Below are positions 1-33,173 of a stretch of DNA of 33,173 nt, in pieces. The notes under the pieces were generated by a model. The model was not told where the DNA came from and did no database searches. It saw nothing but the letters and a program-made list of their open reading frames with translations. Position 1 is the stretch's first letter. Every line of letters starts with the position of its first letter. The DNA is from a virus. The position numbers and the translations under genes were made by a program. The stretch spans positions 1-33,173 of the IMG/VR virus record IMGVR_UViG_3300034407_001577; one strand, written 5' to 3'.

Positions 1-986
1 AATTCTCCATCTGTACCATATATTGATTTACTTGTATCTGTAAATGTTATATCGTCTCCTGCACTTACTGCTATGTCAGTTCCTCCTGTAGTATTACCAT
101 TAGCTAATACTTCTGATAGTTCATTGTTAGCACTTATCTGAGTATCTACATAGTTTTTAGTTGCAGCATCTTGAGCTGCACTTGGGTCAGTTAAGTTTGA
201 TATTATACCTATTACACTTATTCCTGTAGAAGTTGTTTCAAGTTTTTTAGAACCATCATACCATAAATCTACTGAACCATTGTACGATGCCGTAATCATA
301 TTTTCTGTACTTTGATTACTTCTTATGTTTAATTCATTAGATTGTATAAATAAAGCTTGTGTTCCAGAATGTTTTATCCAAGAATGGTCATTATTAAAAT
401 GATATATCTCTAATTCTTGATTATCACCCAATCTTATTTTTTCATCGTCTCTTAAATCAACTTGAGTAGTTTCTAAATTGCCTATAACTAAATCTGCTTT
501 AGTATATCCTGTTCCACTTGTGTTTACTGTTGTAGTAGGTTCAACTTCTAATCCTTTAAATAACCTGTATTTGCCTGTTAGAGCCTCTCTAAACAGTCCT
601 GAGTATAGTGTAGTACCAGAAGGAGTATATTTGCCATAAAAACCTATGTCAACTGCGTCTGTAGAGGTGTTATTATTAGCTAATACAATTAAAGGGTCTT
701 TTACTGTTAATGTGTCTGTCCCGACAGTTGTTGTGCTTCCTTCAACTACTAAATTTCCTATTACTGTTAGATTGCTACCTATTTTAGCATCTCCAAACAC
801 ATGAAGGTTTAATCCTGATTCTGGTGTTACTCCTATTCCTACTTGAGTAGTAGAAACAAACATAGGAGAGTTATTACCAAAACCATCAGTTAATTGTTTA
901 GCTGAAGTCGTTATATTTCCATTATCAGAAAACTTTACAAGCGACTGATAAGTATCTTTTATTTTATTTCCTGAAAGTGTAGCCAT
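1..986 (-). CDS. Tail fibre protein, N-terminal part (cut by window edge)
   Basis: Open reading frame starts with ATG at 986 and runs off the left edge after 328 codons, so the C-terminus is missing. The start overlaps the stop of the preceding 35-aa gene (TAATG). The sequence is rich in Gly, Thr, Asn and Ser, with short beta-strand-like stretches typical of trimeric phage fibres. It includes phrases such as KIRLGDNQELEIYH and AAQDAATKNYVDTQI that are common in fibre shafts. By family knowledge it should form part of the receptor-binding fibre at the tail tip. It is probably the first half of the gene whose end lies at 31713-33173, if the genome is circular. A direct join is out of frame by one base. 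Confidence 0.8.
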   Translation of the reverse strand, partial: MATLSGNKIKDTYQSLVKFSDNGNITTSAKQLTDGFGNNSPMFVSTTQVGIGVTPESGLNLHVFGDAKIGSNLTVIGNLVVEGSTTTVGTDTLTVKDPLIVLANNNTSTDAVDIGFYGKYTPSGTTLYSGLFREALTGKYRLFKGLEVEPTTTVNTSGTGYTKADLVIGNLETTQVDLRDDEKIRLGDNQELEIYHFNNDHSWIKHSGTQALFIQSNELNIRSNQSTENMITASYNGSVDLWYDGSKKLETTSTGISVIGIISNLTDPSAAQDAATKNYVDTQISANNELSEVLANGNTTGGTDIAVSAGDDITFTDTSKSIYGTDGE

Positions 987-1093
987 TATTCAAAACAAGT
1001 TGGTTGTGAATCAATATGTAAAGTACTCTCATTTGCTGTATCACCAAAATTAGTGCTACAGTATATCTCTGCCCAATTTATTGTGTTTGCCAT
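986..1093 (-). CDS. Small protein of 35 aa before the tail fibre
   Basis: ATG at 1093, stop TAA at 988-986 sharing its last A with the ATG of the fibre gene, which indicates translational coupling. The peptide begins MANTINWAEIYCSTNFGD and has two Cys (positions 12 and 33). Tiny proteins starting with a similar INW..IYC phrase occur before fibre genes in phages of Bacteroidota as I recall them, but I know of no function. The coding call rests on its tight fit between neighbours and the TAATG overlap. Confidence 0.6.
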   Translation of the reverse strand: MANTINWAEIYCSTNFGDTANESTLHIDSQPTCFE

Positions 1094-1172
1094 TATCTTT
1101 CTTTTTTAAATAAGTTAATAATTTTTTTACGTTAACCTCTTTAGGTTTGTAGTTTTTCTTTATAATACCCAT
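1056..1172 (-). CDS. Small basic protein of 38 aa
   Basis: ATG at 1172, stop TAG at 1058-1056. It overlaps the end of the connector gene by 13 bases and the start of the 35-aa gene by 38 bases in another frame. The peptide is strongly basic (MGIIKKNYKPKEVNVKK at the start, about 12 Lys). The stretch would otherwise be a gap in a gene-dense operon, which supports coding, but the overlap with the next gene is longer than usual here. Function unknown. Confidence 0.45.
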   Translation of the reverse strand: MGIIKKNYKPKEVNVKKLLTYLKKKDNGKHNKLGRDIL

Positions 1173-1663
1173 CCGTGAAACCCTGTATCTTTATCTGGAT
1201 AAATGTCTTGATTAGAATTACTATAATACTCGTCAAATTTAGACGGTGCATTATAAGTCATATAATCTATAAATCTTTGAGCATAATACTCAGCAAAATC
1301 TCTCTCCTTTTGAATTAAGAAATCTATTTCTTCTTTACTAGCTATTTGACTGTTTTCTGAATTATGTTTATATACTCCTCCGTTTGATATAGAATATGCT
1401 GCAAACGGCAAGTATTCTACCATAGCAAAATGAATAAGCATAGGTTGTATGTAATCGTTTACTAAAGCCAAGTAATCTCCAGTTAGTGTTCCTGCTATTA
1501 TATCAGCACTAATTTTATCGTATAAATCTGTGCCTAAATAATTTTGTACATGAATTTCTTGAGCTAAACTGATAAACTGTATAAATTTATCCGTATCTAC
1601 ATTTGAATTTAATGCAGTGTTTTTCACTAAATCTGACCGTTTTATAAATAGTGCTGTTGCCAT
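1160..1663 (-). CDS. Head-tail connector (head completion) protein
   Basis: 167 aa, mostly alpha-helical, beginning MATALFIKRSDLVKNTAL. It has the layout of connector proteins that follow the portal in siphoviruses of Bacteroidota: a short N-terminal strand, a helix containing QEIHVQNYLGTDLYDKI, and a long helical part ending in a Tyr/Asn-rich tail. Connector rings join the portal to the tail in the virion. The ATG at 1663 shares its A with the TAA stop of the portal gene (TAATG), so translation is coupled to the portal, which fits the assignment. I am confident it is structural and less sure of the exact connector class. Confidence 0.65.
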   Translation of the reverse strand: MATALFIKRSDLVKNTALNSNVDTDKFIQFISLAQEIHVQNYLGTDLYDKISADIIAGTLTGDYLALVNDYIQPMLIHFAMVEYLPFAAYSISNGGVYKHNSENSQIASKEEIDFLIQKERDFAEYYAQRFIDYMTYNAPSKFDEYYSNSNQDIYPDKDTGFHGWVL

Positions 1664-2913
1664 TATTCTTCTATATTTATTTGTTCTTCTTCTATTGTAT
1701 CACTATCTTCCTTTTTAATACCAGTTTCTTTTTCTATCTCAGCATCCGTTATAGCATTTGTTAAGTCAGTAAATTCTAAAGGTTGTAGTGTTTTAAAGTA
1801 TATATCTAATTCAATTCCATTGTACATTAATACTTTTTCTAGTTCATCTAGTATAGTAACCTGCATAGGTCGTATAACTGTATTATCCATAAGCAATGAA
1901 GCTGTTTGTAATTCTTCAGCATTGTTGCCTAAACCAGTATTGTCTTTTATACCTACAAGCATAGGAGATACGATTCTGTGAGACACCATTACTTTTCTCA
2001 TTGATTCATCACTAAGAAATTTATATTGCTCATGTGCGTCACTTAATATGACTGGCTCAATACTTGCAGACAGCTCTTTGCTATCGTTAAATGCCAATAT
2101 AAATCTACCAGCATTAGAAGAACCACTAAACTTTTCTTGTATATTTTGCTCAATCAAACTTCTTTGTTCTTCTGTAGGAACACCATTGTTAAAGTTTATA
2201 AGCATACTTGGAGCAAGACCATTTTGTATATTATTTATATGATAGTTCGCTATTTCTTCTTCTAACTCTGCATATTGTAATCCTCCTTGATAATCTACAG
2301 GAGAATAGTAATAAAATCCAGCTCTATAAGGTTTGATATATAATATTTCTAATCCTGCATTACTTGAGCCAAATGCAGGTATTCTTTTAGGTTGTGTCTT
2401 GTAAGTTACTTCTGACCAATCTTTAGCATAGTAATAACCTTGTATTTCACCCTTATTATTTGCCTTCTCTGCTCTTAACGTCTCTACAGGTATATGTTCT
2501 ACTTGTACAATCTTTTTTCTGTCCTTAGAATAGATTATTTGAATTGCAGCTTGACCCATCATTTTATAGTCATAACATACTTTTTTCATACAAGATTTAG
2601 TAAAGAGCTCTTTCATTTCTTTGTAATCAGCTTCTTTGTCTTTACTGTCAACAGCATCTATTCCTTTTCCATATATCATTTCTGCTATACCGTTAATAGC
2701 AGCATTATTAGTAGGACTGCCATTATATCTATTTATTAAATAATCAAAATAATTATTATCATCACCATATTCTACCCAATCTCTGTTGTATTGTTCTTTT
2801 ACTTCAGGGCGTGTATAAGAAGACATATTGACTATATGTATCTTTCCTTTTTCTACTTTTGGCAAAGGGTTGTTGTTGTATCTTTTTTTTGCCATTTTAT
2901 TTACTTTTCTCAT
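1663..2913 (-). CDS. Portal protein
   Basis: 416 aa, the usual size for a siphovirus portal of the PBSX/SPP1-like group. Recognisable parts are the N-terminal YGDDNNYFDYLINRYNGS region, the central hydrophobic AIQIIY and EHIPVETLR stretch, and the helical stem region near HRIVSPMLVGIKDNTGLGNNAEEL (about residues 310-340). The C-terminus is acidic (EEEQINIEE). The portal forms the dodecameric ring at one capsid vertex through which terminase pumps DNA. The start at 2913 overlaps the upstream stop as ATGA; an alternative ATG lies six codons further on (MAKKRY). Its place after the capsid and tube genes, not next to terminase, is unusual. Confidence 0.85.
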   Translation of the reverse strand: MRKVNKMAKKRYNNNPLPKVEKGKIHIVNMSSYTRPEVKEQYNRDWVEYGDDNNYFDYLINRYNGSPTNNAAINGIAEMIYGKGIDAVDSKDKEADYKEMKELFTKSCMKKVCYDYKMMGQAAIQIIYSKDRKKIVQVEHIPVETLRAEKANNKGEIQGYYYAKDWSEVTYKTQPKRIPAFGSSNAGLEILYIKPYRAGFYYYSPVDYQGGLQYAELEEEIANYHINNIQNGLAPSMLINFNNGVPTEEQRSLIEQNIQEKFSGSSNAGRFILAFNDSKELSASIEPVILSDAHEQYKFLSDESMRKVMVSHRIVSPMLVGIKDNTGLGNNAEELQTASLLMDNTVIRPMQVTILDELEKVLMYNGIELDIYFKTLQPLEFTDLTNAITDAEIEKETGIKKEDSDTIEEEQINIEE

Positions 2914-3245
2914 ATTATTACAAAATCGTTATTGTATGTGTTTTCTGTAGTGTATTCTCCAGAGTGTACATCAAAGGTATTAAAATTAGTTTGATTTGTA
3001 CAAAAAATAGAACCTCTATATATAATTACAGAACCATTTTTAATAGCAAATGAATAGAACCTATCTTCAATCAAAGAAAAGCTACCTGTTACAGTCATAT
3101 AGCCATTAGAATTAGTTACAGTAACTGCAACAGAACTTGTAGTTCTTTTAGATTTATCAGTTAATTCAAACGTAACTGAGCTTTCTGCACTTCTAGGAAT
3201 TACTTTAAAACTCTGAGCGTCTGTTGATGTTGTTAATATTACCAT
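2910..3245 (-). CDS. Structural-module protein of unknown function (beta-rich)
   Basis: 111 aa, beta-rich, starting MVILTTSTDAQSFKVIPR and containing the strand-like pieces SVTFELTDKSKRTTSSVAV and YSFAIKNGSVIIYRGSIFCT. I recall similar proteins, with the phrase AQ.FKVIPR and a short IFCT motif, in head/tail modules of other Bacteroidota phages, but no role is known to me. Its position between tail tube and portal suggests a virion or head-tail joining part. A strong terminator lies just upstream (3282-3309), so it is either read through or has its own start signal. Confidence 0.6.
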   Translation of the reverse strand: MVILTTSTDAQSFKVIPRSAESSVTFELTDKSKRTTSSVAVTVTNSNGYMTVTGSFSLIEDRFYSFAIKNGSVIIYRGSIFCTNQTNFNTFDVHSGEYTTENTYNNDFVII

Positions 3246-3281
3246 ATTATAAGTAACAAATAATTCTTAATTTGTTTTCAT

Positions 3282-3309
3282 AAAAAAAGGGATACCGAAG
3301 CATCCCTTT
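3282..3309 (-). terminator. Rho-independent terminator after the tail tube gene
   Basis: On the minus strand the RNA reads AAAGGGAUGC-UUCG-GUAUCCCUUU followed by a run of U. That is a 10-bp stem with one G-U pair, closed by the very stable C(UUCG)G tetraloop. Stem arms are about 3300-3309 and 3286-3295; the U-run is 3282-3288. It lies 24 bases beyond the stop of the 3333-3881 gene. Confidence 0.9.
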
Positions 3310-3332
3310 AATTACCTAATTAAATTTAGTTA

Positions 3333-3881
3333 TTATGAATTAGTACCTACTGTTACAGTTACAGTTGCACTAGTCATTCCAGCATAAGGGTCAGAAATAG
3401 TAGGCGATGCTACAAAGTTGGCTGGTTTTACTTCCATAGCAGATAAAGTAAGTGTATAACCACTTAAATCTCCCATAGCAGCTCCAGTAACTATAGTACC
3501 TCCTGATACATCAGCTCCATGCTCTAATCCCATTAAAAATACATTTCCATTGTAATCTTCCACAGCAATATGAGGTCTTCCATAAGCTAACAATTTTAAT
3601 TCTTTATTGTCTTCTTTAGAAAGTTTATGTAGTGTTAAATTTAATGTTTGTTCAAAGAATGTAGTTCCATTTTCTCTTGAAGACGTAATGTTTTGTTCAA
3701 AAGACGAGTTTCCTTTTACTTCATATTTATAGGCAGTGAAAGTTCCAGATAAATCTGTTATTTCATCATCAGTTTGTGTAACTGTACCTAAATCTCCAAA
3801 ATCAGTAAAATAAACTGCTCTTATGCCACCAACAACATCTTTACAAGGTTCTTTTCTACCTAATGATAAATCGCAAGCCAT
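3333..3881 (-). CDS. Major tail (tube) protein
   Basis: 182 aa, all-beta, beginning MACDLSLGRKEPCKDVVGG and containing TTFFEQTLNLTLHKLSKED, KLLAYGRPHIAVEDYNGN and GAAMGDLSGYTLTLSAME. These are the hallmarks, as I know the family, of tail tube proteins from flavobacterial siphoviruses; hexamers stack to make the tail tube. Two Cys (positions 3 and 13) are near the N-terminus. The gene is flanked on both sides by strong terminators (3899-3934 upstream, 3282-3309 downstream). Such isolation fits a very highly expressed virion protein. Confidence 0.7.
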   Translation of the reverse strand: MACDLSLGRKEPCKDVVGGIRAVYFTDFGDLGTVTQTDDEITDLSGTFTAYKYEVKGNSSFEQNITSSRENGTTFFEQTLNLTLHKLSKEDNKELKLLAYGRPHIAVEDYNGNVFLMGLEHGADVSGGTIVTGAAMGDLSGYTLTLSAMEVKPANFVASPTISDPYAGMTSATVTVTVGTNS

Positions 3882-3898
3882 AGTTTATTATTTTTTAT

Positions 3899-3934
3899 AA
3901 AAAAAGGGTAAGTAGGCATTTACCCACCTACCCT
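3899..3934 (-). terminator. Rho-independent terminator after the major capsid gene
   Basis: Minus-strand RNA folds as a 12-bp stem, AGGGUAGGUGGG (3934-3923) with CCUACUUACCCU (3916-3905), two G-U pairs and a 6-base loop. It is followed by seven U (3905-3899). It stands 22 bases beyond the capsid gene stop and before the tail tube gene. Confidence 0.88.
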
Positions 3935-3956
3935 ATTTTTTGGTTAATTTAATTTA

Positions 3957-4916
3957 TTAAGAATATAGTACAATATCAGACCCTATTCCGTACTGAACAC
4001 CAGCAGTAAATCTCATAACAACTCTTACGTTTTGAGAACCATCTAAGTCAGCCATATCGATTAACTTAACTTCGTTATGGTCAGATAAAAGACCAGTTCC
4101 AAAGAATAAGTTAGATTTTTGAGCAGCAACCGCTCTGTTATCAGCTAGTCCGTTAGCAACAAATAATTTTACACCATCAAAAGATAATGCTCCGTTTTGC
4201 CACCACATAGTACCTTGATTAGACACACCGTTAGCTCCAATGCTAGATACGTTTTCAGTTCCAGCAGCATTTTCTAAGATTCCAAACCCTCCTAAAGCTC
4301 TTACGTAAGCTCTAGCAATGTTTTGAGATACATAGATGTATAAATCTTCTTTTCCGTATAAAGCAGAAGGAATAGCATCAACGATAGCTCCTAGTTGAGC
4401 AATAACGTTAGCAGATGTTACAGTTGCAGCAGCAACGTCAATAACGTCACCATCAGCAGCTAATAAAGTAGTAAATCCATCGAATTCACCAGCATTTGCA
4501 TTAACACCTTTCCAAATGTTGTTTTCTGTTTTTTCAGCAACTAATCCAGAAACATGACCGATTAAGTAGTCACTAAATTTAGGAGGTAAGTTGTCAAAAG
4601 CAGAGTATCCCATTTGTACAGCTTCCCAGTCACTTCTAAAGTCTTTCTTACAAAGCTCTAGGTTTACTTGGAATTCTTCTGGTTGTAGGATTCTTTCTGT
4701 TAATGTAATAGTAGCAGTGTCAGTGAAATCACAAGTTGCATCTTTGATTACGTTAGAATCAGTAGCAATTTTTTTGATTACTTCTTTGTACTTTACATTT
4801 GGTTTAATTTCAATACCACCTCTATCAAGTGTAACACCTGATAATAAAGCAGCAGAGATGTACTTACCTGCAAATTCTCCAGCATAAGTAGTTGTAATTG
4901 ATGTAGTAGTAGCCAT
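3957..4916 (-). CDS. Major capsid protein
   Basis: 319 aa beginning MATTTSITTTYAGEFAGKYI. The sequence shows a capsid-like alternation of helices and strands and the pieces GVTLDRGGIEIKPNVKYKEV, EFQVNLELCKKDFRSDW and a C-terminal NVRVVMRFTAGVQYGIGSDIV. I recognise the set from major capsid proteins of Bacteroidota siphoviruses (HK97 fold by inference). It directly follows the acidic scaffold-like gene and the protease gene, the usual context. A strong terminator follows. The leader (AAAATTAATTAAAAAATG) has no Shine-Dalgarno sequence and is of the A-rich Bacteroidota kind. Confidence 0.85.
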   Translation of the reverse strand: MATTTSITTTYAGEFAGKYISAALLSGVTLDRGGIEIKPNVKYKEVIKKIATDSNVIKDATCDFTDTATITLTERILQPEEFQVNLELCKKDFRSDWEAVQMGYSAFDNLPPKFSDYLIGHVSGLVAEKTENNIWKGVNANAGEFDGFTTLLAADGDVIDVAAATVTSANVIAQLGAIVDAIPSALYGKEDLYIYVSQNIARAYVRALGGFGILENAAGTENVSSIGANGVSNQGTMWWQNGALSFDGVKLFVANGLADNRAVAAQKSNLFFGTGLLSDHNEVKLIDMADLDGSQNVRVVMRFTAGVQYGIGSDIVLYS

Positions 4917-4940
4917 TTTTTAATTAATTTTAGTTTTGGT

Positions 4941-5471
4941 TTATTTTAAATTAGCAATTCTGTTCATTACTCTATCTCTAGTGCTCATTACTCTGTTTTG
5001 ACCAAAAGATTTAAAGTTTTGTTTTACTTCCCCTTCAGGGTTGTGTGCGATTGGTTCTGAAGCTGGCTGAGCAGACAACTTTTCTATTTCTTTTTGCATA
5101 GATAGTTTTTCTTCACCGTAACCTAATTTCATTTCTTCAATCATTCCTTTTAATTCAGAGATTTTAGATTCAAATTCGTCTTTACTAACGTATTTCATTT
5201 CATCCATCTCAACATTTTCAGAAGCTTCCTCTATTACAGGAACTTCCTCTTGTAGCTCTTCAGAGACAACTTCTTCAGTAGATAACTCCTCTTTTACATC
5301 TTCTTGACAAGCAAGTTCAGTAAGTTCTTGAGATAGTTTTTCTTCTTCTTTAATTTGTTCCGAAAGATTTACTTCTTGATTCACCTCAACTTCTTTTACT
5401 TCATCTTTTTTAACTAAGGATAGTTTTTCCATGATGTCGTTCAAAATTGATGTAGCTTTAGTGTTTTCCAT
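4941..5471 (-). CDS. Probable capsid scaffolding protein
   Basis: 176 aa, extremely acidic in residues 20-90 (runs of Glu such as EEVVSEELQEEVPVIEE). A coiled-coil segment follows at about 95-135 (KDEFESKISELKGMIEEMK) and a basic C-terminus ends RDRVMNRIANLK. Acidic, helical proteins with a basic capsid-binding tail placed immediately before the major capsid gene are typically scaffolds, cleaved or released after prohead assembly. The function is inferred from composition and position, not from a diagnostic motif. Confidence 0.65.
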   Translation of the reverse strand: MENTKATSILNDIMEKLSLVKKDEVKEVEVNQEVNLSEQIKEEEKLSQELTELACQEDVKEELSTEEVVSEELQEEVPVIEEASENVEMDEMKYVSKDEFESKISELKGMIEEMKLGYGEEKLSMQKEIEKLSAQPASEPIAHNPEGEVKQNFKSFGQNRVMSTRDRVMNRIANLK

Positions 5472-5504
5472 AAATTTCGATTATTAAATTAATTTATTAC
5501 TTAA

Positions 5505-5530
5505 CTAACCTAGTATTAAAATACTGTTAG
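5505..5530. other. Imperfect hairpin between the Cys-rich gene and the scaffold gene
   Basis: Inverted repeat: CTAAC (5505-5509) and AGTATT (5512-5517) pair with AATACT (5520-5525) and GTTAG (5526-5530), with a 2-base bulge and an AA loop. On the minus strand no clear U-run follows, so it is not a convincing terminator in that direction. It may be an RNA processing or stability element at the head of the scaffold-capsid message. Confidence 0.35.
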
Positions 5531-5534
5531 ATTT

Positions 5535-5903
5535 TTAGTTTGCAGCAAGACAAGCTGTACAATTATCGTATAGTGTAACTGATTCAATTTCTAAACCAAC
5601 TTCTGTTGTTGTTCTAAGTACTGTATAACATCCTGTATGATGACTATTTTTTAATATTAAGTTATAGGTATTTCCAACGACTAAAGATATTGTGTCTGAC
5701 CAAACATTATGTTTGTGACCATCTGCACAAAACTCAACTCTATACATAAAAGATTTTGGAGCTTTAGCTCTTATTCTTCCAACACCTTGACTTCTCAAAG
5801 TTCCATCACAACACTTTCTTGAATATGTACCATCTTTACACATACAACCTCTTCTTTTATTATTTGGAACAGCATTTCCTAATGTCTCGTTGCTTTTACT
5901 CAT
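5535..5903 (-). CDS. Cysteine-rich structural-module protein
   Basis: 122 aa. A Cys-rich N-terminal motif (RRGCMCKDGTYSRKCCDG, about residues 18-35) and a C-terminal CTAC pair suggest metal binding or disulphides. The middle is beta-rich (KSFMYRVEFCADGHKHNVW, VGNTYNLILKNSHHTGCYTVL). I recall the CxCKDGTYS.KCCDG signature in head modules of other Bacteroidota phages, without a known function. The start overlaps the protease stop as ATGA. Position between protease and scaffold suggests a minor head protein. Confidence 0.6.
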   Translation of the reverse strand: MSKSNETLGNAVPNNKRRGCMCKDGTYSRKCCDGTLRSQGVGRIRAKAPKSFMYRVEFCADGHKHNVWSDTISLVVGNTYNLILKNSHHTGCYTVLRTTTEVGLEIESVTLYDNCTACLAAN

Positions 5904-7399
5904 TTTTTGCTGCTTTTAGGATGTTTAGTTGGCAATAAATCGTAATCAGTTGTGTATTTAGCATTTTCTGGTCTTCCATTTCTTACCAAATACATAAAAG
6001 CATTTACTCTAGCATGTGCCCATTGTGAAGGTGATTTAACGTTTGGTGAATGACTTGTGTTGTATGCTCCAAGACCTCTTTGAAATACTGAAGCTAGCAT
6101 ACCAACAGTTATGCCATAACCTAATTTTTCTTTATATCTTTCATTAAAATCATCTGCTTTTTTCTTTAAAGAAGCTCTATCTTTTTCTGACACATTAGCA
6201 CCTCTTTTGCCAGAAGCATCTCCTTTTGCCGTTCCTTCACCTTTAGGATTAGGATTAGGAGTGTCGGATTTAGGTGCTTTAGGACTTTTTCTTATTACTC
6301 CGTCTTCACCTACTTCTGCTAAAAAATGTTGTTCACAAGGCATATACCAAGTTTTACCTTCAAGGTCGTGTTCGTGTATTCCTTTACAATCTAAATCTTT
6401 TGCCATTTCTTCAGCTTTTTCTTTACTTGAATAAGCTAATCTATCGTTTATAATTGCGTGGTCTTTATCTACAACCATTGATGCCATTTTTAATTCACCA
6501 AGTTCTCTTAGTTTACCTCTTGACCAATTTAATCCAGCTTTACCACCCCATAATAAATAAGATATAGTTCCACAAGCTTTACTATCTCCAGCATCATAAT
6601 AAGTTTCTGCTCTTGATAAGTAAGAATACATCCTCTTAATTGTTGATACACTCAATTTCTCACCGCGTGACAACTGCTGAGCTCTTATTTTTCCAACGCT
6701 TGTGGCACATTTATTATTTACTTTTTTATTCAGTTCAATACCTCTTTTTGCATTGTTTCTAACACCACTTCCGTAATCACTATAAGTTTTAAACTCATAT
6801 TTATTGTCTAGTATTGAATTAGCAATCTCTAATAATATTTCTCTTGCTTCTTCTTCTTCATTAATTTCTTCTATTTTACTCATAGCAATTTTATCAGTAA
6901 AATATCCTTCTATAGAAAACCCTTTTACTTTTCCTGTTTTTACATAATCATTCCAAACTTCATCGTTGTTAACCTTCATAGAAACCATCCAAGTACCTAT
7001 AGGTAAATTCATGTCATACTTTCTTGACTTGTCGTGTACATCGTCTTCTATAATCCAAGATTCAACTACAGACAACCCATACAATTCAGCTTGATGTTCT
7101 AATGTAGATTTGTTTTGATTGCCTCTCATTAAGAATAATTGAGACGCTTGTCTTACTGTATCTTCACTAAAGAATATATAATATTCGTCTTCTCCGTTAC
7201 GTCTATAAATATTCTTGTTAGGAACTAAGGCAGCACCCATTAATATTTTCTTTTCTTTATCTACTTCAGCTAGTTTTATTTCATGTTGTTTAGATAATGC
7301 AATAAAGTTTTCTTCTATTGCTGGTTCATCTACAATAGAGATTGCTTCTATTCCAGATAATTCTTGTTCTTCGTCTATAATTAATTCTACTATTTTCAT
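5900..7399 (-). CDS. Prohead maturation protease (XkdF-like) fused to two further domains
   Basis: 499 aa with three parts. Residues 1-175 match the XkdF-like serine protease family: candidate catalytic His102 in STLEHQ and Ser162 in GFSIEGYF, with the family phrase VVESWI.....LPIGTWMVSMKV between them. Residues about 200-310 form a domain with NNKCATSVGKIRAQQLSRGE and KACGTISYLLWGGKAGLNW, often seen beside phage proteases. The C-terminal part (about 385-499) contains YGITVGMLASVFQRGLGAY, WAHARVNAFMYLV and DYDLLP, resembling a domain (DUF5824-like) of phage structural proteins. A low-complexity Lys/Gly/Pro linker joins the last two. It should cleave scaffold and capsid proteins during maturation. 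Confidence 0.75.
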   Translation of the reverse strand: MKIVELIIDEEQELSGIEAISIVDEPAIEENFIALSKQHEIKLAEVDKEKKILMGAALVPNKNIYRRNGEDEYYIFFSEDTVRQASQLFLMRGNQNKSTLEHQAELYGLSVVESWIIEDDVHDKSRKYDMNLPIGTWMVSMKVNNDEVWNDYVKTGKVKGFSIEGYFTDKIAMSKIEEINEEEEAREILLEIANSILDNKYEFKTYSDYGSGVRNNAKRGIELNKKVNNKCATSVGKIRAQQLSRGEKLSVSTIKRMYSYLSRAETYYDAGDSKACGTISYLLWGGKAGLNWSRGKLRELGELKMASMVVDKDHAIINDRLAYSSKEKAEEMAKDLDCKGIHEHDLEGKTWYMPCEQHFLAEVGEDGVIRKSPKAPKSDTPNPNPKGEGTAKGDASGKRGANVSEKDRASLKKKADDFNERYKEKLGYGITVGMLASVFQRGLGAYNTSHSPNVKSPSQWAHARVNAFMYLVRNGRPENAKYTTDYDLLPTKHPKSSKK

Positions 7400-7418
7400 A
7401 TTGAATTTATTTTAATAA

Positions 7419-9239
7419 TTAACCTATTGTTGCTCCTGTTGTTATACTTCTGTCTAATTCTTGAGCTGTACTAATATCTCCGCTTACTACATAAGCTCTT
7501 AATGGTTGACCAAATTGTGCACCAATAACTTGACCTAGTTGATTAACACCACCTTGTCCAACTACGTTAAAGTCAGGTGCTTGTACTGAAACCGCACCTG
7601 ATAAACCACCTGTAACAGATGTTTCTTTCATAGCAGGTGATTTAACAGCCATTATAGCTTTAACATTTGCTAAACCACCCAATATAGCTGCTGCTCTTGC
7701 TATTTGTGCTCTTATTGGAGAATCAGGCGTTAGTTGCATTTGACTTTCGTAAGCTTTTTGAGCTGCTGAATATGTTGATACTGTTGTACCAGCTATTGCT
7801 AATGCTTTACCAACACCAGTTGCAGAACCTGCAATTTTAGAAGCTGACATTAATCCTTTACCAATCATGTCTAGTGAGTCTAATTTAGATTGTGCTTCTA
7901 ATCTATTAATTTCATCTAAAGCTTCTTTTCTTTTTTCTGCATTTTCTATTTGTAAAGCATTATAATAAGCGTTAATATCAGTTCTAGCTTGTCCTTTTAA
8001 TCCTTCAGACATTTCTAAATCTTTAAGTTCTAACAAAGCTAATTCTCTTTTCTTCTCTACACTAGCAACTTCTGCCTGAGCAAAAACATCCATATCTTCT
8101 TTATTCTTAATGTCTTTTTTAGCAGATTTAGCTTCTAAATCTAAAGTTTTCTGTACATATTTATTTCTTAAATCTCTTAATTTTATTAATAATCTAATCT
8201 CTTTCTCTGTATTTCCTATTGTAGATTCTTGATATTTTATTATATCTTCTAAATTGCCTTCTTTTCCACCTAAAAAAGATGTGTCAGTTAGTTTTTTAAT
8301 TTGCTCTAAAACGCTGTCTGATTGTTTAATTATATCCTGATTAAAAAAGTCAAATGTTTCTAATAACTCTTCAAGTGTTTTTTTTCTGCTGCTTGTGGTT
8401 AAATTGCCTCTCTTGCTAATTTCAACGCCTAAATTTTTAGTAATTCTTTGTTCGTTTTTTAATAAATACTCTTTTAACGCTTCCTCTTGTTTTTCTTTGT
8501 TGCTTATTGCTTTTATATTATTTATTTCTCTTCTTTTAGTTAAAAGTTCAGAATTATCTACAACTAATTTATCTATTTCAATTCTTGCTGCTTGTGCTAA
8601 CGCATATTGATTTATTTTTACTCTTACTTTATCAAGGTTATTACCATATTTAAAATCCTCTTCTTTTAAATCAGGAACTAACTTTGTCAATTCTTTAATT
8701 ATATTTATTCTTTCTTGCTCAGATATATTGCTATTTTCTAATATATTTAAATATTCTTCAGCTATAAACATATTAGCACCTAATGAATCTAATTGTGCTC
8801 CTAATTCTTTAGTAGATTTTGCAGCTTTTTTAGACGCTTCATCAATACCCATAAAAAAATTAAATATATCTTGACCAAAAGCTATTAATAACTGAACACC
8901 AATAAGAACACCTCCCATTCCCCATATTGATTTACCTAGTTCTTTCATAGATGCAACTACACCTCCATTTGTTTCAGCAAAACTACCAAACAAAGTCACT
9001 AATTGACCTAAGTTGTTTGCAATAGCTGTAAATCCATAATTAAGGTCAGAAGCTAAACGACCAGATTCCAAAAGTATAGCGTTGTTTAATCCTGACTGTG
9101 CTCTTCCTTTTTGAGTTGCTTTAGTAACTTTTGTTGTAGCTCCCTCAAGTTTATTCATAGATGTAACAAGGTTGTTAACCTGTACTTCAGCCGATTTAGT
9201 TGTTACATCAACCTGTATAAGTATTTTTTTACTTGCCAT
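7419..9239 (-). CDS. Tail tape measure protein
   Basis: 606 aa, long and alpha-helical. The N-terminus (MASKKILIQVDVTTKSAEVQV) is typical of tape measures; a hydrophobic segment lies at about 105-135 (IWGMGGVLIGVQLLIAFGQDIFNFFMG). Extended coiled coil covers about 140-450, then a small-residue and Ala/Gly-rich stretch (ASKIAGSATGVGKALAIAG) near the C-terminus. Tape measures set tail length during assembly and leave the tail ahead of DNA. At about 0.15 nm per residue this length would predict a tail near 90 nm, an inference. It follows the tail hub gene and precedes the head protease gene, an unusual order. Confidence 0.85.
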   Translation of the reverse strand: MASKKILIQVDVTTKSAEVQVNNLVTSMNKLEGATTKVTKATQKGRAQSGLNNAILLESGRLASDLNYGFTAIANNLGQLVTLFGSFAETNGGVVASMKELGKSIWGMGGVLIGVQLLIAFGQDIFNFFMGIDEASKKAAKSTKELGAQLDSLGANMFIAEEYLNILENSNISEQERINIIKELTKLVPDLKEEDFKYGNNLDKVRVKINQYALAQAARIEIDKLVVDNSELLTKRREINNIKAISNKEKQEEALKEYLLKNEQRITKNLGVEISKRGNLTTSSRKKTLEELLETFDFFNQDIIKQSDSVLEQIKKLTDTSFLGGKEGNLEDIIKYQESTIGNTEKEIRLLIKLRDLRNKYVQKTLDLEAKSAKKDIKNKEDMDVFAQAEVASVEKKRELALLELKDLEMSEGLKGQARTDINAYYNALQIENAEKRKEALDEINRLEAQSKLDSLDMIGKGLMSASKIAGSATGVGKALAIAGTTVSTYSAAQKAYESQMQLTPDSPIRAQIARAAAILGGLANVKAIMAVKSPAMKETSVTGGLSGAVSVQAPDFNVVGQGGVNQLGQVIGAQFGQPLRAYVVSGDISTAQELDRSITTGATIG

Positions 9240-9375
9240 GTCTAATTCGCTTTAATTGTTCTTTCATTTGTTTAAAATCTTTTACTCCAGAGTATTTACC
9301 TTTAGCAATCTCTATGTTTTCGCTTACACCGTACCAGCTGTCTGCATTTAATAAGTCAAGTATATTCTTTATCAT
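9229..9375 (-). CDS. Small protein of 48 aa between tail hub and tape measure genes
   Basis: ATG at 9375, stop TAA at 9231-9229, overlapping the tape measure start by 11 bases. The peptide begins MIKNILDLLNADSWYGVSE and ends in a basic helix (FKQMKEQLKRIRHGK). Not recognised. The coding call rests on filling the gap between two tail genes and on composition. A role in tail assembly is only a guess from position. Confidence 0.55.
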   Translation of the reverse strand: MIKNILDLLNADSWYGVSENIEIAKGKYSGVKDFKQMKEQLKRIRHGK

Positions 9376-9387
9376 AATATTTTGTTT

Positions 9388-12123
9388 TTATCCTCCTCCA
9401 CTACAAATTAATGGATAGCCACCTCCTGTGTCATATTCTGAATACCACCAACCTTGCACTCTAAGTGAAGGTGCTGTTGGGGTCATACCATCTGCATACC
9501 ATGTATCATAATTTGTTCCGTTACCATATTTACCATTAGGAGCATATATTGTTAATGATTTATTAGCATATATTTTACCTGTAGTTTCTGTACCAAAAGT
9601 TATAGACGCAACATCTGAATATACTGTAACTAACGTTCCAGAGTTACAACTGTTTCCTGTAAAATCGTAATAAAGTTGTATTTCGTAATAAGTTGGTGGC
9701 AATACGTTTAATAATTCTAAACTGCTTTTTTCTGTATTAAAATTAGTTCTTACTTGGTTTATAGTATATTCATTGTTATTTATAATAAATTTATCATTAA
9801 GATTATAATTAATTAATATCTCTTCAGATAAGTGACTTTCTATTTTTAATATTCTTTTTCTTTTATCAAACAAATCTCTTATATAATTACTATAAAAATT
9901 TCTAAATAAAGAGTTTGTATTACCATTATAATCTGTTAAAGTCCATTCATCTACTTCATTATCAAAATTTAAAGTGTAATTTGGATAAATATTTGCGTTA
10001 TTACTATAGTTGTTGTTGTAATTATATAAAACTTGACTTTGTCCTGATTCGTTAGTATTACTAGGTCTCCAATATCTGTTTATGTTATTTGGTGGACTAT
10101 TAGGTATGTTGTCAACATCAATCCAGTTTATATATTGAGTTGTACCAACCATACTTTCTCTAATGCCATAAAATAATAATGGATTAGTTAGAACAGGGTC
10201 ATAATCTCCTTTAGCTGGATATGTTTCTATTTCGGAATCAAACTTACCGTCTGCTGCATAACCCCAAAGTATTTCAGTTATATCACCACTGTCTTCATCA
10301 AACAATCTTTCATACTTCATGTGTTCAAAAGGCAGTTCTACTTTATAGGTTTTGCCAGAATCAATCCCTTGTAAGGTAAATTTCTCGTCACCAAAAATAT
10401 CATTAAACTCTTCTTCATGTTGTTTAGCTAAAAGTGTTTTTGGTTCTTTATATTTAAAATCTATTGTTTTATAGGTTATAGGAGCTTCTATTGTAGATTT
10501 TTCAACATTAACTTGACTGGATATATCATAACTGCCAGAAGAAGGATTGTTTACGGCATCTGCATAAAAATCATCTAATGTTTCTACTATAATTTTACCA
10601 AAATTAGAACTAGCATAATTATCTTCGTAATATGCCGTTAAATTAAACATCTTAAATATGCCAGATAAAAAATCTATAACTTTTATTTTAGGTAAATGGT
10701 CTTTTATTACAATTTGACTTAGTGTATTTATTTCTGCTGGACTAGTTGCATATATAGCAGTTAAATCATTAGTTGCAGGTTGTGAAGGACCATCATCATA
10801 CTCTTTGTAATTTAAGGTTAAAGTAGGTGTGAAAAATACGGTAGATTCCGCTTCAACAGTCCATTTTATATTGTAATTAGTCAAAGGTATATCTTCATCA
10901 AAACTTATTCCCCAACTTAAAGTATTATCATTACTTACATCTTTTATTTCTGCAATAACAACATTAGATATAGAATCATAAGCTTTTATGCTGTATTTAA
11001 CATCTGTATAACCAGTTTTTATGTCTAAAGCTAATGTAAAATTATATTCTTCTCTTCCTTGACCTACAATGTCAAATGTCCAATTAGTATCTGTTACATC
11101 AAAGCTTGTGCTGCCAGAAGACCTTACTAAATCTCCTATTATTTTACTTTGCGTGCCTTCTGTTGTTAAGCCACCTTTATTTCTGTGCAGCCAAATGTAT
11201 AAATTGCTAAAAGCATCAGAAGTAAAAAAGTCTCCTACAAAATCTATGGAATATTTATTTTCAATTGATTTTATTATTTCACTACACAATATAGCTGGCT
11301 TTATATCAACGTAAGATAATCCTCTTTTATACTGAACGTTGTCAAAATACAAATTACCATCGTATTGTATTTTTTCATAAATCTCATAGTTTTGACTATT
11401 GCCAAAAATATCTTCACTCAAAGAAAGTGTGGTTGTTGACTGAATTTGAGTAACTAAAGCTGAAGTATTGTTAGTTGTGTTTATAACATAATCTCCAATG
11501 CTTACTCCAGTAAAATTAGCACCACTATCAAAAAGAGTACTAGAACTTTGACCTGTTGTTGTCCCTGATTTTATATACCCTGCTGAATCAAAATATAATC
11601 TTTTAGTGTGTGTGATTAATGGATATATAACAGAGTAGTTTACAGAATTCAAAGTAAGACCTGTTTGAAATCCTAAATAAACATTTCCAGCATTATAAGC
11701 GTGATTATAATTATCAAGGTAATCTAGTTGTTGTAATTCATCTTCATTCATTACATCTTTTAAATTTACTGTATTCCCATAAAAAATAATATTATAAGAA
11801 AAAGGAATACCGTTTTTTAATACTACTTTTTTAAGTTGAACCTTACCTCTTCTAAATGGAGTGTACCTAACTTCTAGTATCGCATCTTTTTTTATTCTAT
11901 AATCAAATCCATTTTCAATGTTGCTATTGTACCAGTGTTGTAATATTTTGTTATTTTCTTTTGACGCAGGAATATTGAACGCTTGAGTAAAATCTGTAAA
12001 TATTTTATCTGGTTCTTTTACATCTTGTATTTTAGATGTAATGCTTATAGTCTCATCACTAAACATTTCTGCTTGCTGATAATTATTGTCTTTATCTTTT
12101 ATGTATAATACTGGTTGCTCCAC
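9388..12123 (-). CDS. Large tail protein, probable tail hub or tip (host-interaction) protein
   Basis: 911 aa, the longest gene in the window. The start codon is GTG at 12123, overlapping the TAG of the gene before it (TAGTG). The N-terminal 150 residues (DEPDKIFTDFTQAFNIP-like and SYNIIFYGNTVNLKDVMNEDE) resemble baseplate or tail-hub proteins of Bacteroidota phages. The rest is beta-rich with many Asn, Tyr and Ser, and the C-terminus is Gly-rich (YDTGGGYPLICSGGG). It lies between a minor tail protein and the tape measure, where the tail tip complex is encoded. I see no enzymatic motif. The tail-tip role is inferred from size, composition and position. Confidence 0.6.
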   Translation of the reverse strand: MEQPVLYIKDKDNNYQQAEMFSDETISITSKIQDVKEPDKIFTDFTQAFNIPASKENNKILQHWYNSNIENGFDYRIKKDAILEVRYTPFRRGKVQLKKVVLKNGIPFSYNIIFYGNTVNLKDVMNEDELQQLDYLDNYNHAYNAGNVYLGFQTGLTLNSVNYSVIYPLITHTKRLYFDSAGYIKSGTTTGQSSSTLFDSGANFTGVSIGDYVINTTNNTSALVTQIQSTTTLSLSEDIFGNSQNYEIYEKIQYDGNLYFDNVQYKRGLSYVDIKPAILCSEIIKSIENKYSIDFVGDFFTSDAFSNLYIWLHRNKGGLTTEGTQSKIIGDLVRSSGSTSFDVTDTNWTFDIVGQGREEYNFTLALDIKTGYTDVKYSIKAYDSISNVVIAEIKDVSNDNTLSWGISFDEDIPLTNYNIKWTVEAESTVFFTPTLTLNYKEYDDGPSQPATNDLTAIYATSPAEINTLSQIVIKDHLPKIKVIDFLSGIFKMFNLTAYYEDNYASSNFGKIIVETLDDFYADAVNNPSSGSYDISSQVNVEKSTIEAPITYKTIDFKYKEPKTLLAKQHEEEFNDIFGDEKFTLQGIDSGKTYKVELPFEHMKYERLFDEDSGDITEILWGYAADGKFDSEIETYPAKGDYDPVLTNPLLFYGIRESMVGTTQYINWIDVDNIPNSPPNNINRYWRPSNTNESGQSQVLYNYNNNYSNNANIYPNYTLNFDNEVDEWTLTDYNGNTNSLFRNFYSNYIRDLFDKRKRILKIESHLSEEILINYNLNDKFIINNNEYTINQVRTNFNTEKSSLELLNVLPPTYYEIQLYYDFTGNSCNSGTLVTVYSDVASITFGTETTGKIYANKSLTIYAPNGKYGNGTNYDTWYADGMTPTAPSLRVQGWWYSEYDTGGGYPLICSGGG

Positions 12124-13268
12124 TATTGTATGTTATTTATTTTATCAAACGCATAATCAAACTGTACAGTGTATGATATTAATTTATCATTTACTGATTT
12201 CTTGAATTGTAAACTATTAGATTTAAGATTTATTGGCAAAGTGTTAGTTCCATCATATACCCAAACCTGTTCTGAAAGCATCATTTGTCTTACTATCTCA
12301 TTATGGTCTTCAGGATAAAATCCAGTGTTTACTGTTATAGATTCTTTACCATTAGCAATAAATTTCTTTTCTTGATGTTTAGATAATGAATATGTTGGAG
12401 AACCTCCACTGTTATCAAAGTCTATTATGTTATTTCTAAACGTTTCGGATGTTATATTAATATTAGTCATAGACTTCTTAAAGAACCATAGGTTTTGTAG
12501 TGCTCCAAATTTATTGTAAAATATAATGTTGAGTGGAGTGTATTTAGGTTCACATACTTTTTTAAGTGTTATAACTACATTTGAATAAGAAGCATTATTA
12601 CTAGATACAGTTACAAAGTCTCCATCATTCAAATCTTCACTATCAGTAATAATTAAGTATTGTATCTTTTGATTAGTGTTTCCATTGTCAGTAATCACTA
12701 CGGGAGTTTGTCCTGAACCCCAAGTTACATTATAAGTATCCCAAAAATCATCAGCATTATCCCAGTAAACGTCTGCTCCTGCTGAACTTGTTAAAGTGGC
12801 TGTTACGGTTTGTGCTTCTGCATATATAGGAATTTTTATATCTGCTCCATCATTATAATAAACTGTAGTATTATGTTGAAGCACCATTGGTGTACTATAT
12901 TCTGTTGTTCTAGGGTTTATTCCATTTTCAAAATATCCATATCCGTCAATTGCCAAATAATTAGTTGTGGTTGTGGACACTGTCCCTCCTGATGAATTGT
13001 ATATAACAACAACAGTTTCTATCCACAATGTGTCTGTAGCATAGTTATTATATTCTGTAATCATATAATCTCTTATAAGTTTACTTAATTCAAAAGTAAC
13101 ATAAGTGTTACTGCCTATTGCTTGTTTTTTTAATGTATATTTTTTATCTGCACTTGTTTTGTCTGATGTTTCGCCAGTCCAAATAGATAATTCTAATTTG
13201 GCAGAAAACAAAGATGCATTGCTTATTTTTTTGTAAAATGGACTTCTTGTGTTAATTATTGTGCTCAT
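12123..13268 (-). CDS. Minor tail protein (unknown subtype)
   Basis: 381 aa, beta-rich, beginning MSTIINTRSPFYKKISNASL. Residues about 1-60 carry LELSIWTGETSDK and later strands alternate with Ser/Thr/Asn-rich loops. The C-terminal 80 residues (SKHQEKKFIANGKESITVNTG and VNDKLISYTVQFDYAFDKIN) resemble distal-tail-type beta domains. It sits directly before the large tail tip gene and overlaps it, so a distal tail or baseplate role is likely. No diagnostic motif was found; the call rests on context and composition. Confidence 0.55.
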   Translation of the reverse strand: MSTIINTRSPFYKKISNASLFSAKLELSIWTGETSDKTSADKKYTLKKQAIGSNTYVTFELSKLIRDYMITEYNNYATDTLWIETVVVIYNSSGGTVSTTTTNYLAIDGYGYFENGINPRTTEYSTPMVLQHNTTVYYNDGADIKIPIYAEAQTVTATLTSSAGADVYWDNADDFWDTYNVTWGSGQTPVVITDNGNTNQKIQYLIITDSEDLNDGDFVTVSSNNASYSNVVITLKKVCEPKYTPLNIIFYNKFGALQNLWFFKKSMTNINITSETFRNNIIDFDNSGGSPTYSLSKHQEKKFIANGKESITVNTGFYPEDHNEIVRQMMLSEQVWVYDGTNTLPINLKSNSLQFKKSVNDKLISYTVQFDYAFDKINNIQ

Positions 13269-13269
13269 A

Positions 13270-13851
13270 TTATATTTTTCTTACAAATGTGTCTTGACCT
13301 TGTTTATTCCAACCTAAAGCTACAAACATATCTTCTAGATTTAATTCTATATCTTTTACTAGGCTTGGTATAACTCCTAAAACAGTATTAAATTGTTTAT
13401 CGACTATTTTTTGCAAAAACCCTGTGCCTTGAATACCATACCTGTCTATTTTTCGTTTCATGTATTGTGCGGCTTTAGTTTTGTCTTTTATTTTTTCTAA
13501 AGTAACAGGTTTTGTTGTAATCCATTTTTCTAATGCTGATTCAGAAACATTTACTTTATTACCTGTAGCTCCTTCATCTAATATTTCACCATAGGCATTA
13601 CCCATAACTCGAAAAGATTGTGTTGCACTAAATCCTTTTTCATTTACAGTGTTTTTAATTATCTTCTTAAATCTTAAACTATTTCTTAAACTACCACTAG
13701 AATTTAATGGAGAATTAATTGTTCTATTGCCAAATAATTTACTTCTATATTTTCTTTCTTGTGGGTTAAGCATTTCTTGTCTAGCTAATACAATTAGTTT
13801 TTTTGTATAATTAGATAAGTATGCTTCTGTATTTTTAAACTTAAAACTCAT
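13270..13851 (-). CDS. Neck / head-tail joining protein (HK97 gp10-like)
   Basis: The ATG at 13851 shares its A with the TAA stop of the upstream gene (TAATG); I prefer it to an in-frame ATG two codons earlier. 193 aa, basic, with an N-terminal helix, then NSSGSLRNSLRFKK and a GNAYGEILDEGATGNKVNVSES segment. The SLRNSL and YGEILDEGAT phrases are like those of gp10-type neck proteins that complete the head-tail interface. The C-terminal half is helical. Assignment is moderate: from pattern and from lying beside the putative tail terminator. Confidence 0.55.
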   Translation of the reverse strand: MSFKFKNTEAYLSNYTKKLIVLARQEMLNPQERKYRSKLFGNRTINSPLNSSGSLRNSLRFKKIIKNTVNEKGFSATQSFRVMGNAYGEILDEGATGNKVNVSESALEKWITTKPVTLEKIKDKTKAAQYMKRKIDRYGIQGTGFLQKIVDKQFNTVLGVIPSLVKDIELNLEDMFVALGWNKQGQDTFVRKI

Positions 13852-14342
13852 TAGCAAGGAGATTGACCGTTAGCATTAATATCTGATATTTGATTGTTTG
13901 CCACTGTGATTGATATATCTAAGCTCCAACCAGCAAGTAAGTTCTCAAATCTATCTTCAAACATATTAGCAGTATAATCTGTGTCTATTTGATATAAGTC
14001 AGAAAACAATTCTCCTCTTCTAAGTGCAGACTGTAACCCGTTAACTACAGCAAACTGTGTGTTTAACACATCTTGCTTATTGTTTATATCGTGAAAATAG
14101 TTGTTTAAATCTTTCTTATCTTCTTTGGTTTCGTTGACAATATCCATACATATAACTTGTAGATTAAATTGAACTACATGGTCTTGGAATGTGCAACTAT
14201 TCACAATTATGTGTGATAAAGGAAATATGGTTTGTTTAGCTAAGTCAACTTCAAATATATCTCCAAACGTAACTGAATTTACATTAGTGTTGCCTTGAAG
14301 GTAGGTTTTAAGTTTGTCTAGTATGTCGTAAAAACTTGTCAT
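13851..14342 (-). CDS. Tail terminator / tail completion-like protein
   Basis: 163 aa. An N-terminal helix (MTSFYDILDKLKTYLQGN) is followed by strands (LSHIIVNSCTF, HVVQFNLQVICMDIV), a helix, and a C-terminal motif FEDRFENLLAGWSLDISITVANN. This alpha-beta layout and the C-terminal FENLLAGW phrase recur in tail-completion proteins next to tail chaperones in Bacteroidota phages, as I recall. The start overlaps the stop of the frameshifted chaperone as ATGA. It probably caps the tail tube at the head end; evidence is position and fold-like pattern only. Confidence 0.5.
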   Translation of the reverse strand: MTSFYDILDKLKTYLQGNTNVNSVTFGDIFEVDLAKQTIFPLSHIIVNSCTFQDHVVQFNLQVICMDIVNETKEDKKDLNNYFHDINNKQDVLNTQFAVVNGLQSALRRGELFSDLYQIDTDYTANMFEDRFENLLAGWSLDISITVANNQISDINANGQSPC

Positions 14343-15126
14343 TGTCTATATGCTTTTTTTAATTCTTGTTGTTCTATATCTACTTTTTCTTTTTCAAATG
14401 CTAAATAATTTAAACACTGGTAGAGTGGAAGTTCGGTAACTGCATTGAAGTTTCTGACATCACCTTTAGCGAGTGCATAAATTGATTGATACCAGCCCCA
14501 TTTTTTTCCAAATGCATCTCTAGCTGTTGCATATCCTCTTTCATCAGATTTGCTTTCAAATATTTCGGTATAGCTCCCAGTAACTCCTTCCCTAAATCGT
14601 AAAAAAAAACCATTGAACTAATTGCTACATCTAATGGCATCTCTTTCATTAATTCTTGTGTTTCTTCTTTTACTTTATATGGTGCAATACCATACTTTTC
14701 TTTTGCCTTAAAATTAACTGGTCTATACAATACAGCCATAGCTTTATGCATTTTTTGCCAATCAGAAATATTAGTTTCAATATCTACATATTCACCAAGA
14801 GTAATATCATCAAGCTTTGGTATAAATCCCATATCTACATCTAACAAATCAAATCTTTGTATTAATTTAGGTTTCTCTTCAAATGCCTTATTTAATATTA
14901 CCAGTACTTTTTCATACTCTTTTAAAGGTATTCTACTAACATCTCTTAGTGAAACATTACAGAATATTTCTACAAGTTTCATGTTTAAGAAATCGTTTAT
15001 CTTGTCCTCATCTTCGGCATCTTCTGTTTTATTCTGCTCTATGACTTTCATATACTTTTGGTATTGCCAAAGTTTAATGTCAGATAGAGTTGTTGGTACT
15101 TCTAGTTCTATTTGTTTTAGTGCCAT
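14339..15126 (-). CDS. Tail assembly chaperone, long product by -1 ribosomal frameshift
   Basis: Ribosomes shifting by -1 at A AAA AAT (14506-14500) leave the zero frame after residue 209. They continue from TGG at 14500 for 53 codons to TGA at 14341-14339, giving about 262 aa. The extension begins WGWYQSIYALAKGDVRNFN and includes LPLYQCLNYLAFEK, which I recognise as the second-frame part of tail chaperones in Bacteroidota siphoviruses. It has no start codon of its own at a sensible place. The stop overlaps the next ATG as ATGA. This mirrors lambda G and G-T products, both needed in a fixed ratio for tail assembly. Confidence 0.8.
14410..15126 (-). CDS. Tail assembly chaperone, short (unshifted) product
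   Basis: 238 aa in the zero frame, beginning MALKQIELEVPTTLSDIKLW. Mostly helical with an acidic segment near residue 35. It has the size, position (first late gene, upstream of tail genes) and architecture of the lambda gpG analogue, which binds the tape measure during tail assembly. The last 29 residues, after the slippery site at 14506-14500, are replaced in the longer product by a well-conserved-looking extension in the -1 frame. It is the first gene after the operator-like repeats at 15227-15308. Confidence 0.8.
   Translation of the reverse strand: MALKQIELEVPTTLSDIKLWQYQKYMKVIEQNKTEDAEDEDKINDFLNMKLVEIFCNVSLRDVSRIPLKEYEKVLVILNKAFEEKPKLIQRFDLLDVDMGFIPKLDDITLGEYVDIETNISDWQKMHKAMAVLYRPVNFKAKEKYGIAPYKVKEETQELMKEMPLDVAISSMVFFYDLGKELLGAIPKYLKANLMKEDMQQLEMHLEKNGAGINQFMHSLKVMSETSMQLPNFHSTSV
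14500..14506 (-). promoter_or_regulatory. Slippery heptamer for -1 frameshifting, A AAA AAT
   Basis: On the minus strand the zero-frame codons are GAA AAA AAT GGG, giving the X-XXY-YYZ heptamer A-AAA-AAT inside a run of seven A. Both tRNAs can re-pair after sliding back one base. The -1 frame then reads AAA AAA TGG into an open frame of 53 codons. A GC-rich stretch (GGGGCTGG) follows at once; I did not establish a pseudoknot. Confidence 0.8.
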
Positions 15127-15171
15127 ATTATAAATAATAATTTAATTGTTTTTTGTACTCTACTTTATTCC

Positions 15172-15190
15172 AACTGAATATATGTCAGTT
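15172..15190. promoter_or_regulatory. Inverted repeat AACTGA-N7-TCAGTT upstream of the late operon
   Basis: AACTGA (15172-15177) and TCAGTT (15185-15190) are reverse complements separated by 7 bases. The left arm is part of TTCCAACTGA (15168-15177), which also occurs inside the promoters at 17874-17904 and 19814-19845. It lies 46 bases before the chaperone start, between the palindrome cluster and the gene, where a regulator or late promoter would act. No TAnnTTTG box is present here. Confidence 0.5.
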
Positions 15191-15214
15191 ATATATGTAA
15201 TATATATGTATTAT

Positions 15215-15308
15215 GTATATACTATGTAATACACTATGTATATATAATACACTATGTATATAATACACTATGCAATATAATACATTATGTAATATAATAC
15301 ACTATGTA
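15215..15308. repeat. Cluster of five palindromic repeats, TAATACACTATGTA, about 17-bp spacing
   Basis: Copies begin at 15227, 15245, 15261 (one change, TGCA), 15278 (one change, CATT) and 15295. A degenerate sixth copy lies around 15215-15228. The core TACA-CTA-TGTA is an inverted repeat. Spacings are 18, 16, 17 and 17 bp, not far from two DNA turns. The array lies between the 15335-15580 gene and the late structural operon, and the same element occurs at 27827-27887. Most likely operator or activator sites; iterons of an origin are an alternative. Confidence 0.85.
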
Positions 15309-15334
15309 ATATATATATAATATAAATTATCTGA

Positions 15335-15580
15335 CTATTTGTCGGTTGGGTTATGTTTATAGTAGTAGAATGTATATAATTCTATAATCTTATCACTCCA
15401 TTGTTTTAATCCATAAGGTTCTGGTGAACGTATTATTTTACCATTGTCATTAACCTCAACATAATATTCTCGTTGTGTCTTTGGCACTGCATATATCTTA
15501 ATGTTATTGTCTATACAAAAGGATATGTGCCTAAGATAATTTTCATCATAAGTTACAAGTTTCTTTTTACTGCGTGCCAT
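15335..15580 (-). CDS. Conserved-looking small phage protein, unknown function (81 aa)
   Basis: 81 aa, basic at the N-terminus (MARSKKKLVTYDENYLRHI) with FCIDNNIKIYAVPKTQREYY and a C-terminal aromatic helix. I recall similar proteins (YDENYL.HI.FCI.NNIKIYAVP) in other flavobacterial phages, unannotated. The gene stands alone between the two repeat regions: TATTRAATTYAT copies lie directly before its start (15583-15611) and the palindrome cluster directly after its stop. That placement makes it a candidate regulator of the late switch, but no DNA-binding motif is obvious. Confidence 0.7.
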   Translation of the reverse strand: MARSKKKLVTYDENYLRHISFCIDNNIKIYAVPKTQREYYVEVNDNGKIIRSPEPYGLKQWSDKIIELYTFYYYKHNPTDK

Positions 15581-15582
15581 AG

Positions 15583-15611
15583 TATTAAATTCATAAAGGT
15601 ATTGAATTCAT
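15583..15611. repeat. Two TATTRAATTYAT repeats before the 81-aa gene
   Basis: TATTAAATTCAT at 15583-15594 and TATTGAATTCAT at 15600-15611, starts 17 bp apart. They occupy the leader immediately upstream of the ATG at 15580 on the minus strand. The same motif is clustered at 18049-18096 and 29197-29274. Probably a protein-binding site. Confidence 0.7.
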
Positions 15612-15927
15612 AAGTAACTTACAAGTGTCATGTGGAAAGTATGTTGTGTAGAGAGAGTGGGGTAATATACACAGAGCGTTTGCAAATAGGGAGAGTACCC
15701 CTTTTTCTATAACCTATACATAACTTAAACTTAAAATAAGCTCATTTAAGAGCTTTTAATATTAAATTGAAGGGTAACTACCATAAAGGGTATGAAACTA
15801 GCTAGAAAGGTGCTTAAATTGCTTGTATTGGCTTGTTTGTAGCTGATTAAGAAAAGAAATATAGTTATTTACATTTTAATTAATCATAATTAACTGAATG
15901 TTAAGAATCTAACAAAATGTTTGATAT
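15612..15927. other. Longest non-coding stretch; possible control region, origin or small RNA
   Basis: About 316 bases without a supportable reading frame on either strand. The part 15625-15701 is purine-rich on the plus strand, unlike the rest of the genome. It holds GGGGTA (15659-15664) able to pair with TACCCC (15696-15701), which is followed by TTTTT, a terminator-like shape on the plus strand. A 6-bp hairpin AAGCTC/GAGCTT lies at 15738-15755. An origin of replication or a plus-strand small RNA are both possible; neither is shown. Confidence 0.4.
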
Positions 15928-15951
15928 AAAAAAACCCCCAATTAAAGGGGT
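15928..15951 (-). terminator. Rho-independent terminator of the 17.9-16.0 kb operon
   Basis: Minus-strand RNA has ACCCC (15951-15947), a loop of eight bases, GGGGU (15938-15934) and a run of seven U (15934-15928). It lies 43 bases beyond the last gene of the operon (stop at 15994). Confidence 0.82.
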
Positions 15952-15993
15952 ATAATATTAATAAAGAACGATAAAAGATTAATATAATTTAAT

Positions 15994-16164
15994 TTATTTG
16001 CATTGTCTTTGACTTATCCAATAGTTGCCGAATCTATCGCTTAACTCATATTCTTTTAATAGTTGTTTAGCTTCTTTATGATTGTTGGCTTCATCTATTG
16101 TTTCAGTGCCTGTATAATTACTAAATTTATAATTAATAAAATACTTTCTTTGTGCTATTTTCAT
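15994..16164 (-). CDS. Small early protein of 56 aa
   Basis: ATG at 16164, stop TAA at 15996-15994. The start overlaps the stop of the 168-aa gene. Sequence begins MKIAQRKYFINYKFSNYTGT and contains HKEAKQLLKEYELSD, a predicted helix. Last gene of its operon, followed by a terminator. Not recognised as a named family; short proteins with this YFINYKF....ETI..A...L..Y pattern are common among phage early genes. Confidence 0.65.
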   Translation of the reverse strand: MKIAQRKYFINYKFSNYTGTETIDEANNHKEAKQLLKEYELSDRFGNYWISQRQCK

Positions 16165-16667
16165 ACGTTTAAATTAAGTGTTAATGTTGTATAGTATTGC
16201 TCAACTCTAATCATTATCTTTTGAATGTCATTTGATTTATTATTAAAACCTAATTTAAGAGATGCACCATTCATGTTTAAAGCACCATATTTTTTTGTAA
16301 AATCATACCATTTATTATAAAGGGAATCAATTCTATTGTACCAAATATTCGGTTTCCTTGCCTTATGTAATTTACTTTCTAAATATTTGAGTTCGTTATA
16401 TACGCTTATTGTATCAACGTTTGAGGTGCTGAAATTAGTAATGTTCATTTCGTTTGCCGTGACTCTTAATAAGTGAATATGCTTTGAGGTTGTATTTGAA
16501 TATCCTGTATTATTTATTATTAAGAAATTATCATCAAGAAATTTGCCGAGCAAATAATGATAACCGTAAGAATAAATGCTACTATATTCAAAAAATAGGT
16601 TTGCACTTTGTCCGTGTGTGTGCCATTGTTCTAAATAGGTTTTAATTGTTTCTTTGTTTGATTTCAT
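16161..16667 (-). CDS. Early phage protein of unknown function (168 aa)
   Basis: 168 aa. The core YSYGYHYLLGKFLDDNFLIIN followed by NTTSKHIHLLRVTA is a motif I have seen in unannotated proteins of many unrelated phages (SYG.HYLLG.F, TTSKHI). A second helical part has YLESKLHKARKPNIWYNRI. Largest gene of the small early operon; other members are below 82 aa. No catalytic motif or membrane segment is visible. Likely a host-takeover or DNA-related early protein, by context only. Confidence 0.7.
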   Translation of the reverse strand: MKSNKETIKTYLEQWHTHGQSANLFFEYSSIYSYGYHYLLGKFLDDNFLIINNTGYSNTTSKHIHLLRVTANEMNITNFSTSNVDTISVYNELKYLESKLHKARKPNIWYNRIDSLYNKWYDFTKKYGALNMNGASLKLGFNNKSNDIQKIMIRVEQYYTTLTLNLNV

Positions 16668-16684
16668 TTTATTATTGTTTTAAA

Positions 16685-16915
16685 TTATTTTCTTTTAAGT
16701 ACTGATTCAATATTTTCGTTGATTATTTCACAAATAAAATCCTCTTCGAACCGAAATAAATCATTTATTTGTGTGTCTGTCATGCCATTTGGGTAAAGTT
16801 CCTCTAATTGTTGAGAAATCCAATCTAATTCAGCGTAAGTTAATTTATTGGCTAATGCTCGAGCACCTGACCAGAATATAAATTCATTTAAGTTTTTTTC
16901 TGTTGTTATTTTCAT
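16685..16915 (-). CDS. Small early protein of 76 aa
   Basis: Acidic helical protein beginning MKITTEKNLNEFIFWSGARA, with AELDWISQQLEELYPNGMTDTQINDLFRFEED in the middle. This phrase (L...ELYP.GM..T.INDLFRFEEDFI) recurs in small phage proteins that I cannot name. Start preceded by AAAACA, as for its neighbours. Function unknown. Confidence 0.7.
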   Translation of the reverse strand: MKITTEKNLNEFIFWSGARALANKLTYAELDWISQQLEELYPNGMTDTQINDLFRFEEDFICEIINENIESVLKRK

Positions 16916-16919
16916 TGTT

Positions 16920-17132
16920 TTATATTTTATTTTCTTTTTTTAATCTGATTGTATAATATCCGTTTCCGTATAAATCTACCTCTAATTTAGATATTAAAAT
17001 TTCTATTTTATCTGTTGGTATTTCGTGAATTTTTCCACGATTAAGACAAAATAAAGTGTATTTTAATAAACTAAGTGAATTGTCTTTTAATTGTGTGTCT
17101 TTATCGTTCCAATCTGTTTCTTTTGTTTTCAT
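16920..17132 (-). CDS. Small early protein of 70 aa
   Basis: Begins MKTKETDWNDKDTQLKDNSL; the middle (LLKYTLFCLNRGKIHEIPTD) is helical and the C-terminus is a basic strand (GYYTIRLKKENK). The start follows the leader AAAACA, shared by several genes here. Not recognised. Four bases separate it from the next gene, in a continuous operon. Confidence 0.6.
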   Translation of the reverse strand: MKTKETDWNDKDTQLKDNSLSLLKYTLFCLNRGKIHEIPTDKIEILISKLEVDLYGNGYYTIRLKKENKI

Positions 17133-17137
17133 TGTTT

Positions 17138-17323
17138 TTATATTTCTAAGGTTAATAATAAGGTTAAAATAAAAGCAGTTGCATACACAAACACCCTGAT
17201 GAATATGTCGCTTAAAATGACACGTTTTAAGATGCTTTTTAAGGCGTTTCTCTTAATCTTTATCTCTTTGCCCATTGGCACTGCATAAAGGTTGTTGAGT
17301 TCGTTAATTCTTTGTTTTTTCAT
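17138..17323 (-). CDS. Small membrane protein of 61 aa
   Basis: I choose the ATG at 17323 (leader AAAATAACAATTATG); an in-frame ATG ten codons earlier would overlap the upstream gene by 20 bases. The N-terminal half is basic (MKKQRINELNNLYAVPMGKE, then KIKRNALKSILKR) and the C-terminal half is one hydrophobic segment (VFVYATAFILTLLLTLEI), so a single-pass inner membrane protein. Possibly a superinfection or host-modifying factor; no family recognised. Confidence 0.6.
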   Translation of the reverse strand: MKKQRINELNNLYAVPMGKEIKIKRNALKSILKRVILSDIFIRVFVYATAFILTLLLTLEI

Positions 17324-17333
17324 AATTGTTATT

Positions 17334-17579
17334 TTATCCGAAAATTTCTTCATAAGGGTGTGTTAAATATTTAACGAATAAATTCGCTTTGTTTACGGCT
17401 TGTTTTAATTCTTTTTTATGGTCATAATTGTCGTTTTGATAATATTCATAATATCCACGATAGTCATAAGTCATATAATCAGGTGTATAATTTGAGGAGG
17501 GGACAATATCATAAATAATGTCAATTAATTCCCTATATTTTCTAATAAGTTTTAAATATTCTTTGTCTATTGGTTTCAT
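17334..17579 (-). CDS. Small early protein of 81 aa, Tyr-rich
   Basis: Begins MKPIDKEYLKLIRKYREL. The middle (about residues 30-55) is remarkably rich in Tyr and Asp (YTPDYMTYDYRGYYEYY), flanked by two helices; C-terminus LFVKYLTHPYEEIFG. No known family. The high Tyr/Asp content could suggest nucleic-acid mimicry, which is speculation. Confidence 0.6.
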   Translation of the reverse strand: MKPIDKEYLKLIRKYRELIDIIYDIVPSSNYTPDYMTYDYRGYYEYYQNDNYDHKKELKQAVNKANLFVKYLTHPYEEIFG

Positions 17580-17581
17580 AA

Positions 17582-17689
17582 TTATAATAAATTGATTAAT
17601 AAAGTTAAACAGGCGAATAAAACAAAGGCAATGCCCAGAAAAGACACTGCCGTAATTGTTTTAATGATTAATAAATGTAAGTTTTTCAT
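17582..17689 (-). CDS. Single-pass membrane peptide of 35 aa
   Basis: ATG at 17689, stop TAA at 17584-17582. After a short basic start (MKNLHLLIIK) nearly all residues are hydrophobic (VSFLGIAFVLFACLTLLINLL). The leader ATTTAAAAACAAAGAAATG is the same as before the genes at 19672 and 19485. Could act on the host membrane; function unknown. Confidence 0.55.
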   Translation of the reverse strand: MKNLHLLIIKTITAVSFLGIAFVLFACLTLLINLL

Positions 17690-17704
17690 TTCTTTGTTTT
17701 TAAA

Positions 17705-17851
17705 TTAGTTCATTAACCCGATACAACCTTTGTATGCAATTAGCCAGTCGTTTGCTATTTTGGTTTCGTTTTTAGCTAAATATAATCTGTATTTTTTCAT
17801 ACATTCATTAGCTTTAATCTGTAAATCTTTGTTTGTTTGTAAATATCTCAT
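17705..17851 (-). CDS. Small basic early protein of 48 aa, first gene of its operon
   Basis: The ATG at 17851 lies about 20 bases after a consensus promoter (17874-17904); an in-frame upstream ATG at 17908 would start before the promoter and is rejected. Peptide begins MRYLQTNKDLQIKANECMKK, helical and basic, ending AYKGCIGLMN. Not recognised. Confidence 0.65.
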   Translation of the reverse strand: MRYLQTNKDLQIKANECMKKYRLYLAKNETKIANDWLIAYKGCIGLMN

Positions 17852-17873
17852 ATTATTTATTTTAATGTTTACA

Positions 17874-17904
17874 CAAACATATAATAATATTTCCAACTGA
17901 CAAA
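17874..17904 (-). promoter_or_regulatory. Bacteroidota-type promoter of the 17.9-16.0 kb operon
   Basis: On the minus strand TTTG (17904-17901), 19 bp, then TATGTTTG (17881-17874), a full match to the Bacteroidota -33/-7 consensus TTTG/TAnnTTTG. The spacer contains TCAGTTGGAAAT, shared with the promoter at 19814-19845, probably a regulator site. Transcription should begin near 17868. Confidence 0.78.
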
Positions 17905-18003
17905 ACAATTAACAAAGAAAGTTAATAATTTATATTAATTCTAAATAAGAAAATTATTTTGCTTTTATGCTTTATTTGTTTTTAGCTTTGCAAGTTATCC
18001 AAC

Positions 18004-18032
18004 AAAAAACCCCCTGTAAAATTTACAGAGGG
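18004..18032 (-). terminator. Rho-independent terminator of the 19.8-18.1 kb operon
   Basis: Minus-strand RNA CCCUCUGU (18032-18025) pairs with ACAGGGGG (18017-18010) around an AAAUUUU loop with one U-G pair, then six U (18009-18004). It lies between the repeats at 18049-18096 and the next promoter at 17874-17904, cleanly separating two operons. Confidence 0.85.
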
Positions 18033-18048
18033 CAAACAAACAAACAAC

Positions 18049-18096
18049 TATTAAATTTATGTATATTGAATTTATAATCTACTCTATTAAATTCAT
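18049..18096. repeat. Three TATTRAATTYAT repeats at the end of an operon
   Basis: TATTAAATTTAT (18049-18060), TATTGAATTTAT (18064-18075) and TATTAAATTCAT (18085-18096), starts 15 and 21 bp apart. The last overlaps the final codons of the 46-aa gene. They sit between that gene and the terminator, the same placement as the cluster at 29197-29274. Confidence 0.65.
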
Positions 18097-18219
18097 GTAT
18101 TGAATTGGGCGATGCCTTGAATATTGTTGAACTGTCCATTGAATTGACCTATCCGTATTGAATTGCTTAAGGTAAGGTTCTTGTCCTACTTCTTTTATTT
18201 CAAACGTTAGAACTCTCAC
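18079..18219 (-). CDS. Small early protein of 46 aa with GTG start
   Basis: Start GTG at 18219 overlaps the TGA of the preceding gene (GTGA); stop TAG at 18081-18079. The peptide begins MRVLTFEIKEVGQEPYLKQF and contains DRSIQWTVQQYSRHRPI. I recall the SI.WT..QY.R.R phrase in small proteins of other flavobacterial phages, without a function. Last gene of its operon before the terminator. Confidence 0.6.
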   Translation of the reverse strand: MRVLTFEIKEVGQEPYLKQFNTDRSIQWTVQQYSRHRPIQYMNLIE

Positions 18220-18386
18220 GCTTTACTTTTTCTATATTCTGATTCTAATTGTTGTAGATATAATTCATTCTTTGCTTTGAGTGTTCGATTCATATCTTTT
18301 AAATTCTCATTCTCTTCCTTAACATATCTAAGCATCTCTCTTAGATGATTAATCTCTATTCTGTTTAAATCTTCTGTGTGTGTCAT
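18216..18386 (-). CDS. Small coiled-coil protein of 56 aa
   Basis: ATG at 18386, stop TGA at 18218-18216. Almost entirely one helix with heptad spacing (INHLREMLRYVKEENENLKD, then LKAKNELYLQQLESEY), so a dimeric coiled coil is likely. Located six bases after the preceding gene. No DNA-binding domain is visible, and the function is unknown. Confidence 0.62.
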   Translation of the reverse strand: MTHTEDLNRIEINHLREMLRYVKEENENLKDMNRTLKAKNELYLQQLESEYRKSKA

Positions 18387-18392
18387 ATTTAT

Positions 18393-18542
18393 TTATTTTA
18401 TATTTAAAAACTTTTCCATATCATTTTTAAAATCTTTAAATGATATAAAATTACCTTTATAATCTTTAGGTTTATTTTCTTCCCAATATTTAAAAAATCT
18501 TTGATACCAATGTTTAAAAAATCTTTGTTTATTATTACTCAT
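18393..18542 (-). CDS. Small basic aromatic protein of 49 aa
   Basis: The ATG at 18542 overlaps the upstream stop as ATGA; stop TAA at 18395-18393. The N-terminus contains a short internal duplication, QRFFKHWY then QRFFKYWE, also visible in the DNA. Rich in Lys, Phe and Asn. Not recognised. Confidence 0.55.
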   Translation of the reverse strand: MSNNKQRFFKHWYQRFFKYWEENKPKDYKGNFISFKDFKNDMEKFLNIK

Positions 18543-18736
18543 ATCTTTATATCTATTCTGTTATTTAATAATTCTATTATAGCATAAATTTGCTCTTCTT
18601 TTTCTTCTTGCGTTTCAGCAACTTCTTTTACTCTAATCCAAAAATGATTAGATTGCTTTGGCATAAATAAATCTCTTATTAAATTGCCAAACTTTCGCAT
18701 TGGGCGTACTGTTTTATATACTCTGTTTACTTTCAT
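18539..18736 (-). CDS. Small early protein of 65 aa
   Basis: Basic N-terminal half (MKVNRVYKTVRPMRKFGNLI, including RDLFMPKQSNHFW) and an acidic helical C-terminal half (VAETQEEKEEQIYAIIELLN). The split charge suggests an adaptor or inhibitor type of protein, which is only inference. Coupled downstream by ATGA. Confidence 0.6.
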   Translation of the reverse strand: MKVNRVYKTVRPMRKFGNLIRDLFMPKQSNHFWIRVKEVAETQEEKEEQIYAIIELLNNRIDIKI

Positions 18737-18738
18737 AA

Positions 18739-18876
18739 TTATTTATTATTAAATTGATTTGATAGTGAATGAAATTTATAAGTTTCGTAGGGCATCTTAT
18801 ACCCCTTGCAACTATAACAGAATAACTGTTTTGCTTTCTGTTCTATTATTGCCGAACATTTGTTACACTTTCTCAT
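18739..18876 (-). CDS. Small zinc-ribbon protein of 45 aa
   Basis: The ATG at 18876 overlaps the previous stop (ATGA); stop TAA at 18741-18739. Cys4-x2-Cys7 and Cys20-x2-Cys23 make a clear four-cysteine zinc ribbon (CNKC and CYSC), followed by a basic tail. Small zinc ribbons of this kind bind nucleic acid or RNA polymerase in several phages; here the partner is unknown. Confidence 0.65.
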   Translation of the reverse strand: MRKCNKCSAIIEQKAKQLFCYSCKGYKMPYETYKFHSLSNQFNNK

Positions 18877-19061
18877 TTGATATTTATTTGATGTTGTGTG
18901 CCATTAAAACTTATTATATACTCTTCATCAAACTCATAACATGCTCCTGTTTCAGCGTTAAACAATGTTATTTTATCGGATATTAATTGTAAAAAATATT
19001 GATGTTGTTTGGGTGTTGAATTATTGTAAAAGTCAATAACTTCTTTGTATTGTGTTTTCAT
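18873..19061 (-). CDS. Small early protein of 62 aa
   Basis: Begins MKTQYKEVIDFYNNSTPKQH and continues with strands (ISDKITLFNAETGACYEF, then EYIISFNGTQHQINIK). Looks like one helix followed by a small beta sheet. Both ends overlap neighbours (ATGA), showing translational coupling. Not recognised. Confidence 0.6.
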   Translation of the reverse strand: MKTQYKEVIDFYNNSTPKQHQYFLQLISDKITLFNAETGACYEFDEEYIISFNGTQHQINIK

Positions 19062-19297
19062 GTTGTTTCGTATTTGTTTTCTGTTGCGTACTCATAAACA
19101 TCAATAAACATATCCTCATCAAGATAATCCCAATAAAATTTAGTTATGTCCATTCCGTTTAAGCGTACTTGTTTTATGTCTAATCTGTCCTCAAGTGGGT
19201 CAAAATGAGTGGGTGCTTTATGATAATATTCATAATCTATTTCTAAATCATAACAACCCATGTTTTCCGTTATTGAATAAGTGCCTTTTGTTTTCAT
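19058..19297 (-). CDS. Small acidic early protein of 79 aa
   Basis: Begins MKTKGTYSITENMGCYDLEI; strongly acidic and Tyr-rich, with DYEYYHKAPTHFDPLEDRLD and a C-terminal helix in DYLDEDMFIDVYEYATE. Upstream stop and ATG overlap as TAATG. Net negative charge and small size resemble phage DNA-mimic proteins, but that is a guess. No known family. Confidence 0.6.
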   Translation of the reverse strand: MKTKGTYSITENMGCYDLEIDYEYYHKAPTHFDPLEDRLDIKQVRLNGMDITKFYWDYLDEDMFIDVYEYATENKYETT

Positions 19298-19485
19298 TAT
19301 AATTCTTTTTTAATTACTTCGTAATGTGCTATCGCCTCATTTGATTTAACAACGTCTGTTGTAAGCTCTGGATAAAAAGTTAAGTATTGTGTTCCAGAGT
19401 TGTCGCATGTCCAGAGATTTAATTCTAAAGTTTCTCCATCTTCTGTTATAATTGAACCCCAAGTATCGTTTTGCCAATATTTCAT
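19297..19485 (-). CDS. Small early protein of 62 aa
   Basis: Begins MKYWQNDTWGSIITEDGETL; beta-rich first half with WTCDNSGTQYLTFYPEL, then an acidic helix ending EVIKKEL. Leader ATTTAAAAACAAAGAAATCATG is nearly identical to that of the next upstream gene. Function unknown. Confidence 0.6.
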   Translation of the reverse strand: MKYWQNDTWGSIITEDGETLELNLWTCDNSGTQYLTFYPELTTDVVKSNEAIAHYEVIKKEL

Positions 19486-19498
19486 GATTTCTTTGTTT

Positions 19499-19672
19499 TT
19501 AAATTGATGTTATTAATCTTACCTCTCCAGACGCTTCATATCCTGATTCTCCTTTTATCGAATAATCTACATCAACAACCCATTCATTGTCTCCAGAGTA
19601 TAGGTTATCTGCTCTTATAGGTAGGTTTTTAGGAACTTTGTTTAACTCGTTTATTAGTTCTTTTACTGTCAT
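19499..19672 (-). CDS. Small early protein of 57 aa
   Basis: The ATG at 19672 overlaps the preceding stop (ATGA); stop TAA at 19501-19499. The N-terminus MTVKELINELNKVPKNLPI has the L...L..VP.....I pattern widespread in small phage proteins, followed by a beta part (NEWVVDVDYSIKGESGYEAS). No function known to me. Confidence 0.62.
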   Translation of the reverse strand: MTVKELINELNKVPKNLPIRADNLYSGDNEWVVDVDYSIKGESGYEASGEVRLITSI

Positions 19673-19791
19673 GATTTCTTTGTTTTAAATTGTTTGCTTA
19701 ATAAATCTAACATACGATTTTGGTTACTCTTTTGTATCCAGTCTCCTTTTAGATTAAAGTGTTTGTTAATGATTTCTTTCTTTGTTTTCAT
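19669..19791 (-). CDS. Small basic protein of 40 aa, first gene of its operon
   Basis: ATG at 19791, about 17 bases after the predicted start of transcription from the promoter at 19814-19845; stop TGA at 19671-19669 overlapping the next ATG. Peptide begins MKTKKEIINKHFNLKGDWIQ, a basic helix. Not recognised. Confidence 0.55.
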   Translation of the reverse strand: MKTKKEIINKHFNLKGDWIQKSNQNRMLDLLSKQFKTKKS

Positions 19792-19813
19792 TGTTTTAAG
19801 TATTAGTTATTAA

Positions 19814-19845
19814 CAATATTAGTAAATAATTTCCAACTGACCAAA
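19814..19845 (-). promoter_or_regulatory. Bacteroidota-type promoter of the 19.8-18.1 kb operon
   Basis: Minus strand: TTTG (19845-19842), 20 bp, TAATATTG (19821-19814), one change from TAnnTTTG. The spacer carries GTCAGTTGGAAAT, as in the promoter at 17874-17904. It lies between the terminase stop and the first early gene, so early genes are probably transcribed by host polymerase. Confidence 0.72.
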
Positions 19846-19860
19846 TAAATATAAAAAAAT

Positions 19861-21081
19861 TTATCTAATAAAGTAATTGCCATGAGGTACAGACCTAGTA
19901 AGTAAGTACTGACAAAGATAACGACAGGCGTCGATTCCGTGATTCCAATCATCTTGAGGAATAGAACCTGTAAGCTTCCAAGAATAATTATTAAATTCAC
20001 GAATTAGATTTATTGAATTGCTATCAATAATAATTTGATAATCTTGCATCAATGCAATTCCTGATAATATGCTTCCTTTCTTTTTTATAGTAGGCACTAT
20101 ATTTAATCCCTGTTCTTTTGTTTTTAATTCAGTAATTAATCTAGGCTCACTATTGTCGGCAACTATTAAATTTCTACCAACCTTTCTTATACAAGCGTCA
20201 TAAATTTGTGAGGTAGTTAAACCTTTTTTATAAAGATGTTCTTTAAACCAAATAATTTTCCTAGTTTTGTCAATAGCACCTTCAATTAAAGCTGAAGGGT
20301 CAACAGAGAACCCAAAGTCTAAACCGAATATTGAATCTATTTCGGTATTGAATTTACCTATATTCCAGTGAGTAAATATAACTCCTTCTGCTCTTTGTAA
20401 CCAACCACCCATAATTTGATGCTTATATTTCTCTGGTCTTCTTACTTTCATATCTTCAATCTGTTTAACAAACGATTCTGATAAATGGTTTAAATTATCT
20501 AAGTAAGTTGTATGAATGTAAGTAATGTTTTCTTTTGTGCCATTAAATCCATCTGGAACTCCCCTGTTTTGAAAGAACCTTTGATATATCCAATTCTCTT
20601 TTGTAGTGGGGTTTAGAATTAATATACATCTGTTCTTAACATTCTTTGCTCTAATACTAAAATCAATCTTATCAAAACTCTCTTCGTCTGTTAACTCTTC
20701 TGCCTCATCCAATACAAATGAACTTACACCTTGAATAGATTTTAACTTTGCCGTTTGGTCTCCACTTGAAGTTCTAATACCACTAAAATATATTGAACTG
20801 CCTGTTAAATTGTTTATGATTTCTGTTTTAGTAACAGTGAATTGGTCAAGTATTCCCATTAATTCAAGCTTCTCAATAAACTCTGGTATAATTGACATAC
20901 CTGCTGAGGTCATTGTATAACGAGTAAATAATATTCTATGTCCTTTTTCGTAAGTAAGTAATACTAAAAATGTGTTTGTAGCAAAAGACTTTCCACTTCC
21001 CCTTCCTCCTGTAATTACATAGTATCTGCTATCTGAATTAAATAGAGCTTGGTATTTACTGTTTAAATCTAATTTTTGCAT
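19861..21081 (-). CDS. terL: Terminase large subunit
   Basis: 406 aa, the usual length for PBSX-type large terminases. The N-terminal ATPase has Walker A GGRGSGKS at residues 25-32 and Walker B FVLDEAEEL at about 122-129. The C-terminal nuclease has GLDFGFSVDPSALIEG, the IVADNSEP motif and a final DDWNHGIDACRY, which hold its acidic metal ligands. It cleaves concatemers and pumps DNA through the portal. The gene overlaps the upstream nuclease-like gene by 26 bases. It is separated from the portal gene by the early operons and most of the structural block, unlike the standard order. Confidence 0.93.
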   Translation of the reverse strand: MQKLDLNSKYQALFNSDSRYYVITGGRGSGKSFATNTFLVLLTYEKGHRILFTRYTMTSAGMSIIPEFIEKLELMGILDQFTVTKTEIINNLTGSSIYFSGIRTSSGDQTAKLKSIQGVSSFVLDEAEELTDEESFDKIDFSIRAKNVKNRCILILNPTTKENWIYQRFFQNRGVPDGFNGTKENITYIHTTYLDNLNHLSESFVKQIEDMKVRRPEKYKHQIMGGWLQRAEGVIFTHWNIGKFNTEIDSIFGLDFGFSVDPSALIEGAIDKTRKIIWFKEHLYKKGLTTSQIYDACIRKVGRNLIVADNSEPRLITELKTKEQGLNIVPTIKKKGSILSGIALMQDYQIIIDSNSINLIREFNNYSWKLTGSIPQDDWNHGIDACRYLCQYLLTRSVPHGNYFIR

Positions 21082-21502
21082 ATTTATATAAGATATGTTT
21101 TTTTATGAGATACGCTTTTTTACTATGCTTGTCTCCTCTACCTATAAAAACAGAATATATTAAATTATTTTCTTTAATACACTTTTTTATGTCATCAACT
21201 AAAAACCAATTAAAACATTCGCCATCATGTATAACCCAATATTCAGCCCTTGTTGTTGTTAAGGCAGATGGTTTACCATTAAACTCAATTTCAATAACTA
21301 TGTTATTAGTGTATTTACTTTTTTTATCTAACTTAACTTCAACTCCTGTTTTTTTTTCAGGAACATAAATGTCCCAATCTTTACAATAACCATCTTGTAT
21401 GTAAGCTTTAGGATATTTTTTCTTTATGATTTGTAAAACCATTTCTTCATATATCTTACCTACCTTTAAATCCCCTTTAAATGTCTTCTCTTTTAATATC
21501 AT
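21056..21502 (-). CDS. PD-(D/E)XK nuclease-fold protein
   Basis: 148 aa. An early Glu (GKIYEEMVLQIIKKKYP), then Asp44 in DWDIYVPEKKTG and Glu55-Val-Lys57 match the D-x(10)-ExK core of the PD-(D/E)XK fold. The later RAEYWVIHDG strand fits too. Related small proteins are Holliday-junction or restriction-like nucleases. Located between small and large terminase, it may process branched or concatemeric DNA before packaging. Assignment is from motif only. Confidence 0.6.
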   Translation of the reverse strand: MILKEKTFKGDLKVGKIYEEMVLQIIKKKYPKAYIQDGYCKDWDIYVPEKKTGVEVKLDKKSKYTNNIVIEIEFNGKPSALTTTRAEYWVIHDGECFNWFLVDDIKKCIKENNLIYSVFIGRGDKHSKKAYLIKKHILYKYAKIRFKQ

Positions 21503-21878
21503 CTTTTATGTCTTCTGATTCAATGTCAATAGTTTTTTCTTTGTCAGCAAAGTTAATGATTGGTATGTTAACTTCTGTTTTAACATTAAGTTCTTTTAAT
21601 TCTTTTGGTTTACCGTACTTATATTCCCAAAGTAATCTCATGTGAGGGAAACTATCTTTTGCCTGTTTAGCAAGTTCTAACCACGCTTTCTCTTCACTGC
21701 CAAAAACTCTTTTCATTGCACCTAAAGCATAGTTACCTAATTTCTTTTCCCTTGCCTTTGGTGGTCGCCCCTGTCCTCTGTAAATACCTTTTAAAGCACC
21801 GTTGTTAGCTCTTCCGTCTTTTTTCTTTTTGTTTTCGTCTTCTATTCCTTCCATAAACCTTTGTTTATTAATTGGCAT
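21477..21878 (-). CDS. Probable terminase small subunit
   Basis: 133 aa, basic N-terminal half (EDENKKKKDGRANNGALKGI and GRGRPPKA-like RGQGRPPKAREKK) followed by a helix (NYALGAMKRVFGSEEKAWLE) and KDSFPHMRLLWEYKYGKPKE. The GRPPK AT-hook-like motif and the YKYGKPKE phrase are seen in small terminases and DUF5681-like packaging proteins. An ATG at 21854 (MEGIEDEN) is an alternative start giving less overlap. Position just before the large subunit, with one gene between, supports the call. Confidence 0.6.
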   Translation of the reverse strand: MPINKQRFMEGIEDENKKKKDGRANNGALKGIYRGQGRPPKAREKKLGNYALGAMKRVFGSEEKAWLELAKQAKDSFPHMRLLWEYKYGKPKELKELNVKTEVNIPIINFADKEKTIDIESEDIKDDIKREDI

Positions 21879-22180
21879 ATAATAGAGTAATTACCTAAGT
21901 CCTGATATGTATCTAACAAAGTTTCATTATTACCCTTACGATTCTTAATAATTAGGTTTTTCCATCTGCTTATTTTATCATTCATTCTAAACCATAGACC
22001 ATGTAAAGCAAAGTCTTTGCCTTCTTTAGTTTCTAAGTTTGCACCAGTACTTATGTTACTAATGCCATAATCTAATTGCTTCTTTGCAAACAATTCAAAT
22101 TGCTCTTCAACAATATCTTCATAACTTTTATATAAGTTAGGTGATTCTTTTTGTAGTAATTTTCTATATTTATTTTTCAT
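21842..22180 (-). CDS. DUF1599-like protein (nucleotide-modification-associated)
   Basis: 112 aa, helical. FELFAKKQLDYGISNISTG followed by LHGLWFRMNDKISRWKNLI and LLDTYQDLGNYSIICQL match the pattern of DUF1599, also called nucleotide modification associated domain 1, found in many phages. Proteins of this group are linked to nucleotide or base modification by genome context, not by a shown reaction. A methyltransferase gene lies three genes upstream (23552-24022), but other hallmarks of base modification are absent. Confidence 0.65.
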   Translation of the reverse strand: MKNKYRKLLQKESPNLYKSYEDIVEEQFELFAKKQLDYGISNISTGANLETKEGKDFALHGLWFRMNDKISRWKNLIIKNRKGNNETLLDTYQDLGNYSIICQLINKGLWKE

Positions 22181-22577
22181 ATTGTAATTCTGGCATATTA
22201 CTTATAACCATTGTTAGTTCGTCAATGTCTTCACTCCTTAGAGTTTTTAATTTGCTTTTTATATATTCTCTTTTAGTTGTATTATCCATTTCGTCAATTT
22301 CAATAACAAGTTGTTTAAGCCATACGCTTAAATTATAATTATACATTGAATGTGTGCTAAATGTTTTAATAGAATAAATTAAAGTTGCATGGTTTATATT
22401 CCAACCATTTTTATTATAGAAGTCAACTATTTGATGTAATGGCATCCTTTTGTATTTAAACAATATATGGTTTAACAATGCCCTAACCTCTACATATTCT
22501 CTTTTTCTTGTAATCTTAAACACATCTAAACCTGATAGTGCTTTTATTTTATTTGCTATTTCTGTTTGTGTAATCAT
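22170..22577 (-). CDS. DnaA domain IV-like (origin-binding type) protein
   Basis: 135 aa from the ATG at 22577, which overlaps the preceding stop as ATGA; a longer frame to 22637 is rejected. Residues 5-75 resemble the C-terminal DNA-binding domain of DnaA: FKITRKREYVEVRALLNHIL corresponds to the basic loop and first helices, and INHATLIYSIKTF to the DHSTVIHAI-type signature helix. The ATPase domains are absent. A free domain IV could mark the phage origin, recruit host DnaA or block host boxes. Similarity is by eye and should be moderate. Confidence 0.6.
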   Translation of the reverse strand: MITQTEIANKIKALSGLDVFKITRKREYVEVRALLNHILFKYKRMPLHQIVDFYNKNGWNINHATLIYSIKTFSTHSMYNYNLSVWLKQLVIEIDEMDNTTKREYIKSKLKTLRSEDIDELTMVISNMPELQYEK

Positions 22578-22765
22578 GATAAATAATTTTGTTGAGCTTT
22601 GTAATCCTCTAAAGCGTGTAACATTGCACTGCAACATTCATAATGCTCTTCAATTTCATACTGCTCGATTAACATTGGTATCTCTTCTTCTCTTATAACT
22701 CTTTTTTTTAGACAAAGTAGAGTGTCCTCATAACAATCTAAATAATCTAAATATTGGTTTGCCAT
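22574..22765 (-). CDS. Small acidic protein of 63 aa
   Basis: Begins MANQYLDYLDCYEDTLLCLK; acidic and helical with four Cys (positions 11, 18, 44 and 45). The ATG follows the exonuclease stop with no gap, and its stop overlaps the DnaA-like gene. Not recognised; an exonuclease or replication accessory by position only. Confidence 0.6.
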   Translation of the reverse strand: MANQYLDYLDCYEDTLLCLKKRVIREEEIPMLIEQYEIEEHYECCSAMLHALEDYKAQQNYLS

Positions 22766-23548
22766 TTATAAAGTGTCTTCTACTAAGTAGTTTTCTAAAT
22801 CAAATTCATTCTTAATATAGTTTTCATATACTTTTATAGCATATTCAACTTTTTGCTCACCACTAAAATAGAAATTTTCGCTGACATTAAAAATACCTAT
22901 TTCATTTGTTGGCGATTTATCAATGACAATATACTTAAAATCTTTATAACTCTTGTTAAACAAATTACAATAAATGTAACATTGACTATCATAGTTATAT
23001 TTGTTGGCACTATATTTGAAAGCCGACAAAACTTGAGTTGTTTTTAAATCTATAAGATATTGCCCTAAAACATCTGCCTTAGCTCTAAAAGGGTATCCTA
23101 TTAAATTATTAACCATAGGCACTTCAAACTCACTATTCTCTATAAGTTCACTTGCAGGTTTGCAATTATAAAACCTATCTCTTAATCTTAACGCCTTGTC
23201 TCTGTCTTTTACAGTAAAGACATCCCATCTCTCTTCTTTAGCAAGTTTATATTCTTTACTTGCTTTTGTTTTTACATCCAAGAATAAACATTCATTAAAT
23301 TTATCTTTTTCTAAAATACTTGCATGAAATAAATAACCTTGTGCCAAAGCATCTGATTCAGTAGGCAGGTTTATTTGATTTAAGTATTCTAGTGGTGATT
23401 TGAGTAGTTGGCTTATTGCACTACTTGATAAACAAGCTTTTGCTAAGTAGCCATAATAAAAGCTATCTTGAATTGCTTTTTGTGTGAGTTCATGTCTATC
23501 ATGCATCTCGTTGTCTAAGGTAATAATTGGTTCTTTCATAGTTTTCAT
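22766..23548 (-). CDS. PD-(D/E)XK exonuclease (RecE/DUF3799-like)
   Basis: 260 aa. SSSAISQLLKSPLEYLNQ near residue 41 and QGYLFHASILE near 70 are typical of phage PD-(D/E)XK exonucleases. The catalytic core is Asp159 (RAKADVL), Asp167 and Lys169 (LIDLKTT), with the YxxQ-type helix NYDSQCYIY at about 185-193. Such 5'-3' exonucleases make 3' single strands for an annealing protein; here the partner should be the ERF protein at 28519-29082, though the two genes are 5 kb apart. Two close ATG codons exist at the start. Confidence 0.75.
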   Translation of the reverse strand: MKTMKEPIITLDNEMHDRHELTQKAIQDSFYYGYLAKACLSSSAISQLLKSPLEYLNQINLPTESDALAQGYLFHASILEKDKFNECLFLDVKTKASKEYKLAKEERWDVFTVKDRDKALRLRDRFYNCKPASELIENSEFEVPMVNNLIGYPFRAKADVLGQYLIDLKTTQVLSAFKYSANKYNYDSQCYIYCNLFNKSYKDFKYIVIDKSPTNEIGIFNVSENFYFSGEQKVEYAIKVYENYIKNEFDLENYLVEDTL

Positions 23549-23551
23549 TTT

Positions 23552-24022
23552 TTATTTAATAAAACAAACCCAGTGAGTTTGCATCTTCTTTCCAGATTTA
23601 TGACCGTATAACGGTTTTTTGTCTGTTAATTTTAATATATCTCTTATAGGAAATTGAACTTCGCACCATTTAAAAATTAAAGTGCCATTAGGTTTTAAAA
23701 CTCTAAAACATTCTTTAAATCCTTTTGCAATCATTTTTTGCCAACCCTCTTCTAAATTACCATATCTTTTTGTAATTTCTCCTAATTTATTTCTTTTTAT
23801 ATGAGGTGGGTCAAAAACAATATGCCAAAAAGAATTGTCAGGTTGTTTTATGTTTGTAAAATCTCCTATAATATCTGGATTAATCTCCATTTGTTTTTTG
23901 CCACTAGGATATATATTAAAATGTTTTTCTTTTCTTTTATCTAAAAACAAAGCCCTGTTGTCGTTTTTGTCAAACCACATGCCTTTTGCTCCACAACAAA
24001 CATCTAACACTTTTTTTTGCAT
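23552..24022 (-). CDS. SAM-dependent methyltransferase
   Basis: 156 aa. Motif I is VLDVCCGAKGMWF (residues 5-17), with an acidic LFLDKR after it. Motif IV is FDPPH (70-74), a DPPY-type catalytic motif with His in place of Tyr/Phe/Trp. The C-terminus has GFKECFRVLKPNGTLIFKW. DPPY-like motifs indicate amino-methylation of DNA adenine or cytosine, but no separate target recognition domain is present in this short protein. It may methylate phage DNA against restriction, or another substrate. One base separates it from the lipoprotein gene. Confidence 0.72.
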   Translation of the reverse strand: MQKKVLDVCCGAKGMWFDKNDNRALFLDKRKEKHFNIYPSGKKQMEINPDIIGDFTNIKQPDNSFWHIVFDPPHIKRNKLGEITKRYGNLEEGWQKMIAKGFKECFRVLKPNGTLIFKWCEVQFPIRDILKLTDKKPLYGHKSGKKMQTHWVCFIK

Positions 24023-24023
24023 T

Positions 24024-24269
24024 TTAATTACAATTTAAGTTATACTGATATGAAACGTAATATTCCCAACAACCTCCTTCTATATAATAAGTATAAACCT
24101 CATTGTTATAGCCGTCTCTACAAACGTAGATATACTTAACGGTATTGTCTCCGTATTCTACATGATAAGGTTCGTTAACAAAAGGTGCTGAAGGGTAATG
24201 ACTTAAATCACAATTATCACTGCAACTTAAAAACATAAATAAAATTAATGTGTAAAGTATTGTTCTCAT
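24024..24269 (-). CDS. Small lipoprotein (possible superinfection exclusion factor)
   Basis: 81 aa with a lipoprotein signal: MRTILYTLILFMFLSC, giving an LSC lipobox with lipidated Cys16, then SDNCDLSHYP. Four further Cys (CDL, VCRDG, GGCW, LNC) could form disulphides in the periplasm or at the outer surface. A promoter of host type lies just upstream (24288-24317) inside the replication operon. Phage-coded lipoproteins often block superinfection or mask receptors; that role is inferred. Confidence 0.7.
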   Translation of the reverse strand: MRTILYTLILFMFLSCSDNCDLSHYPSAPFVNEPYHVEYGDNTVKYIYVCRDGYNNEVYTYYIEGGCWEYYVSYQYNLNCN

Positions 24270-24287
24270 ATATCTTTGTTTTCAACA

Positions 24288-24317
24288 CAAAGTTAATAAA
24301 AGAACTGAATAAAACAA
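24288..24317 (-). promoter_or_regulatory. Bacteroidota-type promoter before the lipoprotein gene
   Basis: Minus strand: TTG (24317-24315), 19 bp, TAACTTTG (24295-24288), a full match to TAnnTTTG. Transcription would begin about 10-15 bases before the ATG at 24269. It lets the lipoprotein and the following methyltransferase be made independently of the upstream operon. Confidence 0.68.
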
Positions 24318-24320
24318 GTA

Positions 24321-24467
24321 TTACATGAAATTCTTTTTCCAAATATCTAAACCAACTGCATAGCGTTGTTTTGTATCTGGGTATTCAAGTATCATTTTAG
24401 CGTTGTTCATAAACCTTGCTAAAAAACTTGCTTTCTCTTCGTATTTTTTTGGTTTTAATAATGGCAT
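24321..24467 (-). CDS. Small protein of 48 aa, phage-head-like motif
   Basis: ATG at 24467, stop TAA at 24323-24321. The pattern F..RFMN..KMILEYPDTKQRYAV....W resembles a short conserved segment found at the ends of some phage proteases and as separate small proteins (F..R.M....M..EYPD..QR.AV). Here it lies in the replication region. Function not known. Confidence 0.62.
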   Translation of the reverse strand: MPLLKPKKYEEKASFLARFMNNAKMILEYPDTKQRYAVGLDIWKKNFM

Positions 24468-24499
24468 ATATAAATAACAAATATAAGTTATTGTGTACT

Positions 24500-24907
24500 T
24501 TAGAATTTACATTTTTTGCAATTCCATTTTTTACCCATTTGATTTATGTACTCTTTAAAGTCTTTTGTGTCTTTATAATAAGTCCAAACTTTATTGTAAT
24601 ATATTCCAGAAACTCTACATTTCTCTAAGGGTATGTTTAAATCATCATCATTAAAATCGTGTTCTACTTTTAAAACTGCTGATTTATTGGTGTGCCAAGA
24701 ATCTGAAATTCTTTCAAGTAACAATTTTTGACCTGTTGGTATCTTGTTAAATTTATACTTAACCTCAATAAGAATTAAAACTTCATTGTCAAATTCCAAA
24801 ACAGCATCAATATCTGATGGGTGTAGCTTTCCGTTTTGAACGCCTGTAAAATCAATAACTTGTTTTACTTTTTTTCTGTTTCGGATTAAACTTTTGTTTT
24901 CAATCAT
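24500..24907 (-). CDS. PD-(D/E)XK nuclease-fold protein
   Basis: 135 aa from the ATG at 24907; an in-frame start at 24934 would overlap the upstream gene by 35 bases. Residues 1-25 are basic. Asp34 in SDIDAVLEF and Glu48-Val-Lys50 in LILIEVKYK form the nuclease core, followed by TGQKLLLERI, a typical Gln-containing helix. The Cys-rich tail KKWNCKKCKF may bind metal. Likely an endonuclease or a junction resolvase in DNA replication; the substrate cannot be deduced. Confidence 0.6.
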   Translation of the reverse strand: MIENKSLIRNRKKVKQVIDFTGVQNGKLHPSDIDAVLEFDNEVLILIEVKYKFNKIPTGQKLLLERISDSWHTNKSAVLKVEHDFNDDDLNIPLEKCRVSGIYYNKVWTYYKDTKDFKEYINQMGKKWNCKKCKF

Positions 24908-25304
24908 TATTATATTCTTTATAAACTCGCTCAAGTTTATTGTGTAAGTTATTCTTAAAACAAGACGAACAACTTGTTAAGCTCATTTTTTGGTGAAATA
25001 TTCTGTTATATATTCTAAGTAGTTTTTGTTGAGTTTGAGGGTGTACAGTAGGTTTTGCCTCAGTAAAATATTTGTCTAAATATTCATATTCATCTTCTGT
25101 TAAACATTCAGGTTTGTAATAAGGAAATAAATAATTTAATTTTTCCTTACGCTCTTCACATCCACAATCTTCTCCAAGTATCCATTTAGCTACTTTAGCT
25201 ATTCCTGTTTTTTCAAGTACCTTTTCAACTGTATCTCCTAGTCCTTTAGCTTTTGTATTTTTTGTACTCTTCTTTGCTTTCTTTTCTAATTTTTTCTTTG
25301 GCAT
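24900..25304 (-). CDS. Conserved-looking Cys-containing phage protein, unknown function
   Basis: 134 aa. A Lys-rich N-terminus (MPKKKLEKKAKKSTKNTKAK) leads to GLGDTVEKVLEKTGIAKVAK, then DCGCEERKEKLNYLFPY and a later SCSSC pair (Cys112, Cys115). The four or five Cys could bind zinc. I recall close relatives (GLGDTVEK..K.TGI, DCGC.ERKEKLN) in many Bacteroidota phages, always unannotated. The start overlaps the sigma-like gene by 59 bases in another frame, the longest overlap in this part. Confidence 0.7.
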   Translation of the reverse strand: MPKKKLEKKAKKSTKNTKAKGLGDTVEKVLEKTGIAKVAKWILGEDCGCEERKEKLNYLFPYYKPECLTEDEYEYLDKYFTEAKPTVHPQTQQKLLRIYNRIFHQKMSLTSCSSCFKNNLHNKLERVYKEYNND

Positions 25305-25815
25305 TTGTTAATGTATTAAATATTGAACTTAAACTTATTTTTGTCTCTTTACTAATATCTCGCATACTCATATCAGTGTTTAAATATAACTTAGTAAGCT
25401 TCTTATCGTACCAATACCACTCTTCAATTACACTTTCTATTTTATTGTACAACGCCTCTAAGTTAACTTTTTTTTTGTAATTATCATTATGTTCGTCAAT
25501 ATCAAAGGCAATTTGATTTATAATATAATTGTATTTTTCAGCATCTATATCTGAAAACAATACTGTTTTTTTATTTTTATTATAATTAGTAAACTTACTA
25601 TAATATAAGTTTCTTAAAGTAATGTATATATAAAATGTATTAATTTCAGTTTCATTATACATAATTCTTTTAATGTCTTTTGTATAATCGTACATTCTTA
25701 AATACATTTCTTGTACTAATTCATTTGAATCGTTATTATCTAATTTAAAACTCTTAGCCATATTTAACCACTCGTTATGCCTTTTTGCCAATATGTTAAG
25801 TATCTTAGAACTCAT
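25246..25815 (-). CDS. RNA polymerase sigma factor-like protein
   Basis: 189 aa. Residues about 25-70 resemble sigma region 2 (DSNELVQEMYLRMYDYTKDI, followed by FYIYITLRNLYYSKF). Residues about 140-180 resemble region 4 with a helix-turn-helix (NTDMSMRDISKETKISLSSI, then FNTLTNAKEKIRKE). The pattern is of a small ECF-type sigma-70 protein with an acidic linker. It could redirect host RNA polymerase to phage promoters, notably the late operon, which lacks a host-type promoter. Sequence similarity to sigma factors is weak in places, so the role is inferred. Confidence 0.62.
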   Translation of the reverse strand: MSSKILNILAKRHNEWLNMAKSFKLDNNDSNELVQEMYLRMYDYTKDIKRIMYNETEINTFYIYITLRNLYYSKFTNYNKNKKTVLFSDIDAEKYNYIINQIAFDIDEHNDNYKKKVNLEALYNKIESVIEEWYWYDKKLTKLYLNTDMSMRDISKETKISLSSIFNTLTNAKEKIRKESKEEYKKYKS

Positions 25816-26095
25816 TATTTAATATTATGTCTCTAAGTTTGTCAAATGAATTCACAACATAATAGTTTCCTTGCCATTCAGCTTGAAACTTTATTTCGTC
25901 TGGCGTTAATTTTTGTTGTGCAAGTGGCTTATCACCATCTTTAATTTCTATAAGATAATTGTTGTTATTATAGCCGACTATAATATCTGGTGCACCTTTG
26001 CCTAATTGATGAGTATGGAGGACAGAGCATCCTGCCTCTCTAATTTGAGAGACAATCTTTTTTTGATTAGCATCTACTCTTGCTCGTTTTCGCAT
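25805..26095 (-). CDS. VRR-NUC domain nuclease
   Basis: 96 aa, a stand-alone VRR-NUC domain: basic start (MRKRARVDANQKKIVSQI), GKGAPDIIVGYNNNNYLIEIKDG with Asp37, Glu50 and Lys52 as the catalytic set, then QQKLTPDEIKFQAEWQG and a final strand YYVVNSFDKL. Stand-alone phage VRR-NUC proteins are structure-specific (junction) nucleases. Directly follows the primase-helicase gene with a 22-base overlap. Confidence 0.85.
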   Translation of the reverse strand: MRKRARVDANQKKIVSQIREAGCSVLHTHQLGKGAPDIIVGYNNNNYLIEIKDGDKPLAQQKLTPDEIKFQAEWQGNYYVVNSFDKLRDIILNNEF

Positions 26096-27801
26096 CTGAT
26101 ATTATCTACTTCATCAAAGGGTGTTTGATTATTAAAATAATATCTGTTTGATTTTCTATGATATGTTATACCTTCAATATCTTGAGGATAACCTACCAAT
26201 TTTTGTTTCTTTATTTTCTGACTGCCAAATGTAACTTGAGTATTACTAAAATCTAAAGCTCTATTTGGTCTCCATACAAAAAGCACATTATCACTTTTAT
26301 CTGCAAATGTTCCACCACCTTTAATTGAATTTACATCTGGTTTTCTATACCTACCATTATCATCTTTTTGTGGTGTAACTTGGTGTGCAACTAAATGAAC
26401 TGATATTTTGTTTTCTACGGCAAACCTTTTAAGTTCACTCATAAACCTACTTATATATAAATCTTCTCTTTCACCTCGTTGCATCCTGTGTTGTACAGTG
26501 TTGTATGGGTCAATAATCAATGAACGTATGCCTTTTGTCTTAACTAAAAACTTAGCTCTTTCAAATATGTCCTCTAATTTATAACTTTTTTTTGGATATA
26601 TAATAAAAAAATGTTTTTTCATAAACTCCATGCCTTTTTTAAAGTCGCTTTCACTCATATAATTATTAGCATAAAAAGGGTCAGAGCTCTTGCCTATATA
26701 ACATTCTATTAAGTCATGGAAAAAATCATTTATTGGCATATTCTCTGGACTAAACACTGCAAACTTCCATCCGTCGTGAAATGCCTTTAGAACTGATAGC
26801 TGATTTAAAAACATACTTTTTCCTTCGTTTTGATAACCTGTCCAAATATTTACTTCACCATTTCTCCAAGTCCATGCCCTATCAATAGCTTCAATGTGCG
26901 TTGTAGAACCTCTCTCTTGTCCGTTTCTATAACCGTCTAACATACTATCGTATATATCACTAACATCAAATATACCTTCTACTTTAGGAACTCTTGCGTG
27001 TTTAAATCTATATTGTAAAGATTCTACGCCTTCATTAAGTAAAACTTCATTAGCGTCTTTATATGGGTTTGTATCTATTAATCTAATTTTTTCAGCACCA
27101 ATACGTCTTATAAGTTCCTCTTCTAAATACCTTCCGTTTTCGTCATTGTCAGTACATAAATAAACTACTTTAGCATTTTCAAATACTTCATAAGAGTTTG
27201 TTATACATTCTAATTTCTTATCTAAGTTTTTATCTCTTACGTTTGGAGCACCCATATTTACAGAGGTATGCCAAGTAAAACCTGCAACCTCCCAACTAAG
27301 CGAATCAAATTCACCTTCACATAATATAACAAAATCTTGATTTACAACCCTATCGTAATTAAATATTATAGGTTCTCCATTTTTTGACTGAGTAAAAGTT
27401 TTATTATCAATACCTCTTGTTTTATAATTTACAAGCTCATTGTTTTTAAGATATGGAAATACAATACTTTTGCCGTCTTTAGTAGTTGTAATTTTATTGT
27501 TTTCAATAACCTCATTTGTTATGCCTCTATTGTTAAGAAACTTAATAGCACTTGAATTTATTTTCTGTAAATTATTTGTTGTTGGTTTAGTATATATTCT
27601 TTGTTGTATCATATTGTTGTTAGGGTTAACAGAACCGTTCCAACCACAATGGTGGCAGTGATATAGTCCATCGTCTAGGTTAATTGATAAAGATGTGTCT
27701 CTTTTATTTTTCCTAGTATGACTACATTTTGGACACTTTACTTTCTGTTGAGAGTATTTGCCTTTAGGTACGATTCCAATTTTTTCAAAGTTTTCTTGCA
27801 T
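26074..27801 (-). CDS. Primase-helicase (Twinkle/T7 gp4-like)
   Basis: 575 aa from the ATG at 27801. The in-frame GTG at 27834 lies inside the operator repeat and is rejected. Zinc ribbon with Cys23, Cys26, Cys49 and Cys52; TOPRIM primase with Glu161 (ILCEGEFDS) and CTDNDENG at 216-223; RecA-like DnaB helicase with Walker A GYQNEGKS at 321-328 and Walker B LIIDPYN with Asp430. It unwinds the fork and makes primers. Its leader carries the palindromic repeats 27827-27887, so its expression is probably controlled together with the late operon. No DNA polymerase gene is present, so host polymerase must follow it. Confidence 0.9.
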   Translation of the reverse strand: MQENFEKIGIVPKGKYSQQKVKCPKCSHTRKNKRDTSLSINLDDGLYHCHHCGWNGSVNPNNNMIQQRIYTKPTTNNLQKINSSAIKFLNNRGITNEVIENNKITTTKDGKSIVFPYLKNNELVNYKTRGIDNKTFTQSKNGEPIIFNYDRVVNQDFVILCEGEFDSLSWEVAGFTWHTSVNMGAPNVRDKNLDKKLECITNSYEVFENAKVVYLCTDNDENGRYLEEELIRRIGAEKIRLIDTNPYKDANEVLLNEGVESLQYRFKHARVPKVEGIFDVSDIYDSMLDGYRNGQERGSTTHIEAIDRAWTWRNGEVNIWTGYQNEGKSMFLNQLSVLKAFHDGWKFAVFSPENMPINDFFHDLIECYIGKSSDPFYANNYMSESDFKKGMEFMKKHFFIIYPKKSYKLEDIFERAKFLVKTKGIRSLIIDPYNTVQHRMQRGEREDLYISRFMSELKRFAVENKISVHLVAHQVTPQKDDNGRYRKPDVNSIKGGGTFADKSDNVLFVWRPNRALDFSNTQVTFGSQKIKKQKLVGYPQDIEGITYHRKSNRYYFNNQTPFDEVDNIRCENEQE

Positions 27802-27826
27802 AGTATTATTTTTTGTGTATATTTTA

Positions 27827-27887
27827 TAATACACTATGTAATATAATACACTATGTATTATTTATTTCTATAATACACTATGTATTA
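27827..27887. repeat. Three palindromic repeats TAATACACTATGTA before the primase-helicase
   Basis: Copies begin at 27827, 27844 and 27871 (17 and 27 bp apart). The last two are perfect 17-bp palindromes, TAATACA-CTA-TGTATTA. The element is the same as in the 15227-15308 cluster. The last copy includes the stop codon of the winged-helix gene. AACTGACA follows at 27893-27900; its complement TGTCAGTT flanks the other cluster. Confidence 0.85.
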
Positions 27888-28190
27888 CATACAACTGACA
27901 TTTTTAGCATCTGGACTAACATAAATCTTACGCTCTTTACCGTCGTTTCCTAAGCTTTTTGTAACTCTTTTTATATATTCTTTGTTTTCTAAGTTCTTTA
28001 ATATTCTATATAAAGTTCTATCGTTTAAGTTTAATGCCATACAAATACTTTCATTTGAGGCATAACAATAACCTTTTTTAATTGATAGTGAATCTATATA
28101 TGATAATACAGTGGCTTCTGATATTGATAAATTTGTATTCATAAATGCTAAATTAATGTTAACGTATTTTGTGTTTTTTCTTTGTGTCAT
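27885..28190 (-). CDS. Winged-helix DNA-binding protein
   Basis: 101 aa. The fold-defining part is SISEATVLSYIDSLSIKKG, then ASNESICMALNLNDRTLYRI and LKNLENKEYIKRVTKSL, a helix-turn-helix of the HTH_36/replication-initiator type with a wing near GNDGKERKIYVS. Proteins like this are replication initiators or regulators. Its gene ends exactly at the palindromic repeats that precede the primase-helicase, so it is the best candidate for the protein that binds them, an inference from adjacency. Confidence 0.75.
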   Translation of the reverse strand: MTQRKNTKYVNINLAFMNTNLSISEATVLSYIDSLSIKKGYCYASNESICMALNLNDRTLYRILKNLENKEYIKRVTKSLGNDGKERKIYVSPDAKNVSCM

Positions 28191-28205
28191 AATATTAGAT
28201 AATAA

Positions 28206-28233
28206 TCCCCCAAATCAACTAAGAAATGGGGGA
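28206..28233 (-). other. Hairpin between the SSB-like and winged-helix genes
   Basis: TCCCCCA (28206-28212) pairs with TGGGGGA (28227-28233) around a 14-base loop. On the minus strand no U-run follows (ATTATTATCT), so it is at most a weak terminator, more likely an attenuation or RNA-stability element. Confidence 0.5.
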
Positions 28234-28241
28234 ATGTTAAT

Positions 28242-28505
28242 TTAAAACGGCAAATCTGGTGTCGGTAATTCTTGAGCAGGTTGCGATTGTGCTTCTTTGT
28301 TTTCTGGCACATATTCGTCAACCCAAACAGTGTGAGTTTTACCATATTGGTCAGTCTCTCTTTTTTTACCAATAGTAAGTTTTACATAGCGTTTTCCCAT
28401 GTATTCAAACCAGTGTTCTTTTAGTTTTTCTTCACCAATAGTAAAGTTTACTAAATCGTAGTTTCCAACTTTTTTTCCACTACCTACATACTTTTTTTCA
28501 TTCAT
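28242..28505 (-). CDS. Putative single-stranded DNA-binding protein
   Basis: 87 aa. Beta-rich core (GNYDLVNFTIGEEKLKEHWF, then KRYVKLTIGKKRETD and HTVWVDEYVPE) and a flexible Gln/Pro tail ending TPDLPF. The last four residues DLPF resemble the DDDIPF/DDDLPF tip by which bacterial SSB recruits partners. Position between the ERF annealing protein and replication genes fits. It is much shorter than host SSB, and the OB fold is not proven by sequence. Confidence 0.55.
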   Translation of the reverse strand: MNEKKYVGSGKKVGNYDLVNFTIGEEKLKEHWFEYMGKRYVKLTIGKKRETDQYGKTHTVWVDEYVPENKEAQSQPAQELPTPDLPF

Positions 28506-28518
28506 AATTTAATTTAAT

Positions 28519-29082
28519 TTAGGTTAATAATAATTTTTCTACTTTCTTACTTACTTTATATTTTTTTCTAATATCGGTGATAGTAAAACCTTTTTCTTTA
28601 ATAGCTTGTTTAGCTTTGTTAAATTTATCTCCTTTCTCTTCCAACCAATCTTTATTTGGCTCTAACACGCTTGTAGAAGCGTTTTCAGGCATCTTAGAGT
28701 GATTATTAGTAGCATCTGCATCTTTGGTGTCATCAATTAAAAATAAGCCGTTTAAAGCGTACTTTCTAGCATAACTGCTTGATGCACCATAACATTGAGC
28801 TACATCCATTCCTTTTCTATTAAGGTTAATTCCTGCTTGTGCTCTGACTTGTAATTTGTCTTTGCCGTCAGTAATTTCAGCAACAGCATTTACAAACAAT
28901 GGCTCTGGAGCAATAGAATCAGATATTGTTAGCAACAACCCTTCTTTAATAAGTAAAGGTTTAACTGCCTCTAAAATGTCTTCACAACTTCTATAATTAT
29001 AATTACCGAAATTGTTTCTTTGATTTTTAGGTGCTTTCAAACTCCCTTGAATACGCACCAACTTCTTTGTTAAGTTTTCCAT
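28519..29082 (-). CDS. erf: ERF family single-strand annealing protein
   Basis: 187 aa from the ATG at 29082 (MENLTKKLVRIQGSLKAP); the longer frame to 29145 starts within the terminator and is rejected. The ERF core is plain: QRNNFGNYNYRSCEDILEAV, KPLLIKEGLLLTISD, GMDVAQCYGASSSYARKYAL and NGLFLIDDTKDADATN. ERF proteins anneal single strands for phage recombination and end joining. A basic C-terminal helix (IRKKYKVSKKVEKLLL) follows a spacer. Works most likely with the exonuclease at 22766-23548. Its promoter lies only 4 bases before the ATG. Confidence 0.88.
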   Translation of the reverse strand: MENLTKKLVRIQGSLKAPKNQRNNFGNYNYRSCEDILEAVKPLLIKEGLLLTISDSIAPEPLFVNAVAEITDGKDKLQVRAQAGINLNRKGMDVAQCYGASSSYARKYALNGLFLIDDTKDADATNNHSKMPENASTSVLEPNKDWLEEKGDKFNKAKQAIKEKGFTITDIRKKYKVSKKVEKLLLT

Positions 29083-29086
29083 ACAA

Positions 29087-29117
29087 CAAACATATATATA
29101 AAAAATGTCATGTGCAA
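29087..29117 (-). promoter_or_regulatory. Bacteroidota-type promoter of the replication operon
   Basis: Minus strand: TTG (29117-29115), 20 bp, TATGTTTG (29094-29087), a full -7 match. It follows the terminator at 29128-29160 and precedes the ERF gene. Since the ATG is at 29082, transcripts would begin at or within a few bases of the start codon (leaderless). Confidence 0.65.
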
Positions 29118-29127
29118 GACAAAAGAC

Positions 29128-29160
29128 AAAAAAAAGAGGTAACATCTAGCTACCCCTTTT
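29128..29160 (-). terminator. Rho-independent terminator at the end of the lysis region
   Basis: Minus-strand RNA AAAAGGGGUA (29160-29151) pairs with UACCUCUUUU (29141-29132) with one G-U pair and a 9-base loop, then a run of eight U (29135-29128). It ends the late transcript after lysis genes and insulates the replication operon. Confidence 0.88.
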
Positions 29161-29196
29161 CATTGAAAACAAAGAAATCAACAGATATTCGCACCC

Positions 29197-29274
29197 TATT
29201 GAATTCACAAAGATATAAAAATACCTATTAAATTCATAGGGTATTGAATTTATTTATTAACCTATTAAATTTAA
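29197..29274. repeat. Four TATTRAATTYAT-type repeats after the lysis genes
   Basis: TATTGAATTCAC (29197-29208), TATTAAATTCAT (29226-29237), TATTGAATTTAT (29242-29253) and TATTAAATTTAA (29263-29274); starts are 29, 16 and 21 bp apart. They lie between the 43-aa gene and the terminator, the same arrangement as at 18049-18096. Confidence 0.7.
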
Positions 29275-29402
29275 CGACCCTGTCCTTTATACTTCTTATG
29301 GTAGTTTTTAGAGCTTTTTAACGCACTCATTTTGCTTTTTGCATGAACACCCTTGCGTTTAATAGATTTGCTCTTATATGTGCTTATAATTACTTTAGCC
29401 AT
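29271..29402 (-). CDS. Very basic small protein of 43 aa
   Basis: ATG at 29402 sharing its A with the holin stop (TAATG); stop TAA at 29273-29271. The peptide has about 13 Lys and 2 Arg, beginning MAKVIISTYKSKSIKRKGVH and ending NYHKKYKGQGR. I recall small basic proteins with KSSKNY.K.Y.GQGR ends in many Bacteroidota phages; their function is not known. The charge suggests binding to nucleic acid, perhaps a packaged DNA-condensing or RNA-binding peptide. Confidence 0.7.
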   Translation of the reverse strand: MAKVIISTYKSKSIKRKGVHAKSKMSALKSSKNYHKKYKGQGR

Positions 29403-29860
29403 TACTTTTTAAATATGCTAGTTGCTTTTTCTGTAGTTCTGCCACCAAAATATGCTAATACAACTGCCATCATAACCTTTTCAAATGTATCATTCCAAGT
29501 AACACCAATATGAAATGGTACACTTTCAATGCTATCTAAAATACCAGCTAAACTAAAAACAACTATACACCATACTAAAACTAATGGGCGTACATTTTTA
29601 CTAAGCCATGAATCACTTGATGCATCTGCTTTCCATCTACTTGTTATAGATTCTATTTCTTTGTTTTGTTGTTCGTAAATCATTTGCTGTAATTTAATTT
29701 TATCTTCATTAGGTATTTTAGATTTACTTATTTCAGCAATAGCTTCTTGTGGTGAGCTAACACCACTTAACACTTTACCTAATGTTGGATTTATCATTGA
29801 TGCAGCACCAAATAATAATTTACCAACTGTAGTTTCTTTAAATTTTTTTTTATCAGCCAT
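29402..29860 (-). CDS. Holin, GTA-type 3TM family
   Basis: 152 aa. An N-terminal soluble part with a conserved-looking KLLFGAASMINPTLGKVLSG and coiled helix (QQMIYEQQNKEIESITSRW) precedes WLSKNVRPLVLVWCIVVFSL, then a second hydrophobic segment and VMMAVVLAYFGGRTTEKATS. The RPLVLVW and FGGRT.EK motifs mark the GTA_holin_3TM family. It should permeabilise the inner membrane and release the endolysin. It overlaps the endopeptidase stop. Confidence 0.8.
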   Translation of the reverse strand: MADKKKFKETTVGKLLFGAASMINPTLGKVLSGVSSPQEAIAEISKSKIPNEDKIKLQQMIYEQQNKEIESITSRWKADASSDSWLSKNVRPLVLVWCIVVFSLAGILDSIESVPFHIGVTWNDTFEKVMMAVVLAYFGGRTTEKATSIFKK

Positions 29861-30332
29861 TTGTTATATCTATATATTTAGTTTTACCTTTATCTCTAAC
29901 AGCTTTTAATATTCTGTTTCTATTTACAGAATCACTTACATAGCTAACATGAACCCAGTCAGGGTTTGTACTATCGCCAAATTCCCATATCATAGTATCA
30001 AAGTTTAAATTATCTTTTATGTAATTAAACATCTCAGCATTTGTTTTATGCCCATAAATATCATCAATATCCATAGCTTGACCATAACAGTGTTGACTTG
30101 TTTGTTTGCCATTTTTTGATGCACCACCAATAGCTTTATTAAGTGCCTCTGACCTATAAAATGAATTAATCTTAATTGGACCACCAACCCATTTTCTAAG
30201 TGGCTCAAATATATGTTCAGCTACGTTTTTCATATTAGATAAAATATTACCGTCTGGTGTGTTAGCTAAACCAAGTCGCATAGCTGTAATACTTTTAGTT
30301 GCTTCTTTTTCTGATATATGTTTACTAATCAT
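29853..30332 (-). CDS. Endolysin, M15 D-Ala-D-Ala-type peptidase
   Basis: 159 aa. Zinc site: His81 and Asp88 in SQHCYGQAMDID and His128 in DWVHVSY, the M15A pattern SxHxxGxAxD...H; upstream KINSFYRSEALNKAIGG is also typical. It should cut peptide cross-links of peptidoglycan. No signal peptide is visible, so it depends on the holin. Overlaps the holin start by 8 bases. Confidence 0.9.
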   Translation of the reverse strand: MISKHISEKEATKSITAMRLGLANTPDGNILSNMKNVAEHIFEPLRKWVGGPIKINSFYRSEALNKAIGGASKNGKQTSQHCYGQAMDIDDIYGHKTNAEMFNYIKDNLNFDTMIWEFGDSTNPDWVHVSYVSDSVNRNRILKAVRDKGKTKYIDITNG

Positions 30333-30343
30333 GATAAATTAAT

Positions 30344-30682
30344 TTAGTTAGTACTAGCTCTTCTAGGTTTATTAATCCTATCTATTGTATTTTGTATTTC
30401 TAAATGAGTAGCTTTTATTTGAAGAGATATATCTGCTACATATTGCATCCTTACTCTACCTGTTTTATCCATAATAACAATAACAGGCACAGCTAAAATA
30501 CTATTCTGTATGTCTTTAGGTTGGTCTTTTAGATAACTAAATTTAACAATAGCACCTGTAATGCTACTTAAATCATAGTTATTCTTTTTATTCCATTCTG
30601 CATTAATTTGCAAGACTGTTACATCTTGACTATATACAGAGACCGCAACCAATACAAATATCGCACATAATAATTTTTTCAT
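30344..30682 (-). CDS. Secreted thioredoxin-fold-like protein in the lysis cluster
   Basis: 112 aa. A clear signal peptide (MKKLLCAIFVLVAVSVYSQ), with Gln after the cut, common in Bacteroidota. The mature part has the thioredoxin-like order: VTVLQINAEWNKKNNYDL, then a strand, IQNSILAVPVIVIMDKTGRV with the cis-Pro-type VPV, and a last helix. The CxxC redox pair is absent, so it cannot act as an oxidoreductase. Located between a membrane-anchored coiled coil and the endolysin, it may serve lysis, for example as an outer spanin-like factor, or act in the periplasm. The ATG overlaps the upstream stop. Confidence 0.6.
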   Translation of the reverse strand: MKKLLCAIFVLVAVSVYSQDVTVLQINAEWNKKNNYDLSSITGAIVKFSYLKDQPKDIQNSILAVPVIVIMDKTGRVRMQYVADISLQIKATHLEIQNTIDRINKPRRASTN

Positions 30683-30957
30683 CTACTAATTATTTCAAAT
30701 AGCTTCTCATCTATCTTTTTCAAAGCTTCTGAGTTTTCTTCTACTTTCTTACCAGTATTCATAATTGTTTCTCTAACAAGCCTGTCTTTTAAATCAAACT
30801 CTGTTCTTGATATTTCTGGTTCTGGTAATTGTTTAGCTTCTTCTATGTCTGCCTGTAAGGCAAACCACATTCCTATAAGGGTAGATAATCCCACCCCTAT
30901 AGCAATAAGTGTCTTTATACTAATTTCAAATTTACTGTCTTCGCTTAATTCACTCAT
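30679..30957 (-). CDS. Membrane-anchored coiled-coil protein of the lysis cluster
   Basis: 92 aa from the ATG at 30957, overlapping the preceding stop (ATGA); a longer frame to 31020 lies inside the upstream gene. Short acidic N-terminus, one transmembrane segment (TLIAIGVGLSTLIGMWFAL, about residues 16-34), then a charged helix (LKDRLVRETIMNTGKKVEEN, ending EKLFEIISR). This N-in layout is that of an inner-membrane spanin or a holin-like anchor. Confidence 0.62.
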   Translation of the reverse strand: MSELSEDSKFEISIKTLIAIGVGLSTLIGMWFALQADIEEAKQLPEPEISRTEFDLKDRLVRETIMNTGKKVEENSEALKKIDEKLFEIISR

Positions 30958-31094
30958 AATTTCTTTGTCTTTTGAATAGTATAAACTATAGTACAGATAA
31001 GAAGTACTATCTTTAACCATACCTCAACCTCAGTTAATGATACTACAAAAGCCATTGAGTTTATAAGGTATATCTTCATATCTGCAAAATCCAT
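30954..31094 (-). CDS. Small membrane protein of 46 aa (holin-like)
   Basis: ATG at 31094, stop TGA at 30956-30954 overlapping the next ATG. Begins MDFADMKIYLINSMAFVVSL, followed by TEVEVWLKIVLLICTIVYTI and a KTKK tail. I recall close relatives (MDFAD.K.YL.N..A....FTE.EVWLKI) in lysis regions of Bacteroidota phages. One or two membrane segments make it a candidate holin or pinholin partner. Confidence 0.68.
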   Translation of the reverse strand: MDFADMKIYLINSMAFVVSLTEVEVWLKIVLLICTIVYTIQKTKKL

Positions 31095-31098
31095 AGCG

Positions 31099-31347
31099 TT
31101 ATTCTTTTACTTCTTCAGCTTCTTCAACAATCTCTGTGTAAGAACCATCTTTTAAGTCGATATTAATTTTACCATACTTGCCTTCTAGTTCTTCTTTTAC
31201 TTTGTTACTTTCTTCTTGCACTTGTGCAAAAGCGTGTAACAGACCATGCTTCTGTACTTCTAAAGTACCTAAGTCGTGTTTAATAGCAGAAAACTTCTTT
31301 TCTGATTCTAACAATGATTCTAATTCTTCTTTACTAATTTTTGACAT
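31099..31347 (-). CDS. Small coiled-coil protein of 82 aa
   Basis: Acidic helical protein starting MSKISKEELESLLESEKKFS, with a long amphipathic helix (LEVQKHGLLHAFAQVQEESN) and a final strand plus acidic tail (KINIDLKDGSYTEIVEEAEE). This pattern is frequent in marine phages next to fibre genes, where it is unannotated. No motif tells the role; possibly a virion or fibre-assembly partner. Confidence 0.65.
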   Translation of the reverse strand: MSKISKEELESLLESEKKFSAIKHDLGTLEVQKHGLLHAFAQVQEESNKVKEELEGKYGKINIDLKDGSYTEIVEEAEEVKE

Positions 31348-31384
31348 TTTATTAAATTTATAGTTATATTACAAATATATTAAA

Positions 31385-31711
31385 TTAATCCCAGTTTGGA
31401 TGTAATATTTCATCAACAGGATTCTTTTTTAGTTCTATTTGTTTGTCTATGTTTTGTTTCATTTCTTCTACGTCTAGTCCTGCTTCTAACCAAGAGACTA
31501 CATCTTCTTTAGTTAAGTCAGCATAAGGAATAAATGGTTCTTCAGGATTGTATCTTACACCTAAAGTACCTATTGAACTTGCTGATACAGGTTCTTCTGA
31601 ATCGTCTTGACCTATAAAAGACCAATGTACTGTATATATTACATTGTCTAAGTCGTTTTCGTGAATCTTAGCATCTAATGCGTTTATTCTCCAATTATAA
31701 GTATTTGCCAT
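31385..31711 (-). CDS. DUF7936-like protein next to the tail fibre
   Basis: 108 aa. Begins MANTYNWRINALDAKIHEND, followed by VIYTVHWSFIGQDD, and PFIPYADLTKEDVVSWLEAG near the C-terminus. The W-I-AL.., ..VHW...G and PF.PYADLT...V..W phrases match a small family common in marine phages next to tail fibres, which I know as DUF7936. Likely a virion or fibre accessory; the molecular role is not known. Confidence 0.72.
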   Translation of the reverse strand: MANTYNWRINALDAKIHENDLDNVIYTVHWSFIGQDDSEEPVSASSIGTLGVRYNPEEPFIPYADLTKEDVVSWLEAGLDVEEMKQNIDKQIELKKNPVDEILHPNWD

Positions 31712-31712
31712 T

Positions 31713-33173
31713 CTAATTATTTATTTGAGTTTTTAATAGTTCTATTTCTGCTTTTAATTCTTGTATTGCTTTTAATAAAACAGGGATTGTTTCGGTATAT
31801 TTCATTCCCAATAATCCTTCGTCATCTTTATTAATTATTGGAGCAAAATCATTTTCCCAATCTTGAGCAATAAAACCTATTTTTTTAACTTTAGTTTTAT
31901 CAGATTTTAAATTATATTCTACACATCTATAATCTTTTATTTTATCTAAAACATTTTCTAAAGGTTTAATATTTTCTTTTAAAATTTCATCAGATTGAGC
32001 AGACCAAGCTGTGTCTCCACTTGCCATAGTAACACCAGTATTTGCTTGATTAATAATATATAATCTATTGGCAGATGTGACATCAAAATTCCATCTTTGA
32101 CCAGCAGTTGTATTTGAAGAATTTCTTAAGAAAATATGGTTACCAGTTTTCTCAATAGTTAATCCATTAGAACTTACAGTAGTTGTTCCAATTTTAACTT
32201 CCCCCACACTTGTAATACGCATTCTTTCTGTTAATGCAGTATCGCTTGTTGAAGCTCGTGTACTAAACGCTAAATCTCCAACACCTTGTAAAACTCCATT
32301 TTGTAATAATGATTTTATTGATGCTTGTGGCTTTGTGTTACCACTATCATTTACAGCTCCAAATAATAAGCAACCACCTGCATTAAATGAATTTTGATTT
32401 GAACTTAATGATAATGTACCTCCAGTGTAGCCTGAATCACTTATAGCAGATGTTAATTGCCCTGTGCCATATATTTCATTTTGCACTCTAGGATTAGCAG
32501 TTCCGATTCCTATGTTAGCACCTACTAGATTTAATAAATTACCTCCTCCTGTTGTATAATGATATACTGCATCAACACTATTAACATAAGTAATAGCCGC
32601 TCTTTCAATTCCAGATGTATTTAAAAATCTAACCTGTGAATTTCCAGAAACATTAGTACTTTGTAATGTTATACCATTGTTTCCAGCACTAGTTGCTTTA
32701 ATATGAAGGAGTTGTGTTGGTGATGTTTCTCCAATTCCTACGTTTCCTCCAGAAGTTATATTTAAAAGATTTGAAGCGTCGTGAGTTTTAAAAGATAATA
32801 TATCTGAATTTGAACCTTCAACACCCATAAACCAGTCTCTAGAATCATTAGCTATTTTTATATAAACATTAGCGTCTGTACTTGCATCTCTAATATGTAA
32901 TTTTTCAGCAGGTGAAGTAGTTCCTATTCCTACGTTTCCTGTTGGCATAGTAACTTGACCATCATTTCTACAGGCAAGAATAGCATCTGTATTTTCATTA
33001 TAAGCAATAAAAGCATAATTAGAACTTGTATTGTCTGAACCTTCAGTAGATAATCTTGAATAAGAATAAGGCGTTTGACCTATTCCTATGTTCCCAGAAC
33101 TGTCTATACGCATTCTTTCGTGACCTGCATTATAAAATTGCATTACTCCAGACGTATTGTTTAAAACTAAAGC
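31713..33173 (-). CDS. Tail fibre protein, C-terminal part with S74 intramolecular chaperone
   Basis: The frame is open to the right edge, so the N-terminus is missing; the first Met at 33143 is internal. About 487 codons are present. The shaft has repeated phrases such as RMRIDSSGNIGIG, GNVGIGTTSPAEKL and GNVGIGETSPTQLL, a periodic beta-helix-like pattern. The C-terminal 110 residues are an S74 chaperone of autocatalysis: SDEILKENIKPLENVLDKI with the catalytic Ser/Asp-type SDE...KENI motif, then KKIGFIAQDW and a terminal helix. It trimerises the fibre, then is cut off. Likely the second half of the gene at 1-986. Confidence 0.85.
   Translation of the reverse strand, partial: ALVLNNTSGVMQFYNAGHERMRIDSSGNIGIGQTPYSYSRLSTEGSDNTSSNYAFIAYNENTDAILACRNDGQVTMPTGNVGIGTTSPAEKLHIRDASTDANVYIKIANDSRDWFMGVEGSNSDILSFKTHDASNLLNITSGGNVGIGETSPTQLLHIKATSAGNNGITLQSTNVSGNSQVRFLNTSGIERAAITYVNSVDAVYHYTTGGGNLLNLVGANIGIGTANPRVQNEIYGTGQLTSAISDSGYTGGTLSLSSNQNSFNAGGCLLFGAVNDSGNTKPQASIKSLLQNGVLQGVGDLAFSTRASTSDTALTERMRITSVGEVKIGTTTVSSNGLTIEKTGNHIFLRNSSNTTAGQRWNFDVTSANRLYIINQANTGVTMASGDTAWSAQSDEILKENIKPLENVLDKIKDYRCVEYNLKSDKTKVKKIGFIAQDWENDFAPIINKDDEGLLGMKYTETIPVLLKAIQELKAEIELLKTQINN

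Follow-up and report, generated by a model that had tools for sequence, protein, structure and literature searches.

Gene organization and conservation of the locus

The DNA analysed, hereafter the window, is the whole 33,173-nt stretch of the virus record IMGVR_UViG_3300034407_001577 (positions 1-33,173), in which nearly all genes lie on the minus strand. Following that strand, a host-type promoter (29117-29087) precedes genes for ERF, a small protein, a winged-helix protein, a primase-helicase, a VRR-nuclease and the sigma-factor-like protein under study; a Cys-containing protein, an exonuclease, the terminase, small genes, a terminator, an 81-aa gene and, from 15126 on, the late operon complete the order. 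The genes considered here are:

27885-28190, minus strand: winged-helix (HTH_36) protein, replication-initiator-like (PF13730, 2e-10; phrog_428, 6e-14)
26074-27801, minus strand: primase-helicase (Toprim and DnaB_C), heading the operon that carries the sigma gene
25805-26095, minus strand: VRR-NUC/Holliday-junction-resolvase-like nuclease, upstream neighbour of the sigma gene
25246-25815, minus strand: ECF-type sigma-factor-like protein of 189 aa (region 2, residues ~1-78; region 4, residues ~119-180)
24900-25304, minus strand: small Cys-containing protein, its gene overlapping the sigma gene at the latter's 3' end (phrog_32048, 1.9e-8)
15335-15580, minus strand: conserved gene of 81 aa, phrog_5945-like, immediately upstream of the late array
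14410-15126, minus strand: first gene of the late (structural) operon, phrog_32199 family (2e-20)

The sigma gene was present in all 14 related records of at least 26 kb that were searched, and was missing from shorter fragments only. The winged-helix protein was found in all but two of these 14 records, both of which lack it because they begin too close to its expected place. Orthologues of the first late gene stand behind an array in relatives, and those of the Cys-containing protein sit beside the sigma gene. The latter protein displays conserved Cys pairs (GEDCGC and CSSCF), and its gene overlaps the sigma gene by 59 bp; it may be a partner of the sigma factor or an anti-sigma factor. No gene was recognised as coding for an anti-sigma factor. 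The primase-helicase starts at an ATG at 27801, and an alternative GTG at 27834 falls within a repeat array described below.

Tail-fibre-like open reading frames at 1-986 and 31713-33143 run into the ends of the window and are out of frame when simply joined; the window is probably a circular map cut inside a tail-fibre-like gene, with some bases missing. In one relative (L202-L203, a 37967-base contig) the start of the late operon occurs twice, 36076 bases apart, as a direct overlap, which suggests a circular or circularly permuted map of ~36 kb. The ends of many related contigs cluster in a variable spacer, 660-780 bp before the late operon and equivalent to ~15.8-15.9 kb of the window. A cos site was rejected as the origin of these clustered ends: their sequences differ, and they are therefore probably assembly breaks.

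A divergent family of ECF-type sigma factors

Taken alone, the window protein gave weak matches to Sigma70_r4_2 in Pfam (E 0.09) and to phrog_1740, 'RNA polymerase sigma factor' (E 1e-4, residues 10-184). Relatives were gathered stepwise, first from close loci (38 viral loci) and then from more distant ones by profiles, which numbered in the hundreds (406 and 403 stretches), and 59 members with 37-87% identity to the window protein were aligned. All 59 matched the NCBIfam sigma70-ECF model (TIGR02937; best 4e-12, spanning regions 2 and 4) and the NCBIfam GFO_1088 ECF family, and 58 matched the Bacteroidetes ECF subfamily TIGR02985 (best 5e-14). The Pfam models Sigma70_r2 and Sigma70_r4_2 were matched by 17 (best 9e-4) and 29 (best 6e-5) members, respectively, and phrog_1740 and phrog_1190, phage sigma families of broader scope, were also matched. 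The window protein itself aligns with TIGR02937 over residues 13-179, covering both regions, at 22.7 bits, which is below the curated cut-off of 42.9, an annotation threshold rather than a biological feature. By homology it is a divergent relative of the ECF family whose match is not annotation-grade.

The region-4 helix and, in region 2, the core-binding stretch LVQxMY rank among the most conserved parts of the protein, and a WYWYD stretch in region 4 is invariant in the phage family. A match to phrog_7545 ('HNH endonuclease') covers only the helix-turn-helix (136-183) and was rejected as a shared HTH.

The original prediction had described a small protein with sigma region 2 and region 4 helix-turn-helix patterns, and had proposed structure prediction and comparison with ECF sigma factors as a check. 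An AlphaFold2 input of 15 similar sequences gave a pLDDT of 45, and the 59 diverse sequences were used instead. The resulting model (mean pLDDT 80, pTM 0.43) comprises two helical domains and an uncertain linker over 189 aa, with region-4 helices at 151-158 and 162-179 and no region 1.1 or 3, as in ECF (group 4) sigma factors. Foldseek retrieved from the PDB, as its first 24 matches, 23 ECF sigma factors or their complexes and one RNA-guided transcription complex; E. coli sigma E, SigL, AlgU, SigH and SigW were among the fold matches (prob 0.99-1.00). The best E-value was only 2.4e-3 and the global TM ~0.3, the latter being low because the model leaves the two domains unplaced relative to each other. 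Matches among the predicted viral structures of BFVD were phage Sigma70-ECF proteins, and PDB sequence searches with the protein or its profile gave no useful match. The NCBIfam, AlphaFold2 and fold results bear out the predicted architecture, and we regard the ECF-type sigma homology of the 25246-25815 product as established with high confidence. Core RNA polymerase binding and promoter-specific initiation are its predicted role.

A sigma-like fold might instead serve a late activator or antiterminator of the RinA/ArpU or Q type, and antitermination Q families were indeed matched weakly by a few of the 59 members (phrog_79 by five, PF06530 by three). However, ECF models match every member with far better scores, and region 2, expected to be absent from a protein of that type, is present and conserved with its core-binding motif. 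We consider this reading highly improbable.

Palindromic arrays and a conserved element upstream of the late operon

Four sequence features stand out at the two operons of interest:

27827-27887, no strand: second array, with TACATAGTGTA(TTATAT) in three copies, lying between the genes for the winged-helix protein and the primase
15322-15350, plus strand: E', an inverted copy of E, at the other edge of the first array
15227-15311, no strand: first array, five TACATAGTGTA-type palindromes with a 17-bp period, upstream of the late operon
15169-15197, minus strand: element E, 29 bp, TATATnTATnTGMCATAnAGnCAGTTGnA, candidate late core promoter/start region

The palindromes are far beyond chance (15 matches observed, 2.9 expected), and outside the two arrays TACATAGTGTA(TTATAT) has only two scattered matches, each with one mismatch. 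Both arrays immediately precede the first gene of an operon; an Rfam search gave no match. The repeat unit differs between phage lineages, being TACATARAGTA in clade B, TACAWTGTA in C, TACATGTTA in D1, GATACATATT in D2 and TACACTWAGTGTA in F, and is common to both arrays within a genome. When 8-mers shared between primase and late arrays were counted across six lineages, the own-genome diagonal scored 150, the best of 720 permutations. By this measure little or no sharing was seen in one clade-A genome (G016) and in several more distant lineages (G021, G023, G024, G032, G033 and G037), so that the matched-array rule is demonstrated solely for the nearer family members.

Element E was found by phylogenetic footprinting in the interval that separates the array from the late start codon. 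As an ungapped 29-bp block it is conserved across 37 distinct sequences, the late proteins of the phages concerned being as little as ~48% identical, and its spacing from the late start codon hardly varies (70-82 bp). A genome-wide matrix scan of the window ranked 15169-15197 first, at 27.7 bits, the next site scoring 16.0. E remained the top site when the matrix was built without its clade (18.4 bits); shuffled maxima for that matrix were 13.2 +/- 2.5 and the largest of 60 reached 20.2, so that the position of E, not its raw score, is what is significant in the clade-out scan. E' is the second-best site in both scans, and in distant lineages it is as strong as E. It faces backwards, which is odd for a simple promoter, and two relatives (L364 and L367) keep the sigma gene and E' while E is missing at the expected place. 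E was not found at the primase operon, and it is unlike any standard ECF -35/-10 pair. A distinct late promoter read by the sigma protein had been predicted near 15130-15220; E coincides with that interval, and its recognition by the sigma protein is plausible.

An RNA hairpin in E was rejected, only the inner pairs being well kept (71% of cells paired), and E was accordingly handled as DNA, an element containing a short dyad.

Candidate readers of the arrays

At matched primase identity, a change of repeat unit goes with a winged-helix identity lower by 9-13 points; whole-sigma identity shows no consistent drop, and sigma region 4 alone is ~10 points lower in distant bins and 1-2 in near bins. 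Judged on these identities the repeat unit tracks the winged-helix protein better than the sigma factor, a result that constitutes support rather than proof because genome pairs are not phylogenetically independent. Sigma region 4 is a less likely reader of the palindromes, since its helix, SLSSIFNTL or TLSSIFNTL, hardly varies over at least five repeat units, and the winged-helix protein (27885-28190) is more probably their best candidate reader. The palindromes had been proposed to help the sigma factor; they are real, and more probably belong to the winged-helix protein.

A serious rival to operator function is that the arrays and the E/E' pair are replication origins, with iterons and an AT-rich melting region bound by the winged-helix protein as initiator; the late genes would then be read from elsewhere, and the sigma factor would serve other promoters. 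The winged-helix protein matches phage replication-initiation families, its gene adjoins the second array as repeats at an origin adjoin an initiator gene, the palindromic arrays are iteron-like and accompanied by TATATATA stretches, and E and E' are arranged symmetrically. On the other hand, the arrays precede the first genes of operons exactly, as operators would, and E keeps its nearly fixed spacing from the late start codon. Neither array shows a switch in GC or AT skew in seven genomes, a test made weak by one-strand coding. We judge an origin in place of a regulatory region to be rather unlikely; the inverted pair and the initiator-like winged helix nevertheless leave room for origin function.

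Host-type promoters and transcription into the late region

The flavobacterial promoter consensus includes a TAnnTTTG box (PMC9723704). Consensus and terminator scans gave the following sites:

29087-29117, minus strand: host-type promoter before the early ERF operon
24288-24317, minus strand: host-type promoter before a lipoprotein-like gene
17874-17904, minus strand: host-type promoter before a small gene
15934-15951, minus strand: intrinsic terminator closing the upstream operon
15594-15624, minus strand: near-host promoter TTG-N20-TACCTTTA, before the 81-aa gene and ~470 bp upstream of the late operon

On the coding strand, TTG-N-TAnnTTTG occurs at nine sites, compared with 3.4 +/- 1.8 in shuffled sequences, whereas sites from a generic TTGACA/TATAAT scan were no commoner than in shuffles. 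Four host-type promoters had been claimed originally; three sites, not four, are counted as convincing, since they stand just upstream of genes. The claim that no such promoter precedes 15126 or 27801 also agrees with our scans, which detected no TAnnTTTG -7 box in the 420 bp preceding the late operon or the primase. The late operon can be said to lack a host promoter in its immediate upstream region only, because the conserved near-host promoter at 15594-15624 had been missed.

This promoter is kept in ~30 distinct related sequences, and in clade C a full TAnnTTTG box, TATATTTG, stands at its place before the 81-aa gene. At 15600-15650, before the 81-aa gene, relatives share the conserved stretch TTTCCATCTGMCA, which on the other strand is partly E-like. 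The terminator at 15951-15934 parts the late region from upstream transcription, and no terminator-like site was found on the coding strand between the 15594-15624 promoter and 15126, so that this promoter could feed the late operon. Host sigma might then transcribe the late genes from there through the 81-aa gene, the phage sigma factor mainly redirecting or competing for host RNA polymerase. Such a scheme does not account for the retention, across lineages, of the array and E in the interval separating the 81-aa gene from the late operon, and in clade A the box is off consensus at its last base; we consider it improbable.

Comparison with known systems

T4 and SPO1 are the classical cases of phage sigma factors that drive late genes, and the proposed role of the window protein, recruiting host core polymerase to phage genes, resembles that of T4 gp55 and SPO1 gp28/gp34. 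These late and middle sigma factors are essential, and phage sigma factors have been surveyed (PMC9429907). A check of family names among the Pfam, PHROGs and NCBIfam matches of the 59 members found neither the T4 gp55 nor the SPO1 gp28/gp34 families, and the window differs in being from a small Bacteroidota phage with a control region made of an array plus an element. With cellular ECF sigma factors (E. coli sigma E, AlgU, SigW, SigH; TIGR02985) the protein has regions 2 and 4, fold and profile in common, but it is phage-encoded, and its putative target is unlike GGAAC/CGT-type ECF promoters.

The cultured Nonlabens (Persicivirga) phage P12024S, with P12024L, offers a close parallel (35.7-kb phage, Bacteroidota host). 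P12024S carries a VRR-NUC gene (gp32), sigma-like gp33, gp34 and a phrog_32048-like gp35 in the same neighbourhood, with gp32 and gp33 ordered as in the window; gp35 is 34% identical to the Cys-containing protein at 24900-25304. Annotated as hypothetical, with 'Sigma-70 region 2' only, gp33 is an ECF sigma factor by NCBIfam and matches the profile of the window sigma family (96%, E 3.5e-9). In contrast, it has no pairwise tblastn match to the window sigma protein, and scans of P12024S gave neither E nor a palindromic array. Among named phages, the closest primase-helicase (50%) belongs to Tenacibaculum phage JQ, whose gene order is also similar, but which has no sigma gene and no array upstream of the primase.

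A model for late-gene expression

A sigma factor in a phage is of a known kind, and the syntenic gene of P12024S is already on record. The literature searched contained no late-promoter work on such phages and no late sigma system worked out for small Bacteroidota phages, nor a sigma factor combined with an inverted conserved element and with lineage-specific arrays that change in concert.

Three things are inferred here: binding of the arrays by the winged-helix protein, recognition of E by the sigma factor, and an early-middle-late order of expression. The winged-helix protein (27885-28190) would be made early, from the early host-type promoter, and would bind the palindromic arrays, the primase/sigma operon being switched on first. 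The sigma factor would be made with that operon in mid infection, and late in infection it would guide host RNA polymerase core to the structural operon, with a start at or near E (15169-15197), the winged-helix protein acting with it there. Pairing the conserved reader with the conserved site, and the variable reader with the variable sites, is the simplest assignment, hence sigma with E and the winged helix with the arrays.

The link from the sigma factor to the late operon is plausible, with about an even chance of holding, and the full cascade, in which the winged-helix protein acts through the arrays on the primase/sigma and then the late operon, is in our view evenly poised between right and wrong. 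In its favour, the cultured relative JQ, without a sigma gene, is also without an array before its primase. Against it, cultured P12024S has the sigma gene but shows no E or array in scans, and the conserved upstream host-like promoter could supply the late operon. More tentatively, and with some doubt on our part, a late switch with two readers may be widespread in marine Bacteroidota phages: a slow-changing ECF sigma factor would read the inverted 29-bp pair, and a faster-changing winged-helix protein would read arrays whose unit has been replaced repeatedly, in concert at two sites.

Because the cultured relative P12024S carries the syntenic gene, the function of the sigma factor is open to a bench test. 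The arrays constitute a natural experiment in which a phage regulator and its operators would have changed together, and for many uncultured genomes E offers a specific hypothesis of where the late promoter lies.
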